Assembly (NCBI RefSeq): GCF_031085175.1
Contig: NZ_JAVHUY010000048.1
Coordinates: 1-64,000 of the forward strand
DNA length: 64,000 nucleotides
Source of the DNA: Phytohabitans maris
Lineage (GTDB): Bacteria > Actinomycetota > Actinomycetes > Mycobacteriales > Micromonosporaceae
Direction of reading: 5' to 3'
Shown: positions 1 through 64,000 of the stretch, piece by piece
Position numbering within the stretch: position 1 is the first letter of the stretch
Layout of the letters: each line of letters begins with the position of its first letter
Made by a program: the position numbers and the translations under genes
Notes under the pieces: generated by a model
The model's database searches: none
Told to the model about the DNA's origin: nothing
Seen by the model: only the letters and a program-made list of their open reading frames with translations

Positions 1-264
1 GACGAGGGGCCGCAGCCCGTGCGGCCGCCGCCGGGTGGCTTGCCGGCGCCGCGCGGCGCGGCCGGCCGGCTCCGCCGCGCCCGGCCGGGATGCCCGGCCG
101 GCTTCCACGAAGGCGGCGACCGCCCGCGGCAGCCCGGCCAGCTCCTCGGGGCGTGGTGGCGCGGTGGCCGCGGCGAGCAGGCGGCTCAACCCCGGGTGCG
201 CGGGGTCGCGGCCCGCGTCGAGCAGCCGCTCGGCCTCGGCCGGTTCGATCCGTGACGTACTCAT
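1..264 (-). CDS. Hypothetical protein downstream of ECF sigma factor (partial, runs off the left edge)
   Basis: This frame begins with ATG at 264 and stays open to the window edge, giving the first 88 residues (MSTSRIEPAEAERLLDAG...). It lies 34 bases behind the sigma factor stop on the same strand, so the two are probably co-transcribed. Short proteins with this kind of Glu/Ala/Leu-rich start commonly follow ECF sigma genes in actinobacteria, and some act as anti-sigma-like partners. No recognisable domain or membrane segment falls in the visible part, which ends in an Arg/Ala/Pro-rich stretch. The anti-sigma role is inference from position only. Confidence 0.55.
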   Translation of the reverse strand, partial: MSTSRIEPAEAERLLDAGRDPAHPGLSRLLAAATAPPRPEELAGLPRAVAAFVEAGRASRPGAAEPAGRAARRRQATRRRPHGLRPLV

Positions 265-298
265 GGCGCTTGAAGATGCGTCCCGGCGGCGCACGGCG

Positions 299-877
299 TT
301 ACACCCCCTCCGGGTGGTCGGGTTCGGGGCGGCGCGCCCGTACCTCGGCGTGCTGGGCGAGCCGGCGCAGCCCGCGCATCGCGGCGACCCGTACCGCGCC
401 CGGGCGTTTGCCCAGCACGTCGGCGGTCTGCGCCACGTCGAGGCCGACCACGACGCGCAGCGTCACCGCCTCGGCCTGGTCCTTGGGCAGGGAGGCGATC
501 ACGCCCAGCGCCCAGTCGGTCTCCGAGCGCTGGACGACCTCCTCGGCCACGTCCGGCCGGGTGCCCGGCAGGTCCCGCTCGTGGATCTCGCGCGGCTCCT
601 CCGGCCGGCGCCGGGCCCGGCGCCGCTCGTCGATCGCGCGGTTGCGGGCGATCGTGAACAGCCACACCCGGAACCCCGCCGGCGAACCGGTGAATCCGCG
701 CAGGTCACGGGCGGCCTGCAGCCAGGTCTCGGAGGCGACGTCCTCGGCGCTGTCGCCTACGATCACGCGCAGGTAGCGCAGCATCGGCGGCTGGTGCGCG
801 CGCCACAGGACGGCGAAGGCGGCGGCGTCACCACGTACCGCCGCGGCCAGCGCCCGCGCGAGTTCCTCGTCCTGCAA
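299..877 (-). CDS. ECF-type RNA polymerase sigma factor (sigma-70 family)
   Basis: The 192-residue protein has the two-domain layout of group 4 sigma factors. Region 2 spans roughly residues 15-85, with the AEDVASETWLQAARDLRGF stretch and the RVWLFTIARNRAIDERRR core-binding and -10 recognition end. Region 4 spans roughly 115-175, with the helix-turn-helix around LDVAQTADVLGKRPGAVRVAAMRGLRRL. It would direct RNA polymerase to alternative promoters. The length is normal for the family and there is no extra C-terminal domain. A short partial gene follows on the same strand. The divergent neighbour at 1165 encodes a cell-wall-anchored protein, so envelope-related control is possible but not shown. 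Confidence 0.9.
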   Translation of the reverse strand: MQDEELARALAAAVRGDAAAFAVLWRAHQPPMLRYLRVIVGDSAEDVASETWLQAARDLRGFTGSPAGFRVWLFTIARNRAIDERRRARRRPEEPREIHERDLPGTRPDVAEEVVQRSETDWALGVIASLPKDQAEAVTLRVVVGLDVAQTADVLGKRPGAVRVAAMRGLRRLAQHAEVRARRPEPDHPEGV

Positions 878-992
878 AGCCCGATCCCGTCGCCTTCCCG
901 GATGTGCCCGAAGGTGCCGAGGGTGCAGGCTACAACGGCCCTGACCTGGGGCGGAGCGCGCGTACTTGAGCCGGTCGGGCGCAATAACCGCG

Positions 993-1012
993 GGTTCGCG
1001 TTACCGCGAACC
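993..1012. repeat. Perfect 8-bp inverted repeat (GGTTCGCG-TTAC-CGCGAACC)
   Basis: Two perfect 8-base arms separated by 4 bases lie in the gap between the divergent sigma factor and LPITG surface protein genes. A perfect 12-base palindrome (GTCCGTACGGAC) follows at 1028-1039. Either could be a regulator site or a transcript hairpin. No binding protein can be assigned. Confidence 0.4.
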
Positions 1013-1164
1013 GGCCCTTCCCGCGAAGTCCGTACGGACGTCGCCGGCATGCGCCCCTTCGCCCTTCGGGCCGGCCTGAACGACCGGTCGTGCGGCCGGC
1101 TCCCATCTGTTGCGATCGGGCGTCGAAGCGCCGGGTGGGCGCGCCTTCTCGAGAGGGATACGCG

Positions 1165-1872
1165 ATGCGGGCACAGTGGATGGGGCGTCTGGCGGCCGTG
1201 GCCGGGACGGTGGCGGTCGTCGGGCTGGTGACCGCGGCGCCGGCCCGGGCGGAGACGACGGTCGGCATCAACCCCGGCAACGTGCCCACGACCGCGGACG
1301 GCCACGGCACCCACGAGTGCGACCTGGGCGGCGGGCCGTACGCGGACCAGGACGTGTGGGTCTTCGTCCTGCCCGGCAACGGCGACACCGCGGGAGACTT
1401 CGTCTCGGTGACGGCGGTCTTCGGCGAGCACGGCTCGCTGACCATCCCGACCGACGGGGGCGCCGTCGTGACCGGCAACGGCACGAGCAAGGCGTGGATC
1501 GCCACGCCGGCCGGGTGGACGCTCACCGGGGCGACGGCCGTGATCACCGGTACGGCGCAGAAGTTCAACCTCACCCACACCTGCCCGGCCGGCGGCGGTG
1601 GCGGCGAGAGCCCCACGCCCGTACCGTCCGGCTCGCCGGCGCCCTCCACCGAGTCGACGCCCGGCGCCGCCACGTCCGCGTCGGTGTCCGGGGCGGCCGG
1701 TGGCGGTTCGAGCGGCGGAAGTCTTCCGATCACGGGCGCGGCCACCTTGACGACGGCGGTTGTGGGCGCCGCCCTGGTGGCCGGCGGTGTCGCCCTCCTC
1801 GCGGTACGCCGGCGCAAAGAGGCCCACGCCTTCGCCGCCGACGAGACCGGGGCAGACGGCGACCGGGGGTGA
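1165..1872 (+). CDS. Secreted LPXTG-type (LPITG) cell-wall-anchored protein
   Basis: The start is ATG at 1165, preceded by the purine-rich GAGAGGGAT at 1151-1159. The 235-residue product has a signal peptide ending near residue 29 (APARA). A globular part of about 130 residues follows, with two Cys (ECD, HTC). A low-complexity Gly/Ser/Pro/Thr linker comes next, then LPITG at about 187-191, a hydrophobic helix and an RRRK stop-transfer tail. That order is the classical sortase sorting signal, so the mature protein should be linked to the wall. The globular domain matches no family I recognise. Its position divergent to the ECF sigma factor may link it to envelope stress control, which is inference. 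Confidence 0.85.
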   Translation: MRAQWMGRLAAVAGTVAVVGLVTAAPARAETTVGINPGNVPTTADGHGTHECDLGGGPYADQDVWVFVLPGNGDTAGDFVSVTAVFGEHGSLTIPTDGGAVVTGNGTSKAWIATPAGWTLTGATAVITGTAQKFNLTHTCPAGGGGGESPTPVPSGSPAPSTESTPGAATSASVSGAAGGGSSGGSLPITGAATLTTAVVGAALVAGGVALLAVRRRKEAHAFAADETGADGDRG

Positions 1873-1960
1873 CCGGCGGCGGGGTGTAACAGAGGGGCCG
1901 CTGCCGGCGCCCTTCCCGCAAAGGCCGGATCATCCCGGCGGATCATGCGGGACGGTGGCG

Positions 1961-2266
1961 ATGACCGAGTTCAGCTTCACCTTCAGCTACGACCAGGGTC
2001 GCCGCGTCGCCTGGCTCGCCCTCGACGGACACCTGGACGGGCCCGCCGCCCGTCGCCTGCGCCATGCCATGCGGGCGGCGATCGGCGGGCTCGCTCCCCG
2101 CAAGCTGCTCGTCGACGCCCGCGACCTGAGCCGCCTCGACAGCGCCTCGGTCCACCGCCTCTTCCAGGCCGGCACCGTCACCGAACGACCGGACTGCGAC
2201 ATCGTGCTGGTGACCGGCGGCGTGGTACGCGTACTGCCCCGCAGCGGCTGCGAAGCGGTCGCCTGA
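1961..2266 (+). CDS. STAS-domain protein (anti-sigma factor antagonist-like)
   Basis: This is a 101-residue single-domain protein with the STAS pattern. A beta strand RRVAWLALDGHLDG comes first, then a helix, then KLLVDARDLSRLDSASVHRLFQA, where Ser/Ala-Ser replaces the DSSG phosphorylation loop of SpoIIAA-type antagonists, then a final strand near IVLVTGG. STAS proteins bind anti-sigma or kinase partners in the cytoplasm. No partner kinase gene is adjacent. A GTG two codons upstream (1955) is an alternative start. The degenerate loop makes control by phosphorylation uncertain. Confidence 0.7.
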   Translation: MTEFSFTFSYDQGRRVAWLALDGHLDGPAARRLRHAMRAAIGGLAPRKLLVDARDLSRLDSASVHRLFQAGTVTERPDCDIVLVTGGVVRVLPRSGCEAVA

Positions 2267-2363
2267 CCCGCCCGCGGCGCCCGGTGCCATATCCGTGTAC
2301 CGGTCGGTCAGCGTTCCCCGCGCGGCCGGCGAGGCGGATCACGTCAGGTGGTTCAATCCCAAC

Positions 2364-3281
2364 ATGATCCCGAACGAGATCCGCAGCTTGGTGGCGCGGC
2401 ACGCCCGGGCGGACATGCGGACGGCTATCGACGGTGTCCTGATCGTCAGGGCGGACCGCCCTTATCCACCGACCCCGACGACCTACGGAAAGGTCTTCGC
2501 GCTCATCGCCCAGGGAACGAAGCGATGTGCGGTCGGCGACCGCGTCTTCGACTACGGGCCCGGCCAGTACCTGCTCACCTCGGTGGAGCTGCCGGTGACG
2601 AGCTACTTCACCAAGGCGAGCCCGGAGGCGCCAGGCCTGGGCGTCGGGATGGCCATGGACCCCGCGCTGGTCGCCGAGATGCTCCTGGTCGGAAAGCACG
2701 GCGGTCAAACCGATACGGGTCCGCAGCCGGGAATCGCCGTGAGCGAGGCATCCACGGATCTGCTGGACGCGGTCCTCCGGTTGCTGCGGCTGCTCGACCG
2801 GCCCGCTGACATCGACGCTCTCGCACCCCTGGTCAAACGGGAGATCGTCTGGCATCTGATCACCGGGCCGCAAGGAGAGGTCCTGCGCCAGCTCGGCCTC
2901 CCGGACAGCAGCTTCAGCCAGATCGCCATGGCTGTCCGGTGGATCCGCGATCACTATTCGGAACGTTTCCACGTGAAGGACCTTGCCCGGCGGGCGGGCA
3001 TGAGCGTCTCGGCTTTTCATCGAAACTTCCTGGCGGTGACGGCGCTGAGCCCAATCCAGTTTCAGAAGCAGATCCGACTGCAACAAGCCCGGCTGCAGCT
3101 CGCCGTCGACCCAAATGACGTCACCGGCGTCAGCCAGCGGGTTGGCTATGAAAGCCCGTCGCAGTTCAGCAGAGAATACCGCCGGCAATTCGGAACCTCG
3201 CCGAGTCAGGACGGCCAACGTCTCGTCTCGGCAAATCGCGCGCCGGTCGGCGACGCGTCCGCCACGCACGACGCCGGGTGA
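2364..3281 (+). CDS. AraC-family transcriptional regulator
   Basis: The 305-residue protein (from ATG 2364) has an N-terminal AraC_N cupin-like sensing domain. It begins MIPNEIRSLVARHA and continues with YGKVFALIAQGTKR and YLLTSVELPVTSYF. Two helix-turn-helices lie at the C terminus (HVKDLARRAGMSVSAFHRNFL, and VTGVSQRVGYESPSQFSREYRRQFG). It would bind DNA as an activator or repressor responding to a small molecule. A GTG at 2295 would add 23 residues, but family alignments normally begin near MIPNEI, so 2364 is preferred. The gene converges on the SnoaL-like gene and ends inside a strong hairpin. Targets are unknown. Confidence 0.85.
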   Translation: MIPNEIRSLVARHARADMRTAIDGVLIVRADRPYPPTPTTYGKVFALIAQGTKRCAVGDRVFDYGPGQYLLTSVELPVTSYFTKASPEAPGLGVGMAMDPALVAEMLLVGKHGGQTDTGPQPGIAVSEASTDLLDAVLRLLRLLDRPADIDALAPLVKREIVWHLITGPQGEVLRQLGLPDSSFSQIAMAVRWIRDHYSERFHVKDLARRAGMSVSAFHRNFLAVTALSPIQFQKQIRLQQARLQLAVDPNDVTGVSQRVGYESPSQFSREYRRQFGTSPSQDGQRLVSANRAPVGDASATHDAG

Positions 3282-3294
3282 CGTCGTGCGTGGC
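3261..3294. terminator. Hairpin between convergent AraC and SnoaL-like genes
   Basis: Perfect 13-base arms (GCCACGCACGACG at 3261-3273 and its complement at 3282-3294) enclose an 8-base loop that includes the AraC stop codon. It sits between two convergent genes and could serve both strands. There is no clear T-run, as is usual for actinobacterial hairpin terminators. Confidence 0.6.
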
Positions 3295-3314
3295 GACAGC
3301 GGCGAGCCGCCGGA

Positions 3315-3725
3315 TCAGGACTGCGGCGGCAGGACGCCCAACTGCTGCATGACGGTCATCGTGTCCGGCCAGATCCACACCTCGGCGACCTTGCCGTCGG
3401 CGATCCGCAGCATACCCATGCCGGTCGCCGAAAGCTGGCCGCTCGTCTGTGCCGCGCCGAGGTACGAGCCGGTCTGCGTACCCTCGTAACGGCCCCGGTA
3501 GCAGACCTTGTCTCCTTCGGCCACGAGCTCGACGATGGGGTGACTGAGATCGGGCACGGCGGCGACGAGATCCTTCGTGAAGGTCTTCGCGGTCGCCATG
3601 TCCATGTCCGGATTGCCGGCGATGTGGAGCACGAAGTCGGGTGTGCAGATCGAGGCGGGCGGTGACTTCTCGGCGTCCAGTGCCTCGAAATAGGCGCGGG
3701 CGATCCGCTTGTTTTCCTCCAACAT
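3315..3725 (-). CDS. SnoaL-like / ester cyclase-family protein (NTF2 fold)
   Basis: The 136-residue protein begins MLEENKRIARAYFEAL, with GGGAGG a few bases upstream on the minus strand. It shows the SnoaL-like pattern: an N-terminal helix, PDFVLHIAGNP, a helix KTFTKDLVAAVPDLSHPIVELVAEGDKV, then strands RGRYEGTQTG and GMGMLRIADGKVAEVWIWPDTMTVMQQLGVL. Members are small cone-shaped barrels that act as polyketide cyclases, ester hydrolases or uncharacterised enzymes. No biosynthetic partner is adjacent, so the substrate is unknown. An in-frame ATG further upstream (3824) would add an atypical leader. Confidence 0.8.
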   Translation of the reverse strand: MLEENKRIARAYFEALDAEKSPPASICTPDFVLHIAGNPDMDMATAKTFTKDLVAAVPDLSHPIVELVAEGDKVCYRGRYEGTQTGSYLGAAQTSGQLSATGMGMLRIADGKVAEVWIWPDTMTVMQQLGVLPPQS

Positions 3726-4116
3726 GAAAGCCTCCCTGCTCAGGGTCGGCGTCGCCGACCTCGGTAAAAGTGGAGACGGTAGGGAATTGGGGCGGGCGAC
3801 CTCTACCGCCTGCGGCACCGACACTCGAATATAGCCGTTGCCTCGAGTGCGTCTATTGCACGATCATGTCGATTGCTTGCCCATCTATCGCAAAGATTGC
3901 CGCCGGAACCAGTCATTGCACAATCGTTGCGCCCGCCTGCCCGATCCTCCTCGGATCGGTCGTTGCAGAGGTTGATAACGGCCCGTAGACTGCGATCCGC
4001 GCCTTTGAGTCGGTGAAGCACCGGCCTCGAAATAGCGGATTCAGGCCACCACTTGAAGAAATGTCCAACCCATCTGGACACCGGCCCATTTGGGCATCAG
4101 TCGAAAGGAACTCGCC
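3726..4116. other. AT-richer divergent intergenic region with two ATTGCAC(G/A)AT direct repeats
   Basis: This 391-base gap separates the SnoaL-like gene (minus) from the Tat-signal ABM protein (plus). It is clearly lower in GC than its surroundings. It contains ATTGCACGAT at 3855-3864 and ATTGCACAAT at 3915-3924, starts exactly 60 bases apart. No convincing gene is seen. The repeats may be regulator sites, but no binding protein can be named. Confidence 0.35.
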
Positions 4117-4566
4117 ATGACGGATCGACGTAGCGTGCTCCGCGTCGGCGGTGCGGCCGCCATCGGAGCGGTCACACTTGGCGCCGTGGCACCGGGAGCC
4201 TCCCAAGCCGCGACCGTGTCCGATCCCGACGGCCGCCGGTGGCACCGTGGCGGCGCCAAGAAGACCGTCGGGTACGGATTCCAGGCCATCATGACCGCGC
4301 GTCCCGGAAAGCGCGATCGCGTGATCGCCCTGCTCCTGGCCGCGCCGTCGCTGCCCCATCCGGACTGCGTCGTCTTTCTGGTCGGACGCTCGACCGAGGA
4401 CAGCGACACGGTCTACGTCACCGAGGGCTGGACCGGCCGCGACGCGCACGCCCGGTTCTTCGCCAGCCGGGAAGCCCAGAGGTTTGTCGCCCGACTGCAG
4501 CGACTGCTGACCGGCGAATCGCAGTACCTCGATCAGTTGCCGGTCGGCGGGAAGCCCGCCTTCTGA
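4117..4566 (+). CDS. Exported ABM-fold putative quinol monooxygenase (Tat-like signal)
   Basis: The start is ATG 4117, with AAAGGAA upstream. The first 31 residues look like a twin-arginine signal (DRRSVLRV, a hydrophobic stretch, then GASQA). The mature part is an antibiotic-biosynthesis-monooxygenase (ABM) dimeric alpha-beta barrel. It reads GYGFQAIMTARPGKRDRVIALLLAA, CVVFLVGRSTEDSDTVYVTEGW and ends AQRFVARLQRLL. ABM proteins include cofactor-free monooxygenases acting on quinones and polyketides, so oxidation outside the membrane is possible. The neighbour at 4641-4946 is a cytoplasmic paralogue sharing the VVFLVGRS and DTVYVTEGWT blocks. Confidence 0.8.
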   Translation: MTDRRSVLRVGGAAAIGAVTLGAVAPGASQAATVSDPDGRRWHRGGAKKTVGYGFQAIMTARPGKRDRVIALLLAAPSLPHPDCVVFLVGRSTEDSDTVYVTEGWTGRDAHARFFASREAQRFVARLQRLLTGESQYLDQLPVGGKPAF

Positions 4567-4640
4567 GCGGCCGACCCGCCACGTCGCCGCGAGCCGCGGT
4601 GTGGAGCACGCCGACCACAGCGATCTGCCCCGGCGCCCGC

Positions 4641-4946
4641 TCAGATGGCGGCCTTGCCACCGATCGGCACCTCGTCGATGTACTCCGGCTTCTGGGCGAG
4701 CAGCGCCTGGAGTCGCGCCATGGTGTCCTGCGCCTCCGCGGTGCCGACGATCCTTTCGTGTGCCTCCCGGCTGGTCCAGCCCTCGGTGACGTAGACGGTG
4801 TCCGGGTCGCTCGCCGAACGGCCGACCAGGAACACGACGCAGTCGTCCGGCGGCGACGGCGCCTTGAGCAGGAAGTCGACCAGTTCGTCGCCCCTGCCGT
4901 CCTGGGCGGTGAGCGTGGCGTGAAAGCCGTGGTTGATGGTCGTCAT
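4641..4946 (-). CDS. ABM-fold putative quinol monooxygenase (cytoplasmic)
   Basis: The 101-residue single-domain protein starts at ATG 4946 behind GGAGGAGATC. It reads HGFHATLTAQDGRGDELVDFLL, CVVFLVGRSASDPDTVYVTEGW and AQDTMARLQALLAQKPEYIDEVP. The match to the preceding exported protein runs through almost the whole barrel and ends in the same pattern (YIDEVPIGGKAAI against YLDQLPVGGKPAF). The pair therefore arose by duplication, with gain or loss of the signal peptide. It lacks any export signal. The family catalyses cofactor-free oxidation or has unknown roles, and the substrate is not evident. Confidence 0.8.
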   Translation of the reverse strand: MTTINHGFHATLTAQDGRGDELVDFLLKAPSPPDDCVVFLVGRSASDPDTVYVTEGWTSREAHERIVGTAEAQDTMARLQALLAQKPEYIDEVPIGGKAAI

Positions 4947-5774
4947 GCGGGATCTCCTCCCTCGTCGCCGATCACCGGCGGCGATCGGTTCGCTTTTCGC
5001 AGCTCCACCCTCGGTGCCCGCCGGACTTCCGTCATGAGTCATCTGACTGCCGGGATCAGAACACCGCAGCGGCGATGACCTAATCGCTCACCGCGGTGGC
5101 GGTCGTGGTGAAGCTTGGCGCCCACCCCGCGTCGTATCGGATGACGAGCCGACATCACCCGAGGCCGGAGCAGAGTCAGGCGGACGCGCTGTGCGGGCGG
5201 GGGAGGCATCGATGAGCAGTTATCGCCGGCGCTCGTGCCGATTGCCGAGGGAGGTCATCGACGGGAAACGCACGTTTGATCAGCTCCGCCTTAGAATGAG
5301 AACACCGTCGATGGCTGTTTCCGGGCCGAGGGGATCGGGCAAGGAATCGCTTCTATTGTGCTACCCGGCCGAGGCTTGTCCCGGTGGCCGGAGACGGCGC
5401 CGCGTCGAGGAGCCTGACGGCGCGGCGAGAGGCTGCGTCAGCGGCGGCCAGTGAGCCATCGCAATGCTGGCATCGAGGAAATTGTGCAGGATCGTGCAGA
5501 GGTTCAGGACTTACGAGCAAGGTGAATTCGTCCGACTGGCATATGTTGACGACTGTCGAACAACTCGTTGTCCAGTTCGCGCTGCTCCGGACCAAGCGGA
5601 TGGTCGGTGCGGCCGCGCGTGGACGGTTCTCATCAAGTAGTAGCGCTCGCTGGCGCAGTCGAATGACTGATGTGGCGCCGGCCGCTACCGGAAAGGATGG
5701 CGTGGCTCGCGTGAATGCGGATACGGCCGGATCGCCCTCCCGCGGGCTTGGACGGATTGGTGAGAGGACCCGCG
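4947..5774. other. Long intergenic region (about 830 b), no supported gene
   Basis: The gap lies between the divergent ABM gene and the aldehyde oxidoreductase operon. Short open frames exist, but none shows a domain, a good ribosome site or actinobacterial codon bias. The part from about 5455 to 5680 is AT-richer and probably holds the promoter and control region of the downstream operon. It includes an ACAAC-TC-GTTGT inverted repeat near 5563. A 19-base string at 5332-5350 recurs with one mismatch at 13772-13790. Confidence 0.4.
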
Positions 5775-6314
5775 ATGACCGATGACACGCGTAGTGATAT
5801 CTCACTGCGAGTCAACGATGCGACATACCAATTGGCGGTGGACAACCGCAGGACACTCCTCGACGCTCTGCGGGACGACCTGAGCCTCACCGGCACGAAG
5901 AAGGGTTGTGACCACGGGCAGTGCGGCGCCTGCACCGTCCTGCTCGACGGCGACCGAGTCGTCTCCTGCCTGACCCTCGCCGTCGTCGCCGACGGCGCCG
6001 ACGTCACGACCATCGAAGGCCTGGCCGGCGGCGGCGAGCTGCGCCCGATCCAGGAGGCCTTCATCCGCCTCGACGGATTCCAGTGCGGGTTCTGCACGCC
6101 GGGGCAGATCTGCTCCGCGGTCGGGATGCTCGCCGAGCACGCCGCGGGCTGGCCCAGCGCGGTCACCCGGGACGACTCGCCGGAGCGGACCCCGGAACTG
6201 TCCGAAGAGGAGGTCCGCGAGCGGATGAGCGGCAACCTCTGCCGCTGCGGCGCGTACCCGTCGATCGTGCGCGCGATCCTCGAGACCTCCGTGCGGGAGG
6301 CGGTGTCCAAATGA
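5775..6314 (+). CDS. paoA: [2Fe-2S] subunit of PaoABC-type aldehyde oxidoreductase
   Basis: The 179-residue protein has the two [2Fe-2S] domains of the xanthine oxidase family. A plant-type ferredoxin fold carries Cys45, Cys50, Cys53 and Cys65 (GCDHGQCGACTVLLDG). A four-helix domain follows with QCGFCTPGQ and CRCGAYPSI. It passes electrons between the molybdenum centre and FAD. GAGAGGA lies just upstream of ATG 5775. Its stop overlaps the next start (ATGA), so the three subunits are translationally coupled. Unlike the E. coli periplasmic homologue PaoA, it has no Tat signal peptide, so the complex should be cytoplasmic. Confidence 0.9.
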   Translation: MTDDTRSDISLRVNDATYQLAVDNRRTLLDALRDDLSLTGTKKGCDHGQCGACTVLLDGDRVVSCLTLAVVADGADVTTIEGLAGGGELRPIQEAFIRLDGFQCGFCTPGQICSAVGMLAEHAAGWPSAVTRDDSPERTPELSEEEVRERMSGNLCRCGAYPSIVRAILETSVREAVSK

Positions 6315-7360
6315 GAGAGTTCGCCTACCAGCGCACGACGCAGATCCGCGACGCGCTGAGCTCCGTGGCCCGGCACGACGGGGCCCGGTTCCTCGCCGGC
6401 GGCACCAACCTCGTCGACCTCATGAAGGCCGGAGTCGAGTCACCCGCCCGGCTGGTGGACATCCGGAGCCTCGCGCTGGGCGGGATCAGCGAGTCGCCGG
6501 ACGGTGGGCTGGTGCTCGGTGCGACGGCCACCAACAGCGCCGTCGCCGCCGACCCGCTCGTGCGACGCCGGTACCCGGCGTTGAGCCAGGCGATCCTGGC
6601 CGGGGCCTCGGGCCAACTGCGCAACATGGCGACCGTCGGGGGCAACCTGCTGCAGCGCACCCGCTGCGCCTACTTCGCCGATCCGTCGGAGCCGTGCAAC
6701 AAGCGGGCCCCCGGCAGCGGATGCTCGGCCCTCGGCGGGGCGCACCACAACCACGCGATCCTCGGCTGGACGGAGCATTGCGTGGCCACCCACCCCTCCG
6801 ACATGGCGGTGCCGCTGACCGCCTTCGACGCGGTGGTGCGGTACGAGACCCTGGACGGCCCGGGCGAGGTGCCGCTGTCGGAGTTCTACCTGCCGGTGGG
6901 TGACCGCCCCGACCGGGAGACCGCCCTTCCCGACCGGGCCCTGATCACGGCAGTGGTGGTTCCGGCGGCCGAGGTCGCCGGAAAGTCGCGGTACCGCAAA
7001 GTCCGTGAGCGCGCGTCGTACGCGTTCGCCACGGTGTCCGTGGCCGCGGCGCTCGACGTCCAGGACGGCGTCGTGCGGGACGTACGGCTGGCGCTCGGGG
7101 GCGTGGCGTCGCGGCCGTGGCGGGCGCGGCTGGCCGAGTCCGCGCTGCGCGGCGGTCCGGTCACGGCCGAGCGGATCAGCGCCGCCGCCGACCTGGAGGT
7201 GGCCGCCGCCGAGCCGTTGCGGGACAACGGATACAAGGTGACCCTTGCCCGCAATCTGATCGAAGCCGTCCTGACCGACCTGGCCGCCAGCAGTGGAGCC
7301 GCCAGCGGTGGAGCCGCGGGCAATGGAGCCGCCGGCGCTGGAGAGGAGAGCGACGGATGA
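6311..7360 (+). CDS. paoB: FAD / [4Fe-4S] subunit of PaoABC-type aldehyde oxidoreductase
   Basis: The 349-residue FAD-binding subunit has the FLAGGTNLVDLMK and TVGGNLLQRT flavin motifs. The insertion RTRCAYF...EPCNKR...GSGCSA...EHC supplies Cys119, 129, 138 and 157. This is the extra [4Fe-4S] site that distinguishes PaoB/YagS from ordinary CoxM or XdhB subunits. It accepts electrons from the [2Fe-2S] subunit. The C-terminal CODH flavoprotein domain (RASYAFATVSVAAAL onwards) is complete. The last 25 residues are Ala/Gly-rich (SSGAASGGAAGNGAAG), an odd low-complexity tail just before the coupled next gene. Confidence 0.9.
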   Translation: MREFAYQRTTQIRDALSSVARHDGARFLAGGTNLVDLMKAGVESPARLVDIRSLALGGISESPDGGLVLGATATNSAVAADPLVRRRYPALSQAILAGASGQLRNMATVGGNLLQRTRCAYFADPSEPCNKRAPGSGCSALGGAHHNHAILGWTEHCVATHPSDMAVPLTAFDAVVRYETLDGPGEVPLSEFYLPVGDRPDRETALPDRALITAVVVPAAEVAGKSRYRKVRERASYAFATVSVAAALDVQDGVVRDVRLALGGVASRPWRARLAESALRGGPVTAERISAAADLEVAAAEPLRDNGYKVTLARNLIEAVLTDLAASSGAASGGAAGNGAAGAGEESDG

Positions 7361-9483
7361 ACGCCAACGGGATCACCGCTGCCGTAGGCGAACCGCGGCC
7401 GCGGGTCGAAGGCCGGCTCAAGGTCACCGGCTCCGCCGCCTATGTCGCGGACGTGCCGATGCCCGACCTCGCGCACGGCTGGATGGTCACGGCCACCGTG
7501 TCCCGCGGCCGGATCCGGGACATCGACGCCACCGATGCCCTCGCGATGCCGGGAGTCCTGGGAGTACTGGACCACCGCAACGCGCGCCGCCTCAACCCCG
7601 ACGCCGCCCACCACTTCGGCCCCGACCGCGGCCTGCCGATGCTGCAGGACGACGCCGTCCCGTACGCCGGCCGCCCCATCGCGCTCGTGGTGGCGCGGAC
7701 GCCCGAGCAGGCACGTGCGGCGGCGTCCGCCTTGCGGGTGACCTACGACGCGGAACCCCATGACACCGAGTTCTCCATGAACCACCCCGCCGCACGCCCC
7801 GCGTCCACCCTGTTCGGTCCGGAGGCCGACACCGGTGACCTGGAAGCGGAGCTCGCGGTGTCCACAGTGGTGGTCGACGAGGTATACCGCACGCCGGAAG
7901 AGAACCACAGCGCCATGGAACCGCACGTCGCGACCGCCTGGTGGGAGGACGGCCATCTCTACGCCCTCGACTCCAACCAGGGGCCGTTCAGCATCTCCCA
8001 GGTGATGGCCATGCTGTTTTTCATCGATCGGGACCGGGTGCACATCCGTGCCGAGCACGTCGGCGGCGGCTTCGGCGCCAAGACCATCTGTGGGGCGCAG
8101 ATAATCCTCGCCGCGATGGCCGCCGAGCATTTCCGGCGGCCGGTACGGGTCGCTCTCACCCGCAGGCAGGTCTTCCTGGCGATCGGGTCGCGGCCGCCGA
8201 CCGAGCAGCGCGTCCGGATCGGCGCCGGCGCCGACGGGCGGCTGCGAGCCGTCCACCACCACGCGGCGTTCGCGCTTTCGCCGCTGGCCGAGTACATCGA
8301 ATGGTGCACCGAGCAGGCCCGGACACTCTACGCGGCGCCGGCGATCCGCACGGAGCTCAGCGCGGTACCCCTCGACCGCCTACCGCCGTGCACCATGCGC
8401 GGGCCGGGCGCGACACCCGGTTCGTTCGCCTTCGAGTCGGCCGTCGACGAGGTGGCCGAGCGGCTGCGGATCGACCCGCTGCGGCTGCGGCTGCTCAACC
8501 AGCCCGCGGCCAGCCCGGTGTCCGGCCGCCCGTGGAGCACCCGGCGCCTGATCACGTGCCTCGAGGAAGGCGCGCGCCGGTTCGGCTGGGCCCAGCGCGA
8601 CCCCCGTCCCCGGCTGCGCCGCGAGGGCAACCTGCTCGTCGGCACCGGCGTCGCCGCCGCCGCGTTCGTCGCGGGGGTCTTCCCCGCCTCGGCGACGATC
8701 GCCGCGGAGACGGACGGGACGTTCTCCGTCCGGGTCGGCGCCTCCGACATCGGCACCGGGGCACGCACGGCGCTGATCGCGGTGGCCGCGGACGCCCTCG
8801 GCGTCAGCACCGAGCGGATCCGCCTGCACATCGGCGACAGCGACCTCGGCCCGAACCCGGGAGCCGGCGGGTCGCGCGGGACGACGTCGTGCGCGTTCGC
8901 CGTCACCGAGGCCGCGAAGGCTCTCCGCGAAAAGCTCGACGACCCCGCCAGGCCGGTCACCGTCACGGTCGACACCACGCCGCTGATCAACTGGCGGCCG
9001 GCCGAGGAGCGAAACACCTACAGCGCCGTGTTCGCCGAGGTCACCGTCGACCCGGCAACCGGGGAAGTGCGGGTACGCCGGTTGCTCGGCATGTTCGCGG
9101 TGGGGCGTGTGATCAATCCGCTGCTGGCCCGCAGCCAGCTGATCGGCGGTATGATCGGCGGCCTGTCGATGGCGCTGCACGAAGAGTCCGTTCGCGACCC
9201 GATCACCGGCCGCCTCGTCACCGCGGACTTCGCCGGCTACCACATCTCCGCCCACGCCGACGTGCCCAACGTCGAGGCCGACTTCGTGGCGGACTACGAG
9301 CCCCAGGACCCGTCCGGGTTCAACGGACTCGGCGAGATCGGCAACGCCGGCGTCGCCGCGGCGATCGCCAACGCGGTGTGGCATGCCACCGGCACCCGCC
9401 ACCGGACGTTGCCGATCAGCCTCGGCCGCGTCGTCGAGACCGCGGCACCCCGGGACCGGCAGGAAGCCATCAGCGCCGTGTGA
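7357..9483 (+). CDS. paoC: Molybdenum-cofactor subunit of PaoABC-type aldehyde oxidoreductase
   Basis: The 708-residue large subunit of the xanthine oxidase family carries the short N-terminal ald_Xan_dh domain (GSAAYVADVPMPDLAHGW) and the molybdopterin-binding part (EHVGGGFGAKT, RGPGATPGSFAFE). The near-C-terminal GLGEIGNAG contains the catalytic Glu at about residue 660. It would hydroxylate aldehydes to acids at a molybdopterin cytosine dinucleotide centre. It overlaps paoB by 4 bases. No PaoD/XdhC-type maturation gene is adjacent, so maturation must be supplied from elsewhere. The actual aldehyde is unknown. Confidence 0.9.
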   Translation: MNANGITAAVGEPRPRVEGRLKVTGSAAYVADVPMPDLAHGWMVTATVSRGRIRDIDATDALAMPGVLGVLDHRNARRLNPDAAHHFGPDRGLPMLQDDAVPYAGRPIALVVARTPEQARAAASALRVTYDAEPHDTEFSMNHPAARPASTLFGPEADTGDLEAELAVSTVVVDEVYRTPEENHSAMEPHVATAWWEDGHLYALDSNQGPFSISQVMAMLFFIDRDRVHIRAEHVGGGFGAKTICGAQIILAAMAAEHFRRPVRVALTRRQVFLAIGSRPPTEQRVRIGAGADGRLRAVHHHAAFALSPLAEYIEWCTEQARTLYAAPAIRTELSAVPLDRLPPCTMRGPGATPGSFAFESAVDEVAERLRIDPLRLRLLNQPAASPVSGRPWSTRRLITCLEEGARRFGWAQRDPRPRLRREGNLLVGTGVAAAAFVAGVFPASATIAAETDGTFSVRVGASDIGTGARTALIAVAADALGVSTERIRLHIGDSDLGPNPGAGGSRGTTSCAFAVTEAAKALREKLDDPARPVTVTVDTTPLINWRPAEERNTYSAVFAEVTVDPATGEVRVRRLLGMFAVGRVINPLLARSQLIGGMIGGLSMALHEESVRDPITGRLVTADFAGYHISAHADVPNVEADFVADYEPQDPSGFNGLGEIGNAGVAAAIANAVWHATGTRHRTLPISLGRVVETAAPRDRQEAISAV

Positions 9484-9497
9484 CGCTGTGCAGCGGG

Positions 9498-10130
9498 TCA
9501 GCGCCCGGACGGGTGAACGGCACGACCGCCGCGCGTGCCGGCACCCGCGACCGGGACCGGCGCCGGACGCCGGCAGTGGTAGACGAGCGCCGGCGGCAGG
9601 TTGCCCCACACCGTGCGACCGACGACGACCTCGTCGAACCGGGACTCCAGTGCCCGCTGGAGCCGCCGCGCCGGCGGCGCCCAGCGGGCGTGGACGTACG
9701 CGAAGGTGGTGAACACGCCGCCCGGGCTCAACGCGTCGACCGCCGCGGAGAGCACGTCCCGCTGCTGGCCTTCGGCGAAGGCCGCCCACGGAAGGCCGCT
9801 GACGATGACGTCCGCGTGCGGTAGACCTCGGCTGGCCAGTACCGCATCGAGGTCCCTGGCGTCGGCCAGCGCGACGTCCACGGTGGGGTATCGGGTGGCC
9901 AGCCGGATCGCCAACCGCTCGTTGATCTCGACGGCGACGTGGTGGCCGTTGCCGGCGAGGCGCTGCTGGATGTGGCCGGTGAAGGCGCCGGTGCCGGCGC
10001 CGAGCTCGACCACGACGGTGCCCGCGGTCCGCGGGACCGGCGCGGTGGCGACGCGGGCCAGGGCCGCGCTGCTCGGCGCCACCGCGCCGACCGTCCAGGG
10101 ACTGCGGATGAACTCGGTCAGGAACGACAT
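9498..10130 (-). CDS. SAM-dependent methyltransferase (phospholipid N-methyltransferase-like)
   Basis: The 210-residue class I methyltransferase has motif I VVELGAGTGAFTGHIQQRL, acidic strand VAVEINERLAIRLATRYP and the post-motif DVIVSGLPWAAFAEGQQ. The N terminus (MSFLTEFIRSPWTVGAVAPSSAALAR) matches the PmtA-like group, which methylates phosphatidylethanolamine or related lipids. The last 20 residues are Pro/Gly/Arg-rich and atypical. It converges on paoC with 14 bases between the stops. Substrate assignment rests on family similarity only; an rRNA or small-molecule target is possible. Confidence 0.75.
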   Translation of the reverse strand: MSFLTEFIRSPWTVGAVAPSSAALARVATAPVPRTAGTVVVELGAGTGAFTGHIQQRLAGNGHHVAVEINERLAIRLATRYPTVDVALADARDLDAVLASRGLPHADVIVSGLPWAAFAEGQQRDVLSAAVDALSPGGVFTTFAYVHARWAPPARRLQRALESRFDEVVVGRTVWGNLPPALVYHCRRPAPVPVAGAGTRGGRAVHPSGR

Positions 10131-10324
10131 GAGTGGGTCTCCTTGCCGGTTGGCTGTCGCCGGAAGCGGCGGCGACCTCCACCGGTCGCACGGTCTACTT
10201 TCTGGGCGCCCCCCGCCGCCGCACATCCGTCATCCGACTTCGAGGAGCGACGCTCGCCGCTTCCCGGGGTGGTTAGGTCGTTTGACTGATGTGCGGGTGC
10301 GGTGGCCGGCCGACGATCGATGGC

Positions 10325-10894
10325 GTGACGAGTCGACCTGAGCTGCGCCGGCGCGAGGTGCGCGACCGCGCCCTGTTCGACCTGGACGACGGTCCGGTCA
10401 CGCCGTCCAACCGCGCGGAGCTGCCCGCCGTGGCGCGCCTGCTCAACGTGCTCCTGGCGAGCATGGTCGTGTCGTCGTTGCAGTACGAGCAGCACGCCCT
10501 CCTGGTCCGCGCGCCGTCCCATCGGCCGGTTGCGGAGCTCCTCCACGCCTGGGCCGACCGAGACCGCGGCAGCGCGCGGCTGCTCGCGGTGCGCGTGCGG
10601 CAGCTCGGCTTCACCGCGGAGTACGACCCGCAGCACCTGGCCGCGCGGTCCCGCGTGAGCTTCCGGAGCTTCGGCGACGGCGACCTGGCCGGCGTCGTGG
10701 CGCAGGACCTGCTCGGTACCCGGATCCTCGTCCAGACGCTGCAGGAGGCGGTGCGCTGGGTGGCGGATGACGATCCCACCACTCGGCGGCTGCTCGAGCG
10801 GTTGCTCGAAGACAAGGAGGACCAGGCGGAGGAGCTCAGCGCTCAGTGCGCGGTGGCGACGACAGCGCGTCCCGTAGACCCGCTCTCGACGTGA
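10325..10894 (+). CDS. Ferritin-like domain protein
   Basis: From GTG 10325 the product has 189 residues and is mostly helical. Helix A reads PAVARLLNVLLASMVVSSLQYEQHALLV; helix B reads VAELLHAWADRDRGSARLLAVRVRQLGF. Later helices include DLLGTRILVQTLQEAVRW and TTRRLLERLLEDKEDQAEEL. The Glu and Asp/His spacing (YEQH, LEDKEDQ) resembles the di-iron sites of bacterioferritin and DUF892-type proteins, but not every ligand can be confirmed by eye. A GTG-like start at 10289 would add a Cys-rich stub. Its 3' end overlaps the convergent LuxR gene by 59 bases. Confidence 0.65.
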   Translation: MTSRPELRRREVRDRALFDLDDGPVTPSNRAELPAVARLLNVLLASMVVSSLQYEQHALLVRAPSHRPVAELLHAWADRDRGSARLLAVRVRQLGFTAEYDPQHLAARSRVSFRSFGDGDLAGVVAQDLLGTRILVQTLQEAVRWVADDDPTTRRLLERLLEDKEDQAEELSAQCAVATTARPVDPLST

Positions 10895-13595
10895 CGCCGA
10901 GCTTGGGGAAGATCCGGTAGAGGTGGGCGCCGACCGTCCGGTGCGACAGGTACAGGCGTTCGGCGATCTGTTTGTTGCTCAGGCCGCTCGCGGCCAGCTG
11001 CGCGATCTGCAGCTCCTGCGCCGTCAACGCGTCCGGGCCGCCGGGCCGCGCGTCGGGCTGGCGGTGGCCGGAGGCCCGCAGTTCGGTCTGCGTACGTGCC
11101 CGCCACGGCTCCGCGCCCATCGCGGCGAACCCGTCGCGGGCGGCGAGCAGATGGCGGCGGGCCTCGGTCGGCGAGCCGGTGCGCCGCAGCCGCTCACCGA
11201 GCGCGAGCCGCACCCGGGAGACGTCGAACACCCACCGCTCCACCCCCGGCTCGGCCAGGAGCGCCGCCAAGCGGGGCACCGCGTCCGCGCCGTCGGAGAC
11301 GAGCACCTCCGCGCCCGCCTGGATCAACGCCATCCGGCTCGACAGCGCGGCCACGCCGGCGTCCCGCATCGCGGCCACGTGCGCCCGCGCCTCGACCGTC
11401 CGCCCGACCCGTACGGCCGCCTCGACGAGATCGAACATGACCCAGGTGCAATGGGGTACGTGCGAGGCGAGGACACCGGGCGGGCTCATCGCGGCCGCGT
11501 GGGAGAAGGCGGAGACGTAGTCGCCCTGGCCCATCGCCGCGAGCGCGCGCGGGTGATGGGCGAACAGCGCCGCGGCCGTGACACCCCGCAGCAGCGCCCA
11601 GTGGGTCATCTCGTCGGCCAGCGCGTACGCCTCGTCGAAGCGGCCCCGGCCGGCGGCGACGATCGCCCGGTTGTAGTGGAAGTACCAGGCGAAGAACGGG
11701 AAGCCGCTGGTGTCGCAGATCCGCTGCCCTTCGAGCGCGAGCTCCTCGGCCTCGTCCCACCGGCCGATCAGGAAGTCGTCGAGGCACAGGTGCATCAGGG
11801 CACCGAGGTGCCGGCGCGGCGGGCCCCCGTCCCGGCCCTGCCGGACCAGCCGCCACGAGGGCTCGCGGCAGTCCGCGAGGCGGTCCAGGTAGACCGAGGC
11901 GGTCCCGACCCGCACGATCCGGGTGGAGTCGGCCTCGTCCGGCAGCGTCCGCAGGACCTCCTCGGCGAGCGGAAGGGCCGACGCCGCCGTGCGTACCGGA
12001 TCCGGAAAGGTCTTGGCCAGCATGGTGAGCACCTGCGGCGGCCGTGGCCGCAGCCGGGCGAGGGCCCGGTAGAACGGCTCCCAGAACGCCGGATCGCTGC
12101 TGTACCAGCACAACAGCAGCAGCGTGTGCACCGCCTCGATCAGCGCGGGATCGTCGGCGCGGTAGCCGTGGTCGCCGGTCTCGATGGCGCCGACGAGCAG
12201 GCGGTGTGCGGTGTTCACGTCCCCTTCGCCGTTGAGCATGAGAAAGGCCGCCGCGTTGGCGGCGTGCAGCGAACCGGCCGCGTCCGGCGCCGCCGCGCGC
12301 GCGTCGAGCAGCAGCGAACGCGCGTCGTCGATGGCACCGCTGGCCTCGGCCCCGATGTACGCGGCTTCCGCCAGCCGCCGGCCCCTGCTGGCACCCGTCT
12401 CGCTCAGCTCGGCGGCCCGCACCAGGGCGGCGATCGCGGCGAACGCGTCACCGCGCAGCATCACCCGGTGGGCCGCCTCCTCCAGCAGTTCGGCCACCGA
12501 CTCGTCCGGCCCGACGGCGGCCGCGGCCAGGTGCCAGGCCCGCCGCTGGGGGTCGCTCTGGAGGGCGCCGGCGAGGGACAGGTGCGCGCGCCGGCGCTCC
12601 TCGTGCGTGGACATCGCGACGATCGCGGACCGGATCAGCGGATGCCGGAAGGCGATCCGCGCGGTGGCGTCGTCCACCCGGACCAGCTGAAGGCGCTCCG
12701 CCGGCGCGAGGTCGGCCAACCCCACCCCATCCCCGAGTACCGCCCTGAGCACCCCCACATCGCCGCTGCCCTCGAACGTGGCCAGCAACAACAGCCGGCG
12801 GGTCGGCTCCGGCAGGTCGGCGACCCGGGAGGCGAACATCGCCTGGAGCCGCTCGCTGAGCGGGACCACCTCCGACGGCCCCACCGTCGAATGCCCGGCA
12901 CCCAGCAATGTGGACGGCAGCTCCATCAACGCCAGCGGGTTGCCCTGCGCCAGGTCCAGCAGCCGCTGCCGGATCCGCTGCGGCATCTCCGGAAACCGGG
13001 CATCGACCAGCTGCCCGGCCGCGTCGCCGTCGAGCGGCTGGACGACCATCTCCTCCAGCCCGCGCCGATCCAGGTAACTGGTCGCTCCGGTCCGGGCGGA
13101 GACCAGCAAGCCGGCGTGGCTCCCGTCCAAGCGGCGCGCGACGAAACCGAGCACCGTGGCGCTGGCCCGGTCGATCCACTGGACATCGTCGACCAGCAGC
13201 ACCACCGGTACGTCGTCGGCGACCGCCCGCACGAGCATGAGCGTGGCGTTGCAGACGAGCAGCGCGTCCGGCGGCGCGCCGACCCCGAAGCCGAGCGCGA
13301 CCGCCAGCGCCTCGCCCGGGCCCGGCGGCAGGCGGTCGAGGTCGGGGATGAGTGGCAGGAGCAACTGGTTGAGGCAGGAGTAGCTGACACCCGCTTCGAA
13401 CTCCGAGCCGGACGCGCGCAGCACCCGCATGCCCGACGTGACAGCGGACTCCGCGGCGGCGGCCAGGAGGCTGGACTTACCCACACCGGGCTCGCCCCAG
13501 ATCAGCCGGACATCGCCGCGCTCGCGGGCGCTGTCCAAGAAGTCGGCGACCTGCCCGAGCTCGGCACCGCGTCCGAATAGTCCAACGTTGGCCAC
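10836..13595 (-). CDS. Large LuxR-family regulator with AAA/NTPase domain (LAL type)
   Basis: This is an LAL-type (large ATP-binding LuxR) regulator of about 919 residues. The N terminus has Walker A GEPGVGKSS and Walker B VVLLVDDVQWIDRAS. The middle consists of TPR-like helical repeats. The C terminus is a LuxR helix-turn-helix (LTAQELQIAQLAASGLSNKQIAERL, then SHRTVGAHLYRIFPKLG). Such proteins sense a ligand or partner through the repeats and activate transcription. The start is taken as GTG 13595 (VANVGLFGRG) because family members begin just before the LFGR box. GTG 13601, ATG 13637 and ATG 13685 are alternatives. Its target is not evident from the neighbours. Confidence 0.85.
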   Translation of the reverse strand: MANVGLFGRGAELGQVADFLDSARERGDVRLIWGEPGVGKSSLLAAAAESAVTSGMRVLRASGSEFEAGVSYSCLNQLLLPLIPDLDRLPPGPGEALAVALGFGVGAPPDALLVCNATLMLVRAVADDVPVVLLVDDVQWIDRASATVLGFVARRLDGSHAGLLVSARTGATSYLDRRGLEEMVVQPLDGDAAGQLVDARFPEMPQRIRQRLLDLAQGNPLALMELPSTLLGAGHSTVGPSEVVPLSERLQAMFASRVADLPEPTRRLLLLATFEGSGDVGVLRAVLGDGVGLADLAPAERLQLVRVDDATARIAFRHPLIRSAIVAMSTHEERRRAHLSLAGALQSDPQRRAWHLAAAAVGPDESVAELLEEAAHRVMLRGDAFAAIAALVRAAELSETGASRGRRLAEAAYIGAEASGAIDDARSLLLDARAAAPDAAGSLHAANAAAFLMLNGEGDVNTAHRLLVGAIETGDHGYRADDPALIEAVHTLLLLCWYSSDPAFWEPFYRALARLRPRPPQVLTMLAKTFPDPVRTAASALPLAEEVLRTLPDEADSTRIVRVGTASVYLDRLADCREPSWRLVRQGRDGGPPRRHLGALMHLCLDDFLIGRWDEAEELALEGQRICDTSGFPFFAWYFHYNRAIVAAGRGRFDEAYALADEMTHWALLRGVTAAALFAHHPRALAAMGQGDYVSAFSHAAAMSPPGVLASHVPHCTWVMFDLVEAAVRVGRTVEARAHVAAMRDAGVAALSSRMALIQAGAEVLVSDGADAVPRLAALLAEPGVERWVFDVSRVRLALGERLRRTGSPTEARRHLLAARDGFAAMGAEPWRARTQTELRASGHRQPDARPGGPDALTAQELQIAQLAASGLSNKQIAERLYLSHRTVGAHLYRIFPKLGVTSRAGLRDALSSPPRTER

Positions 13596-13858
13596 AGCCA
13601 CCCCACGGCGCCGGTCGCCGCACAAATGCCGAGTCATGGTCGCCCGAGCCGCATCGGCGTGACTCCGGCTGCTCACGCCGACCATGGCCGGTGTTAGCGG
13701 ACGCTATAGCCAAGAATCCCCGCACGCAACGAATCAGCGGCCCGCGACCTCGTACGGACGCCAAGAAGGCAGGATCGGGCAAGGGATCGCGACGATCGAC
13801 CAAGCGCTCGATCTGAGGAACGCCGGGACGGCGGGGTGCTGGGGGTCGCTTCCGGGGG

Positions 13859-15103
13859 TCAGCCGGTGGCGGGCAGGGGGTCGGTGGGCCAGTTGAGGGC
13901 TTTGGCGCCGAGGACGGCGGCTTGGAGGGTGAAGCGGTGTTCCGGGTCGGTGGGGTCGTAGCCGGTCAGGGTCTTGATGCGTTCCAGGCGGTAGGTGACG
14001 GTCCGGACGGAAACGTGCAGTAGGTGGGCGGTCTTCGTGGCGACGGCGCCGGTGCGGAAGTAGGCGTCCAGCGTGTCCAGCAGCGGCTGCGCTCCGCCCC
14101 GGGTCGGTGTCAGCGGGCCGAGCGCGGCGGCGACGAGGTCGGCGATGGCGGGTTGGTCCCGTAGCAGCATCCGGTAGACCAGCAGGTCGTGCGCGTTGAC
14201 GACGGGGTTGTCCACGGACAGTCGGGTGGCCAGGCTGAGCGCCTCGCGGGCCTCTTCGTAGGAGCGGGCGATGCCGTACAGGCCCGGGTGTGCGCGGCCG
14301 ACCGCGACGCGCCATGGGTTGCCGTGCCGGAGCCGGCGCAGTTCCCGGTGCATCAGCTGCCCGAGGTCGGCTTCGGGGGCGGCCGGCGTGGTCCGGCCGG
14401 CCGCGGCGGACTCGGCCGGGGCGAGCACCACCAGGAGCCCTTCCTTGGTCGCGACCAGGACGTCGCGGTCGCCGAGCCGGTCGAAGATGACCGATTCGAG
14501 GGCGTTGATCGCGGTACCGGTGTCGGGCAGCCGGCGATCGGGCGCGGCCAGCGCCACCTGGTGCACCCGGGCGAGGTCCAGTCCGAACGGCTCGGCCCGC
14601 TCCACCAGGGTGCCGAGGTCGGAGTCGCCGCGTAGCAGGTCGTCGACCAGCTCGCGGCGCATCGCCTCCTCCCGCCGGACGAGGTCGCGCCGGGCCAGTG
14701 CGTACCCTTCGGCGAGGGTGGCGACGGCGTCGTCGATGACCTGCAGCACGGCGGCCGTCGCGGCGCGCACCGCCTCCTGGTCGCGGGCACGGACCACCGT
14801 GGGCAGGTCCTGCCACAGCCGCCGCGCCGCCGACAGGTACAGCTGGACGACGCGGCCGGCGGAGATGCCCTGCTCGGCGGCCTGCCTGCCCAACTGGCCC
14901 ACGGCGTCCAGCTCGGTCCGCTTGGGACGCCGGCCGGTCACCGCCGCGTCGGCCAGCAGCGGCAGGTAGTTGCCGAGCAGCGCGACCGGAACCCCGCCGG
15001 CGTCGCGGCTGGCCGCCTCGCCGACCTCCGCCAGCCACGCCTGGCTGGCGGTCGCGTCCTGCCGCCGGCTGGTGCCACGGACCACGCCCGGTCCACCTCC
15101 CAC
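13859..15103 (-). CDS. PucR/CdaR-family helix-turn-helix regulator
   Basis: The 414-residue protein has an N-terminal helical sensor region (residues about 20-180). A GGDEF-like CdaR middle domain follows (VALAAPDRRLPDTGTAI to GRAHPGLYGIARSYEEAREAL). The C-terminal PucR helix-turn-helix reads LLDTLDAYFRTGAVATKTAHLLHVSVRTVTYRLERI. Such proteins often control purine, sugar-acid or secondary metabolism genes. The GTG at 15103 gives a normal family length. No obvious target is adjacent, since a long gap lies upstream and the LuxR gene downstream is separated by about 260 bases. Confidence 0.8.
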   Translation of the reverse strand: MGGGPGVVRGTSRRQDATASQAWLAEVGEAASRDAGGVPVALLGNYLPLLADAAVTGRRPKRTELDAVGQLGRQAAEQGISAGRVVQLYLSAARRLWQDLPTVVRARDQEAVRAATAAVLQVIDDAVATLAEGYALARRDLVRREEAMRRELVDDLLRGDSDLGTLVERAEPFGLDLARVHQVALAAPDRRLPDTGTAINALESVIFDRLGDRDVLVATKEGLLVVLAPAESAAAGRTTPAAPEADLGQLMHRELRRLRHGNPWRVAVGRAHPGLYGIARSYEEAREALSLATRLSVDNPVVNAHDLLVYRMLLRDQPAIADLVAAALGPLTPTRGGAQPLLDTLDAYFRTGAVATKTAHLLHVSVRTVTYRLERIKTLTGYDPTDPEHRFTLQAAVLGAKALNWPTDPLPATG

Positions 15104-15642
15104 CTCGACCCGTCGCGGATGCCCCCCTTGAGGCTCTCATATTGCCGGGCGCCGGCAGGTTCGTGCGCCCGGGATGGGATCGGTGACGGCGCGGACGCGA
15201 CGTGCTCGCGCGGTCGGGCGGTGCGTCCGGGGGCGCTGGCGGGTCGAGCGTCCAGCTCGGGCGGAGCGGGGTGGTTGCCGAGGGCCGGCAATGACCGCCG
15301 GCAAACCCTGCCGGTCGTGGGCGATGCGGTCGCCCGGACCGCGGCGGAAGCTGGAGCTTCCACCTCGGCATCCGGATCTGGGAGGGCGGTGATGACGGTG
15401 CGCGCGGGTAGCTGCCGCTGGCCGGCGGTCCGGACCGTCGCTTCGTCCTTCCGGCCTGCTCGGCGTCGGGTGCGATGCCAGTCCCGGCCGAAGGCCGCTC
15501 CGCCGGGTATGGCCACGCGAGGTCGCTGAGCGACCCGGCCTCGCCCGCGCTCGCCGCGCTACGCCGCGTGGCGTCCGCTACCTGACCGACCGGTCACGGC
15601 CCGTCCCGGCCAAACATTCCACGACACCGCATGGAGCCCGTC
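15104..15642. other. Intergenic region (about 540 b), no supported gene
   Basis: It lies between the divergent PucR regulator and the DksA-type gene. Open frames run through it on both strands but have Arg/Ala-rich, domain-free translations typical of GC-rich shadow frames. It presumably holds both promoters. A GACCGACCGGTC palindrome-like motif sits near 15585, upstream of the DksA-type gene. Confidence 0.35.
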
Positions 15643-15963
15643 ATGACAACCGGCACGAACGCCCGTATGAACACCCTGCGCCTGGCCCTGGAGGAGCAAT
15701 ACCAGCAGCACACCAGCGAGCTGACCACATTGCACACCTACGGCACCGTTCCAGAACACCAAGGCCTGGACCGGCAGACCACCCTGGCCCGCATCGAGGC
15801 CACCCGCCAGGCCCTGGCCGACACCGCCCACGCCCTCAAACGGATCGCCGACGGCACCTACGGAAACTGCGAGCGCTGCCACCAGGACATCCCGCTGGAA
15901 CGGCTGCAGATCCGGCCGCACGCCCGGTTCTGCGTGCCCTGCCAACAGGCCACCGGCCGCTGA
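15643..15963 (+). CDS. TraR/DksA-type zinc-finger protein
   Basis: The 106-residue protein has an N-terminal coiled-coil (LRLALEEQYQQHTSELTTL and LARIEATRQALADTAHALKRI). A C-terminal four-Cys zinc finger follows (CERC and CVPC, with YGNCERCHQDIPLERLQIRP). This is the layout of small DksA/TraR-like proteins that insert into the RNA polymerase secondary channel. The acidic tip characteristic of DksA is not clear. ATG 15631 is an alternative start four codons upstream. A hairpin follows directly after the stop. Confidence 0.85.
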   Translation: MTTGTNARMNTLRLALEEQYQQHTSELTTLHTYGTVPEHQGLDRQTTLARIEATRQALADTAHALKRIADGTYGNCERCHQDIPLERLQIRPHARFCVPCQQATGR

Positions 15964-15964
15964 A

Positions 15965-15989
15965 CCCGTGCCGTGACGGCGCGGGATTT
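15965..15989. terminator. Hairpin terminator after the DksA-type gene
   Basis: CCCGTGCCG (15965-15973) pairs with CGGCGCGGG (15977-15985) with one G-T wobble and a TGA loop, followed by ATTTA. It lies between two convergent genes, which fits an intrinsic terminator for the plus strand. Confidence 0.6.
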
Positions 15990-16045
15990 ATGCACCGTTC
16001 GGATTGGGGCGGTCCCAGCTTGGCCGGCGTGCTCGTCGTCCACTT

Positions 16046-16360
16046 TCAGTGGCTGGCCTTCAGGCCGGCTACGCCGCCGATGATGAGGGCGAGGAAAAGG
16101 AGTCTCGTCGCCGAGACCGCTTCCGCGCCGGTCGCCATCGCGTGGGTGACCGTGAGGATCGCGCCGATGCCCACCCACACCACGTAGGCGGTGCCGACCG
16201 GCAGGCCGCGCATCGCGTACGCCAGGCCGCCCATGCTCAGGGCGAGCGCGACCAGGAAGACAACCGTGGGAACCGGTCTGGTGAAGCCTTGGGTTTTGCC
16301 CAGAGCGGTGGCCCACACCGCTTCGCATACGCCGGAAAGCGCGAGAACGACCCAGGACAT
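16046..16360 (-). CDS. gdx: SugE/Gdx-type guanidinium exporter (SMR family)
   Basis: This 104-residue small multidrug resistance protein has four predicted membrane helices and the essential Glu in helix 1 (LALSGVCEAVWATALGKTQGF). GLPVGTAYVVWVGIGAILTV in helix 3 is typical of the SugE/Gdx branch rather than EmrE. These proteins export guanidinium in exchange for protons. Assignment is strengthened by a guanidine-III riboswitch directly upstream. GGAGG at 16364-16368 (minus strand sense) serves ATG 16360. It works as a homo- or hetero-dimer; no paired SMR gene is present. Confidence 0.92.
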   Translation of the reverse strand: MSWVVLALSGVCEAVWATALGKTQGFTRPVPTVVFLVALALSMGGLAYAMRGLPVGTAYVVWVGIGAILTVTHAMATGAEAVSATRLLFLALIIGGVAGLKASH

Positions 16361-16370
16361 CGAGGCCTCC

Positions 16371-16414
16371 GCGTGCCGTCTTGTCGCTGACCGGGTACGG
16401 CACCCTCGTCCGGG
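16371..16414 (-). ncRNA. Guanidine-III riboswitch (ykkC-III class)
   Basis: Read on the minus strand, the sequence contains CCGGACGAGG, GCCGTACCCGGT and GACAAGACGGC, in that order and spacing. These are the invariant blocks of the ykkC-III / guanidine-III (PRF) class, which folds into a small pseudoknot that binds free guanidinium. Only a few bases separate its 3' end from the GGAGG and ATG of the Gdx exporter, so control is probably at translation initiation. Recognition is from memory of the published consensus, for example the Thermobifida element. A covariance-model search (Rfam guanidine-III) would confirm it. Confidence 0.93.
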
Positions 16415-16530
16415 AAACCCATCAGGGGTTCTGCCTCCCAAGGTGGCACATCGAGGCGTGATCCACAAATTCGGTGCGAACCGGCGCGGCGCGGAAGCCG
16501 GCGAGGTGGGTGAGGCGCCTCGGCGATCGG

Positions 16531-17352
16531 CTACCTCGCGGCCCGGTCGCGGTCGCGGCGGCTCGGATCGGTGATGCGTCCCATCAGGCTGACCGTCGCG
16601 CGGCGGGTGAGCACGCGGACGGCGTTCGCGCCGAGGCGGTTGCCTCGGCCGTCGATGGCGCTGGGACCCGGGTCGCGCCGGTCGAGGTGGGCCAGTGCGG
16701 TGGCCACGACGGCCTCGGGTGTGCGCATCCGTGCCCCGGCGGTCGCGTCGTCGGTGCCGACGACCTGGTTGAACTCGGTGCTCGTCGCGCCGGGGGAGAG
16801 GGCGAACGCGGTGATCCCGGTGCCGCGGAGCTCCGCCCAGAGCGCCTCGCTGAAGCTGAGCACGAACGCCTTCGAGGCGCCGTAGACGGCCATCCGTGGC
16901 GACGGAGCGTAGGCGGCCATGCTGGCGACATTGATGACGAAGCCGCCTCCCGCCGCGCGGATCTGCGGCAGGAACGCCGCCGTGAGCTGGACCGGCGCGG
17001 AGACGTTGACGGCGATCTCCCGGGCCAGCAGCTCCGGGTCCTCCCCGGCGAACGGGCCGAAGGAGCCGAAGCCGGCGTTGTTGACGAGGCTGGTGACGCG
17101 GACGCCGCGCTGAGCTACCGCGGCGCGCAGGTCCGCGCCGGGCGACGGGACCGACAGGTCGAACGGGATCGTGTGCACGGTGACGCCGTGGCGGTCGCGC
17201 AGCTCGGTCGCGAGCCTTTCGAGCCGGTCGGCGCGGCGGGCGACGAGGACGAGGTCTGCCCCGCGGGCGGCGAGGGCGATCGCGAAGCCGCGGCCGATGC
17301 CGGAGCTCGCGCCGGTGACCAGGACCGTCTGGGCGTCGTAGGCGATTGCCAT
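16531..17352 (-). CDS. Short-chain dehydrogenase/reductase (SDR)
   Basis: The 273-residue classical SDR has the NAD(P) motif TGASSGIGRG, the structural NNAGFGSFG and the active-site Ser in INVASMAAY. The catalytic YGASK and SPGATSTEF follow. The basic VARRADRL after strand 2 suggests NADP(H). The C-terminal part resembles the DltE/YqjQ group. It is divergent from a TetR gene with a 19-base palindrome between them, so it is probably the regulated target. The substrate is unknown. Confidence 0.85.
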   Translation of the reverse strand: MAIAYDAQTVLVTGASSGIGRGFAIALAARGADLVLVARRADRLERLATELRDRHGVTVHTIPFDLSVPSPGADLRAAVAQRGVRVTSLVNNAGFGSFGPFAGEDPELLAREIAVNVSAPVQLTAAFLPQIRAAGGGFVINVASMAAYAPSPRMAVYGASKAFVLSFSEALWAELRGTGITAFALSPGATSTEFNQVVGTDDATAGARMRTPEAVVATALAHLDRRDPGPSAIDGRGNRLGANAVRVLTRRATVSLMGRITDPSRRDRDRAAR

Positions 17353-17370
17353 GTCGACACCATACGCCAG

Positions 17371-17389
17371 CCTGGCACCCAGTGCCAGG
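17371..17389. promoter_or_regulatory. Perfect palindrome between SDR and TetR genes (likely TetR operator)
   Basis: CCTGGCAC-CCA-GTGCCAGG has perfect 8-base arms with a 3-base spacer. It sits 18 bases upstream of the SDR start and 25 bases upstream of the TetR start, the expected place for a TetR operator acting on both divergent promoters. Binding is inference from position and symmetry. Confidence 0.65.
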
Positions 17390-17414
17390 ATGACATTTCG
17401 TGTACGGTCGGCTC

Positions 17415-17996
17415 ATGGCGAAGATGACCGCATGGGAGCGCCAGCGCACGGCGCTCCGCGCGGAGATCTCCGCCGCGGCGTGCGCGCTCTTCGTCCAGCG
17501 GGGCTTCGAGGCGACGACCGTCGACCAGATCGTCGAGACGGTCGGGATATCGCGGCGGTCGTTCTTCCGCTACTTCGGCAGCAAGGAGGATGTGCTGCTG
17601 GGCGACCTGGCCGCCCGTGGCGACGCCGTCGCGCGGGCGCTCGCCGAGCGCCCCGACGCCGAAGACCCCTGGGCCGCGTTACGCGCGGCGATGATCGCCG
17701 CGCAGCCCGAGACCTTCAACGACCCCGTGGCCGACCTCGCCATCGCCCGCATGATGCACGAGACCCCGTCGTTGCGCGCCCGCCTCTTCGAGAAACGCCA
17801 GCACTGGCGCGACGCGCTCGTGCCACTCGTCGCCCAGCGCGTCGACGGCCCCGACGCCGAGTTCACCGCTTCGGCGATCGTCTCCGCGGTGCTGTGCTGC
17901 GTCGACACCGCGTCCGACGCCTGGGTCGCCGCCGACGGCGAGGCTGACATGCTCGCCCTCTACGACAGGGCGGTCGCCGCGATCAGGGCCGGCTGA
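17415..17996 (+). CDS. TetR-family transcriptional regulator
   Basis: The 193-residue protein has the N-terminal TetR helix-turn-helix (RAEISAAACALFVQRGFEATTVDQIVETVGISRRSFFRYFGSKEDVL). It also has a variable all-helical C-terminal ligand domain with two adjacent Cys (VLCCVDTASDAW). ATG 17415 is preferred over 17400 because it starts a usual-length leader. It probably represses the divergent SDR gene and itself through the palindrome at 17371-17389. The inducer is unknown. Confidence 0.85.
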   Translation: MAKMTAWERQRTALRAEISAAACALFVQRGFEATTVDQIVETVGISRRSFFRYFGSKEDVLLGDLAARGDAVARALAERPDAEDPWAALRAAMIAAQPETFNDPVADLAIARMMHETPSLRARLFEKRQHWRDALVPLVAQRVDGPDAEFTASAIVSAVLCCVDTASDAWVAADGEADMLALYDRAVAAIRAG

Positions 17997-18170
17997 GACC
18001 GTGGCGGGGACGCCGGGACGGGCAGGCCCGCGTGCGCGCAGTTCGGCGGCGAGAGCGGTGGCGGCATCGCCTCGCGGAGTGGCGCCGGCGGCCCGAAGTT
18101 CCACATCGGACAGCTGGACCGAACCGCCCCCGGGACCGGTCAGGGCGGGCGATGACCGCGCCCGCGCGGC

Positions 18171-18397
18171 CTATCGGGCGTCCCGGCCGGCCGACCCGAC
18201 GGCGCGGTGGAAGAGCTGCCGCGCCGCGCTGGTCAGCCGGGCGGCGTCGTCCATGCCGTCGCGGTGCCAGACGCGGTCGAAGGCGCGGTGCAGCGCGCTG
18301 CACAACAAGGCGGCGGTGAGCTCCGGATCGTCGACGTGGTAGGCCCCGGCGGCGATGCCACCGGTGATCAGATCGGTGAGGCTGGCGACCATGTCGC
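18171..18397 (-). pseudogene. TetR regulator remnant (C-terminal domain only)
   Basis: Read on the minus strand, the frame ends [42 protein letters not shown] and ARLTSAARQLFHRAVG before TAG at 18171. This matches the last two or three helices of a TetR ligand domain. The helix-turn-helix and the first half of the protein are absent. At about 18398 the sequence turns directly into the tail of an ABC exporter gene on the other strand. The fragment cannot encode a working regulator. Confidence 0.65.
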
Positions 18398-18517
18398 GGT
18401 GTCGTCCTCGACCACGGCCGCGTGGCCGAGGTCGGCACGCACGAGCAGTTGCTCGCCCGCGACGACCGCTACGCCCGCCTGATGGCCGGTCAGCTGAGCG
18501 CACCGCCATCTCGTTGA
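18398..18517 (+). pseudogene. ABC multidrug exporter remnant (last 39 codons)
   Basis: The plus strand encodes [20 protein letters not shown] followed by [13 protein letters not shown] and a TGA at 18515-18517. This is the characteristic end of an ABCB/MsbA-type half-transporter: after the H-loop, an I(V)VLxxGRVxExGTHxELL block and an aromatic Tyr-Ala-Arg-Leu tail. All membrane helices, Walker A, signature and Walker B sequences are missing. Its last 28 bases overlap the 3' end of the P-type ATPase gene on the opposite strand. Confidence 0.7.
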
Positions 18518-20448
18518 CGCGAGGCGCGGCTCGCCGGCCATGCGCCGGAGCGGAGCAGGCGTAACCCGTTGAGCGCCACGATGACCGTGGAGCCCTCGTG
18601 ACCGGCCACGCCGAGGGGGAGTGGCAGGTGGCCGGCGATGTCCCAGGTGGCGAGTACGGCGATGACGGTGGCGGCGACGGCCAGGTTGGCCTTGACGTAG
18701 CGGCGGGCGCGGCGGGACAGCGCGACCAGTGCGGGGATGGCGGCGAGATCGTCCCTTACCAGGACCGCGTCGGCCGTCCGCAACGCCAGGTCCGATCCGG
18801 CCCCGCCCATGGCGATCCCGGCGTGCGCGGCCGCGAGGGCGGGTGCGTCGTTGACGCCGTCGCCGACCGCGAGGAGCCGTACGCCACGTTCCCGCAGCTG
18901 GCGTACGACGGCGAGTTTGTCCTGGGGGAGCAGGTCGGCGCGCACGTCGCGGATGCCCACCTCGGCGGCGACGCGCGCGGCGGCCGCCGGGTTGTCGCCG
19001 GTGAGCAGGAGCGGTGGCTGTCCGATGAGGACGGTGAGCCGTCCCACCGCCTCGGCCGCCTCCGGCCGGAGGGTGTCGGTGAGGCCGAGTACACCGGCCG
19101 GCGTGCCGTCGACCGCCACGACGACGGTGGTGTGTCCGCTGGCTCGCAGCTCCGCGACCTCGGCGCAGGCGCCGGTCGGGCGGCCGACGGTCACCGTGTG
19201 TCCGTCCACCCGCGCCGAGACGCCGTGCCCAGGAGTCGAGGTGAAGTTCGTCGCGGCGGGGATGGGCCGGCTGGTGCGGCGGGCCGCGGCCACGACGGCG
19301 GCGGCGAGTGGGTGTTCGCTGGAGTGCTCGGCGGCCGCCGCCAGGGCGAGCAGCCGGTCGGGTTCGCGCACCGGACCGTCCGGGAAGAGCCGGACGGTGG
19401 CCATTCGCGGTGCGCCCACGGTGAGGGTCCCGGTCTTGTCCAGCGCGACCAGGCCGGTCTCGGCGAGCCGCTCCATCGCCACGGCGGACTTGACCAGTAC
19501 ACCGTTGCGGCCGGCGGTGGCGATCGCGGCCAGCAGCGGCGGCATCGTGGCCAGTACCACGGCGCACGGCGATGCGACGATCATGAAGGTCATCGCGCGC
19601 AGCAGCGCGTCGGTGAGCCCGTCGCCGAAGGCGAGCGGCACACCGAACAGGGCGAGGGTGGCGACCACGACGCCGACCGAGTAGCGCTGCTCGACCTTCT
19701 CGATGAACAGTTGCGTCGGTGCCTTCGTCGCCGAGGCCTCTTCGACCATCGCCACGATGCGGGCGACCACGCTTTCGCCGGCCGGCTTGTCCACCCGGAC
19801 GCGCAGCGCGCCGGTGCCGTTGAGGGTGCCGGCGTACACCTCGTCGCCCGCCCCTTTCGGCACGGGCAGCGGCTCGCCGGTGATGGTCGCCTGGTCGACG
19901 TCGCCGGCCCCGTCGACCACCGTGCCGTCGGCGCCGATCCGCTCGCCCGGACGTACCAGGAGCGTGTCGCCGACGGCCAGCGTGGCGGTGTCGACCCGCT
20001 CCTCGCCGGTCGGGGTCAGGCGGGTGGCGTGCGGTGGGGCGAGGTCCAGCAGGCTGTGCACCGAGTCGGCGGTACGCCGGGTGGCGTACGCCTCCAGGGC
20101 GCCGGAGGTGGCGAAGATGACGATCAGCAACGCCCCGTCGAAGACCTGCCCGACGCCGGCCGCCCCGATCGCCGCGGCCACCATCAGCAGGTCCACGTCG
20201 AGCGTCCGCGCCCGCAGCGCGCGCAGTCCGGCCAGGCCGGGCGCCCAGCCGCCGGCGACGTAGCAGGCCAGGTACAGCGCCCACCACGCCCATGCCGGAC
20301 CGCCGGCCAGATGGAACACCGCGCCGGCGGCGAACAGCGCCGTGGCCAGCGTCGCCCACCGCACCTCGACCAGGGACCACAGCGGGGTACGGCGTGCCGG
20401 CGAGGCGGCTGGCCGGGTGACGGTTGGTTCCTGGGTAGCGACCACCAC
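18490..20448 (-). CDS. P1B-4-type heavy-metal translocating ATPase
   Basis: The 652-residue P-type ATPase has the actuator TGEP (190-193), phosphorylation loop DKTGTLT (337-343), HP motif [10 protein letters not shown] and hinge GDGVNDAP. There is no N-terminal metal-binding domain. The transmembrane metal motifs are SPC (293-295) and HEGST (617-621) rather than CPC. This pair defines the P1B-4 group (CtpD, CtpJ, CoaT), which exports Co(II) and, in some cases, Fe(II), Zn(II) or Ni(II). An ArsR/SmtB-type regulator is divergent from it. It should sit in the cytoplasmic membrane as an exporter. The exact metal cannot be read from sequence. Confidence 0.9.
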
Positions 20449-20458
20449 GAGGGCACAA

Positions 20459-20480
20459 TACCTGCGCAGTCATGCAGATA
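20459..20480. promoter_or_regulatory. Candidate ArsR/SmtB operator between metal ATPase and arsR
   Basis: TACCTGC (20459-20465) and GCAGATA (20474-20480) form a 7-base inverted repeat with one mismatch and an 8-base spacer. It lies only 10 bases from the ATPase start and about 35 bases from the regulator start, where a metal-responsive repressor would block both promoters. The assignment rests on symmetry and position. Confidence 0.5.
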
Positions 20481-20514
20481 CGCAAGTAGCTGAGTGGTGA
20501 GATAGGCTGCGGGC

Positions 20515-20898
20515 GTGCACACCTCGTTACCGGACTTCCGCATGCCCAACGAGGAGCAGGTCCACCTCGCCGCCGAGAGCTTCCGGCTGCTCGCCGACCC
20601 GACCCGGATCAAGATTCTCTGGGCGCTGCTGCAGGGCGAGTCGTCGGTCGCCTGCCTGGCCGAGCTGGTCGGCGCCGCCCCGACCGCGGTCAGCCAGCAT
20701 CTGGCCAAGCTGCGCCTCGCCGGCCTGGTGCGCGGCCGGCGGGAGGGCACGTTCGTCTACTACTCCGCGGCCGATGTCCACGTGCGACACCTGCTCGACG
20801 AGGCGCTCTTCCACGCCGACCACGCCGACCGCGACCTGCCCGACCACCCCAGCGGTGACCTGTCCGCTCACGCGACGGCCGGCTCACGGCCGTCCTGA
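20515..20898 (+). CDS. ArsR/SmtB-family metal-responsive repressor
   Basis: The 127-residue winged-helix protein has the HTH core SVACLAELVGAAPTAVSQHLAKLRLAGLVRGRREGTFVYYS and an N-terminal helix FRLLADPTRIKILWALL. It lacks the ELCVCD alpha-3 Cys pair, keeping only one Cys (VACLAE). The C terminus is rich in His and Asp (HVRHLLDEALFHADHADRDLPDH), consistent with alpha-5-type binding of Ni, Co or Zn as in NmtR/KmtR. The start is GTG 20515. It is divergent from the P1B-4 ATPase, which it probably represses until metal binds. Confidence 0.88.
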   Translation: MHTSLPDFRMPNEEQVHLAAESFRLLADPTRIKILWALLQGESSVACLAELVGAAPTAVSQHLAKLRLAGLVRGRREGTFVYYSAADVHVRHLLDEALFHADHADRDLPDHPSGDLSAHATAGSRPS

Positions 20899-21001
20899 AG
20901 ACGAATAGCCGTATCGCGTCGAACCCGGTGCCGTTCGCGGTGGCTGGGCGGCATTGCCTAGGATCGCTGTCTGACGGCCGCCTCATCGAGGGGATTCTCC
21001 G

Positions 21002-21778
21002 ATGATCGATCCCAAAATCGACGAAACCCGGCCGAGTAGTGCGCGGGTGTGGAACTACCTGCTGGAGGGCAAGGACAACTTCGCCGTCGACCGGGAGCTG
21101 GGCGAGGCGCTCCGCTCGGCGCACCCGGGGATCGTGGCGGTCGCCCAGGCGCAGCGGAGGTTTCTCATCCAGGCGGTCACGCTGCTCGCCGGTGAGGTGG
21201 GCATCCGGCAGTTCCTCGACATCGGCACCGGCCTCCCGACGGCCGACAACACCCACGAGGTCGCGCAGCGGGTGGCGCCCGAGTCGCGGATCGTGTATGT
21301 CGACAACGATCCGCTCGTACTGGCGCACGCCCGCGCGCTGCTGACGAGTTCGCCCGAGGGGGCGACCGCGTATGTCGACTCCAACGTGGAGGATCCCGAG
21401 CGGATCCTGAGCGAGGCCGCCCGGACGCTCGACTTCGGCAAGCCCGTGGCCCTGACCATGATCGGCATCCTGGGCAACGTCGCCGACTACGCCGAGGCCC
21501 GCTCGATCGTCGAGCGGCTGCTCGCCGCCGTGCCGTCGGGTAGCTACCTGGCGGTCAGCGACGGAACGAGCACCAGCGCGCAGAGCGTGGAGAGCCAGCG
21601 GATCGCCAACCAGAGCGGCCACCCGTACAACCTGCGCACGCCCGAGGAGATCGGCGCCTACTTCGAGGGCCTGGAGCTGCTCGAGCCGGGCGTGGTGTCG
21701 ACCTCGCTGTGGCGGCCGCAGCCGGGCACGGAACCGGCTCACCTCGACGTGTACTGCGCGGTGGGCCGCAAGCCCTGA
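21002..21778 (+). CDS. DUF574/Methyltransf_19-family SAM-dependent methyltransferase
   Basis: The 258-residue protein begins with the family signature PKIDETRPSSARVWNYLLEGKDNFAVDRE. It continues with RRFLIQAVTLLAGEVGIRQFLDIGTGLPTADNTHEVAQ and a SAM-binding strand IVYVDNDPLVLAHARALL. This family is greatly expanded in filamentous actinobacteria and is presumed to methylate small molecules; no general substrate is established. The length is typical. It is separated from the metal genes by about 100 bases and from the MFS gene by about 180, so it is probably a single-gene unit. Confidence 0.88.
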   Translation: MIDPKIDETRPSSARVWNYLLEGKDNFAVDRELGEALRSAHPGIVAVAQAQRRFLIQAVTLLAGEVGIRQFLDIGTGLPTADNTHEVAQRVAPESRIVYVDNDPLVLAHARALLTSSPEGATAYVDSNVEDPERILSEAARTLDFGKPVALTMIGILGNVADYAEARSIVERLLAAVPSGSYLAVSDGTSTSAQSVESQRIANQSGHPYNLRTPEEIGAYFEGLELLEPGVVSTSLWRPQPGTEPAHLDVYCAVGRKP

Positions 21779-21818
21779 CGCCGGCGTCGTCCGCGTTGGC
21801 GCACCCGGGGAACCGCTC

Positions 21819-21854
21819 TTGAGTCACGGCATGACTATGGTTAGGCTGCCCTAA
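21819..21854 (+). promoter_or_regulatory. Promoter with DtxR/IdeR-type iron box upstream of the MFS gene
   Basis: The 19 bases at 21836-21854 (TATGGTTAGGCTGCCCTAA) match the iron-box consensus TTAGGTTAGGCTAACCTAA at 15 positions. A plausible promoter, TTGAGT (21819-21824), 17 bases, TAGGCT (21842-21847), places the box over the -10 element. That geometry suits repression by iron-loaded IdeR/DmdR. A second box lies at 25094-25112. Confidence 0.72.
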
Positions 21855-21962
21855 AGAAGACAGCCTGTCATAAAGGCATGCGTGACGCGTGCCGAGCCGG
21901 TTGGGGGCGCGCGCCCTGCCCGCCGGGCAGGCGTGCCGTACCCCCGAACCGGAGAGGCCGCG

Positions 21963-23519
21963 ATGCAGGGTCAGGGAATGCCCGTGGCGGTGGAGCTTTC
22001 ACCCGCGTCGGTAACGGCGCGGCGGCGCTGGACCGTGGCCGTCGCCTCGCTGTCGGCGGCGTTGATGACGCTCGACGTCACCATCGTGAACGTCGCGCTG
22101 CCCCAGATCGAAGGAGGTCTGGGCGCCGGCCTCGACGGTCTACAGTGGATCGTGAACGCCTACACGTTGGCTTTCGCGGCGCTGCTGCTCTCGGTCGGTT
22201 CGCTGTCCGACCGCGTGGGCCGGCGGCGCATCTTCGCCCTCGGCGTCGCCGTCTTCACCGGCGCCTCCCTGGGCTGTGCCCTGGCCCCGGGCACCGCCAC
22301 CCTCGTGGTTGCCCGCACCGTGCAGGGCGTCGGCGGCGCGCTCGTGATGGGTACCGGCCTGGCACTGATCGCCGCGGCCTACGCGGGCACCGAAGCGCGC
22401 GCCCGCAACACCGCGATCGGGCTCTTCGCCGCCGGCGGAGCGGCGGCCGCCGCACTCGGCCCGCTCGTCGGCGGGCTCGTCGTCGACGCGTGGGGCTGGC
22501 GCTACATCTTCGTGCTCAACCTGCCGCTCGGTCTGGCCATCCTGCTCGCCACGTGGCTGCGGCTGACCGAGTCGAAGGCCGAGAACGGCCGGCACCGGCT
22601 GGATCTGGCCGGCCTCGTCCTCGCCGCCGCGATGCTGTTCGGCCTCAACTACGCGCTGCTCACCGGCCCGCTCGACGGCTGGTCCAGTACACCGGTGGTG
22701 GCCGCGCTGGTGGCGGCCGGTGCCCTCACTGCCGCGTTCCTGTTCGTACAGTGGCGCCGTGGCGAGGCGGCCATGCTCGACCTGAGACTGTTCCGGATCC
22801 GGTCGTTCACCGGCGCCATCCTCGTCACGTACGCGGCCCGGCTGGTCAGCTTCGGCCTGCTGCCGTTCCTGGTCCTGTGGCTCAGCGGCATGCTGGGCTA
22901 CGGCCCGTTCCAGATCGGCCTGCGGTTGCTGCTGCTGTCGATCACGATGATCGTCGTGGCCCCGTTGAGCGGCGCGCTGACCCGGCGCGTCCCCGTGCAC
23001 GTGCTGATGGCGCTCGGCATGGCGCTCACCGGCGCCGGCGCGCTGGCGATGACCACCATCGAACCCGGCGACGGCTGGACCGCGGCCGCCCCCGGCCTGC
23101 TGCTGCTCGGCGCCGGAGCGGGCCTGGCCGCCCCCCACCTGCTCGGCGTGGCGGTCGGTGTCGTCCCGCCCGAACGCGCCGGCATGGCCTCCGGCGCCGC
23201 GAACACGTTCTTCCCCCTCGGCACCGCCTCCGGCGTCGCGCTCTACGGCGCGGTACTGGCCCACCAGGTCGACCGCCACCTGACCGACGCCGGATCGGCC
23301 CTGGAGCCGGCTGCCGCCGAACGGGTGCGGGCGCTGGTCACCTCCGGACGCTTCGACGCGCTCGCCGCCCTGCCCGGACCGGTCCGGCAGGCCGCGGAGG
23401 CCGGCTTCACCAGCGGGCTCTCCGCCATGCTGACGATCGCCGGCGTCGCCGCCCTCCTGGCCGCCCTGGCGAGCCTGCTGCTGATCCGCGGCGCCGACCA
23501 GCATCAGGCCTCCGGGTGA
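21963..23519 (+). CDS. MFS exporter, DHA2 (14-helix) family
   Basis: The 518-residue protein has the DHA2/EmrB-like pattern. Helix 1 carries LMTLDVTIVNVALPQIEGGL (motif D1). LSDRVGRRRIFALGV is motif A and VARTVQGVGGALVMG is motif B. GLFAAGGAAAAALGPLVGGLVVDAWGWRYIFVLNLP is motif C. It should be a proton-coupled drug or siderophore exporter in the inner membrane. Regulation by an iron box just upstream favours a siderophore-related or iron-linked role, which is inference. ATG 21963 is preferred; 21978 is an alternative. The TetR gene follows after 25 bases. Confidence 0.88.
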   Translation: MQGQGMPVAVELSPASVTARRRWTVAVASLSAALMTLDVTIVNVALPQIEGGLGAGLDGLQWIVNAYTLAFAALLLSVGSLSDRVGRRRIFALGVAVFTGASLGCALAPGTATLVVARTVQGVGGALVMGTGLALIAAAYAGTEARARNTAIGLFAAGGAAAAALGPLVGGLVVDAWGWRYIFVLNLPLGLAILLATWLRLTESKAENGRHRLDLAGLVLAAAMLFGLNYALLTGPLDGWSSTPVVAALVAAGALTAAFLFVQWRRGEAAMLDLRLFRIRSFTGAILVTYAARLVSFGLLPFLVLWLSGMLGYGPFQIGLRLLLLSITMIVVAPLSGALTRRVPVHVLMALGMALTGAGALAMTTIEPGDGWTAAAPGLLLLGAGAGLAAPHLLGVAVGVVPPERAGMASGAANTFFPLGTASGVALYGAVLAHQVDRHLTDAGSALEPAAAERVRALVTSGRFDALAALPGPVRQAAEAGFTSGLSAMLTIAGVAALLAALASLLLIRGADQHQASG

Positions 23520-23544
23520 GGCCGGGCGTGCTACGTATGCTGCG

Positions 23545-24216
23545 GTGGTGGGTGAGCCGAGCAGGATCGGCAGGCGCACGGGCCGGCCACGGACCCTGGA
23601 CGCCGAGCAGATCGTCGCCGCCGCGCGGGCGGTCGGCGTGGCCGACTTCACCATGCCCGCGGTCGCGAGCCGGCTCGGCGTGAGCCACTCGACCCTGTAC
23701 CGCTACTTCGCCGACCGGGACGGACTCGCCCTCGCCGCCATCAACCAGATCGTCGCCGAGTGCCGGTGGCCGGCGCCGGCGGGCGACTGGCGTGCGGCGG
23801 TCACCGAGTTCGCCGACGCGCTGTGGTCCGCGTTCGAGCGCAACCCGGGCCTGGCCCGGGCGTCCTGGGAAGCCAGCACGATCCCGGACGCGGTGGTCCC
23901 CGTCCTCCACGCCCTGGGCGCGCACGTCGTCGCGCACGGATTCACCCCGCGGGACGCGGTCCTGCTGTTGGACTTCGTCTCGGATCTGGCGCTGAGCACC
24001 TTCGTCCTGATGGGCCACCTGGACCGCCCGGCCGCATCGACGCCAGGTTCGCCGTCGGTACGCGAGAGCTACCAGTCCGGGCTGGGCCGGATCCCGCTCC
24101 TCGGATCGGCGATCCCGGCGGAGATCTGGCACGGCCGCGGCTGGTTCGACGAAAAGCTGACCATCTTCCTCGACGGGTTCGCCGTCCGCCAGGAGGCGCG
24201 AAACCGGGACGCCTAG
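23545..24216 (+). CDS. TetR-family transcriptional regulator
   Basis: The 223-residue protein has GRPRTLDAEQIVAAARAVG, then the helix-turn-helix MPAVASRLGVSHSTLYRYFADRDGLA and a TetR_C-type helical domain. GTG 23545 or 23548 is the start. It lies 25 bases after the MFS gene and is probably co-transcribed, which suggests it controls the exporter in addition to the iron box. The stop codon TAG at 24214 forms the first bases of a long inverted repeat. Confidence 0.85.
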   Translation: MVGEPSRIGRRTGRPRTLDAEQIVAAARAVGVADFTMPAVASRLGVSHSTLYRYFADRDGLALAAINQIVAECRWPAPAGDWRAAVTEFADALWSAFERNPGLARASWEASTIPDAVVPVLHALGAHVVAHGFTPRDAVLLLDFVSDLALSTFVLMGHLDRPAASTPGSPSVRESYQSGLGRIPLLGSAIPAEIWHGRGWFDEKLTIFLDGFAVRQEARNRDA

Positions 24217-24273
24217 GGCCTGTATCAAAGAGTTTGCCGGCGCAGCCCGGCAAGGAACCTGATACAGGCCCTA
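24214..24273. repeat. Nested 60-bp palindrome (terminator or small mobile repeat)
   Basis: The outer arms TAGGGCCTGTATCA (24214-24227) and TGATACAGGCCCTA (24260-24273) are perfect over 14 bases. The inner arms TTGCCGG (24234-24240) and CCGGCAA (24247-24253) are perfect over 7. It lies between two convergent genes and could terminate both. Its reverse strand shares a 20-base block and a similar TAGGSCCTGTWTC end with 39466-39508, so it may also be a member of a dispersed MITE- or REP-like family. Confidence 0.6.
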
Positions 24274-24275
24274 AG

Positions 24276-25064
24276 CTAAGGCGTCGCCGATCCGGTGGGG
24301 CCGGGGCGGTCCTCGGCGCCGCCGTGCTGGCAGCGGTGGAACAGGATCGGGTGGAGGAAGTGCGCCAGGCGGTGCCGGCTTCGCATCGCCACGGGGAAGT
24401 CCAGCCGGAGACACCGGGGCCGGGCCGCGGCGGGGTCCAGGGCCACGACGAAGCCGTACTGGTCCAGTCGTACCGGTAGGGGCAGAGCGGGAACCCGGAT
24501 GCCCGCCGCGGCGAGCGAGTCGGCGAGGAAGCCGCCGATCTCGGCGGCGTGGTGTTTGGCCAGATCGACGAGCAGATCCTTCTCCTCGTCGTGCAACGGG
24601 TCGGGACCCGAGCCCCGATAGTCGTCGACGTCGATGCGATGGAGGGTGCCGTCGAGCCCGAGGCGGACCTGGCGGACGTCGAGCCGGTAGAGACAGACGC
24701 CCTGGCCGACGTCGAACAGGCCGGCGGCGGGGTTTCCGTCGGCGAAGTCGAGGACGGCCTGCCGGATGGCGCCGGGCGCCACGGGGCGGACCGGGCCGAG
24801 GACCGTGGCGCGGCCGAGGCTCGGCGCGTTGTCGAAGGGCGGTGCGTCGTCCACCGTGAGGGCGCCGAGGGGTCCGTCCGGGCCATGGTTTCCGCGCAGC
24901 TGGGCGCCGAGCGGGCTGCCGTCCGGGACCAGCAGGAGCGGGTCGCCATGAGGGTCGGTGGCATGGACGGTCTCGTGGTCGTCGGCCCGCCCGCTGATCC
25001 GCAAGGTGGCGGGCAGCCGGCCGTGCAGCAGCGTGCGAGCGATCTCCTCGACCTTCGGACCCAC
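24276..25064 (-). CDS. HugZ-like / DUF2470-domain protein (iron-regulated, putative heme-related)
   Basis: The 262-residue protein has an N-terminal split-barrel like the pyridoxamine-oxidase-fold heme proteins (VEEIARTLLHGRLPATLRISG to ATVLGPVRPVAPGAI). A DUF2470-like C-terminal part follows (VDDYRGSGPDPLHDEEKDLLVDLAKHHAAEIGGFLADSL). Relatives such as HugZ and HutZ bind or degrade heme. A strong iron box sits 30 bases upstream of the GTG start at 25064, which supports expression under iron limitation. Heme binding itself is not provable by eye. The long C-terminal extension (after about residue 215) is unassigned. Confidence 0.7.
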   Translation of the reverse strand: MGPKVEEIARTLLHGRLPATLRISGRADDHETVHATDPHGDPLLLVPDGSPLGAQLRGNHGPDGPLGALTVDDAPPFDNAPSLGRATVLGPVRPVAPGAIRQAVLDFADGNPAAGLFDVGQGVCLYRLDVRQVRLGLDGTLHRIDVDDYRGSGPDPLHDEEKDLLVDLAKHHAAEIGGFLADSLAAAGIRVPALPLPVRLDQYGFVVALDPAAARPRCLRLDFPVAMRSRHRLAHFLHPILFHRCQHGGAEDRPGPTGSATP

Positions 25065-25093
25065 GGTGACCTCCCGACCAGAGGGCGGCGATG

Positions 25094-25112
25094 CAAGGTT
25101 AGGCTACCCTAA
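25094..25112 (-). promoter_or_regulatory. DtxR/IdeR-type iron box upstream of the HugZ-like gene
   Basis: CAAGGTTAGGCTACCCTAA matches the consensus TTAGGTTAGGCTAACCTAA at 16 of 19 positions. It lies about 30 bases upstream of the GTG at 25064 on the minus strand, where bound iron repressor would cover the promoter. Confidence 0.8.
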
Positions 25113-25272
25113 CTGGCCCGGTTGTGGGGTACACCGGAACGTCCGTGGTCGGGCGCGGCGCGCCTGGTGTCCGGGGGGGGCGAGCGTGCCGGTGGGACGC
25201 CACCGGATGGCGCGTCCCACCGACCGCTTGATCATTTCGTGGCGCGGTCGCCGGCCGCGAACGGCCGGTCCG

Positions 25273-26133
25273 CTACCGGCGGTAGGCGCGGAAGTAGTCG
25301 ACGACGAACTCCTTCGGCCGGGTGTCCGACGGGTCCACGGTCCCGGTCCAGCCGGCGTTTTCGTAGATGCTCAGCAGGAACACCATGCCGTAGGCGGGCG
25401 AGGAGTTGATGGTCTTCTTGAGCGCGTTGTCGACGTACAGCTTGAGCTGGGTCGGGGTCCACTCGAGGGCGTAGATGTGCATCTCGGTGTTGATGTTGAA
25501 CCCGGTGGAGATGGTGTTGCTGGACTCGGCGACGTTCGGGTCGGACCACCTGTGCAGGTTGTACAGGAAGCTGCCCGAGTTCGGTCCGGGGTCCTCGATG
25601 ATGTCGATCTCGCTGTTCTGGTTGGCCGAGTCCTGCCGGCCCACCGTCCAGAAGGCGGCGTGCAGGCCGCTCCGGGCGGAGGTCTTGGCGCGGATCTCGA
25701 AGTAGCCGTACTTCGGCGTGTACTTCATGACCGTCGGGATCGTGTGGTCCTGCGGTGAGGTCTTGTGCAGGCCGGTCCGCTGCCCGGTCTGGATACTGGA
25801 GACCTTCATCGGGTTGTCGGCGTAGTACGTCGGCTGGCTGCCGTCGATCCGCAGCACGAGGGCGTTGTTGCGGAAGCCGTACCAGGCGCGGGACCGGGTC
25901 TCGGTCGTCCTCGACTCCAGATACCTGGTGATCCAGAGGTTGGTGTCGAGGCCGCCGTTGAACTCGTCGTGCCGGTCGAGGATCCAGCCGGCCTTCTCCA
26001 GCGGGTTGGGCGGCACCTCGGCGGCGTCGGCTGGTTGGGCGGTGCGCCCGGACACCAGCGCCACCGAGGCCAAGAGTACACATAGGACGGCCAGCCTTCG
26101 CAGGCGCCTGGCGTCCGAGATCGCGATCTTCAT
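25273..26133 (-). CDS. Secreted glycoside hydrolase family 16 (laminarinase-like)
   Basis: The 286-residue protein from ATG 26133 has a signal peptide (RRLRRLAVLCVLLASVALVSG, cleavage near ADAA at 38) and one GH16 jelly-roll domain. The catalytic motif EIDIIE gives nucleophile E175, D177 and acid/base E180. Aromatic residues HAAFWTVG and YNLHRW line the cleft. GH16 enzymes cut beta-1,3 or mixed beta-1,3/1,4-glucans, or galactans such as agar and carrageenan; laminarin-type is the default guess. There is no carbohydrate-binding module. The LacI-type operator at 26412-26427 overlaps its likely promoter, tying it to the ABC importer at 28.9 kb. Confidence 0.87.
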   Translation of the reverse strand: MKIAISDARRLRRLAVLCVLLASVALVSGRTAQPADAAEVPPNPLEKAGWILDRHDEFNGGLDTNLWITRYLESRTTETRSRAWYGFRNNALVLRIDGSQPTYYADNPMKVSSIQTGQRTGLHKTSPQDHTIPTVMKYTPKYGYFEIRAKTSARSGLHAAFWTVGRQDSANQNSEIDIIEDPGPNSGSFLYNLHRWSDPNVAESSNTISTGFNINTEMHIYALEWTPTQLKLYVDNALKKTINSSPAYGMVFLLSIYENAGWTGTVDPSDTRPKEFVVDYFRAYRR

Positions 26134-26411
26134 GACTGCTGGTCCTCCGTTCGGGTGCGGGTGGAAGTCGTGGTGCGCGGCGCTACCGCGTGAGGTGTGA
26201 CGTGCTGATCGCCGTCGCGGTGGGGGTCGGGACATGGTCGTACGCTCCCAACGGTCCTGGGGGTGGAAGCGTCCGCACGGTGGCGGAGCCGCTCGTGGAT
26301 TCGGCACGACCGTCTCGTCGACTGGTCCATCCGGTGCCATCGGGTCGGGGCTGAATGGCGGGACCGTCGGAGGCCTGTGGCTCCCGCCGTGGGGTGTCCC
26401 GTGTTACGCCC

Positions 26412-26427
26412 TGGAAAACGTATTCCA
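26412..26427. promoter_or_regulatory. LacI-type operator O1 with GH16 promoter
   Basis: TGGAAAACGTATTCCA is a near-perfect LacI/CcpA-type palindrome. On the minus strand TTGACC (26450-26445), 17 bases and TGGAAT form a possible GH16 promoter with the -10 inside the operator. It is also 85 bases upstream of the first lacI gene. The reverse complement matches 28813-28828 in 15 of 16 bases. Confidence 0.78.
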
Positions 26428-26512
26428 ACACGTTTGTTTCGTACGGTCAAGCCGCTCGATCGGTGCCGGCGGTGTTCCTGTGCCGGACCTGGCGGGTGGC
26501 ACAATTCCCGGC

Positions 26513-27559
26513 ATGGACGGGGCGGCGGGCCGGCGGGGCAGGCGTACGAGCGGGCCGACGTTGCACGATGTCGCCCGCGAGGCGGGCGTGTCGGTGGCGA
26601 CGGCGTCGCGGGCCTTCAACGGCAGCAGCACCCGCAACGTCAAGCCGGAGTACATCTCCCGGGTGCTGGCCGCGGCCGAGCGGATCGGTTATCAGCCGCA
26701 CCTGTCCGCGCAGGCGATCGCGCTGGGCTCGACTCGTACGGCGGCGTTGGTGGTCAGCGATATCGACGACCCGTACTTCTCGTCGATCGCCGCCGGAGTG
26801 ATCACGGCGGCGCAGGCGCAGCGGCTCATCCCGACGGTGGCGATAGCGGACCGTTCCCCGGACCGCGAGCTGCAGATCGTACGGACCCTGCGCGGCCAGC
26901 GTCCCAGGGTGATCATCATCGCGGGCAGCCGGATCGACGGTTCGGGCACGGACGGTGCGCTCAGCGAGGAGCTGGAGGCCTACCAGGCGGCCGGGGGGCG
27001 GGTGGTCCTGGTCAGCCAGGAAGGGCTGCCCTTTTCGACCGTCGCGATCGACAACGGCGGCGGCGCGCGAGCCTTGGCCGAGGCGTTGGTCGGGCGGGGC
27101 TACCGGCGGTTCGGCGTGTTGTGCGCCGCGCCCGCGATCCGCACCTCACACGACCGGTGTGGCGGGTTCCTGGCCGGGCTGGCCGCGGCCGGCGTGCCGG
27201 ATCCGACCGTGGTGGAGACCGCGTTCACCCGCGCCGGCGGCTACGACGCCACGCACGAGCTGCTGCGTGGCGGGCGGCCGACGGTCGACGCGGTCGTGGC
27301 GGTGAACGACGTGATGGCCATCGGGGCCATGACGGCGATCCGCGACGCCGGGCTCGTCCCCGGCCGCGACGTCGGGGTCGCCGGGTTCGATGACATCAGC
27401 TGGTGCGCCGACCTGGATCCGGCGCTCAGCACGGTGGCCGTCCCGCTGCACGAGGTCGGCGTCACGGCGATGCGGTTGGCGCTCGGCGACGACCGAGGCG
27501 TGCGCGTGGTGCCGGTCGCGACCAGCGTGGTCCTGCGCGACAGCACCCCGCCGCGTTGA
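26513..27559 (+). CDS. LacI-family transcriptional regulator (first of two)
   Basis: The 348-residue protein has the LacI helix-turn-helix near its start (TLHDVAREAGVSVATASRAFNG), the hinge helix RIGYQPHLSAQAIALGSTRTAALVV and a periplasmic-binding-like sugar domain (DPYFSSIAAGVITAAQAQ, AVVAVNDVMAIGAMTAIRDAGLVPG, VAGFDDISWCADLDPALSTVAVP). It is divergent from the GH16 gene and upstream of the ABC importer genes, so it probably represses both until a sugar from GH16 action binds. ATG 26513 is chosen because family members start a few residues before the HTH. No clear ribosome site precedes it. Confidence 0.88.
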   Translation: MDGAAGRRGRRTSGPTLHDVAREAGVSVATASRAFNGSSTRNVKPEYISRVLAAAERIGYQPHLSAQAIALGSTRTAALVVSDIDDPYFSSIAAGVITAAQAQRLIPTVAIADRSPDRELQIVRTLRGQRPRVIIIAGSRIDGSGTDGALSEELEAYQAAGGRVVLVSQEGLPFSTVAIDNGGGARALAEALVGRGYRRFGVLCAAPAIRTSHDRCGGFLAGLAAAGVPDPTVVETAFTRAGGYDATHELLRGGRPTVDAVVAVNDVMAIGAMTAIRDAGLVPGRDVGVAGFDDISWCADLDPALSTVAVPLHEVGVTAMRLALGDDRGVRVVPVATSVVLRDSTPPR

Positions 27560-27640
27560 TCCCGGCCGCTGGCCGGCGGTCGGGTATCGTCTGCGCACCG
27601 GCATCGGCGGCCGACGGATCGGTTGTCCCGGGAGGAACGC

Positions 27641-28672
27641 GTGCCCCATCCAGCCAGGCCCACCGTCACGCTGCACGACGTGGCGGCGGCCGCCGGCGTG
27701 TCGTTGTCGACCGCGTCCCGGGTGCTCGGCGGCAGCTCCCGCACGGTCGCCCCCGAGTACGCCGAGAAGGTCCTCGCCGCGGCCGCCGCGCTGCGGTACA
27801 CGGCTGACGCATCCGCCCGCGCGATGCGCCGGGCCAGCGACTCGATCGCCCTGGTCGCCGACGACCTGACCACCGCCTCCATCGGCCTGGTCCTGGCCGC
27901 GATGGAGCGGGAAGCCCGCACCGTCGACGCGTTCGTCACGGTCACGTCGACCGGCGGTACGCCGCCACGGCAGCTGGAGACGGTGCGGTTGATGTGCGCG
28001 CTGCGCCCCCGCGCGCTGGTGCTGACCTCCAGCCGGCTCGACGCGGACCTGATGGAGGGCCGGCTCCTGCGCGAACTTCTGGACTACCGGCGCGACGGCG
28101 GGCGGGTGGTCATCTTCGGCGACACCGACATGCCGTTCGACGCGATCAGCATCGACAACCGGGCCAGCGCCGCGCTGGTCGGCGCCTACCTGGCGCGGGC
28201 CGGCCACCGGCGGGTGACGATCCTGGCCGGCGCGGCCGAACGGGCCAACGTCAGCGCCCGCGCCGCCGGCTTCGTGGACGGCTTGAGCGCGGGCGGCGTC
28301 CACGGTGACGACATCCGGGTGGTGCACTGCGACGTCAGCCGGCAGGGTGGCTTCGCCGCGGTCACCCGGCTGCTGGCCGCCGGGCCCCTGGACACCGAGG
28401 CGCTGGTCTGCGCCAACGACGTGATCGCCATCGGCGCGATGTCCGCGCTGCGGGCGGCCGGCGTCCGGGTGCCGGACGAGGTGTCGGTCACCGGGTTCGA
28501 CGACATCCCGCTGGCCACCGACGTGACCCCCCGACTGACCACCGTGACCGTCCCGCTCGCCCGCATCGGCCGGGACGCCATCCGCCTCGCACTGGGCGAC
28601 CACGACGAGCCTCACCGGACGACGGAGCACGGCGAACTCGTCCCGCGCGACAGCACCCGCCCCCGCGCCTGA
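27641..28672 (+). CDS. LacI-family transcriptional regulator (second of two)
   Basis: The 343-residue protein starts at GTG 27641 behind GGGAGGAA. The HTH is TLHDVAAAAGVSLSTASRVLGGSSRTV, followed by a sugar-binding domain (VVIFGDTDMPFDAISIDNRASAALVGAYLARAG, LVCANDVIAIGAMSALRAAGV, TGFDDIPLATDVTPRLTTVTVP). It is clearly related to the preceding LacI protein over its full length, so the two arose by tandem duplication. The hinge differs (LRYTADASARAMRRASDSI), which may change operator or effector specificity. It lies directly upstream of the ABC importer promoter. Confidence 0.88.
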   Translation: MPHPARPTVTLHDVAAAAGVSLSTASRVLGGSSRTVAPEYAEKVLAAAAALRYTADASARAMRRASDSIALVADDLTTASIGLVLAAMEREARTVDAFVTVTSTGGTPPRQLETVRLMCALRPRALVLTSSRLDADLMEGRLLRELLDYRRDGGRVVIFGDTDMPFDAISIDNRASAALVGAYLARAGHRRVTILAGAAERANVSARAAGFVDGLSAGGVHGDDIRVVHCDVSRQGGFAAVTRLLAAGPLDTEALVCANDVIAIGAMSALRAAGVRVPDEVSVTGFDDIPLATDVTPRLTTVTVPLARIGRDAIRLALGDHDEPHRTTEHGELVPRDSTRPRA

Positions 28673-28782
28673 CCGGGGCCCGGGTGCCGATCCGGGCATT
28701 CGCCGGCATCCATCCTCCCTGGTGGTCGTGCGCGCAAAGCCGTTCCGAGGCCGGAAACCTCGCTGTGATCGGTCGGAAACGC

Positions 28783-28828
28783 TTGACGGGCAGAGGGCGG
28801 CGGTGCATTGTGTGGAATACGTTTTCCC
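28783..28828 (+). promoter_or_regulatory. Promoter and LacI-type operator O2 of the sugar ABC operon
   Basis: TTGACG (28783-28788), 17 bases, CATTGT (28806-28811) resembles a vegetative promoter. The operator TGGAATACGTTTTCCC (28813-28828) follows at once and would cover the start of transcription. It is the reverse complement of O1 with one change. The first permease gene starts 53 bases downstream. Confidence 0.75.
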
Positions 28829-28881
28829 CGGCCGGTCAGAGGGCTTCCCGCCGGGCCAGTCAGCCATGTACGGAGGGGCGG

Positions 28882-29808
28882 ATGAGCGCGCTCGGCGAAC
28901 TGCGGAGCATCCGGGGGAGCACCCGCGGCTCACCTCGCAAACGGGACAACCGGGCCGCGTTGGTGTTCCTGCTGCCGTGGTTCGGTGGCCTCTTTTTGAT
29001 CACGCTGGGGCCGGTCGCGGCGTCGCTGGTGCTCGGCTTCACCGACTACAACCTGATCCAGCCGCCGGAGTTCAACGGCGTGGACAACTTCACCCGGATG
29101 CTGTCGGACGAGCGGCTGCACAACGCGCTGCGGGTCACGTTCGTGTACGTGGTGGTGTCGGTGCCGGTGCAGCTGGCCTGCGCGTTGGGGCTGGCGATGC
29201 TGCTGGACCGGGGTCTGCGCGGGATGGCGTTCTACCGGTCGGCGTTCTACCTGCCGTCGCTGCTGGGCTCGAGCGTGGCGATCGCGGTGCTGTGGCGGCA
29301 GGTCTTCGGCGCCGACGGCCTGGTCAACCAGTTGCTCGACCTGGTCGGTGTGCAGGGGCGGGGCTGGATCTCCGACCCGAGCACCGCGCTGTCGACGCTG
29401 ATCGTGCTGAACGTGTGGACGTTCGGCGCCCCGATGATCATTTTCCTGGCCGGGCTGCGGCAGATCCCGGTGATGTACTACGAGGCGGCCGCGATCGACG
29501 GTGCCGGCCGGTGGAAGCAGTTCTGGCGAGTCACGCTGCCGTTGCTGTCGCCGATCATCTTCTTCAACCTGGTCCTGCAGATCATCCACGCGTTCCAGTC
29601 GTTCACCCAGGCGTTCGTGGTCTCCGGCGGCAGCGGGGGACCGTCCGACTCCACGCTGTTCTACACGCTCTACCTGTACCAGCGCGGGTTCAACAACTTC
29701 GACATGGGCTACGCGTCGGCGCTGGCCTGGCTCCTGCTGGTGATCATCGCCGCCTTCACCGCGGTCAACTTCTGGGCCGCCAAGTATTGGGTCTTCTACG
29801 ATGACTGA
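28882..29808 (+). CDS. Sugar ABC transporter permease (MalF/UgpA type)
   Basis: The 308-residue permease has six predicted membrane helices starting at AALVFLLPWFGGLFLITLG. Its EAA loop is YYEAAAIDGAGRWKQFWRVTLPLLSPI, the contact for the ATPase. GGAGGGGCGG precedes ATG 28882. It pairs with the overlapping permease gene at 29801. This is a CUT1 importer that carries oligosaccharides; the operon lacks its own ATPase gene, so a shared MsiK-type ATPase must energise it, as is common in actinobacteria. Confidence 0.9.
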   Translation: MSALGELRSIRGSTRGSPRKRDNRAALVFLLPWFGGLFLITLGPVAASLVLGFTDYNLIQPPEFNGVDNFTRMLSDERLHNALRVTFVYVVVSVPVQLACALGLAMLLDRGLRGMAFYRSAFYLPSLLGSSVAIAVLWRQVFGADGLVNQLLDLVGVQGRGWISDPSTALSTLIVLNVWTFGAPMIIFLAGLRQIPVMYYEAAAIDGAGRWKQFWRVTLPLLSPIIFFNLVLQIIHAFQSFTQAFVVSGGSGGPSDSTLFYTLYLYQRGFNNFDMGYASALAWLLLVIIAAFTAVNFWAAKYWVFYDD

Positions 29809-30700
29809 TCTCAAGCAACGCCCGCTTCCAGTGGTCGCCGTCGCCGGCCCTCCGGTGCGCCGGTCCGGCGTGGGCCGGCCGTTGCGGGGCGCCGTCAAGC
29901 ACGTCGGGCTGATCCTGCTCGCGCTGGTGATGCTCTACCCGGTGCTGTGGATGGTGGTCAGCTCGCTGCGCCCCAACGACGAGATCTTCCGCAGCCCCGG
30001 CCTGGTGCTGGACGGGCTGCACACGCGGAACTACGGCGAGGGCTGGGACGCGCTCGCCTCGCCGTTCGGGCACTACCTGCTCAACTCGGCGATCGTGGTG
30101 CTGGGCTGCATCATCGGCAACCTGGTGTCCTGCTCGATGGCGGCGTACGCGTTCGCCCGGCTGGAATTCACCGGCAAGCGGCTGTGGTTCGCCGTCATGC
30201 TCGGCACGATCATGCTGCCGATCCACGTGATCATCGTGCCGCAGTACATCATGTTCTCCCAGCTGGGTTGGATCAACACGTTCCTGCCGCTGATCGTGCC
30301 GAAGCTGCTGGCCACCGACGCGTTCTTCGTCTTCCTGATGGTGCAGTTCATCCGTGGACTGCCGCGGGAGCTGGACGAGGCGGCGCGTATCGACGGCTGC
30401 GGCCACGGGCGGATCTTCTGGCAGATCATCCTGCCGCTGATGAAGCCGGCCCTGGCCACGACGGTGATCTTCACCTTCATCTGGACCTGGAACGACTTCT
30501 TCAGCCAGCTCATCTACCTGACCGATCCGCAGATGTACACGGTGCCGGTGGCGCTGCGGTCGTTCGTCGACGCCACCGTCAACACGTCCTGGGGCTCCAT
30601 GTTCGCGATGAGCGTCGTGTCGCTCGTGCCGGTCTTCCTGGCCTTCCTGCTCGGCCAGCGCTACCTGGTCAAAGGCATCGCCACGACCGGTGGCAAATGA
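29801..30700 (+). CDS. Sugar ABC transporter permease (MalG/UgpE type)
   Basis: The 299-residue permease overlaps the first permease by 8 bases. It has six predicted helices (from HVGLILLALVMLYPVLWMVVSSL) and the EAA loop RELDEAARIDGCGHGRIFWQIILPLMKPA. It forms the second half of the CUT1 translocation pore. The ATPase subunit is not encoded nearby. The substrate is likely the oligosaccharide released by the GH16 enzyme controlled by the same operator, which is inference. Confidence 0.9.
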   Translation: MTDLKQRPLPVVAVAGPPVRRSGVGRPLRGAVKHVGLILLALVMLYPVLWMVVSSLRPNDEIFRSPGLVLDGLHTRNYGEGWDALASPFGHYLLNSAIVVLGCIIGNLVSCSMAAYAFARLEFTGKRLWFAVMLGTIMLPIHVIIVPQYIMFSQLGWINTFLPLIVPKLLATDAFFVFLMVQFIRGLPRELDEAARIDGCGHGRIFWQIILPLMKPALATTVIFTFIWTWNDFFSQLIYLTDPQMYTVPVALRSFVDATVNTSWGSMFAMSVVSLVPVFLAFLLGQRYLVKGIATTGGK

Positions 30701-30719
30701 ACCCCCGAAAGGAATCACC

Positions 30720-32009
30720 ATGCGCAAACTGGGCGCCATATTTCTCGCCACCGCTCTGACACTGGGACTTGCCGCCTGCGGCGGCGACTCCGGCGGCGGA
30801 CAGGAGCTCTCCGACGGGCCGGTGACGCTGCGGTTCACCTGGTGGGGCTCGGACGCCCGCCACCAGCGCACCCAGCAGGTGATCGACCTGTTCCAGAAGG
30901 AACACCCGAACATCACCGTGAAGGGCGAGTTCAAGGACTGGAACGGCTACTGGGAAAGCCTGGCCACCACCGTCGCGGCCAACGACGCCCCGGACGTCAT
31001 CCAGGTGGACGAGCTCTACCTCGCCTCCTACGCCGAACGGGGCGCGCTGCTCGACCTCGGCACCGCCACCAAGCACCTCAAGACCGCCGACTTCGACGCC
31101 GAGGCCCTCGCCACCGGGCAGGTCGACGGCAAGCAGTACGCGCTGCCGGTCGGGCTGGCCGCGTACTCGATGGTGGTCAACACCGACCTGCTCGCCCGGT
31201 ACAAGGTGACCCCGCCCGACGACGGCAGCTGGACCTGGGACGACCTCAAGCGCATCGGCGAGCAGATCTCGACGGCCAGCGGCGGTAAGGTCACCGGCGT
31301 GCAGGCGTTCGGTTTCGACGCCGGCAGCCTCAACGTCTGGGCCCGGCAGAACGGCACCTCCCTCTACGACGACAAGGGCAACGTCGCGATCCCACCGGCG
31401 GTGCTCGCCGGCTTCTGGTCGTACCTGCTGGACCTGACCAAGTCCGGCGCCGCGCCGGAGGCCTCGGTGACGATCGAGCGGGCCAGCGCCAGCCTGGACC
31501 AGTCCGGCACCGCGACCAACGCATCCGCGTTCGGCACCTGGTGGAACACCCAGCTCACCTCGCTCTCCGCCGCCAGCGGCGCGAAGCTGCGACTGCTGAA
31601 GATGCCGGGCGAGGCGGGCGCGCGGTCTCCCGGCGCCTACTACAAGCCGTCCATGTTCTGGTCCGTCTCGTCGCGGTCCAAGCACCAGGCCGAGGCCGCC
31701 CTGTTCGTCGACTTCCTGGCCAACGACGAAGCCGCCGCCAACGTGCTGCTGACCGACCGCGGTGTGCCGGCCAACACCAAAATCCGTGCGGCGATCACCC
31801 CGCGGCTGGCCGACACGGACAAGGCGGCCGTCGCCTACCTGGACACCCTCGAGGTGGGCCAGGCGCCCCGGGTGACGCCGAACGGCGCCAGCGGCATCGA
31901 GGCGATCCTCAAGCGGCACACCGAAGAGGTGCTGTTCGGACGGGCCACCCCGGACCAGGCCGCGGCCGCGTTCATCAAGGAACTACAGGCCGAGATCGAC
32001 GGCGCATGA
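30720..32009 (+). CDS. Extracellular sugar-binding lipoprotein of the ABC importer
   Basis: The 429-residue family 1 solute-binding protein has a lipoprotein signal (TALTLGLAAC, acylated Cys at 20) followed by a Gly/Asp linker. The periplasmic-binding-protein fold reads LRFTWWGSDARHQRTQQVIDLFQKEHPNI, PDVIQVDELYLASYAERGALLDL and FMSLIS-like domain 2 segments such as GSLNVWARQNGTSLYDD. It captures the sugar outside the membrane and delivers it to the two upstream-encoded permeases. A strong hairpin follows the gene and probably lowers expression of the downstream enzymes relative to it. Confidence 0.9.
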   Translation: MRKLGAIFLATALTLGLAACGGDSGGGQELSDGPVTLRFTWWGSDARHQRTQQVIDLFQKEHPNITVKGEFKDWNGYWESLATTVAANDAPDVIQVDELYLASYAERGALLDLGTATKHLKTADFDAEALATGQVDGKQYALPVGLAAYSMVVNTDLLARYKVTPPDDGSWTWDDLKRIGEQISTASGGKVTGVQAFGFDAGSLNVWARQNGTSLYDDKGNVAIPPAVLAGFWSYLLDLTKSGAAPEASVTIERASASLDQSGTATNASAFGTWWNTQLTSLSAASGAKLRLLKMPGEAGARSPGAYYKPSMFWSVSSRSKHQAEAALFVDFLANDEAAANVLLTDRGVPANTKIRAAITPRLADTDKAAVAYLDTLEVGQAPRVTPNGASGIEAILKRHTEEVLFGRATPDQAAAAFIKELQAEIDGA

Positions 32010-32011
32010 CC

Positions 32012-32052
32012 CCCTGGGGTGGGCCGGAAGCCCAAGCCGGCCCACCCCAGGG
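32012..32052. terminator. Strong 16-bp hairpin after the binding-protein gene
   Basis: The arms CCCTGGGGTGGGCCGG (32012-32027) and its perfect complement (32037-32052) enclose a 9-base loop. There is no T-run. The downstream gene starts only 21 bases later on the same strand, so it is more likely a partial terminator or a 3' mRNA stabiliser than a full stop. Confidence 0.65.
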
Positions 32053-32072
32053 CAGAACGTGAAGGGACACCC

Positions 32073-33173
32073 ATGTCAGGACGCAGGTACCGGACCGCGA
32101 TCGTCGGCACCGGCGGGATCGCCGTCGCCCACGCGCAAGCCCTCCAAGGGCTGGCACACCGGGCTGACCTGGTCGCCGTCGCCGACGTCGACGTCAGCCG
32201 GGCCAAGACATTCGCGGAACGGTGGAACGTGCCCCACGCCCACGACGGTGTGACCGAGCTGCTCGACGCGCAGCAGCTCGACCTGGTCCACCTGTGCACG
32301 CCGCCGGAGCAGCACGCCCCGCTCGCGCTGCGCTGCCTGCGCGCCGGAGCGAGCGTACTGGTGGAGAAACCACCGACCCTGTCCCTGGCCGAGTTCGACG
32401 CCCTCGCCGCGGCCGAACACGATTCCACCGGCCACGTCGCCACGGTGTTCCAGCACCGCTTCGGCTCCGCCGCGACACGGCTGCGGCGGATGGCAGCGGC
32501 CGGCGAGCTCGGCCGGCCGCTGCTGGCCACCTGCGCCACCCAGTGGTACCGCGACGACGACTACTTCGCGGCTCCCTGGCGGGGCACCTGGGAGTCCGAA
32601 GGCGGCGGCCCGACCATGGGGCACGGCATCCACCAGTTCGACCTGCTGTTGTCGATCCTCGGACCCTGGCGGGAAGTCACCGCCCTGGCCGCCCGGCAGG
32701 CCCGCCCCACGGACACCGAAGACGTGTCGATGGCACTGGTCAGCTTCGACAACGGCGCCGTCGCCTCCGTGGTCAACTCGGTCGTGTCCCCCCGGCAGAC
32801 CTCGACGCTGCGGTTCGACTACGAACATGCCACCGTCGAGGTGGAACACCTCTACGGCTACGACGACAAGGACTGGACCCTCACCCCGGCACCCGGCCAC
32901 GACGCCGTCCTGGCCGGCTGGACCGCCGAGGGCGACAACATTCCCAGCGGCCACGCGGCCCAGCTCGGTGCCGTGTTCGACGCCCTCGACCGGGGCGAGC
33001 CGCCACCGGTGACCCTCACCGACGCCCGCCGCACCATGGATTTCGTCGCTGCCCTTTACGCGTCCGCGTTCACCGGCGAACGCGTCCGCAGTGGACAGAT
33101 CGGCCCGGACAGCCCGTTCGCGACCCGGATGGACGGCACCGGCGCGCCCTGGAAGGAAACCAGCACCCCGTGA
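32073..33173 (+). CDS. Gfo/Idh/MocA-family oxidoreductase
   Basis: The 366-residue protein has an N-terminal Rossmann fold (YRTAIVGTGGIAVAHAQALQGL, LVHLCTPPEQHAPLALRCLRAGASVLVEKPP). The Lys-Pro in VEKPP is the usual catalytic or cofactor-contact motif. A C-terminal alpha/beta domain with GGGPTMGHGIHQFDLLLSILG provides the active-site His. These enzymes oxidise or epimerise sugars or inositols with NAD(P). It overlaps the next gene by 4 bases (GTGA), so it belongs to a catabolic operon for the imported sugar. Confidence 0.88.
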   Translation: MSGRRYRTAIVGTGGIAVAHAQALQGLAHRADLVAVADVDVSRAKTFAERWNVPHAHDGVTELLDAQQLDLVHLCTPPEQHAPLALRCLRAGASVLVEKPPTLSLAEFDALAAAEHDSTGHVATVFQHRFGSAATRLRRMAAAGELGRPLLATCATQWYRDDDYFAAPWRGTWESEGGGPTMGHGIHQFDLLLSILGPWREVTALAARQARPTDTEDVSMALVSFDNGAVASVVNSVVSPRQTSTLRFDYEHATVEVEHLYGYDDKDWTLTPAPGHDAVLAGWTAEGDNIPSGHAAQLGAVFDALDRGEPPPVTLTDARRTMDFVAALYASAFTGERVRSGQIGPDSPFATRMDGTGAPWKETSTP

Positions 33174-34105
33174 GAGTCACCCATGTCGTCGACGAGTCGA
33201 TCACCGTCGCCGCGCGCGGCGTCGATCTGTTCACCTACGTCTACCGCCCGGACACCCCGGTGCTGGAGTCACCCAAGCCGTACCTACACCCCATCCGCAC
33301 CCTCGCCGGCGACGAGGTCAGCCTGTTTCGCCCGCACGACCACGTCTGGCACAAGGGCATCGCCTGGTCACTGCCGCACGTCGGCCAGCACAACTTCTGG
33401 GGCGGACCCACCTACGTGCACGGCAGCTTCTACGTCCAGCAGGACAACAACGGCAGCGCCACGCACCGTGAACTGACCGAACTGTCCACTCACGACGGCC
33501 AGGTTCGCATCGCGCATCAGCTCGACTGGACGTCCCAGAGCGGCGCTCCCGTCATCGACGAGCGACGGGTCCTGGCCGCCCGCCTGGTCGACGACGGCTG
33601 CTGGGCGCTGGTCTTCGAAACGGCGATGACGAACGTCTCCGGCGCCACCCTCCACATCGGATCGCCGACCACCAAGGGCCGCGAGAACGCCGGCTACGGC
33701 GGGCTGTTCTGGCGCGGACCGCGCTCGTTCACCGGCGGCACCGTCCAGGCACCCACCGGCAGCGGATCCGGTGACGACCTGCGCGGGGTGCGGGCCGAAT
33801 GGTTCGCCTTCCGCGGCCGGCACGACGTCACCGGCCGCCAGTCCACCATCGTCGTGGTCGACGACACCGCCAACCCGCAACACCCGCCGCAGTGGTTCGT
33901 CCGCAGCGCCGAGTTCGCCTGCCTGTGCCCGGCCCCGTTCTTCAGCGAAGAGCTGCCGCTGCCCGACCAGGACACGGTCCGCTTCCGGTACGCCGTCGTC
34001 GTCGCCGGCGGCGACCACGGCGACGACGGCACCGCCCACCTCGCGGACCTCGGCCGCTCCGTCCTGCGCCCGAGCGCCGCCCAACGGCAGGAGGTGTCGC
34101 CGTGA
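33170..34105 (+). CDS. PmoA-family (DUF6807) protein
   Basis: The 311-residue protein starts at GTG 33170, coupled to the previous stop. It is recognisable by YLHPIRTLAGDEVSLFRPHDHVWHKGIAWSLPHVGQHNFWGG and GYGGLFWRGPRSFTGG. These are conserved His-rich blocks of the family mis-named methane oxygenase PmoA, now DUF6807. Members occur in sugar-catabolic operons beside Gfo/Idh/MocA enzymes, as here, and have no settled activity. There is no membrane segment, so it is unrelated to particulate methane monooxygenase. The many His residues suggest a metal or sugar site. Confidence 0.8.
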   Translation: MRVTHVVDESITVAARGVDLFTYVYRPDTPVLESPKPYLHPIRTLAGDEVSLFRPHDHVWHKGIAWSLPHVGQHNFWGGPTYVHGSFYVQQDNNGSATHRELTELSTHDGQVRIAHQLDWTSQSGAPVIDERRVLAARLVDDGCWALVFETAMTNVSGATLHIGSPTTKGRENAGYGGLFWRGPRSFTGGTVQAPTGSGSGDDLRGVRAEWFAFRGRHDVTGRQSTIVVVDDTANPQHPPQWFVRSAEFACLCPAPFFSEELPLPDQDTVRFRYAVVVAGGDHGDDGTAHLADLGRSVLRPSAAQRQEVSP

Positions 34106-34842
34106 TCCGCGCTTTCCCCGGCGGCACCTCCGTCACCCACCTGAGCGTCTACAGTGGCCTCTGTCCGGACGGACTCGCCGGCGGCACCCCGCACCTGCAC
34201 ACCGCCTCCACCGAGGCGTACGTCGTCGTCGGTGGCAGCGGCGCGCTGCGGACCCTCGACCCGTCCGGGCTCCGCGAGACACCCCTTCAGCCGGGCAGTG
34301 TCGTGTGGTTCACGCCGGGCACCATCCACCGCGCCGTCAACCGCGGCGGCCTGACGGTGGTGGTCGTCATGGCCAACGCCGGCCTGCCCGAGGCCGGCGA
34401 CGCGGTCATGACCTTCCCGCCGGAGATCGTCGCCGACCCGGACCGCTACGCGCGGGCCGCCACGCTACCCTCGGGCGAGCCGGAGGCGGTCCTCGACAAC
34501 GCCGCCCGGCGCCGCCGCGACCTCGCCGTCGAAGGGTTCGAACGGCTGGTCGAGGCGACCGAATCGGGCGACCCGGCCCCGCTGGAACGCTTCTACGACG
34601 ACGCGGCCAGCCTGGTGCGACCGCGGATCGCGCAGTGGCGTCGCATCTGGCAGCGGAACGTCGCCGCTCAAACCGCTCACACCGCGGACATCCTGGACGC
34701 CCTCGAACGCGGCGACGGACGGCACCTACGCGCTGCCGCGCTGCTGCAGGCACCGCCGAGCGCCACGGCCGGGTTCGGCATGTGCGGCCGCCTGCGCACC
34801 TACGACGTACGAAACCCCCTCGGCGGCGAGGACCCTCCCTGA
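34102..34842 (+). CDS. Cupin-domain protein of the sugar operon
   Basis: The 246-residue protein has an N-terminal cupin (TPHLHTASTEAYVVVGGSGALRTL then LQPGSVVWFTPGTIHRAVNRGGLTVVVVMANAGLPE) with likely metal ligands in HLH, Glu and the later His. A helical C-terminal part of about 110 residues follows (RRRRDLAVEGFERLVEAT, RIAQWRRIWQRNVAAQTAHTADIL). It starts at GTG 34102, overlapping the PmoA-family gene by 4 bases, and is the last gene of the sugar locus. It may be an isomerase, a sensor or an accessory protein; none can be shown. Confidence 0.72.
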   Translation: MIRAFPGGTSVTHLSVYSGLCPDGLAGGTPHLHTASTEAYVVVGGSGALRTLDPSGLRETPLQPGSVVWFTPGTIHRAVNRGGLTVVVVMANAGLPEAGDAVMTFPPEIVADPDRYARAATLPSGEPEAVLDNAARRRRDLAVEGFERLVEATESGDPAPLERFYDDAASLVRPRIAQWRRIWQRNVAAQTAHTADILDALERGDGRHLRAAALLQAPPSATAGFGMCGRLRTYDVRNPLGGEDPP

Positions 34843-35136
34843 CGGACGTGGCGGTCTTGAGAGGGTGCAAACCCGGAATGAGCATTTGGGCTACCGCGAT
34901 GACCGTCGTGGTCCGGACCGTCGCGCGGGGTCCCCGGGGAAACGTGGAGCGCAGCGGAGCGTTTCTTGGGGTGCATTCCCGCGGCCTCACCCTCCGCGGT
35001 CGGCGATGTCTGAACCGACGACCTGGGCGGGCCTGGTTCTTTGGCTCAGGTATGACCGGTGGAGGGATGGTTGCCCCGTGTCTACGGGCGTCAGACTCTG
35101 CCTGCGAAAGGCTGTGCCGGCAGAGGGGAACCGTGG

Positions 35137-35463
35137 GTGAGCGGGACTGTGGAGTTCGTCCTGAGTGATGGGTCGACGGTGCTGTTCGAGTCGGAGGGGG
35201 TGTTGGACGGCGGCCTGGTGACGGAGCACAGCGGCGTGTCGGACGGAAGCCGTAACGGCGGGCGGCTGCGCGAGCGGTTCGAGCGGATCGCCGCCACCGC
35301 ACAGGAGATCAGTACGACGCTGCGCCAGAACCTGGCTCCGGACGAGGTAGAGGTCGAGCTTGCGGTAAAGGTGAATGGCGAGGCTGGCGCGTTTATGTTC
35401 GCCAAGAGCACGGCGGAGGCGGCGGTGACCATCCGTCTCAGGTGGACCGGGTCCGGGGCGTGA
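35137..35463 (+). CDS. Trypco1 / CU044_2847-like small protein (trypsin-co-occurring)
   Basis: The 108-residue protein starts at GTG 35137 with AGAGGGGAA upstream. It has strands EFVLSDGSTVLFESEGV, a helix RLRERFERIAATAQEISTTLRQNL and strands PDEVEVELAVKVNGEAGAFMFAKSTAEAAVTIRLRW. That pattern fits the trypsin-co-occurring domain 1 (CU044_2847) family, which sits next to trypsin-like proteases in actinobacterial conflict or signalling cassettes. Here it overlaps a trypsin-NTPase-WD40 gene by 4 bases (GTGA), as expected. Its biochemical role is unknown; it may be a substrate, activator or regulator of the protease. Confidence 0.8.
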   Translation: MSGTVEFVLSDGSTVLFESEGVLDGGLVTEHSGVSDGSRNGGRLRERFERIAATAQEISTTLRQNLAPDEVEVELAVKVNGEAGAFMFAKSTAEAAVTIRLRWTGSGA

Positions 35464-38400
35464 CCTGGCAGGAGCGGGTCCGCGCGGCGACCGCTCCCGT
35501 CGTCGCCTGTGCCCACGGGCAGCCCGCCGCCGCGGCGCCGGTGCTGGGCTCGGCGGTGCTGCTGGCCGAGCGGTCGTTTCTGACCTGCCTGCATGTGGTC
35601 CGGGGACGGGCATCGGTCGATCTGCTCGTGGACGGGGAGCGGATACACGCGTCCGTGCGGGGGCCCGCCGACGACACCGTCGACATCGCCGCTCTCGACC
35701 TCGACGCGGCGCTCCCGGGCGTCGTACCGTTGCGGGTCTCGCCCCGGCGGCGGCCCCCGGCCGCTGTCGCGATCTTCGGCTATCCGGCGGCGGACGGTAC
35801 CAACGCCGGTGTGTGGCTGCGGTTCCGGCACGCCGGGCCGACGAACGACAACGATGTACAGGTGTCCACGCTGGACCGGCGCGGCTCGTGGAAAGGGCAC
35901 AGCGGGGCGCCGGTGATCGATGTGCGGGACGGGCACGTGGTCGGGCTGCTGCGGTCCGGGGAGCGGGAGGGGACGTTCGACCGGTACGTGCCGCTGGACC
36001 TCGCGGGCGGCGCCGGGTTCGTGCTGAAACAGGGCTGGATGTACATGGGTGTCGCGGACGGCTGGGCTGGGCGCGACCCGGCCGACACCGTTCTCGCGGC
36101 CCAGGCGGCCCCGCACAGCCGGCTGGGGCTGCTCGACCGGATCGCGGCGTTCCTGACCGAGGGTGCCGCGGCCGCTCCGTTGCTGGTCACCGGACCACCG
36201 GGAGCCGGCAAGTCCTGGCTGCTGCGACAGTCCGCCGCCCGGCTGTCCGATGTGGAGGCGCTGCTCTTCTTCGACGCCCGGCAGGCGACGTACGCGCACT
36301 TCGCCGAGGCGGCCGCCGAGCTCCTGGGATCCGGCGCCGAACAGCTCCCGGCCAGCCTGCCGCCGGGGACGCGGCGGTCGGCGCTGTTGGTGGACTCGCT
36401 CGACGAGGCGGCTACGCCGGCGCACGCGCGAAACATCGCGTACGGGCTGCGGCGGCTCGCGGAGGTTCCCGGGCTCGCGGTCGTGGCCGGTGCCCGGCGG
36501 CAGCCCCCGACGGGCGTCGTCCAGCTGCCCCAGCTGCTCGGCGTGGCGGAGCGCGAGGCGGACCTGGTCGTCGACCTGGGTTCGGCCGCGCACTCGGCGG
36601 CCGGCGACATGGTGCCGCCCGTCGCGGACCTGCTCGCGGCCGGCGGCGACGGCACGGTGGGTGCCCTGCTCGCCCCGCGGCGCGAGGTGCGCACCCGGCT
36701 CGCCGCGGTGGTCGCCCGGCGGTCCGGTGGCAACTACCTTATCGCGACCACGGCCGCGCGGCTGCTGGCCGGCCGGCCAGCGGATGATCTGGCCACGCTC
36801 GACCCGGCCGGTGACGGCTTCGACCCGGCACTGATCCCGGCGAGCCTGGGCGACACCATCGACCTGGCGATCGAAGGGCACTGCGCGCGGTCGGGGGCCG
36901 ACGAGTTCGCGGTGCGCGGCTGGCTGGCGGCGCTCGCGTACGGGCAGGGCTCCGGCCTGGACTGGGACCGCTGGGTGCGGTTTCGCCCATGCGCTCGGCT
37001 ACCCGATGACCCGGGCGGACGTGGACCGCCTGCGGGGATGGGCGATCTCCGCGCTGCTCACGGTCGGTCCGGACGGTCAGAGCGCGCTCTTCCACAGCAC
37101 GATGGCCCGGCAGCTGCTCGAGGCGCGGCCGGTGCGCGAGGACCAGAGCCGGATCGCCGCGGAGCTGACGCGGGCCGTCGCGGCGAGCGGTGGTTGGAGC
37201 CGGGCCGGGGAGTACGAGCGCCGGTTCGCCGCCGTGCACGCGCGGGCCGGCGGGGCACTGGAGGACCTGCTCCGCACGCCGGGCTACGCGGAGGTGGCCG
37301 AGGTGGAGCGGCTGCTCTCCGCCGCCGAGGGTTTCGCCTGCGGCGAGCGGGCGAACGCGGTGCTGGAGGTGCTGCGGCAGATAACCGGACGGGGCGAGGA
37401 CCCGGGGCGCGGGGCGCTGCTGGAGTTGGCGGCATTGCATGTCGGCGCCGACCTGGAGTTCGGCGGGGCCGAGGCCTGCGGGGTACGGGCGCGCTGGGCG
37501 AGCACGGTGGTGCGGCGGCGCCGGTCGCTGCCCCCACACCCCGCGGGCGTGGTCTCGATCGACGGGCGTACTGTCCGGCACCAGGACGGGCACCGGTACG
37601 AACTGATCGCGACGGCCTGCGAGGACGGGCGGGTACGGGTCTGGGACGCGGGGGAGATGACCCCGGTCGGTGAGTTCGACCTGTCGCCGGCCCGGCCCGT
37701 CGGGGTCCGGCTGACCGGCTCCGCACCCCGGTTCGACCCCGTGCTGGTCATCCTGGACGACGCCTACCGGATCTGGCTGGCGAAGCCGTGGGTCGAGGGG
37801 TCGCAGAGCCTGATGACCGAGGTGTTTCCGACGCCCCGGGCGGGCTCCCGGACCTGGGTGGCTCGGGTCGCGCCCGGCCACGGCCCGGGTGCGATGACCG
37901 TCGTCTGGGGACAGGCCGAGAGCGAGTACGAGACCCGGTTCACCAGGTTCGACCTCACCGCGTCCGACCTCTCCATCGCCGCCGGCGTCATCGGCGCGAG
38001 CCCGATCCTGATGGACGGCAAGGAACCCGGTCTCTGGCCCTACGGCGGCGGCCGGCTCGGCGACCGGTCGGTGGCGGCCGTGTCGAACCCGTTCCTGTCC
38101 GACTTCCTGCTCCTCGACCTGGCCGACGCGTCCACGGTCGGCCGGATACCGATGGGCGAGACGGGTGACCACCGGGCGGTACGCGAGAGCCGGACGGTCC
38201 TGTGCGGCCGGACGGGCGGCGTCGAGGTGGCCGCCATCGGCAACAAGCGCGGCGAGATCGAGATCCGGACCGCCGAGCCGGGCGAGGAGGGCATCACGTT
38301 TCCCGGCCCGCCGGCGGTCTGCTTCACCGGCCACTTCGGACCCGTCAAGGATCTCGCACTGGCGACCTCCGGCGGCCGCCCGGCGCTCCTGTCGGCCGGC

Positions 38401-39468
38401 GCGGACGGCGCGGTACACGTGTGGGACCTCGACGACCGGCTCACCGGCCGGCGGCCGACCCGATTCTCCGGCGCGATCACCAGCGTGCGTCTCACCCGCG
38501 GACCTGGCGACGCGCTGACGGTGCTCGCCGGGGACACGTCCGGAAACGTCGGCACGGCTGATGCCGAACTCGGCACCTACCGGCACTTCCTCGGCGGGCG
38601 GCACGAGGGCGAGGTGACCGGCGTGACGGTCGCCGACCTGCCGGTCGCGGGCGCCACGCGTACCCTGGCGGTCACCTGCTCCACGGACAAGCTGATCCGG
38701 CTCTTCGACCTGGCGACCGGCGAGGACGTGGGCCGGCCGTTCGGCGGGATCGTCCAGTATGGTCAGTCCAGCTGCCAGATGACGGCGGTGGCGGCGGGAA
38801 GCCTCGCCGGCCGGAGCGTCGTCGTCGGCGCGGCGACCGGGTTCTTCCTGCGCCACACCTACAACTCGCTTTACGTCTTCACCACGCGGGACTGGACCGA
38901 CACCGGCGGGCGCGACCTGCTCACGGAGCCGCTGTTCGGAAATGTCAGCGGGCACCGGAAGGCGATCCCCTGCCTCACGCTCGGCGTCGTCGGCGGGCGC
39001 GACGTGATCGTCACCGGGAGCCTCGACGGATACGTGCGGGTGTGGGACGGGGAGTCGTTCGACCGGATCGGGGAGCCGCTGGCGGCCGGCAGCGCGGTGT
39101 ACGACGTGTGGGCTGGCGAGCTGCTCGGCCGCGGCGTCCTACTGGCCGCCTGTGGCGACGAACGGCTGCGGATGTGGGACACGCAGACCCTCACGCCGCT
39201 CGCGGAGCCGGTGGCAGCACACGACCGTGCGGTGCGCGGCGTCGGGGTGGCCGAGGTCGCGGATGGTCCGGTCGTGGTGACGACCGGGCTGGACGCAAAG
39301 GTACGGACCTGGCGCCCGGACGGGTGGAGCCCGCGTGGCGCGGCACATCCACTGCTCTTCCCGGGCACGGCAGTGGACTGCGCGGGATCGGCGGTGGTCG
39401 TCTCGTCCGGGGCGACGCTGGTCCGCTTCGACCTGAGGGAGCTGATTCCGCAGCCCGGATCGTGCTAG
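35460..39468 (+). pseudogene. Trypsin-NTPase-WD40 repeat protein, single-base frameshift at 36981-36983
   Basis: One gene split between two frames. In the first frame, from GTG 35460, there is a trypsin-like protease with His45 (TCLHVV), Asp75 (VDIAALD) and Ser148 (GHSGAP). A STAND/AAA-like NTPase follows with Walker A GPPGAGKS (245-252) and Walker B LLVDSLDEA. Near 36983 the frame must move by one base to continue GFAHALGYPMTRADVDRLRGW and run through about 14 WD40-like blades (for example LLSAGADGAVHVWDLDD, VTGSLDGYVRVWDGESF) to the stop at 39468. Deleting one T from the TTT at 36981-36983 gives an intact protein of about 1335 residues. It is either a true frameshift or a sequencing slip in a short homopolymer. 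The architecture suggests a sensor that activates proteolysis. Confidence 0.8.
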
Positions 39469-39508
39469 GCCCTGTTTCGAAAATCCTTGCCGGGCTGCGC
39501 CGGGCCCA
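39466..39508. repeat. Partial copy of the 24214-24273 repeat
   Basis: TAGGCCCTGTTTC, a short divergent stretch and TCCTTGCCGGGCTGCGCCGG begin in the stop codon of the WD40 gene. The last block is identical over 20 bases to the reverse strand of 24214-24273, and the first resembles its end. The opposite arm is not found nearby, so this copy looks truncated or diverged. Both copies begin in a TAG stop codon. Confidence 0.55.
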
Positions 39509-39804
39509 GACGACGACCGGCGGCGCCGGGCGCAGCGCGATCCGGGCGTCGCCGCGGCGACGGTTTCGGCGCCCTTCGGCTGGGGTTGGCGGCGAGGGCG
39601 GGCTCGCTACGCTGGCCGTTCTCCGGTGTGGTCGCCGGCAACGGACTCGGCGGCCCGATCGACGTGGAAAGAGCCGGTGAGCCGTCGTCACGATGCGACC
39701 GGGTGGGGGAGTGGCGCTCTTTTCGGGTGCGGCCGAAACGTTTTTCGAGTACGCCGGCGGCGCGCCACGATCGGAGGCGATTTCGTCGTTCGAGGAGTGT
39801 CGCG
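39509..39804. other. Intergenic region upstream of the FAD monooxygenase
   Basis: About 300 bases without a supported gene. The translations in all frames are Arg/Gly/Ala-rich and domain-free. It presumably holds the promoter for the monooxygenase, whose ribosome site is CGAGGAG at 39791-39797. Confidence 0.4.
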
Positions 39805-41349
39805 ATGGTCGCCGATGTCGTGATCGCGGGTGCCGGCCCGAACGGGTTGATGCTCGCCTGCGAGCTGAGCCTGGCCGGTGTACGTCCCCTCGTGCTGGAG
39901 CGGCTGCCCGAGCCGAGGCGGGAAAACCGGGCCAACGGCCTGGTCGGCCAGGTGGTCCGGATGCTCGATCGCCGCGGCCTGTACCAGCCGCTGGCCGGCA
40001 GGTCCGAGCCACCGCGACCGATCCCGGCGTTCTTCTTCGGCGCGGTGCCCATGGAGCTTGGCGTGCTCGACGACAACCCGTTCTATCTGCTGCCCGTGCC
40101 GCAGACCCGGATCGAGCGGGTGCTGGCCGAGCGCGCCGCGGAGCTGGGCGTCGAGGTGCGCCGGGGCCACGAGCTGACCGGCCTGTCCCAGCACGCCGGC
40201 GCGGTCACCGTCGAGGTCACCGGCCCGAACGGGCGTTACGAGATCAGCGGCCGCTACGTGGTCGGCGCGGACGGTGCGCACAGCACGACCCGCAAGCTCG
40301 CCGGCATCGGATTTCCCGGGGCCGTACACGATGAGATCGTCTCCCGCCTCGCGGAGGTGGCCGTACCCGACGAGTTCGTCGACCCGGCCACCGGCGGGCT
40401 GAACGTGCCCGGCTACGGCTCCATCCCACCGATGTACCACCGCACCGAGCGGGGACTCTTCGCCTACGCCCGGCCGGCGTCCGGACCGGACATGGTGTTC
40501 ACCGTCGAGTGGGGCGCGGAAGGGTTCGATGTGGACACACCGTTGACGCTTGACGAGGTTCACGACAGCATCTCCCGGGTCATGGGCGTGGACCTGCCGC
40601 TGCGCGCGCCCGAAGGCCGCGGACCGCATCGGGTGGATCGGTTGATCGGCGTCAACACCCGTCTGGCCGACCGGTACCGCGACGGCCGGGTGCTGCTGGT
40701 CGGCGACGCCGCCCACGTGCACTTCGTGATCGGCGGGCCGGGACTCAACCTCGGCCTGCAGGACGCGGTCAACCTGGGCTGGAAGCTGGCGGCCGTGATC
40801 CGTGGCTGGGCGCCGGCCGGGCTGCTGGACAGCTACGAGGCCGAGCGGAGGCCGGCCGGCGAGCGGGTGGCCATGCACAGCCAGGCCCAGCTCGCGCTGC
40901 TGGCTCCCGGCGCCGAGGTCACGGCACTGCGTGAACTGTTCGCCGAGCTCCTGCGTGACCGGCAGACCGTGGCGCGCATCGCGAACATGATGGCGGGTGC
41001 GGACATCCGCTACGAGATGGGAGTCCGCGAGACCCACCGTCTGGTCGGCCGGTGGGCTCCGGACCTGCTCCTCAAGACCGACGGCGGCCCGGTCCGGCTC
41101 GCCGAGCTGACCACGACCGCCCGGCCGCTGCTGCTCGACCTCACCGAGGACGCGTCGCTCGGGACGGCGGCGGACGGGTGGCGCGACCGCGTCGACACCG
41201 TCACCGCCCGCACCGGGGAGGTCTCGATCACCGGGCTGCTGCTGCGTCCGGACTGCTACGTCGCCTGGGCCACCGACTCGCCTCGCCCGGATCACCAGGA
41301 GCGGGAGTCTCTGCGTACCGCGCTGGCCACGTGGTTCGGCCCGTGCTGA
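39805..41349 (+). CDS. FAD-dependent aromatic monooxygenase (PheA/TetX-like)
   Basis: The 514-residue protein has the class A flavoprotein hydroxylase motifs: GxGxxG in DVVIAGAGPNGLMLACELSLAG, the DG motif VVGADGAHSTTRKLAG, and GDAAHVHFVIGGPGLNLGLQDAVNLGWKLA for the FAD ribityl site. The C-terminal thioredoxin-like region (LLLRPDCYVAWATDS) is present in part. These enzymes hydroxylate aromatic rings or polyketides with NAD(P)H and oxygen. CGAGGAG precedes ATG 39805. The 3' end overlaps the convergent ArsR-like gene by 58 bases, which suggests that gene may be its regulator, though this is inference. Confidence 0.88.
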   Translation: MVADVVIAGAGPNGLMLACELSLAGVRPLVLERLPEPRRENRANGLVGQVVRMLDRRGLYQPLAGRSEPPRPIPAFFFGAVPMELGVLDDNPFYLLPVPQTRIERVLAERAAELGVEVRRGHELTGLSQHAGAVTVEVTGPNGRYEISGRYVVGADGAHSTTRKLAGIGFPGAVHDEIVSRLAEVAVPDEFVDPATGGLNVPGYGSIPPMYHRTERGLFAYARPASGPDMVFTVEWGAEGFDVDTPLTLDEVHDSISRVMGVDLPLRAPEGRGPHRVDRLIGVNTRLADRYRDGRVLLVGDAAHVHFVIGGPGLNLGLQDAVNLGWKLAAVIRGWAPAGLLDSYEAERRPAGERVAMHSQAQLALLAPGAEVTALRELFAELLRDRQTVARIANMMAGADIRYEMGVRETHRLVGRWAPDLLLKTDGGPVRLAELTTTARPLLLDLTEDASLGTAADGWRDRVDTVTARTGEVSITGLLLRPDCYVAWATDSPRPDHQERESLRTALATWFGPC

Positions 41350-42332
41350 ACGCCGCCGGGGCTCGGCGCCGGGGTGTTGAGCCGGACGAGGTCCAGGCCG
41401 AGGGGGGTCGCGCGGTGGATCACCGCCTTGCCGTCGCGGCGGCTGGAGACCATGCGGGCCGCCCGTAGCGCCGCGCTGTGCTCGGACGCCGACGCGGCGC
41501 TGATCCCGAGCTGCCGGGCGATGTCACCGGTGGTGTGCTCGGTGGAGAGCAGGCGCAGCACCGCCGCCCGCCGCACCCCGAGGACGGCCGCGAGGGAGTC
41601 GGGCTCGGCGCCGACCCGGATGCTCAGCACGGCCGGGGCGGGATAGGCCAGCAGCACCGGTTGGTCTGGCAGCTCGCCGACCAGCGGCGGTCCGGTCCAG
41701 AACGCGGTCGGCGTGATCAGCAGTCCGCGCCCGTCCAGCCGGACCGTGCGGTCCTGCGGGCTCTCGATCAGCAGGCGGTCTCCGCGCCACCTCGCCCCGG
41801 GTATCACGGCGCTCAGCGCGGCACTCACCCCGCGGCACGCCAGCATCCGCCCGTGCTGCGCCAGCTCGCTGTGGTGGTTGGCCCGGACATCGGCCCAGTA
41901 CGGCTGCACCGCCGCCGTGAACACGGTTTTCGTCCCGTGCACCAGCACCCGTCCGGCGTCGCGGTCTCCCTCGAGCGCGTACCGGGGCAGCAGCGGAATG
42001 CCTGAGTTGGGGGCGCTGAAGTACAGCGCCATCTCCTGGCGTACCCGCTCCGGGCTGAAGCCCAGGGTGGTTTCCATCCCCTCGTCGAGATCGGCGCTGG
42101 CGGCGAAGGTGGGTGACAACGCCCAGGAGAAGTGCCCGCCGATCTGGCGCACCGCCGGCCGCGCCGGCATCGGGATCGCCGCCAGCGCGTGGCCGCGCCA
42201 CCGCGCACCCCACGGCGCGCGAATCCCGCGGCGCAGCCCCACGGCCGCGAACTTCAGCTCCAGTATCGGAGCGGGCTCGGCCAGGAACCGCGTCGACGCG
42301 AGGTCGTCCGGGCTGAACAGGATCTGCAGCAT
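41292..42332 (-). CDS. ArsR-fold winged-helix regulator with large N-terminal domain
   Basis: In the 346-residue protein the DNA-binding part is C-terminal (LGVRRAAVLRLLSTEHTTGDIARQLGISAASASEHSAALRAARMVSSRRDGKAVIHRATPLG), a typical ArsR winged helix. The N-terminal 230 residues form an uncharacterised domain seen in many actinobacterial ArsR-like regulators (MLQILFSPDDLASTRFLAEPAPILEL start). It has no Cys metal site. It is convergent with, and overlaps, the FAD monooxygenase gene and is divergent from the enolase-family gene. Confidence 0.8.
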   Translation of the reverse strand: MLQILFSPDDLASTRFLAEPAPILELKFAAVGLRRGIRAPWGARWRGHALAAIPMPARPAVRQIGGHFSWALSPTFAASADLDEGMETTLGFSPERVRQEMALYFSAPNSGIPLLPRYALEGDRDAGRVLVHGTKTVFTAAVQPYWADVRANHHSELAQHGRMLACRGVSAALSAVIPGARWRGDRLLIESPQDRTVRLDGRGLLITPTAFWTGPPLVGELPDQPVLLAYPAPAVLSIRVGAEPDSLAAVLGVRRAAVLRLLSTEHTTGDIARQLGISAASASEHSAALRAARMVSSRRDGKAVIHRATPLGLDLVRLNTPAPSPGGVQHGPNHVASAVRRDSRSW

Positions 42333-42447
42333 GCCGCCCCCTGCCAGTCACACCGTAACGTGCGTACCCCATGAATCCTGCCCGCTGGCGGGCGCCGCGA
42401 CACCTGGAATGTGAAGACGTACGTTCGGGCAAGTTTTTCCTGCTCAC

Positions 42448-42477
42448 TTGACTTGTATCCTGCATGCAGCATACGGT
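42448..42477 (+). promoter_or_regulatory. Promoter with GntR-type operator at the head of the carboxylate locus
   Basis: GTATCCTGCATGCAGCATAC (42455-42474) is a 20-base palindrome with one mismatched pair. It lies between TTGACT (42448-42453) and TACGGT (42472-42477), a plausible promoter with an 18-base spacer. Operators of FadR/FCD GntR regulators have this GTAT...ATAC form, and the only GntR gene nearby is at 46725, inside the locus. Repression by that protein is inferred. Confidence 0.65.
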
Positions 42478-42505
42478 CTTCGGCATCTCGAAGGGAGATC
42501 ATGAC

Positions 42506-43615
42506 GTGCTGATTGACCGGGTCTCGGCGGTCCGGGTGCGGATTCCGTACCGCCGTAGCCACACGCAGAGCTTCGGTCCGGTGCCGTACTCCGAGGCGGT
42601 GTTCGTCCGGGTCAGCACGGACAGCGGTGTCGAGGGCTTCGGCGAGGCGTGCGTGCCGGCCGGGCCGTACTGGAACGAGGAGTCGGCGGAGTCGATGCTC
42701 GCGGCCTGCGAGGTGTACCTCGGGCCGCGGCTGGTCGGCGCCGACCCGCGCGCCCTCGGCGCGGTGCAGGACCGGATGCGGGTCGTCTCCGGCAACCACT
42801 TCGCCAAGAACGCCCTGGAGATGGCGTGCCTGGACATCGCCGGCAGGGCCGCTGGGGTGCCGGCGCACGACCTGCTCGGTGGGGTGCGGCGGCGGGACGT
42901 GCCGATCATCTGGTCGCTCGGTATCGGCGACGCCGCCGCGGAGCTGGACGAGATGGCCGAGATGCACGAGCGGTACGGCATCGAGATCTTCAAGGTGAAG
43001 GTGGGGCACGAGCCGCTCGCGCACGACCTGGAGCGGCTGAGCCGGCTCGCCGGCGGGCTGGACGGCCGGGTGCGGCTGCGCCCGGACGCCAACCAGGGCT
43101 GGGACGAGGCGACCGCGCTGCGGGCGCTGCCGGTGCTGGAGCAGCTCGGGATCGAGGCGCTGGAGCAGCCGCTGCCGCGCTGGAACCTCACCGGCCTGGC
43201 CCGCCTGCGCAACGCCTCGCGGGTCCCGCTGATGGCGGACGAGTCGGTGCTGAGCCCGCAGGACGCGTTGACCCTGGCCCGGGAGGGCGCGGTCGACCTG
43301 TTCGCGCTCAAGCTCGCCAAGTCGGGCGGCACGCTGCCGACGATGGCGATCGCGGCGATCGCCGAAGCGGCCGGGATCGGCTGCTACATGGGCTGCATGG
43401 TGGAAAGCGGTCTGGGTACGGCCGGCTACCTGCACGCCTGCGCGGCGGTGCCGGACCTGCGGTGGGGCTGCGCGCTGCTCGGGCCGCTGCTGCTCGCCGA
43501 GGAGGTCCTCACCGAACCGATCCGGTTCGCGAACGGCCGGATCTTCGTACCGGACGGACCAGGGCTCGGTGTGCTGCCGGACTGGGACGCGGTACACGCA
43601 CTCGCGGTCGGCTGA
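42506..43615 (+). CDS. Enolase-superfamily enzyme (mandelate racemase / muconate lactonising group)
   Basis: The 369-residue protein from GTG 42506 (AAGGGAGA upstream) has the capping domain at its N terminus and a TIM barrel. The barrel carries the KxK general base K163-V-K165, metal ligands D194 (PDANQGW), E220 (EQPLP) and D245 (ADES), and the opposite-face Lys in FALKLAKSGG. That set fits the muconate-lactonising/dipeptide-epimerase subgroup. It abstracts a proton next to a carboxylate to racemise, cycloisomerise or dehydrate. It is the first gene after the GntR operator and before the TctC binding protein, so it probably acts on the imported carboxylate. Confidence 0.87.
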   Translation: MLIDRVSAVRVRIPYRRSHTQSFGPVPYSEAVFVRVSTDSGVEGFGEACVPAGPYWNEESAESMLAACEVYLGPRLVGADPRALGAVQDRMRVVSGNHFAKNALEMACLDIAGRAAGVPAHDLLGGVRRRDVPIIWSLGIGDAAAELDEMAEMHERYGIEIFKVKVGHEPLAHDLERLSRLAGGLDGRVRLRPDANQGWDEATALRALPVLEQLGIEALEQPLPRWNLTGLARLRNASRVPLMADESVLSPQDALTLAREGAVDLFALKLAKSGGTLPTMAIAAIAEAAGIGCYMGCMVESGLGTAGYLHACAAVPDLRWGCALLGPLLLAEEVLTEPIRFANGRIFVPDGPGLGVLPDWDAVHALAVG

Positions 43616-43653
43616 CCGCGCTCATCACCCCCGTACAGAACTGGAGCCGGTTC

Positions 43654-44637
43654 ATGTCATATAGACGCCATTTCGGGGTGCCGCTCGCCGCGGCGCTCGC
43701 CGGGATCCTCGCCCTCTCCGCCTGCGCGGAGGATGCCGGCGGTGGCTCCGGCGCGGACTACCCGTCCAAGCCGATCGACATCATCGTGCCCGCCTCCGCG
43801 GGCGGCGGCGCCGACCTGATCACCCGCGCGCTGGCGGACGCCCTCTCCAAGCACTTCGGGCAGACCATCAACGTGGTCAACAAGCCGGGCGGCAACAACA
43901 TCCCGGGTACGCAGGAGGCGCTGTCGGCGAAGCCGGACGGCTACACGCTGCTGGCCGACGGCAGTTCGACCAGCTCGCTGATGAAGCTGGTGGACAACCT
44001 CCCGTTCAAGATCGAGGATCGGACCTTCGTGGCGAAGGCGACCGAGGCGCCGATGGCGTACGTGGCCTCGGCCAAGAGCGGCTGGGCCACGCTGGACGAC
44101 GTCGCGGCGGCGGCCAAGGCCGACCCGTCCTCGTTCGAGTGGGCGGCGCTGGGCGGCACCACGATCGCCGACCTCTCGCTGGTGCAGTTCTTCGACAGCA
44201 TCGGTGTCGAGCGGTCCAAGACCCGGATGACCCGTTTCCCGGGTACTGCGGACGCCGTCACCGCGATCGCCGGTAACCACGTGAGCTTCGGCGGCGGTGG
44301 TGCGAACGCCATGGTCTCCCAGGCCAGCGCGGGCACGGTCAAGGTGCTCGCGGTGACCGGCGCCCAGCGGTTCGCGGCCCTGTCCGGCGTGCCGACGACG
44401 GCGGAGGCCGGGCATCCGGAGCTGAACGCCACCTTCTGGGCCGGGTTCTCCGGGCCCGCTGGCCTGCCGGACAGTGTGGTGAACGCGTGGGGCGAGGCGC
44501 TGAAGGTGGTCCTCGCCGATCCGGCGGTGCGGCAGAAGCTCGCCGCGCAGGGTGCTGTCCCGGCCCTGGTGACCGGTCCGGAGTTCAAGTCGTTCGTGCT
44601 CGCCGAGGCGGACTCGGTCAGCAAGGTGATGGGCTGA
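43654..44637 (+). CDS. tctC: TctC/Bug-family extracellular carboxylate-binding lipoprotein
   Basis: The 327-residue protein has a lipoprotein signal ending LALSAC (Cys24) and the tripartite-tricarboxylate receptor signature YPSKPIDIIVPASAGGGADLITRAL, then NKPGGNNIPG. A classic Bug-fold domain follows, ending VLADPAVRQKLAAQGA. It captures a di- or tricarboxylate or aromatic acid outside the cell for the TctAB transporter encoded next. Ligand identity cannot be read from the sequence. The TctC-B-A order is the usual one for this family. Confidence 0.93.
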   Translation: MSYRRHFGVPLAAALAGILALSACAEDAGGGSGADYPSKPIDIIVPASAGGGADLITRALADALSKHFGQTINVVNKPGGNNIPGTQEALSAKPDGYTLLADGSSTSSLMKLVDNLPFKIEDRTFVAKATEAPMAYVASAKSGWATLDDVAAAAKADPSSFEWAALGGTTIADLSLVQFFDSIGVERSKTRMTRFPGTADAVTAIAGNHVSFGGGGANAMVSQASAGTVKVLAVTGAQRFAALSGVPTTAEAGHPELNATFWAGFSGPAGLPDSVVNAWGEALKVVLADPAVRQKLAAQGAVPALVTGPEFKSFVLAEADSVSKVMG

Positions 44638-44644
44638 GACGGCG

Positions 44645-45136
44645 ATGCGGGTAACCGTGACCAGGACGCTCAACCGGCCCAGCCGGGCTGGTTGGGCGGT
44701 GCTGGCGGCGGCCTGGCTGGTCGGCGTCGTGGTGGTCACCGACAGCGTCCGGGCGGCCCGCGCCACCGACGACCCGTCCGCCGTCGACGGGCACATCTAC
44801 CTCGTCGTGGTCGCCGCCGCCCTGGTGGTGATGCTGACGCTGAGCGTGCTGCTGGAAGGGGCGGGGCGGGGCCCGGTCGAAGGTGACCGGACCGGGCCCG
44901 CTCCGGTGCTGACCGGCGCCGCGCTGGTCGGGCTCGTCGCCGGGTACGCCATCTGCTTTTCGACCATCGGGTTTCTGCTCCCGACGGCGGTCTTCGTCGC
45001 GGTCGCGGCCCGGCTGATCGGTCCCATGCCGTGGTGGCTCTGCGCCGTCTTCGGCGTGGTCGCCGCGGTGGCCACGCGGCTGGTCTTCGTCGACGGCGCC
45101 GGCATGGTGCTCCCGCGGGGGGTGCTGGGCTGGTGA
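44645..45136 (+). CDS. tctB: TctB small membrane subunit of the tripartite carboxylate transporter
   Basis: The 163-residue protein starts 7 bases after tctC and has four predicted helices (LAAAWLVGVVVVTDSV, YLVVVAAALVVMLTLSVLL, GAALVGLVAGYAICFSTIGFLLPTAVFVAVAARLIG, WWLCAVFGVVAAVATRLVFV). This is the normal topology of TctB, which stabilises TctA. Sequence conservation in TctB is low, so its position between tctC and tctA is important for the call. Confidence 0.9.
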   Translation: MRVTVTRTLNRPSRAGWAVLAAAWLVGVVVVTDSVRAARATDDPSAVDGHIYLVVVAAALVVMLTLSVLLEGAGRGPVEGDRTGPAPVLTGAALVGLVAGYAICFSTIGFLLPTAVFVAVAARLIGPMPWWLCAVFGVVAAVATRLVFVDGAGMVLPRGVLGW

Positions 45137-45173
45137 CGCGGCGACCGGCCGGCCACGGCGCCGGAGGCGGCTG

Positions 45174-46676
45174 ATGGCGCAGTTTCTGGACATGCTGGGC
45201 GGCATCGCGGCCGCGGCCAAACCGGAGTACCTGCTCTACGCCCTCATCGGGGCGCTGCTGGGCACGCTGGTCGGCGTCCTGCCCGGCCTGGGGCCGGCCT
45301 CGGCGGTGGCGATCCTGTTTCCGCTCACCGCCGTGCTGCCGCCGACCGGGGCGATCATCGCGCTGGCCGGCATCTGGTACGGCGCCATGTACGGCGGCTC
45401 GACCACGGCGATCCTGCTCAACATCCCGGGCGAGGTGTCGTCGGTGACCACCGCGATCGACGGCTACCAGATGACCCGGCAGGGGCGGGCCGGGCCGGCG
45501 CTGGCGATGGCGGCGATCACCTCGTTCCTCGCCGGCACGGTCGGGGTGGTGCTGCTCTCCTTCGCCGGCCCCGCGATCGCCACGGCCGCGCTGCGGTTCG
45601 GGCCGCCGGAGTACCTGGCCCTGACCGTCCTGAGCCTCACCGCCGTGATCAGCCTGGCCGGCCCGAAGCTCGGCCGGGGGATCGTGATGGCGCTGGCCGG
45701 GCTGCTGTTGGCCGGCGTCGGCTTCGACCCGATCAGTTCGGCGCAGCGGCTCGTCTTCGACGTACCCCAACTGCTCGGCGGCTTCGACGCGGTCGCGATC
45801 ATGATCGGGCTCTTCGGTATCAGCGAGGTGCTCTCCTCGGTCGGCGCCGGCCTGGCGAAGATCTACTCCGGCCGGCTCGGGCGGCTCTGGCCCCGCCGGG
45901 ACGACTTCGTCCGCGGCGGCAAGGCCGGCATTCGAGGTACGGCCGTCGGTTTCGCCCTCGGGCTGCTGCCCGGCATGCAGGCGTCGGTGGCCTCCTTCCT
46001 CAGCTACGACGTCGAGAAGCGGGTGGCCAAGCGCCCCGAACGGTTCGGGAAGGGGGCGATCGAAGGCGTGGCCGGGCCGGAGGCGGCCAACAACGCCGCG
46101 GCGATGGCCGGGTTCATCCCGATGCTCTCGCTGGGCATCCCCACCTCCGCCACCACCGCGCTGCTGCTGGCGGCCCTGGTGGTGTACGGCTTCCAGGCCG
46201 GCCCGCTGCTGTTCACCCAGCACGCCGACTTCACCTGGACGGTCATCGGCAGCATGTACATCGGCAACCTGATGCTGCTCGTGCTCAACCTCCCGCTGGT
46301 CGGGCTCTGGGCGCGGGTGGCCCGGATCCCGTACCGGGTGATGGGGCCGGTCATCCTGGTCATCTGCGTCATCGGCGCGTACGCCATCCGCGGTCAGATG
46401 TTCGACGTCTGGGTGGCCCTGGCCTTCGGCGTGTTCGGCGTGGCACTGAAGCACTTCGGCTGGCCGACCATCCCGTTCGTGCTCGGCCTGGTGCTCGGTC
46501 CGCTGCTGGAGCGGGGGCTGCGGCAGTCGTTGTCGATCTCTGCCGGAGACTGGAGCATCTTCGTCACCCGGCCGATCAGCGCCACCGTGCTCGCCCTGGC
46601 GGCCGCCACCACGGCCGTCACCGTCCTATGGCGACGCCGGCTCAGCAGGAAGGGAATCACCGCTCTTGAGGAATGA
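45174..46676 (+). CDS. tctA: TctA large membrane subunit of the tripartite carboxylate transporter
   Basis: The 500-residue integral membrane protein has about 11-12 helices and the strongly conserved TctA blocks LLGTLVGVLPGLGPASAVAILFPLT, AGIWYGAMYGGSTTAILLNIPGE and GIPTSATTALLLAAL. It forms the ion-coupled translocation channel for the substrate delivered by TctC. Its length is standard. It is followed after 48 bases by the GntR gene on the same strand. Confidence 0.94.
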   Translation: MAQFLDMLGGIAAAAKPEYLLYALIGALLGTLVGVLPGLGPASAVAILFPLTAVLPPTGAIIALAGIWYGAMYGGSTTAILLNIPGEVSSVTTAIDGYQMTRQGRAGPALAMAAITSFLAGTVGVVLLSFAGPAIATAALRFGPPEYLALTVLSLTAVISLAGPKLGRGIVMALAGLLLAGVGFDPISSAQRLVFDVPQLLGGFDAVAIMIGLFGISEVLSSVGAGLAKIYSGRLGRLWPRRDDFVRGGKAGIRGTAVGFALGLLPGMQASVASFLSYDVEKRVAKRPERFGKGAIEGVAGPEAANNAAAMAGFIPMLSLGIPTSATTALLLAALVVYGFQAGPLLFTQHADFTWTVIGSMYIGNLMLLVLNLPLVGLWARVARIPYRVMGPVILVICVIGAYAIRGQMFDVWVALAFGVFGVALKHFGWPTIPFVLGLVLGPLLERGLRQSLSISAGDWSIFVTRPISATVLALAAATTAVTVLWRRRLSRKGITALEE

Positions 46677-46724
46677 CAGCGCAGCGAAGCCCGCGACCGG
46701 TCAGCCGGGACTCGGGAGGACGCG

Positions 46725-47480
46725 GTGAAGGCCGAACGACCGCTGGACCGCGGCGCCTTCATGCACGAACGCGTCTACGAGCGGATCCGGGACATGATCG
46801 TGGACGGCCGCCTCGCTCCCGGCGACCGGCTGATCGAGACCACGCTCGCGGCCACGCTCGGGGTCAGCCGCACCCCGGTCCGGGAGAGCATCCGCCGGCT
46901 GTTGCAGGAGAAGTGGGTGGTCCTGCAGGAGACCGGTGGTGTCACCGTGCGCCGGATGTCCGCCAAGGACCTGGTCGACGCGTACACCACGCGGGCGGCC
47001 CTGGAGGCCGTCGGCGGCCGGCTCGCCGCGCAGAACGCCACCCGCGCGGACGTCGACCGGCTCCGCAAGCTCACCCTCGCCGAACGGGCCGCGATGGAGG
47101 CGGGCCAGTTGGAGAAGCTGTCGCGGCTCAACACCCGGTTCCACGACGGGGTCGCCGTCCTAAGTGGAAACCAGCCACTGCTGGACGCGCTCAACGGGCT
47201 CGCCATCCACACCGTCTACTACAAGCGGGCGATCGCCACCGCCGCCCAGGACCCGGCCTGGCACGCCCAGTACCTCACCTACGTGGCACACCGGCTCAGC
47301 GACCACGAGCGCGTCGTCGAACTGCTGGACGCGCACGCCGCCGACGAGGTCGAGGACTGGATGCGGCGGCACGTCGTGGAGAACGCCGACAACCTGGTCA
47401 AGCTGCTCCGGCTCGAACCCGACGCCGGCTCGGACGTCGAGCTGTCCCGGATACAGCTCTCCACCCGACCGCATCCCTGA
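46725..47480 (+). CDS. GntR-family regulator with FCD ligand domain
   Basis: The 251-residue protein from GTG 46725 has the GntR winged helix (VYERIRDMIVDGRLAPGDRLIETTLAATLGVSRTPVRESIRRLLQEKWVV). A FadR-C-terminal (FCD) all-helical domain follows, with likely metal ligands Asp and His in LNTRFHDGVAVLSGN and later HRLSDHERVVELLDAHAADE. FCD proteins typically sense organic acids. It is inside the locus it probably controls through the operator at 42455-42474. Confidence 0.9.
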   Translation: MKAERPLDRGAFMHERVYERIRDMIVDGRLAPGDRLIETTLAATLGVSRTPVRESIRRLLQEKWVVLQETGGVTVRRMSAKDLVDAYTTRAALEAVGGRLAAQNATRADVDRLRKLTLAERAAMEAGQLEKLSRLNTRFHDGVAVLSGNQPLLDALNGLAIHTVYYKRAIATAAQDPAWHAQYLTYVAHRLSDHERVVELLDAHAADEVEDWMRRHVVENADNLVKLLRLEPDAGSDVELSRIQLSTRPHP

Positions 47481-47523
47481 CGCCGCTGTCCACTCACGAA
47501 TCACCTTGGAGGAAGAAGCCCTC

Positions 47524-48525
47524 ATGCCCACCCCACGCCTGGTCGACCGGATCGACCTGCCGTCACTGGCCACCGGTACGACCACCTGGTTCGAGCTCGC
47601 CCTGCCCGGCGTACCACCGCAGACCGCCCGCGGCCCGCTCGTGGCGGCCGTCCGCGGCAGCGCCGACGGCCCGACCGTGTACGTCGGCTCCGGCATGCAC
47701 GGCGACGAGCTGAACAGCATCGAGGCGGTCCGGCGGCTGGCCGTCTCGCTCGACCCGGCCCGGGTGCGCGGCACGGTCTTCTTCGTCGTCGCGCAGAACC
47801 AGAGCGCGGTCCTGGCCGGCACCCGGCTCAGCCCCGCCGACGCAAAGAACCTCGACCACTGCTTCCCCGGCGACCCGGGCGGCACACCCTCGCAGGTCCT
47901 CGCCCACGTGCTCTTCGAGCAGCTGGTCAGCCGCTGCGACGCGGTACTGGACCTGCACTGCGCGTCCCAGGGCGGCTGGAACCTGCTGTACTCGATCGTG
48001 CACGCCGAGGACGAGGCGACCCTGGCGGCGTCCGCGGCGCTGGCCCACGCGTTCGGCTGCGCGCTGGTGCTCCCGGTGCGCAAGCAGCCGGGCCGCCCGC
48101 TCGGCGACGAGTTCGGTTCCGCGCTGGACGGCAATCTCTTCGTCCGCGCCGCTCTCGGCGGCCGGCCGGCGGCGATCGTCGAGTTCGGCGGGGCCGGCTC
48201 GATCGACGAGGCACAGGTCTCGCTCGGCGTCGCCGGTGTCCTGAACGTGCTGCGCCACCTCGATGTCCTCGACGGTCGGCAGCCTCGGCAGGAGGGGGAG
48301 AGCGCGCGGACGGCGGTGGCGCTGCGTTGTACGACGTCGGGGCTGCTGCGCCTGTTCGCCCCCTCGGGCAGCCGCGTCGAGGCCGGCCAGCTCGTCGGCG
48401 TCGTGCAGGGGTTGGCCGGCGCCGCCGAGGCGATCACGGCCCCGCACGCCGGCACGATCGTCCGGATGACCACCAGCGGTTCGGTTTCGGCCGGTGACCG
48501 CATCGTGACCATGGCCAGCCGATGA
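47524..48525 (+). CDS. Succinylglutamate desuccinylase / aspartoacylase-family hydrolase
   Basis: The 333-residue protein has the zinc-carboxypeptidase-like fold: zinc ligands His and Glu in YVGSGMHGDELNS and the third His in VLDLHCAS. The catalytic Glu is in AIVEFGGAGS. The C-terminal small beta domain (TSGLLRLFAPSGSRVEAGQLVGVV) is complete. AstE/AspA enzymes remove acyl groups from N-acyl amino acids. It begins 43 bases after gntR and ends in ATGA coupling with the next frame, so it belongs to the catabolic operon. Confidence 0.85.
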   Translation: MPTPRLVDRIDLPSLATGTTTWFELALPGVPPQTARGPLVAAVRGSADGPTVYVGSGMHGDELNSIEAVRRLAVSLDPARVRGTVFFVVAQNQSAVLAGTRLSPADAKNLDHCFPGDPGGTPSQVLAHVLFEQLVSRCDAVLDLHCASQGGWNLLYSIVHAEDEATLAASAALAHAFGCALVLPVRKQPGRPLGDEFGSALDGNLFVRAALGGRPAAIVEFGGAGSIDEAQVSLGVAGVLNVLRHLDVLDGRQPRQEGESARTAVALRCTTSGLLRLFAPSGSRVEAGQLVGVVQGLAGAAEAITAPHAGTIVRMTTSGSVSAGDRIVTMASR

Positions 48526-48535
48526 CCGCCGACCG

Positions 48536-48571
48536 TCGCCTTTCAGATCGCCGTTCAGATCGCCTTTCGGA
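48536..48571 (+). repeat. Three 12-bp tandem units (TCGCC-TTCAGA type)
   Basis: TCGCCTTTCAGA, TCGCCGTTCAGA and TCGCCTTTCGGA follow one another without gaps just after the deacylase stop. In the frame opened by ATG 48522 they would encode Asp-Arg-rich repeats (SDRRSDRLSD), which are not part of the family of the downstream protein. Confidence 0.6.
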
Positions 48572-48593
48572 CTCGGAGAAGACAGGAACAGCT

Positions 48594-49556
48594 GTGGATC
48601 CCATCACCGTCACCCTGGTCGCCAAGGACTACGGACACCTCGCCCCGCTCGCGGTCGGCGACGTACGGGCCGAGGGCCTGGATCTGCGGGTGGACCGGGA
48701 CACCCGGCGAGCGATCGACCGGACCCTGCGCGATCCGGAGGTGATGCTGGGCGAGTCGTCGATCAGCCGTCACGTCGCCCGGCTGGCCGCTGGTGACCGG
48801 ACCTGGGTCGGCATTCCGGTGTTCCTGATGCGCGGCTTCCGTCACCGCTGCTTCTTCGTCCGCGCCGACAGCCCACTGGCCGGCTTCCACGACCTGGTCG
48901 GCAAACGGATCGGCACGGACAACTGGATGGCCTCGGGCAACACGTGGAGCCGGGCCGCGATGCGCGAACAAGGCGTCGAGCCCAGCCAGATGCGATGGGT
49001 CTGCGGCCCGGTCGACGGCCCGCCGCAGGACCGCCCCCAGGGCAACCTGCCCGGCAACGCCAGCATGGCCCCCGCCGACCGCAACCTGCTCGACATGCTG
49101 CTCTCCGGCGACCTGGACGCGCTCATGTGCCCCGATCCGCCGCGCGGCTTCTACACCGCCGGCAGCCCGGTCAGGCGGCTGTTCCCGGACTTCCGGGCGG
49201 TGGAAGAGGCGTACTTCCAGCGGACCCGGCTCTGGCCCGGCATCCACATCACCGTCATCCGGCGCACCCTGTTCGAACAGCACCCGCAGGTCGCCCCGGC
49301 GATCCACGACGCCCTCGAAGCGTCCCGGCAAGCCTGGCTCGGCTCCCGGCTCGCCCTGCACGAAACACCGTGGCTGCTGGACGACCTCGAGGCCAGCCGC
49401 GCGCAGATGGGCGCCGAGTGGGGCGCCAACGGCATCGACGCCAACGCCGCCATGGTCGCCGCGTTCTGCCAGGAGTCCTACGCCCAGGGTCTCATCCCCG
49501 AACCCGTCGAGCCGGACGCGCTGTTCGCCGAGTACGCCGAAGCGGCGAAACAGTGA
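48594..49556 (+). CDS. 4,5-dihydroxyphthalate decarboxylase-like / NMT1-type binding-fold protein
   Basis: From GTG 48594 (320 residues) the protein matches the group annotated as 4,5-dihydroxyphthalate decarboxylase. It shows VTLVAKDYGHLAPLAVGDVRAEGLDLRV, LGESSISRHV, GIPVFLMRGFRHRCFFVRADSPLAGFHDLVGKRIGTDNW and WPGIHITVIRRTLFEQHP. The fold is a type 2 periplasmic-binding-like fold but no export signal is present. It could decarboxylate an aromatic acid or bind it. ATG 48522, overlapping the deacylase stop, would add a 24-residue repetitive leader; the internal start is favoured because family members begin here and AGGA lies upstream. Confidence 0.7.
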   Translation: MDPITVTLVAKDYGHLAPLAVGDVRAEGLDLRVDRDTRRAIDRTLRDPEVMLGESSISRHVARLAAGDRTWVGIPVFLMRGFRHRCFFVRADSPLAGFHDLVGKRIGTDNWMASGNTWSRAAMREQGVEPSQMRWVCGPVDGPPQDRPQGNLPGNASMAPADRNLLDMLLSGDLDALMCPDPPRGFYTAGSPVRRLFPDFRAVEEAYFQRTRLWPGIHITVIRRTLFEQHPQVAPAIHDALEASRQAWLGSRLALHETPWLLDDLEASRAQMGAEWGANGIDANAAMVAAFCQESYAQGLIPEPVEPDALFAEYAEAAKQ

Positions 49557-50689
49557 CCGCTGCCGCCGACCCGGCCGCGCGGGCCCTGCTCGACGAGATC
49601 CAGGAGTGGGTCGAACTGGAGTCGCCCACCGACCAGCCGGCCGCGGTCAACCGGCTCGTCAGCCTGATCGAGGACCAACTGCGCGGGCTGGACCTGGCCG
49701 TACGCCGAGATCCCGTCCCCGGGTTCGGTGACCGCCTCGTCGCCCGCCTCGGACCGGACGAGCCCGGCATCCTCGTGCTCAACCACCTCGACACCGTCTG
49801 GCCGATCGGCACCAGAGGGTTCGAAGTGGACGGTGACCGTGCCCACGGCCCCGGCGTCTACGACATGAAAGCCGGCGCCGTCATCGCCCTGGCCGCCCTG
49901 CGCCACGTCGTGGAGAGCGGATCGGCGCTGCCGATCACCATGGTCTACACGCCGGACGAGGAGGTCGGCTCACCCCGCTGCGGCCCCTTCGTCACCGAAC
50001 TGGCCCGCGCCAACCGGTGCGTGCTGGTCTTCGAACCGAGCGGACCGCACGGCGCGGTGAAGACCTCGCGCAGCGGCACCGGACGGTTCCGGCTCACCGT
50101 CCACGGCCGCGCCGCCCACTCCGGCGCCGACCACGCCGCCGGGCGCAGCGCCATCGCGGAGCTCGCCCGGCACATCCTCGAACTGGAGTCGCTCACCGAC
50201 CACGCCGAAGGCACGACCCTCAACGTCGGCGTCGTCAGCGGAGGCACCCGGGCCAACGTGGTACCCGCCCAGGCGCAGGCATCGATCGACATCCGGGCGC
50301 GTACCGCGGCCGCGATGGCACGGCTGGTCGCCGCCCTCGACGCGAGGGCCCCCGGACGCGACGGCCTCCGCCTCGACCTCGACGGCGCGGTCACCAGACC
50401 ACCGTTCGAGGCGGCCACCTCGGCCGGCCTCTTCGCCGAAGCCGCCACCGTGGCCGCGACGGCCGGCATCACCCTCCAAGCCACGCACAGCGACGGCGCC
50501 TCGGACGGCAACCTCACCGCCGCCGCCGGCGTGCCCACCCTCGACGGGCTCGGCGCCGTCGGCGGCGGCGCCCACGCCGACCACGAACACATCCTCGTCT
50601 CCCAGCTACCCGCCCGGGTCCGCCTCGCCACCGCCCTGCTGGCCGGACTCACCACCACCAACCACGGCACCGAAGGACACCCGCGATGA
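49553..50689 (+). CDS. M20-family metallopeptidase (carboxypeptidase G2-like)
   Basis: The 378-residue protein from GTG 49553 is coupled to the previous stop (GTGA). It has the di-zinc M20 motifs: LNHLDTVWP (His, Asp), GPGVYDMKAG (bridging Asp) and DEEVGS (catalytic Glu pair). The dimerisation domain reads GRAAHSGADHAAGRSAIAELA and the C-terminal His is in GGGAHADHEHI. Carboxypeptidase G2-like enzymes cleave glutamyl or acyl amide bonds; other M20 members cleave acyl-amino acids. With the AstE-type deacylase and RidA beside it, an N-acyl or amide-linked substrate is likely. Confidence 0.88.
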   Translation: MTAAADPAARALLDEIQEWVELESPTDQPAAVNRLVSLIEDQLRGLDLAVRRDPVPGFGDRLVARLGPDEPGILVLNHLDTVWPIGTRGFEVDGDRAHGPGVYDMKAGAVIALAALRHVVESGSALPITMVYTPDEEVGSPRCGPFVTELARANRCVLVFEPSGPHGAVKTSRSGTGRFRLTVHGRAAHSGADHAAGRSAIAELARHILELESLTDHAEGTTLNVGVVSGGTRANVVPAQAQASIDIRARTAAAMARLVAALDARAPGRDGLRLDLDGAVTRPPFEAATSAGLFAEAATVAATAGITLQATHSDGASDGNLTAAAGVPTLDGLGAVGGGAHADHEHILVSQLPARVRLATALLAGLTTTNHGTEGHPR

Positions 50690-51057
50690 CCAACCCGCTG
50701 CGCCCGATCGGCGCCACCGGCGCCAGCCCGCTGTCCCCAGCCATCGAAGCCGGAAGCCTGGTCTTCATCTCCGGCCAGGTCGGCACCGACCCCGCCACCG
50801 GGACCGCCCCACCCGGCGTCGAAGACCAGACCAGGATCGCGCTCGACCGGATCACCGCACTGCTCACCACCGCCGGCCTCAGCCGGGACCGGATCGTCAA
50901 GACCACCGTGTACCTCGCCGACATCCGGGAGATCGGCACCGTCAACGCCATCTACCGCGAGTACTTCGCCGAGCCGTTCCCCGCCCGCACCACCATCGCC
51001 GCGACCCTGCCCAAACCCGAACTCCGCGTCGAGATCGAAGCCATCGCACTGCGCTGA
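50686..51057 (+). CDS. RidA-family protein (YjgF/YER057c/UK114)
   Basis: The 123-residue protein contains the RidA signature (GSLVFISGQVGTDPATGTAPP, VKTTVYLADIREIGTVNAIYREYFAEPFPARTTIAATLPKPELRVEIEAIA). The Arg in ARTTI corresponds to the one needed for imine hydrolysis, so 2-iminoacid or 2-aminomuconate-type deaminase activity is possible. It forms a trimer in this family. It overlaps the M20 gene (ATGA) and closes this gene group before a 215-base gap. Confidence 0.9.
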   Translation: MTNPLRPIGATGASPLSPAIEAGSLVFISGQVGTDPATGTAPPGVEDQTRIALDRITALLTTAGLSRDRIVKTTVYLADIREIGTVNAIYREYFAEPFPARTTIAATLPKPELRVEIEAIALR

Positions 51058-51272
51058 CCGGCCGGCCCAGCACCCCGACTCCGGCCGCCGACTCCTCCTG
51101 ACCGCCGGGTAAGCGCCGGGCCCGACCGCCCGCTATCGACGGCGTGTCTATCCACCGGCGCGGGTCGGGACACGCTGGCCATTCACCTTCGCGTGCCACC
51201 CGGCACACACTACGGACATCGGCTACCGGCCGGGTCCTGAGCGGCCGGGCCACCGCGAAGGATGGATGGCTC

Positions 51273-52475
51273 TTGACACCCACGAAGACCAGGGCGGCGA
51301 TCGCCGGCGCGTACGAGCACCCGACCCGGTTCGCGCCGGACAAGAGTGAGTGGCTCCTGATGGCCGAGGCGTGCCAGGGCGCGATCCGGGACGCCGGGCT
51401 CCGGCCGGAGCAGATCGACGCGTTCTTCACCTCGGCCACCGCGCCGGAAGGGGGCTGGCTCGGCGCCTGCGCCTCGGTGATGGCCGCCGACTACCTCAAC
51501 ATCCACCCGAGGTTCATCGACGAGACCGACGTGGGCGGGGCGTCCTTCGGGTACTACGTCAACCGGGCCGTCATGGGCATCGAGGCCGGCCTGTTCAAAT
51601 GCGCCCTGATCGCGTACGGCGCGACCACCAGGTCGTTGGGCGTGAACGTCGGGACGGTACGTTACGACGACCTGACCGGCCAGCGGATCTCGCCGATGCC
51701 CGACGCCTTCGAGCAGGTGTACGGGACGACGGTCACCTCGTTCATGGGCCTGCTCACCCAGCGCTACATGCACGACTACGGCCTGACCTCGGAACAGTTG
51801 GCGCACGTCGCGGTGACCATGCGCGAGCACGCCGCGCTCAACCCGGACGCCGCCCACCGCAAGCCGCTGACGGTCGAGGACGTGCTCTCCTCACCGGTGA
51901 TCGCCTCGCCGCTGCACAAGTTCGACTGCTGCATCATCTCCGACGGCGCGGCCGCCCTTCTCGTCGTACACCGGGATCTGCTGCCGGAGTGTGCGAAGCC
52001 ACCGGTCTGGCTGGCCGGCTTCGGAGAGTCGATCATGCACCACGAGGGCGGGCTCGGCGACTGGGCCGCGGAGAGCCGCGAGATGGTGCGGCGCGCGTGC
52101 CGGCAGGCCTTCGACATGGCCGGCGTCGGTCCGGCCGACATCGACACCGCCATGATCTACGACGCGTTCACCGTGAACGTGGTCATCGACCTGGAAGGCG
52201 CCGGCTTCTGCGGCGTGGGCGAAGGCGGCGCGTTCGTGGCCGACGGCGGGCTGAAGCTCGACGGCGGGAGCCTGCCGACCAACCCCGACGGCGGCGGCCT
52301 GTCCTCCAACCATCCCGGCCGGCGCGGCATCTTCCTGTTCGTCGAGGCGACCCGGCAGCTGCGCGGCGAGGCGGACGGCCGCCAGGTCCCCGGCGCCGAG
52401 ACCGCCATGTGCACCGCCACCGGCGCCGCCTTCCTGGCCCGCCGCGGGTCCGCCGCGCACATCCTGACCCGATGA
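51273..52475 (+). CDS. Thiolase-fold protein (SCP-x/Ltp-like, probable retro-aldolase)
   Basis: The 400-residue thiolase-fold protein (TTG start at 51273, AAGGA upstream) matches the SCP-x/lipid-transfer branch. It has AAIAGAYEHPTRF, EACQGAIRDAGLRPEQIDAFFTS, DVGGASFGYYVNRAVMGIEAGLFKCALIAYG, CCIISDGAAALLV and DTAMIYDAFTVNVVIDLEGAGFC. The position of the thiolase nucleophilic Cys appears to be Gly (DVGGAS). Together with the overlapping DUF35 gene it resembles Ltp2-ChsH2_DUF35, where such a pair is an acyl-CoA aldolase. The start codon choice is moderately certain; upstream in-frame starts exist. Confidence 0.8.
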   Translation: MTPTKTRAAIAGAYEHPTRFAPDKSEWLLMAEACQGAIRDAGLRPEQIDAFFTSATAPEGGWLGACASVMAADYLNIHPRFIDETDVGGASFGYYVNRAVMGIEAGLFKCALIAYGATTRSLGVNVGTVRYDDLTGQRISPMPDAFEQVYGTTVTSFMGLLTQRYMHDYGLTSEQLAHVAVTMREHAALNPDAAHRKPLTVEDVLSSPVIASPLHKFDCCIISDGAAALLVVHRDLLPECAKPPVWLAGFGESIMHHEGGLGDWAAESREMVRRACRQAFDMAGVGPADIDTAMIYDAFTVNVVIDLEGAGFCGVGEGGAFVADGGLKLDGGSLPTNPDGGGLSSNHPGRRGIFLFVEATRQLRGEADGRQVPGAETAMCTATGAAFLARRGSAAHILTR

Positions 52476-52915
52476 GGAGCGACGCGTTGACTGCCAACCC
52501 CATCTACTGGCCGCAACCGGAGGTCAGCGGCGAGACCAAGCCGTTCTGGGACGCGTGCGGCCGGGGCGAGTTCCTCCTGCAGCGGTGCGACGACTGCGGC
52601 AGGTTCCAGTACCCGTACCGGGGTTTCTGCTGCCATTGCTGGGCCGGCCGGCCGCGGGACGTGCCGAGCACCGGCCGGGGGACCGTCTGGTCCTACTCCG
52701 TGGTGCGGCGCAACCGGTCCCGGGGACACGGTACCGAGCCGTACATCGTCGCCGTGGTCGAGCTGGAGGAGGGCGTCCGGGTCATCTCCAACCTGATGGA
52801 CTGCCCGCTCGACGACGTGGCGATCGGGCAGCCGGTCGAGGTGTACTTCCAGCCGCTCGACGACCTGTCGCTGCCGCTGTTCCGCCCGGTACCGGCGGTA
52901 AGTGACCAGGGATGA
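52472..52915 (+). CDS. Zn-ribbon OB-fold protein (DUF35 / ChsH2-like)
   Basis: The 147-residue protein has an N-terminal rubredoxin-like zinc ribbon with Cys pairs (LQRCDDCGRFQYPYRGFCCHCW). An OB-fold follows (GRGTVWSYSVVRRN, PYIVAVVELEEGVRVISNLMDCPLDDVAIGQPVEVYFQPL). Such proteins bind acyl-CoA for a partner thiolase, aldolase or dehydratase. It overlaps the thiolase-fold gene by 4 bases, so the two very probably form a complex, as do Ltp2 and the DUF35 domain of ChsH2. Confidence 0.9.
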   Translation: MRSDALTANPIYWPQPEVSGETKPFWDACGRGEFLLQRCDDCGRFQYPYRGFCCHCWAGRPRDVPSTGRGTVWSYSVVRRNRSRGHGTEPYIVAVVELEEGVRVISNLMDCPLDDVAIGQPVEVYFQPLDDLSLPLFRPVPAVSDQG

Positions 52916-53874
52916 TCATCGACTGCCACACGCACGTGCTCGACGCGGGGTTCTGGCCGCGGGAGTGGTTCGACCACGTCGCCGCAGACTGGGCCGGGCG
53001 CGCGCCGGGCCGGCGGCCCGAGATGGTCCGGGACAAGGTGGAGCCGGGCCTGCTCGATCCCGACGGCGACCGGATGGTGGCGGCGATGGACCGCGCCGGG
53101 GTCGCCGCGGCCGTGGTCCTGCCGTGGGACTGGGGTCCGGACTTCCACGCCCGCGCCTCGGTCCAGCGGGTCAACGAGCACGCCCTCGCGGTCGCCGCCC
53201 GCCACCGGGGGCGGATCATCCCGTTCGCCGGCGTCGACCCGCGCCGCCCGGGAGCCGCCGAGCTGGTCGAGCGGTTCCTGCGCGACGGCCCGGCGTACGG
53301 CGTCAAGCTCTACCCCGCGTGTGGCTGGGACCCGGCCGGGCCGGCGGCGCAGGCGGTCTACGACGTCTGCCAGTCCTTCGACGTACCGGTGCTGTTCCAC
53401 ACCGGGCACCCGTTGCCGCTGCTGGACGACCCGGGCGACCCGCTGCGCCTGCTGCCGGTGGTCCGGCGCAACCCGGCGCTGCGGGTGTGGCTCGGCCATG
53501 CCGGCGCGCCGGACGGGTTCGACGCCTGCCTGGCCGTTGCCGCGGCGTCGGAGCAGGTGAGCCTGGAGCTGTCGGTGTGGCTCTGGTCGGACAGCACGGG
53601 CGCCGACGTCGAGCGGCTCGCGTCGCGGGTGGTCGCCGCCCGCGACGCGGTCGGCATCGGCCGGCTGCTGTTCGGCTCCGACCACGTCTCCGGCCCGCGT
53701 ACCCGGGGAGAGAGCTTCCTGCCCACGGTGGTCGACCTGTTCACGTCCCTGCCCGAGGCCGCGCGGCGGATCGGGCACCGGGTCACCGGCGAGGAGATGA
53801 ACGCGATGCTGGGGCGCAACGCCGCGCGCCAGCTGCACTGGCGGGCCCCGACGAACTCGGTGGGAAGGCAATGA
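52912..53874 (+). CDS. Amidohydrolase_2-family protein (ACMSD-like)
   Basis: The 320-residue TIM-barrel protein begins with the metal-binding HxH in IIDCHTHVLD. It has later ligands in LFHTGHP and LGHAGAPDGFD and the catalytic Asp in LFGSDHVSGP. The group includes metal-dependent decarboxylases such as ACMSD and gamma-resorcylate decarboxylase, and lactone hydrolases. It is coupled by 4-base overlaps to both neighbours. In this context a decarboxylation or ring hydrolysis step is a reasonable guess. Confidence 0.85.
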   Translation: MIIDCHTHVLDAGFWPREWFDHVAADWAGRAPGRRPEMVRDKVEPGLLDPDGDRMVAAMDRAGVAAAVVLPWDWGPDFHARASVQRVNEHALAVAARHRGRIIPFAGVDPRRPGAAELVERFLRDGPAYGVKLYPACGWDPAGPAAQAVYDVCQSFDVPVLFHTGHPLPLLDDPGDPLRLLPVVRRNPALRVWLGHAGAPDGFDACLAVAAASEQVSLELSVWLWSDSTGADVERLASRVVAARDAVGIGRLLFGSDHVSGPRTRGESFLPTVVDLFTSLPEAARRIGHRVTGEEMNAMLGRNAARQLHWRAPTNSVGRQ

Positions 53875-56726
53875 CGGGTTATGACGCGGACGTGGTCGTC
53901 GTCGGGTTCGGCGGTGCGGGCGCCGCGGCCGCGCTCTCGGCGGCCGAACACGGCGCCGAGGTGCTCGTCGTCGACCGGGACACCCGCGGCGGCAACACGG
54001 CGCTCTCCGGCGGATCGCTGCGGCTGCGGCCGGACGTCGAACGGGCCGCGCGGTACCTGTCGACGCTCAGCCTCGACCGCAAGGCGGCGGCGGTGCACCG
54101 GTCGATGCTCGACGGGTGCCTGGACCTCGGGCGGTGGCTCGTCCGGCTGGGCGCGGAGATCGAGGAGATGAACGACGCGTTCGTCACGAACACGCTGCCC
54201 CGGGTGCTCGCCTCGCCGTACCCGACGATCGCCGGCTCCGAGGCCCTGGGTCCGCGCTTCCGGGTCCGCGGGCGCGCCGGCCAGAGCGGCGGCGACGCGG
54301 TCTGGGAGCTGCTGCGCGACGCGGTCCTGCGCCATCCCCGGATCACCGTCCGGACCCCGGCCGTCGCCGTCGAGCTGGTCCGCGCCGGGGAGCTGGGACG
54401 CGTGGACGGCGTACGCCTGCGGGAGACCGACGGCGTGCGCGCCGTGCGGGCCCGCCACGGCGTCGTGCTGGCCTGCGGCGGCTTCGAGTACGACCGGCGG
54501 CTCCAGCAGAACTACCTCGGGTTCTCGCTCCCGGCGTTCGGCTGGCCCGGCGGCAACGACGGCTCGGGCGTGCGGCTCGCCCAAGGGGTCGGCGCCGCCC
54601 TGTGGCACATGACCTCGATCGCGTCGGTCCTCGGCTACCAGCTGCCCGGCCTGGAAGCCGCGGTGCGGCACTCGATGCCCGACCTCGGGTACATCTACGT
54701 CGACCAGGAGTGCGCGCGCTTCGTCGACGAGACCGGTGTCGACTTCCACGCCATCCCGATGGACCTGCTGCGGATGAACCCGCGTACGTTCCGGCGCGAC
54801 CGGATGCCGTCCTTCCTGGTCTTCGACGAGACGACGCGGGCGGCCGGTCCGATCGCCGACACCTACCTCACCCCGTACCGCGACGAGTTCCGCTGGAGCC
54901 GCGACAACCGCGCCGAGATCGAGCACGGGTGGATCGCGGCCGCCGAGACACCACGGGAGCTCGCCGCCGCGCTCGGCCTGGACCCGGAGGCGCTGGCCGC
55001 GACCGTCGAGCGGTACAACGCCGGTGCCGCCGCCGGCACCGACCCGCTCGGCCGCGCCGCCGGGGACCTGCGCCCGCTGCGCGGCCCGTTCTACGGCGTC
55101 GCCCTGTGGCCGTGCCTCATCAACACCCAGGGCGGCCCGCGCCGCGACGCCACCTGCCGGATCCTCGACCCGGGCGGCGAGCCGATCCCCGGCCTGTTCG
55201 GCGCCGGCGAGCTCGGTTCGATGTGGACACAGCTGTATCCGGGCGCCGGCAACCTCACCGAGGCCATCGTCACCGGCCGGACGGCGGGCGCGGCGGCGGC
55301 CGAGGCGCTCGCCCCAGCCAACGGCAAGACGCCGGCGACCGACACCGGCGCACCCGCGGTGACCGACGCGCTGGCCGCGTTCGTCGCGGGCCTGCGCGCC
55401 GGCGACCTGCCGGACACGGCGCTGCGGGCCGCCCGCCGGTGCGTGCTGGACCAGCTCGGCTGCGCGGTCTTCGGCTCCACCCTCCCGTGGTCGGCGCTGG
55501 TCCGCGACTACGTGCGCGACGAAGGGTCCGCGCCCCGGGCGCTGGTCTGGGGCAGCGGCCTGCGCGCGTCGGCCACCCTCGCGGCCCTGGCGAACGCCAC
55601 CGCCGGCCACGCCTTCGAGATCGACGACCTGCACGCCGGCGCCTGCTTCCACCCGGGGGCGGTGACACTGCCGGTGGCGACCGCGGTCGCGCAGGCCTGC
55701 GGACCGCTGTCCGGCGCCGACTGGCTCGCCGCGGTCGTCGCCGGCTACGAGGTGGGCGCCCGGGTCGGCCTGGCGCTGGGCATCGACCACTTCCTCGCCG
55801 GCCACCACCCGCAGGGCACGGTCGGGGTCTTCGCCGCCGCCGCCACGGCCGCCCGCGCGCTCGGCCTCGACGCCGCCGCGACCGCGGACGCCTTCGGCAT
55901 CGCCGCGAGCATGTCCGCCGGCCTCATGGCGGCGCAGGAGGGCGGCATGGTCAAGCGACTGCACTCCGGGCACGCGGCGGCCAGCGGGGTACAGGCCGCC
56001 CTGCTGGCCCGGCGCGGGTTCACCGGCATCAAGTCGGTCCTCGAGGTGCCGTTCGGCGGCTTCCTGTCGACGATGGGCGGCGACCAGGCCAAGCTCCGCG
56101 CGTCGGTCGCCGGGCTCGGCACCACCTGGGAGATCGAACAGGTCGGGTTCAAGGCGTACGCCAGCTGCGCGACCAACCACACCTCGATCGAGGCGGTCGA
56201 GCTGCTGCTGGCCCGGCACCGGCTGACGGCGGCGGACGTCGCCCGCGTCGAGGTGCACGTCACCAGCGACGCGGCGATCCACGGCGGCTACGAGTACCTG
56301 GGGCGCGAGGTGATCGAGGCCCAGATGAGCCTCAAGTACGCGGTCGCGCTGCTGCTGACGTTCGGCACCGTGGAGGCGGCGCACTTCCGCGACGGCGTCA
56401 TCGCCCGCGAGGACCTGGTCGCGCTGGCCAAGTCCGTCGACGTCGTCGGCGACCCGGGGATAGACGCGCTCGGGGAGGCACGCCGGTTCACCGCCTGGGC
56501 CCGGATCGAGACGGTGGACGGCCGCGAGTTCCGGCAGGAGGTCGACGACCGCAAGGGCGACCCGAGCCGTCCACTCTCCGACGACGACCTGGAACGGAAG
56601 TTCCGCGACCTGCTGGCGGCCGCCGGCTCCCCGCACGCCGACCGGATCCTGCGCCTGGTCGGCGACCTCCCGCGGCTCGGCGACGTCGCCGAGCTCGCCG
56701 TCCTGCTCGGTGGTGAGGGCGCATGA
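53871..56726 (+). CDS. Fusion: fumarate-reductase-type flavoprotein plus MmgE/PrpD domain
   Basis: This is a 951-residue two-enzyme fusion. Residues 1-478 are an FAD_binding_2 flavoprotein: DVVVVGFGGAGAAAALSAAE, TALSGGSLRL, and the C-terminal FGAGELGSMWTQLYPGAGNLTEAIVTGR, which holds the FAD isoalloxazine. A short Thr/Pro/Ala linker (about 479-497) leads to a complete MmgE/PrpD domain (498-951): AARRCVLDQLGCAVFG, GHAFEIDDLHAGACFHPG, KRLHSGHAAASGVQAALLARRGFTG and YASCATNHTSIEAV. The latter family dehydrates 2-methylcitrate or decarboxylates aconitate. I do not know of such a fusion as a standard type. Reading frame and codon usage are continuous across the junction. The next gene is a stand-alone relative of the first half. 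Confidence 0.9.
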   Translation: MTGYDADVVVVGFGGAGAAAALSAAEHGAEVLVVDRDTRGGNTALSGGSLRLRPDVERAARYLSTLSLDRKAAAVHRSMLDGCLDLGRWLVRLGAEIEEMNDAFVTNTLPRVLASPYPTIAGSEALGPRFRVRGRAGQSGGDAVWELLRDAVLRHPRITVRTPAVAVELVRAGELGRVDGVRLRETDGVRAVRARHGVVLACGGFEYDRRLQQNYLGFSLPAFGWPGGNDGSGVRLAQGVGAALWHMTSIASVLGYQLPGLEAAVRHSMPDLGYIYVDQECARFVDETGVDFHAIPMDLLRMNPRTFRRDRMPSFLVFDETTRAAGPIADTYLTPYRDEFRWSRDNRAEIEHGWIAAAETPRELAAALGLDPEALAATVERYNAGAAAGTDPLGRAAGDLRPLRGPFYGVALWPCLINTQGGPRRDATCRILDPGGEPIPGLFGAGELGSMWTQLYPGAGNLTEAIVTGRTAGAAAAEALAPANGKTPATDTGAPAVTDALAAFVAGLRAGDLPDTALRAARRCVLDQLGCAVFGSTLPWSALVRDYVRDEGSAPRALVWGSGLRASATLAALANATAGHAFEIDDLHAGACFHPGAVTLPVATAVAQACGPLSGADWLAAVVAGYEVGARVGLALGIDHFLAGHHPQGTVGVFAAAATAARALGLDAAATADAFGIAASMSAGLMAAQEGGMVKRLHSGHAAASGVQAALLARRGFTGIKSVLEVPFGGFLSTMGGDQAKLRASVAGLGTTWEIEQVGFKAYASCATNHTSIEAVELLLARHRLTAADVARVEVHVTSDAAIHGGYEYLGREVIEAQMSLKYAVALLLTFGTVEAAHFRDGVIAREDLVALAKSVDVVGDPGIDALGEARRFTAWARIETVDGREFRQEVDDRKGDPSRPLSDDDLERKFRDLLAAAGSPHADRILRLVGDLPRLGDVAELAVLLGGEGA

Positions 56727-58213
56727 CCTCGGCCAAGCGCGGCGCCGAGTTCGACGTCGTGGTCATCGGGTTCGGCGCGGCCGGCGCGGCCGCCGCCATC
56801 GTGGCGCACGACGCCGGCGCCCGGGTCGCGGTGATCGAACGCGGTGACGTCGGCGGCGGCCACACCCGCGAGTCCGGCGGCTCGCTGCGCAAGATAGACG
56901 ACGCGGTCGCCGCCACCGCCTACTTCGAGGCCCTCGCCGGCGCCGGTGAGCTGCTGCCGCTGTACCGCTCGTTCGCCGAAGAGGCCAATGGCTGCCTGGC
57001 GTGGCTGGCCGATCTGGGCGCGCAGCTGGTCGAGGTGCACGGCGAGTGGATCGCCGGCTACCCGCGCGCCCTGCGGCGCCTCTACCCGGGCGCGCCACTT
57101 CCCGCCGGCATCGGCCCGCGCGTGCAGGTCGCGCCCGCGTCCGGCCAGACCGCCGCCGAGGCACTGTGGACGGTGCTGGAGTCGGCCGTCCGCTCCCGCG
57201 ACATCACGGTGCGGTACCGGACACCGGCGCGGCGGCTGCTCGTCGACCCCGGCAGCGGACGGGTCGACGGCGTACGGGTGGCCAACCGCGCCGGCCGCAC
57301 GTCGGTGCTCCGCGCCCGGTACGGCGTCGTGCTGGCCTGCGGCGGCTGGGCCGGCGACCCCGGGCTCCTGCAGGACTACATCGGCACGACCCTGCCGATG
57401 CTCTCGTCGGTCTCCTCGAACGTCGGCGACGGCATCCGGATGGGGGAGTCGGTCGGTGCCGCGTTCCGGCACATGTCGGCCCTCGCCGTCGTGCTCGGCT
57501 ACCGCCTGGAGGACGGGCAGCACGCGCTGCAGCACGTGATGCGCGCGCCCGGCTTCGTGTACGTCGACCGGACCGGCGAGCGGTTCGTCGACGAGACCGG
57601 CATCGACTTCCATCTGCTGCCGCTGGCGTTCATGCAGTTCGACCACGCCCGGGCGACCTATCCGCACCTGCCGGCGTACGTCGTGTTCGACGACGTGACC
57701 CGCCGGGCCGGGCCGATCGTCAACCTGGCCCTGCGCGCCACCCAGCGGTGCGGGTGGAGCGAAGACAACTCCTCGGAGGTACGCAGCGGCGTGATCTCCA
57801 GCGCGCCGACCGTACCGGATCTCGCCGCCGCGCTCGGGCTGCCCGGGCAGCGGCTGGCCGAGACGGTCGAGGCGTACAACGCGGCCGTGCGGTCGGGCAG
57901 CGACCCGTTCGGGCGCAGCGCCGAGCACATGGCGCCGATCGAGACGCCGCCCTACTACGGCATCCGGGTCGAGCCCGCGCTCGTCAACACGCAGGGCGGA
58001 CCGGTCCGCGACGAGCTCGGCCGGGTCCTGCGGCCCTCCGGCGAACCGGTGCCCGGCCTGTTCAGCGCCGGTGAGCTCGGCTCGATGTGGGCCACGCTCT
58101 ATCCGGGCGCCGGCAACCTCACCGAGGCCCTGACCACCGGTCGTATCGCCGGCCGAAGCGCGACCACCGGGGTACCGGTCGCGGCGTCCGGCTCCACGAA
58201 GGGAGCACCATGA
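56723..58213 (+). CDS. FAD-dependent oxidoreductase (fumarate reductase / ketosteroid dehydrogenase-like)
   Basis: The 496-residue flavoprotein is closely parallel to the first half of the preceding fusion: DVVVIGFGAAGAAAAIVAHDAGARV, HTRESGGSLRKI, GVVLACGGWAGDPGLLQDYIG, RFVDETGIDFHLLP and SAGELGSMWATLYPGAGNLTEAL. The members of this family reduce or dehydrogenate C=C bonds using FAD. The pair probably arose by duplication and may act as two sequential steps or as a heterodimer. It overlaps its neighbours by 4 bases on each side. The electron donor or acceptor is unknown. Confidence 0.88.
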   Translation: MTSAKRGAEFDVVVIGFGAAGAAAAIVAHDAGARVAVIERGDVGGGHTRESGGSLRKIDDAVAATAYFEALAGAGELLPLYRSFAEEANGCLAWLADLGAQLVEVHGEWIAGYPRALRRLYPGAPLPAGIGPRVQVAPASGQTAAEALWTVLESAVRSRDITVRYRTPARRLLVDPGSGRVDGVRVANRAGRTSVLRARYGVVLACGGWAGDPGLLQDYIGTTLPMLSSVSSNVGDGIRMGESVGAAFRHMSALAVVLGYRLEDGQHALQHVMRAPGFVYVDRTGERFVDETGIDFHLLPLAFMQFDHARATYPHLPAYVVFDDVTRRAGPIVNLALRATQRCGWSEDNSSEVRSGVISSAPTVPDLAAALGLPGQRLAETVEAYNAAVRSGSDPFGRSAEHMAPIETPPYYGIRVEPALVNTQGGPVRDELGRVLRPSGEPVPGLFSAGELGSMWATLYPGAGNLTEALTTGRIAGRSATTGVPVAASGSTKGAP

Positions 58214-58836
58214 CCCAGGCGACGGCGGCACAGCTGTACGGCGTCTTCTTCGACGTCGTGCCGGACTTCGTGGAGGAGTTCGAGCCCTGGTTCGCCCGGC
58301 GGCACGCACCCGACCTCGACCGGTCGGGCATCCAGGCGCTGCGCGCGTACCGCTGCGACGAAGGCGACCACGGGTTCGTGAACATCTACGAGGTGCCGGG
58401 CCCGGAGGTCTTCGACAAGCCGGCGTACCGGCGGGCCCGCGACGACGACGACCGCCTCGACCGCGCCGAGTCGAAGCTGCGCGGCCTGCGCAAGGCGACC
58501 TACGTGCAGCGGCCGGTCGTACCGGGCGACGGGGCGGCCGCGCCGCCGCCCTGGATGTGCGCGCTCAGCTTCTCCGGGGACGTGACCGACGCCGAGGTCG
58601 ACGCCTGGACGGCCGAGCGGTTCGCCGGGTCGGCGGCCGCCCGCGTCCGGGTCGGCCGGCTCGCCGGCCTGCACCCGCTCTTCCGCGACGCGCCCGCCCA
58701 GGACCTGCTGGTGCTCGGCGAGTGGCCCGAGCGTCCGGCCGGCGCCGCGGCCCTGCCGGAGGCGCTGCGGGCCCGCTTCGGCGACCGCGTCGACGACGTC
58801 CAGTACGCCGTCGGCCGGCTCTACCTCGCCCTCTGA
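58210..58836 (+). CDS. Dimeric alpha-beta barrel protein (EthD-like), uncharacterised
   Basis: The 208-residue protein has two halves that each look like a ferredoxin-type alpha-beta unit: GVFFDVVPDFVEEFEPWFARRHAPDLDR then FVNIYEVPGPEVFDKPAYRRAR, and in the second half WMCALSFSGDVTDAEVDAWTAERF then LLVLGEWPERPAG. EthD-like and related barrels are small oxidation or decarboxylation proteins. No catalytic residue is obvious. It is coupled to the flavoprotein (ATGA) and followed by a 54-base gap. Confidence 0.6.
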   Translation: MTQATAAQLYGVFFDVVPDFVEEFEPWFARRHAPDLDRSGIQALRAYRCDEGDHGFVNIYEVPGPEVFDKPAYRRARDDDDRLDRAESKLRGLRKATYVQRPVVPGDGAAAPPPWMCALSFSGDVTDAEVDAWTAERFAGSAAARVRVGRLAGLHPLFRDAPAQDLLVLGEWPERPAGAAALPEALRARFGDRVDDVQYAVGRLYLAL

Positions 58837-58890
58837 CCGGGCGGCGTCCCAGGGGCCTGCCCGCTCACGTCCCTTGTCCCAAGGAGAGCC

Positions 58891-60408
58891 ATGAACCTGA
58901 CCGCGGCGCTTCTCGAGCGCAGCCGCGACCGCTGGTCCCGTCCCGCGCTCACCACCGAGGGCGGGGCGCGGCTGACGTACGGCGAGCTGTTCGACGCCGT
59001 GTCGCGCGCCGCCGGCCGGCTGGCCGCCGCGGGGGTACGGCGGGACTCGAAGGTCGTCGTCTTCGCCGAGAACTGCGCCGCGTACGCCGTCGTCTACCTC
59101 GCCTGTGCCCGGCTGGGCGCGGCGCTGGCGACCGCGCATCCCGGGTTCCGTCGCGTCGAGCTGGCCGGCATCGTGGCCGACTGCGACCCGGCCGTGATCG
59201 TCGTCGACCGCCCGCTGCGCCCGGTCGTCGACGAGGTGCTCGCCCAGCGTCCCAGCCGGGCGACCCTGCTGGAGATCGACTCGCGGGACGAGGCGGCCGA
59301 CGGCTGGGGATCCGAAGCCGTCACCGCCGACCTGGACCTGCCCGGTACCCATCCGGTGCTGATCGCCTACACCTCCGGTTCGACCGACCGGCCCAAGGCC
59401 GTCGTGCACGGCCACGCCGGTCAGGTCTTCGTCGCCTCCGCCCACGAACGGGTCTGGCATCTCGGACCGGACGACCGGCTGCTGCTCTCGCTGTCGATGT
59501 CGTGGTTGTACGGCCTGGTGACCTCCTGCCTCGCCACGCTGTTCGCCGGCGGCGAGGTGCTGATGCTGCGGCACTTCAACCCGGTCCGGGCGCTGGCCCT
59601 GGTCGAGGAGCGCGGCGCGACGGTGATGACCGGCGTCACCACGATGTACGTCAAGCTGGTCGAGGTGGCCGGGCGGGGCCCGGTCGCGTCGAGGCTGCGC
59701 CTGTGCGTCGCCGGCGGCGAGCCCCGCAACGACGCCGCCTTCGCCCGGTTCGCCGACCGGTTCGGCGTACCGGTGCTCGACTGCTACGCCTCGTCGGAGT
59801 GCCTGCCGGTCGTCGCGCACGACACCGCGCGGCTGGCGGGCATCCACGACAGGGCGGTCGGCCGGGCGGTCCCCGGGGTGCAGGTCCGGATCGTCGACCC
59901 GGACGGCCGGGACGTGCCGGCCGGCGAGGTGGGCGAGCTGGTCGTGCGCAGCCCCGGGCAGATGCTCGGGTACCTCGACAACCCGGAGCTGACCGCGTCG
60001 GTGCTGCGCGACGGGTGGTACCACACCCGCGACCTGTGCCGGATGGACGGCGACGGCTGCCTGTCCATCCTCGGCCGGGCCACCGACATGATCATCCGAG
60101 GCGGTGCCAACGTCTCCCCGGTCGAGGTCGAACGGGTCCTGGCCGAGCACCGCCTCGTCGAGGAGTGCGCGGTCGTGGGGATACCCGACGACACGTACGG
60201 GCAGACGCCGCACGCGTTCGTGGTGCTGGCCGAGGACGCCGAGGCCGACGGCGACGCGCTGCGCGAGTTCTGCCGGAGCCACCTGGCCGAGTACAAGGTG
60301 CCGTCCGGCTTCAGCTTCGTGGCGGAGCTGCCCCACGGGCCGAACGGCAAGGTCGCCCGGGCCCGGCTGCGACCGCACGCACCTACGACAGGAGGAGAAC
60401 GTCCGTGA
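58891..60408 (+). CDS. AMP-forming acyl/aryl-CoA ligase
   Basis: The 505-residue adenylate-forming enzyme has the P-loop-like YTSGSTDRPKAV, the adenylate-contact YASSEC and the hinge GRATDMIIRGGANVSPVEVE. The catalytic Lys is in PHGPNGKVARARL. The layout fits benzoate-CoA-ligase-like or cyclohexanecarboxylate-CoA-like enzymes. AAGGAGAG precedes ATG 58891. It would activate the pathway acid with CoA for the thiolase-fold/DUF35 pair. Confidence 0.9.
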   Translation: MNLTAALLERSRDRWSRPALTTEGGARLTYGELFDAVSRAAGRLAAAGVRRDSKVVVFAENCAAYAVVYLACARLGAALATAHPGFRRVELAGIVADCDPAVIVVDRPLRPVVDEVLAQRPSRATLLEIDSRDEAADGWGSEAVTADLDLPGTHPVLIAYTSGSTDRPKAVVHGHAGQVFVASAHERVWHLGPDDRLLLSLSMSWLYGLVTSCLATLFAGGEVLMLRHFNPVRALALVEERGATVMTGVTTMYVKLVEVAGRGPVASRLRLCVAGGEPRNDAAFARFADRFGVPVLDCYASSECLPVVAHDTARLAGIHDRAVGRAVPGVQVRIVDPDGRDVPAGEVGELVVRSPGQMLGYLDNPELTASVLRDGWYHTRDLCRMDGDGCLSILGRATDMIIRGGANVSPVEVERVLAEHRLVEECAVVGIPDDTYGQTPHAFVVLAEDAEADGDALREFCRSHLAEYKVPSGFSFVAELPHGPNGKVARARLRPHAPTTGGERP

Positions 60409-60917
60409 CCCGCAAAGACGAGCTCGCCCAGCGAAACCTCTACCAGGAGCTGGTCGCGCTCCGCGACGAGCAGCGGGCGCGCCGGGACGACCAGATCCGG
60501 GTCGTCAAGTTCGGCGACCTGCCGTGGGAGACCAACCCGCAGGGCGTCGTCCGGTGGTACCTGCACCCGGCGCTGGACGACGTCGCGATCAACTCGCTGA
60601 TGTTCTTCGTACAGGAGGTGCCGCCCGGGTCCCGCACAGGCAGGCAACGGCTGCAGGGCGGCCAGCTCGTCTACATCTGGCGGGGGCGCGGCCACAGCGA
60701 GATCGACGGCGCGGTCCACCACTGGGAGACCGGTGACCTGATCAACCTGCCGCTGGTCGCCGAGGGCGTCGTCGTGCAGCACTTCAACGACGACCCGAAG
60801 GAGGCGGCGCGGCTGGTCTGCGCCGAACCGAACTACGTGCACTCCCTCGGCGTCGACATGGGCAGCGGGTTCGTGCAGATCGAGGACGCGCCGGAGTATC
60901 CGGCGGCAAAGCCGTGA
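60405..60917 (+). CDS. Cupin-domain protein (first of two flanking the AAA+ gene)
   Basis: The 170-residue single-cupin protein has VVRWYLHPALDDVAINSLMFFVQEVPPGSRTGRQRLQGGQLVYIWRGRGHSEIDGAVHHWETGDLINLPL and VVQHFNDDPKEAARLV. Some of the usual cupin His ligands are replaced, but His in VHHWE and VQHF may bind metal. It resembles the barrel of gentisate-type dioxygenase-like or auxiliary cupins. It overlaps the ligase gene and the AAA+ gene by 4 bases each, so it is strictly co-expressed with them. Confidence 0.78.
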   Translation: MTRKDELAQRNLYQELVALRDEQRARRDDQIRVVKFGDLPWETNPQGVVRWYLHPALDDVAINSLMFFVQEVPPGSRTGRQRLQGGQLVYIWRGRGHSEIDGAVHHWETGDLINLPLVAEGVVVQHFNDDPKEAARLVCAEPNYVHSLGVDMGSGFVQIEDAPEYPAAKP

Positions 60918-63034
60918 CCGTCTTCGCCGGCGACCTCGACATCGTCCGGGCGGAAGCGTCCGGCGACGGGCCGTTGTGGTGCTCGCTGCCTGAAGCGGCG
61001 CTGCCGGACCTCACGGCCAGGCCCGGTCTCGTCCGGGTTTCGGTGCCCTCCGGCGCCACCGCCCTGGCCCGGCTGACCACGCACGCCGCCGGCGACCGGA
61101 TCCGGGTCGACCGGTCGCTGCGCGTCACACTGCGCTGCAAGGTCGGCGACCGGCTGACCGTCGCGCCGGCCATCGGCCCCGACGGCGCCCCGATCGGGGA
61201 GAGCGTCGCCGAGGTCACCGTCGCCGCCGCCGGCGACCTCGCCGCGCTGCTGGAGGCGGGACTGGAGGAGCGGCTGGGCAAGCACCTGCACTCCACCGGC
61301 GTGCCGCTGACCGCCGGAGCGGTGTTGCACGTCGACCTGCTGCCCGGTCTCGGCACGACGATCTGCCGGGTCACCGAGCTGGCCGGCGCCGAGGGCCTGG
61401 CCGGGCCGAACACCGCGGTGCGGGTCCGCTTCGGCACCGACCTGCGGTTTACCGACGTCTCGCAGCGGGTCACGTTCGCCGACGTCGGCGGGCTCCCGAC
61501 CGTGCTCGCGGCGGCGCGCGAGATCGTCGAACTGCCGATCGCCTCGCCGTGGGCCTACCGCCAGCTCGGCGTCAACCCCATCCGCGGCGTCATCTTCCAC
61601 GGCGCGCCGGGCACCGGCAAGACGTTCGTCGCCCGCGCCGTCGCGAACGAGCTGAACGCCCGCACGTTCCAGATCAACGGTGCGGACGTCGCCGGGCGGA
61701 TGGCGTCCGAGGCCCAGGACGCGCTGCGCCGCATCTTCCACGAGGCGCAGCACCACACACCGTCGATCGTGATCATCGACGAGGTGGACGCGCTGGCGCC
61801 GGCCCGCGAGCACCTCGGCTCGCAGAAGGACTCCAAGCTCGTCTCGCAGCTGCTCACGATGATGGACGGGATGCACGGCTCCGAGGGCATGGTCGTCATC
61901 GGCACCACCAACCGGATCGAGGCGATCGACCCGGCCCTTCGGCGACCCGGCCGGTTCGAGCGCGAGCTGCGCTTCACGCTGCCCGACGCGCGCGGGCGCC
62001 TGGAGATCCTCGACGTGCAGAGCCGCGACATGCCCCTGACCCCGGCGGCCGCCGCGGCGCTGCCCGTGGTCGCCGACCGTACCGGCGGCTTCGCCGGCGC
62101 CGACCTGGTCGCGGTCTGCCGCGAGGCGGCGTTGCGGACCCTCCGGGTCGCGGGTGTCTGCGGCGGCCCGCCTCCGGTCGACGCGGAGCACCTGTTCGCC
62201 GCGCTGGAGCAGGTCGAGCCGGCGGCACTGCGCGGGGTCGCCCGATTCGCCGCACGGCCCCGGTGGTCGGGTCTGGCCGGCATGACGGCGCTCAAGGACG
62301 AGCTGCGCCGCGGCGTCGAGCTGGCCCGCGCCCATCCCCACCTGCTCGAGCTGATGGAGCTGCCGGCCAGCACGGCGCTGCTGCTGCACGGCCCCAGCGG
62401 CAACGGCAAGTCGACGCTGGCCGCCGGGCTCGCCGCCGAGGTCGGCGTACACCTGGTGCACGTACGCGGGCCGGAGCTGTTCAGCAAGTGGCTCGGCGAG
62501 TCGGAGAGCGCGCTGCGGCACGCGTTCACGGTGGCGCACCAGGTGGCGCCCAGCGTCATCGTGCTCGACCAGCTCGAGGTGATCGCCCCGCGGACGGTGG
62601 CGGAGAACGACCCCGCCGCCGCCCGGATGCGCGAGCAGCTCTTCGCCGAGCTCGACGCCATCGCGTCGGACGGCGACGTCTGGGTGGTGGCCACCGCGGA
62701 CGACCTGGACGCGGTCGACCCCGCGGTGCTGCGCGGCGGCCGCTTCGACCGGCGGATCGAGGTGGGGCCCCCGGACGCCGCCGACCGGGAAGCCATCGCG
62801 CGCCGGCTCCTGGGCGGCACCGCGCGGTACCTGGACGCCGACCTCGACCAGGCGGTCGCCGCGGTCGTCGCGGCGACCGAGGGCGCCTCCCGGGCCGCGG
62901 TCCGCGGCCGCTGCGAGCGCGCCAAGCTCGCCGCGCTCGGGCGCCACCTCGACGCCGGGGCCCGGGGCCGGATCGAGATCCGCGTCGACGACATCAGCAA
63001 GTCAGGGGTCATGGAACCGCCGAAGGCGAAGTGA
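60914..63034 (+). CDS. p97/Cdc48-like double AAA+ ATPase
   Basis: The 706-residue protein has a Cdc48-type N domain (residues 40-175; RIRVDRSLRVTLRCKVGDRLTV matches the double-psi barrel). D1 carries Walker A GAPGTGKT (230-237) and Walker B IVIIDEVD with Glu290. D2 carries Walker A GPSGNGKS (493-500), the pore loop FSKWLGES and Walker B VIVLDQ. Position 553 of D2 is Gln where the catalytic Glu is expected, the same change used to trap ATP-bound mutants. Arg-finger motifs are present in both (RRPGRFER, RGGRFDRR). It should form a hexamer that remodels or unfolds proteins, with hydrolysis probably only in D1. In this operon it may be an activase for one of the enzymes. Confidence 0.92.
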   Translation: MTVFAGDLDIVRAEASGDGPLWCSLPEAALPDLTARPGLVRVSVPSGATALARLTTHAAGDRIRVDRSLRVTLRCKVGDRLTVAPAIGPDGAPIGESVAEVTVAAAGDLAALLEAGLEERLGKHLHSTGVPLTAGAVLHVDLLPGLGTTICRVTELAGAEGLAGPNTAVRVRFGTDLRFTDVSQRVTFADVGGLPTVLAAAREIVELPIASPWAYRQLGVNPIRGVIFHGAPGTGKTFVARAVANELNARTFQINGADVAGRMASEAQDALRRIFHEAQHHTPSIVIIDEVDALAPAREHLGSQKDSKLVSQLLTMMDGMHGSEGMVVIGTTNRIEAIDPALRRPGRFERELRFTLPDARGRLEILDVQSRDMPLTPAAAAALPVVADRTGGFAGADLVAVCREAALRTLRVAGVCGGPPPVDAEHLFAALEQVEPAALRGVARFAARPRWSGLAGMTALKDELRRGVELARAHPHLLELMELPASTALLLHGPSGNGKSTLAAGLAAEVGVHLVHVRGPELFSKWLGESESALRHAFTVAHQVAPSVIVLDQLEVIAPRTVAENDPAAARMREQLFAELDAIASDGDVWVVATADDLDAVDPAVLRGGRFDRRIEVGPPDAADREAIARRLLGGTARYLDADLDQAVAAVVAATEGASRAAVRGRCERAKLAALGRHLDAGARGRIEIRVDDISKSGVMEPPKAK

Positions 63035-63045
63035 GGGAGGCCGGC

Positions 63046-63558
63046 ATGGGCCAGCAACGACAGATGGAGAAGCAACGCGAGCTGGAGGAGGCGGGGTACA
63101 GCGAGCCGTACGCCCGCGCGATGGCGGTGCTGGCCGAGCGGGACGAGCGGGCCCGTACCGGCAAGGTGGTCATCCGGCAGTCCGACCGCGAATGGCTCAC
63201 CGACCGGATGGCCGCCCGGTGCCTCTACTACCTCGACCACCACTACGAGGACTCGGCGAACGTCGACTGGCGGGTCTTCTGCCACGACATCGTCACGCAG
63301 TCCGGCGGCCACCGGCACCAGGGCGGGCTGGCGCTGTTCGTGCTGGAGGGGCGGGGCGCGACCATCATGGACGGTGTCCGGTACGACTGGGAGGCCGGCG
63401 ACCTGGTGCTGCTTCCGGTCAAGCCCGACCAGGTGGACCACCAGCACATCAACCTCGGCGGAAACGCCAAGTGGCTGGCGTTCATCTACTCGCCGATGTG
63501 GCAGGCCGTGGCCAGCACGATGGTGCCGACGAAGGACCGCCCGGGATGGGACTCGTGA
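63046..63558 (+). CDS. Cupin-domain protein (second of two flanking the AAA+ gene)
   Basis: The 170-residue protein from ATG 63046 has GGGAGG just upstream. A helical leader (QMEKQRELEEAGYSEPYARAMAVLAERDERAR) precedes a cupin with better-preserved ligands (QSGGHRHQGGLALFVLEGRGATIMDG then WEAGDLVLLPV and DHQHINLGG). The HxH and later His residues are likely metal-binding, so dioxygenase-like chemistry is possible. It shares domain layout with the cupin before the AAA+ gene. GTG 63031, adding five residues, is an alternative start. Confidence 0.8.
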   Translation: MGQQRQMEKQRELEEAGYSEPYARAMAVLAERDERARTGKVVIRQSDREWLTDRMAARCLYYLDHHYEDSANVDWRVFCHDIVTQSGGHRHQGGLALFVLEGRGATIMDGVRYDWEAGDLVLLPVKPDQVDHQHINLGGNAKWLAFIYSPMWQAVASTMVPTKDRPGWDS

Positions 63559-64000
63559 ACCGGTGGGGACTGTCGCTGGGCGTCAGCCCGCGCGAGCCGC
63601 TCACGAACGTGCCGGTGCTGGCCGCGCTGGGCGAGACGCTGGGCTTCGAGACACTGTGGTACATCGACTTCCAGCTCGGCATGAAGGACGTGTACGCGGC
63701 GATGTACCTCGCCGCCCAGGCAACCTCCCGGATGGAGATCGGCTCGGCGGTGACCAACCTGCAGACCCGGCACCCCACGGTGACCGCCAACGCCACCGCC
63801 GCGCTGGACGAGATCAGCGGCGGGCGTGCCCTGCTCGGCCTGGGTGCCGGCTGGTCGGCGGTGCTCGGCGCCGGGTACCAGCCGGCCCGGATGCCGCAGA
63901 TCCGCGCGGGCATCGCCGAGTTCCGCCGCCTGTTCACCGGCGAGGAGCAGGAGCTGTACGGCACGACGGTGAAGCTGGCCACGGCCCGCCGGCAGATCCC
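63555..64000 (+). CDS. Luciferase-like (LLM) flavin-dependent oxidoreductase, partial
   Basis: The first 148 residues of a luciferase-like monooxygenase lie at the right edge (GTG 63555, GTGA coupling; ATG 63546 is an alternative). Blocks LGVSPREPLTNVPVLAALGETLGFETLWYIDF and GGRALLGLGAGWSAVLGA are typical of F420- or FMN-dependent members. It would oxidise or reduce the pathway compound. The C-terminal half is outside the window. Confidence 0.85.
   Translation, partial: MNRWGLSLGVSPREPLTNVPVLAALGETLGFETLWYIDFQLGMKDVYAAMYLAAQATSRMEIGSAVTNLQTRHPTVTANATAALDEISGGRALLGLGAGWSAVLGAGYQPARMPQIRAGIAEFRRLFTGEEQELYGTTVKLATARRQI

Follow-up and report, generated by a model that had tools for sequence, protein, structure and literature searches.

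What does a two-ring ATPase of the p97/Cdc48 type do among catabolic genes when one of its rings appears to be switched off? The question is raised by a locus near the end of the 64,000 nt stretch of Phytohabitans maris DNA analysed here (the window), in which an AAA+ ATPase carries a natural Glu-to-Gln change in the Walker B motif of its second ring, D2. Such a change blocks hydrolysis, not ATP binding, and judged by its residues the ATPase should have lost one of its two ATP engines. The original prediction was that D2 is a built-in ATP-locked ring and that the first ring, D1, does the work, serving a pathway enzyme rather than general protein turnover. To our knowledge, most bacterial Cdc48-like proteins outside the actinobacterial Cpa family have no known job.

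The ATPase gene and its two rings

The features of the locus are listed in Table 1. The ORF, the alignment to the TIGR01243 (CDC48) model and a predicted structure agree on a complete protein with the p97 domain order N-D1-D2, as originally proposed. The G+C content by codon position (0.78/0.52/0.96) shows that the ORF reads as a coding frame. The TIGR01243 alignment spans residues 57–697 at 426 bits, and the score lies below the curated cut-off (426.3 versus 802.65 bits), so that the protein is a CDC48 relative and not a typical member; two Pfam AAA matches were also found. The predicted model (pLDDT 84.3) has human p97 chains as its best Foldseek PDB matches (E 8e-61), with p97/Cdc48 alignments spanning 709–736 columns among the 50 chains listed, whilst the best PDB matches by sequence were Afg2 homologue A, VAT and Cdc48/p97.

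Codon 553 was re-read as CAG, so the contrast between DE in D1 and DQ in D2 holds (D1 Walker A GAPGTGKT, residues 230–237, and Walker B IIDE, 287–290; D2 Walker B VLDQ, 550–553). The other D2 elements that had been described as retained, namely Walker A, the pore loop and the Arg-finger positions (R607 and R610), could all be read in the window protein.

Table 1. Features of the ATPase locus in the window
Feature	Position	Strand	Remarks
Amidohydro_2 protein	52912..53874	+	
FAD_binding_2 and MmgE/PrpD in a single ORF	53871..56726	+	upstream in operon
FAD_binding_2 dehydrogenase	56723..58213	+	same operon as ATPase
Unassigned 207 aa protein	58213..58836	+	no Pfam match; ATPase operon; also in G057
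Acyl-CoA ligase (AMP-binding)	58891..60408	+	ATPase operon
CupA, single cupin, metal-binding HxH lost	60405..60917	+	GSRTGRQRLQGG instead of GxHxHQGG; no HxH by pattern
p97/Cdc48-like AAA+ ATPase, N-D1-D2, 706 aa	60914..63034	+	open ORF; GTG start overlapping CupA stop
D1 Walker B Asp-Glu, residues 289-290	61778..61783	+	intact
D2 Walker A GPSGNGKS, residues 493-500	62390..62413	+	intact
D2 pore loop KWLGES, residues 525-530	62486..62503	+	
D2 Walker B Asp-Gln, residues 552-553	62567..62572	+	GAC CAG; natural Glu-to-Gln
D2 sensor-1 position, residue 596	62699..62701	+	Asp replacing Asn
CupB, single cupin, gentisate-dioxygenase-like metal site GGHRHQGG ... HQHINL	63046..63558	+	Pfam Cupin_2 35.6 bits
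Luciferase-like monooxygenase	63555..64000	+	begins at CupB stop; extends past window (L013:3556-4572)

A clade without the D2 glutamate

The window protein falls in a monophyletic clade of 21 among 160 aligned ATPases (FastTree support 1.0), and this support was unchanged when the Walker B region (residues 545–560) was masked. The set of 160 was compiled without same-gene repeats, FtsH, Mpa and other distant AAA matches and, because all but the window protein and later fetches were found by clade profiles, it is not a random sample. Two further members, assigned by score and motif outside the tree, bring the clade to 23, equivalent to about 21 lineages since two pairs are near copies, L083 with L082 and the window with L007 (the locus of genome G057). 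Members occur in Actinobacteria (Blastococcus, Acidimicrobiaceae), Chloroflexota and one deltaproteobacterial genome, with cupins kept beside the ATPase, and a story limited to actinobacteria was rejected on this distribution. Cpa- and Mpa-like genes, a G+C content of 72% and its kin place the window genome in Actinobacteria. Plasmid-borne spread was also considered and set aside: none of 48 records from a plasmid collection reached 80% query coverage, and the 20 of these listed were relatives at about 37–41% identity (Rhizobium, haloarchaea and others).

Alignment, which the original prediction had proposed as a check on whether Gln is fixed, gave Gln in 20 and His in three of the 23 members at the D2 Walker B position, and Glu in none. 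The pairs are DQ, EQ or DH throughout, in place of the two DE rings of the Cdc48/p97 family. With two synonymous Gln codons in use (CAG 16, CAA 4) and pairwise D1–D2 identity at a median of 52% (minimum 36%), retention of Gln is, as judged from the aligned sequences, more than chance. Gln was found at this position in 0 of 162 readable Cdc48-like sequences outside the clade, comprising 139 aligned sequences and 23 of 25 further loci at which only Walker B was read (21 DE, one DD, one DH and two cut off). The catalytic Glu has also been lost outside the clade, in L192 (DS), L240 (DD) and L245 (DH), with no cupin seen, and so a silent D2 is not by itself proof of a cupin-related role.

The remaining motor residues are strongly conserved. 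D1 residues K236, T237, D289, E290, N333, R344 and R347 are each kept in 21 of 21 members, as are K499, R610 and the pore Trp 526 of D2 among the members tabulated; R607 is kept in 20 of 21. Given that the D1 catalytic and D2 ATP-binding residues persist, D2 is most likely able to bind ATP but not to turn it over. In contrast, the D1 pore Tyr (position 264) is present in only 3/21 clade members versus 132/135 non-clade sequences, Cpa being left out.

The fixed Trp of the D2 pore (21/21), combined with the loss of most D1 pore tyrosines, would be odd for an immobile ring. It could point to slow D2 hydrolysis with Gln, His or another residue as base, such that D2 is tuned and not locked, and substrate is threaded through both rings. 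We consider this unlikely: Glu-to-Gln is the usual engineered trap, and the sensor-1 Asn is likewise absent from the window D2. Furthermore, a study of the rhodococcal Cdc48-like protein describes a D312N,E566Q double mutant of this Cpa protein that keeps nucleotide bound and does not hydrolyse it (PMC6017811).

The replacement of the sensor-1 Asn by Asp 596 had not been reported in the original prediction. Among the 21 members tabulated it is limited to the window and L007, and the window D2 sits on a long branch of the tree. The C-terminal end of L007 is in a different frame from that of the window protein from about residue 684.

With p97/Cdc48, archaeal VAT and Afg2 the clade shares the N-D1-D2 order and fold, the D1 motor residues, and the Walker A motif, Arg fingers and aromatic pore loop of D2. 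It differs from them in the change of the D2 Glu to Gln or His, the loss of most D1 pore tyrosines, and its cupin partner genes. Cpa (the Rv0435c family) is likewise a bacterial two-ring Cdc48 relative with one degenerate ring and no HbYX C-terminus, but it is degenerate in D1 and keeps the D2 DE, of which the window clade is the mirror image. The clade is separate from Cpa in the tree, with four Cpa-like sequences as outgroup, and does not show the features that define Cpa; the Cpa copy of the window's own genome (L003/L128) keeps its D2 DE. According to the Cpa study, cpa adjoins psd/pssA in two of three branches, and Cpa binds the proteasome in spite of having no HbYX motif (PMC6017811). 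A proteasome link was rejected as the leading idea for the clade, because none of 21 C-termini has the penultimate Tyr of an HbYX-type motif; the precedent of Cpa means that this absence is not decisive against a proteasome-activating ATPase.

A working analogue, as far as residues tell, is NSF/Sec18, in which D1 drives and D2 is inactive and structural (PMC12440825). The clade would share with it a D1 engine and a structural D2. Unlike Afg2, VAT and p97, however, NSF is a more distant match in sequence (358.7 bits, under all three), and it has other adaptors and substrates.

Cupins beside the ATPase

Cupins of one family adjoin the ATPase in 21 of 23 clade cases, as opposed to 0 of 139 other Cdc48-like genes. 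The first count comprises 18 of 20 clade loci with a cupin within 1.6 kb, the window and two later copies; the second covers the flanking DNA examined and includes L126 and L132, ordinary DE genes from two genomes rich in cupins. Of the two clade members without an adjoining cupin, L025 has none on its 14 kb locus, in a genome with 36 cupin-domain matches, and the L141 flank extends only about 0.7–0.9 kb. The linked cupins may be encoded singly or as a fused bicupin, and the link persists across convergent, divergent and co-directional layouts. DE in D2 was seen in none of the 21 homologues in cupin context; such homologues, or a Glu at codon 553, had been named in the original prediction as grounds for its rejection, and neither was observed. 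The exact cupin-AAA-cupin gene order, which the original prediction had proposed to look for in other genomes, is shared by the window with its near twin, G057; other loci are ordered differently. In G1090 the ATPase has CupB-type single cupins next to it, CupA was not found, and the CupA and CupB pair is consequently not universal.

Across 261 Chloroflexota genomes, the clade ATPase and the cupin co-occurred in eight, the ATPase was never found alone, the cupin was found alone in nine and 244 had neither (Fisher 5e-11, with related sequences treated as independent). As nine of the 17 cupin-bearing genomes (E 1e-20) had no clade ATPase that we could find, the cupin is not always dependent on the ATPase. 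The control genome G657 has DE in D2 and lacks the family cupin, and amongst the genomes of the 25 other ATPase loci the family cupin was found only in G1138, a DE genome (E 1e-20). We found no paper on an ATPase–cupin pairing in the open-licence literature. Taken from gene order, these data support a tie between the ATPase and a pathway-enzyme-like cupin family, which suggests a motor for one kind of metal enzyme and not for general protein turnover.

The opposing view is that an ordinary bacterial Cdc48 is carried in catabolic operons by chance and serves general proteostasis, with constraint on its D2 relaxed and the ring in decay. A degenerate ring is known from several type II AAA+ proteins (D1 in both Pex1/6 and Cpa), the D2 Glu was lost independently in L192, L240 and L245, and the window D2 combines a lost sensor-1 Asn with a long branch. 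Nevertheless, the restriction to Gln or His in 23 members, with Gln encoded by two codons, and the fixed D2 lysine, R610 and Trp loop make D2 look constrained rather than decaying, and an adjacency of 21/23 versus 0/139 is not hitch-hiking. General proteostasis is thus already disfavoured, and we regard it as very improbable.

The cupins themselves resemble ring-cleaving dioxygenases. CupB has H89, H91, H132 and H134, which are invariant in a ten-row alignment (A4); the profile of this alignment matches gentisate 1,2-dioxygenase 3bu7 (E 1.5e-21), with the CupB histidines aligned to its HxH...H, and by its residues CupB appears to possess the three-His iron site of gentisate/salicylate 1,2-dioxygenase. 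A complete HxH...HxH occurs in 18 of 20 cupin-bearing loci, the exceptions being G1025 and the first G982 copy, which were partly read. CupA, which starts with GTG after AGGAGG and overlaps the ligase stop, matches Pfam Cupin_2 weakly (21.7 bits, cut-off 27.2) and belongs with the cupins of L107, L027, L012 and L082. HxH has been lost in many CupA-type domains (window, G057, L012, L027, L105–L107 and others). Sites were taken from alignments, as the HxH pattern search was misplaced in L011, L012, L106, L026, L224 and the L082/L083 CupA, and the CupA model was built without the L011 row, which was out of frame. Gentisate and salicylate 1,2-dioxygenases are the best PDB matches by profile and fold, and share the HxH...H site and often one HxH-less domain, but the clade cupins are of low identity (12–19% for fold matches), often split between genes, and ATPase-linked. 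They score at most 42.5 bits against the cut-offs of TIGR02272 (442.1) and NF049978 (650), and NCBIfam and Pfam models yield only general AAA/CDC48-type and cupin names for ATPase and cupins. The predicted cupin model is poor overall (pLDDT 64.2, with low values for the N-terminal part and inter-barrel linker), and its fold match to 3bu7 and 2d40 (TM about 0.43–0.46 over both barrels) is for this reason considered only in combination with the match by sequence.

The p97 ATPase acts via N-domain adaptors such as Ufd1/Npl4, and the cupins may similarly be adaptors or sensors that bind a small ligand or metal as well as the ATPase N domain, and recruit another pathway protein for remodelling. The loss of HxH in many CupA-type domains would fit a binding-only subunit, and two genomes with 36 and 38 cupin-domain matches versus one and two clade ATPases would have many adaptors per motor. 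Yet no second protein was found to stand constantly beside the module, the full metal site is present in 18/20 cupin-bearing loci, and the closest relatives of known structure are enzymes. A vestigial second domain is, moreover, a normal feature of bicupin dioxygenases (PMC10306065). We find the adaptor role doubtful.

The proposed location of the ATPase inside a catabolic operon was borne out in the window; elsewhere the cupin is constant and the surrounding transport and catabolic genes vary. Uptake and catabolic genes surround the clade modules, and transporters and solute-binding proteins recur, drawn from different families. Individual loci have Rieske/LigXa, FAD_binding_3, amidohydrolase, isochorismatase-like and uptake genes nearby, and among the neighbours scanned there was no constant catabolic partner besides the cupins.

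A proposed remodeller of cupin enzymes

The reading that we favour, with a probability of roughly one in two, is that this distinct clade of p97/Cdc48-type ATPases is a D1-driven, D2-stapled remodeller dedicated to gentisate-dioxygenase-like cupins. The ATPase would act as an 'activase' or maturation chaperone for these enzymes, with D1 as the ATP engine. D2 would hold ATP without hydrolysing it, forming a permanent ATP-stapled ring that keeps the hexamer assembled and offers a fixed collar of pore Trp residues. D1 cycling would set the N domains and the bound cupin in motion, instead of threading and destroying the cupin. The hexamer is presumed from the p97/Cdc48 type of the protein, and gene neighbourhood points to the cupin as client and putative substrate; we infer activation or metal loading in preference to degradation.

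A His-rich stretch hints at metal loading. Clusters of at least five His in 20 residues occur in 8/21 clade members as against 0/135 non-clade sequences, and because seven of the eight fall in one subclade, independence is overstated by the Fisher values. No such cluster is present in the window protein or its near twin. The eight leave out the cluster of L009, located beyond the model envelope, and the His-rich ORFs of L084 and L059 drop out under the same restriction. It is tentatively possible that the ATPase belongs to an enzyme-maturation system in which D2 is an ATP-stapled platform and D1, in many members with a His-rich metal-holding linker, loads or re-loads iron or another metal into the cupins, of which there are one to dozens per genome.

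AAA+ motors that serve one metabolic enzyme have precedents in the Rubisco activases and the MoxR-type NirQ-NorD and CbbQO systems, and NirQ-NorD is required for functional nitric oxide reductase (PMC5437159). These belong to other AAA+ groups, and CbbQ and NirQ are partnered by a VWA protein where the clade has cupins. For the clade, the genomes themselves point to the partner, the cupins being kept through gene fusion, splitting and inversion.

We know of no earlier Cdc48-type 'dioxygenase activase'. The ATPase and its cupins form a two- or three-gene system that is testable, and bear on two questions, the role of the bacterial p97 relatives and the reason why several two-ring AAA+ motors silence one ring. 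If the activase reading is true, a Cdc48-type motor would join the known enzyme activases, and its action could explain cupin enzymes that are inactive when expressed alone.

Architecture of the window ATPase

The original prediction had described the window ATPase as a p97-order protein with an Asp-Glu pair in the Walker B motif of D1 and Asp-Gln in that of D2. This description was borne out by the GAC CAG codons, by profile matches and by the predicted structure. For the p97 domain order, Pfam AAA matched the protein twice and TIGR01243 aligned to residues 57-697 with a score below the model's cut-off. The predicted structure had a mean pLDDT of 84.3 and its top PDB matches were p97 chains. 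The sensor-1 Asn of D2 is also gone, the residue being Asp 596. The near twin from genome G057 (locus L007), 94% identical, departs from the window's reading frame near residue 684, and a frameshift or sequencing error may be present at the C-terminal end of one of the two.

Features of the window and cupin arrangements adjoining ATPases of the Gln/His clade
Feature	Position, motif or locus	Strand	Detail
ATPase frame	60914-63034	+	open over 706 codons
D1 motifs of window ATPase	GAPGTGKT; IIDE		Asp 289, Glu 290
D2 motifs of window ATPase	GPSGNGKS; KWLGES; VLDQ
D2 Walker B residues 552-553	62567-62572	+	codons GAC CAG
CupA	60405-60917	+	overlaps ligase stop and ATPase start
CupB	63046-63558	+	begins 11 bases past ATPase stop
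Two single cupin genes	L012, L082, L083, L107, L151/L227
Bicupin genes	L011, L026, L027, L105, L106; also L224, L137, L138
Bicupin and further cupin	L125
Single CupB-type genes without CupA	L139/L223
Larger cupin sets	L113; L226		four ORFs; six ORFs
Cupin cut by contig end	L140

Gln or His at the D2 Walker B motif defines a clade

The window protein was the first query against genomes and contigs, followed by profiles built from four and from twelve homologues. Among 160 distinct aligned Cdc48-like sequences, the Walker B motifs of D1/D2 read DE/DE in 134, DE/DQ in 16, DE/EQ in 2, DE/DH in 3 and DE/DS in 1; in the remaining four, which resemble Cpa, D1 is degenerate and D2 reads DE. The 21 Gln/His sequences form exactly one clade in a FastTree phylogeny (support 1.0), which persists with residues 545-560 masked. 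Two further Gln copies, the second copy in L224 and that in L226, came from Chloroflexota matches lacking an assigned locus. The alignment of homologues ties the D2 Gln to this type of ATPase: position 553 is Gln in 20 of the 23 clade members and His in three (codons CAG 16, CAA 4, CAC 3). Gln was found at this position in none of 162 readable non-clade sequences, comprising 139 from the alignment and 23 of 25 other Chloroflexota ATPases (21 DE, one DD, one DH, two cut off). Pairwise identity across D1-D2 within the clade is 36-96% (median 52%), and only 41 of the 189 D2 positions are as conserved as position 553 or more so. Judged from these alignments, Gln/His at 553 looks like constraint rather than drift.

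The D2 catalytic Glu has also been lost in Cdc48-like proteins outside the clade, at loci L192 (DS), L240 (DD) and L245 (DH), and D2 silencing in bacteria may therefore have arisen several times.

Clade ATPases were present in 2 of 6 genomes of the window's genus (the other being G057), in 4/200 genomes of its family, in 2/394 of the class sample (the window's own genome, G000, and G667) and in 4/396 of the phylum sample (G000, G231, G250 and G274). The Chloroflexota sample yielded 8/261, and the sample of the phylum of G968 yielded 1/257, namely G968 itself with two copies.

Motor residues kept and lost

The Walker A Lys/Thr, Walker B Asp/Glu, sensor-1 Asn and both Arg fingers of D1 are present in all 21 clade members in the tree. 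D2 retains its Walker A Lys and pore Trp in 21/21, and its Arg fingers in 20/21 and 21/21. The D1 pore Tyr (position 264) is kept in only 3/21, versus 132/135 non-clade sequences, Cpa left out. With the D1 Tyr mostly lost and the D2 Glu replaced, the fuelled ring is therefore mostly without its usual grip, and the gripping ring is without fuel. This residue pattern speaks against D2 threading substrates in the usual manner and in favour of D2 acting as a clamp.

Eight of the 21 clade ATPases, and none of 135 non-clade sequences, carry a stretch with 5-7 His per 20 residues (for example HHHHGPSDHDHDHAG), placed between N and D1 in seven and near the N end in L111. L009 has a His stretch close to its N terminus, beyond the region in which His were counted. 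Comparable stretches occur in metallochaperones such as HypB, and are a hint of a metal role. Because seven of the eight carriers belong to one subclade and the window ATPase has no such stretch, this feature says more about the clade than about the window.

Cupin genes accompany the clade ATPases

The original prediction proposed a search for the cupin-AAA-cupin order in other genomes. That order is repeated in G057, but other loci have other cupin arrangements (table). A single search, covering up to 1.6 kb of flank wherever sequence was available, found cupins of one family at 18/20 clade loci plus the window, and at 0/139 non-clade loci. Both later-found copies also have adjoining cupins, giving 21/23. 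Of the two loci without a cupin, L141 has less than 1 kb of flank on either side; L025 has none on its 14 kb, and other contigs of its genome hold 36 cupin-domain matches. No cupin was found in the flanks searched beside the ordinary DE copies L126 and L132 of two cupin-rich genomes. Across 261 Chloroflexota genomes, evaluated by Fisher test, eight have a clade ATPase, all with cupins, nine have cupins only and 244 have neither (E 1e-20). A direct scan of 13 genomes found cupins in 12, and the Cdc48 of the exception, G657, has DE in D2.

CupB-profile matches number 36 in G966 (genome of L025) and 38 in G968 (genome of L027), a large cupin expansion; G966 has only one clade ATPase and G968 two. 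In the Chloroflexota genome G1194, CupB-type cupins score E 1e-52, but no clade ATPase passed the search threshold.

The CupB-type alignment retains H89, H91, H132 and H134 in 10/10 rows. Its profile matched gentisate 1,2-dioxygenase best (3bu7, E 1.5e-21), with the HxH and later His aligned, and gentisate dioxygenases again ranked first for the predicted model, only fair, of the L027 bicupin. In enzymes of this type, three His hold the iron and one bicupin domain is often vestigial (PMC10306065). A complete HxH...HxH site, in a pattern search checked on alignments, is present at 18/20 cupin-bearing loci, in more than one domain in G667, G968 (second copy), G975, G982 (second copy) and G1090. 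The cupins fall short of the cut-offs of the curated dioxygenase models.

The strongest of the rival explanations takes the cupins as adaptors, recruiting another pathway protein to the ATPase. The genes around the modules encode solute-binding proteins and transporters (NMT1, TctC, SBP families, ABC, MFS), together with CoA ligases, FAD enzymes, MmgE/PrpD, Amidohydro_2, luciferase-like monooxygenases and one Rieske/LigXa oxygenase. None of these gene types is a constant neighbour across the neighbours scanned. Taken together, the neighbourhoods suggest that small acids, perhaps aromatic ones, are taken up and degraded.

In the window, a 951-aa ORF at 53871-56726 (+) joins FAD_binding_2 (7-461) to MmgE/PrpD (500-925), and the G057 ORF (L010:14723-16339) has the MmgE/PrpD part alone in that frame; the two-domain ORF is possibly a fusion or a frame problem. 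At 51144-52915 (+), a thiolase-like protein adjoins a ChsH2-type OB-fold/zinc-ribbon protein, a pair reminiscent of steroid side-chain aldolase partners.

Proposed mechanism and relation to known motors

Comparison of homologues demonstrates the fixation of Gln/His in place of Glu, an intact D1, an intact D2 binding site and the link to cupins. In our preferred reading, a remodeller dedicated to cupin enzymes, D1 cycling would shift the N domains and a bound cupin, which could be opened by this movement for exchange of metal or inhibitor, and D2 would serve as an ATP staple. Parallels have been described: a rhodococcal Cpa D312N,E566Q double Walker B mutant bound nucleotide without hydrolysing it (PMC6017811), the inactive D2 ring of NSF serves in oligomerization (PMC12440825), and CbbQO and NirQ-NorD are on record as single-enzyme AAA+ motors (PMC5437159).

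Cpa, the nearest described actinobacterial group found, is a mirror image, with D1 degenerate and D2 intact. G000 itself encodes such a Cpa-like protein (C9:18102-19619; L003, L005, L128), so both mirror-image types occur in one genome. PMC6017811 places the Cdc48 homologues that occur sporadically outside the actinobacteria with those of archaea, and the Gln/His clade is not mentioned in its available text. A search of the open-licence literature yielded nothing relevant on an AAA/Cdc48 and cupin pairing.
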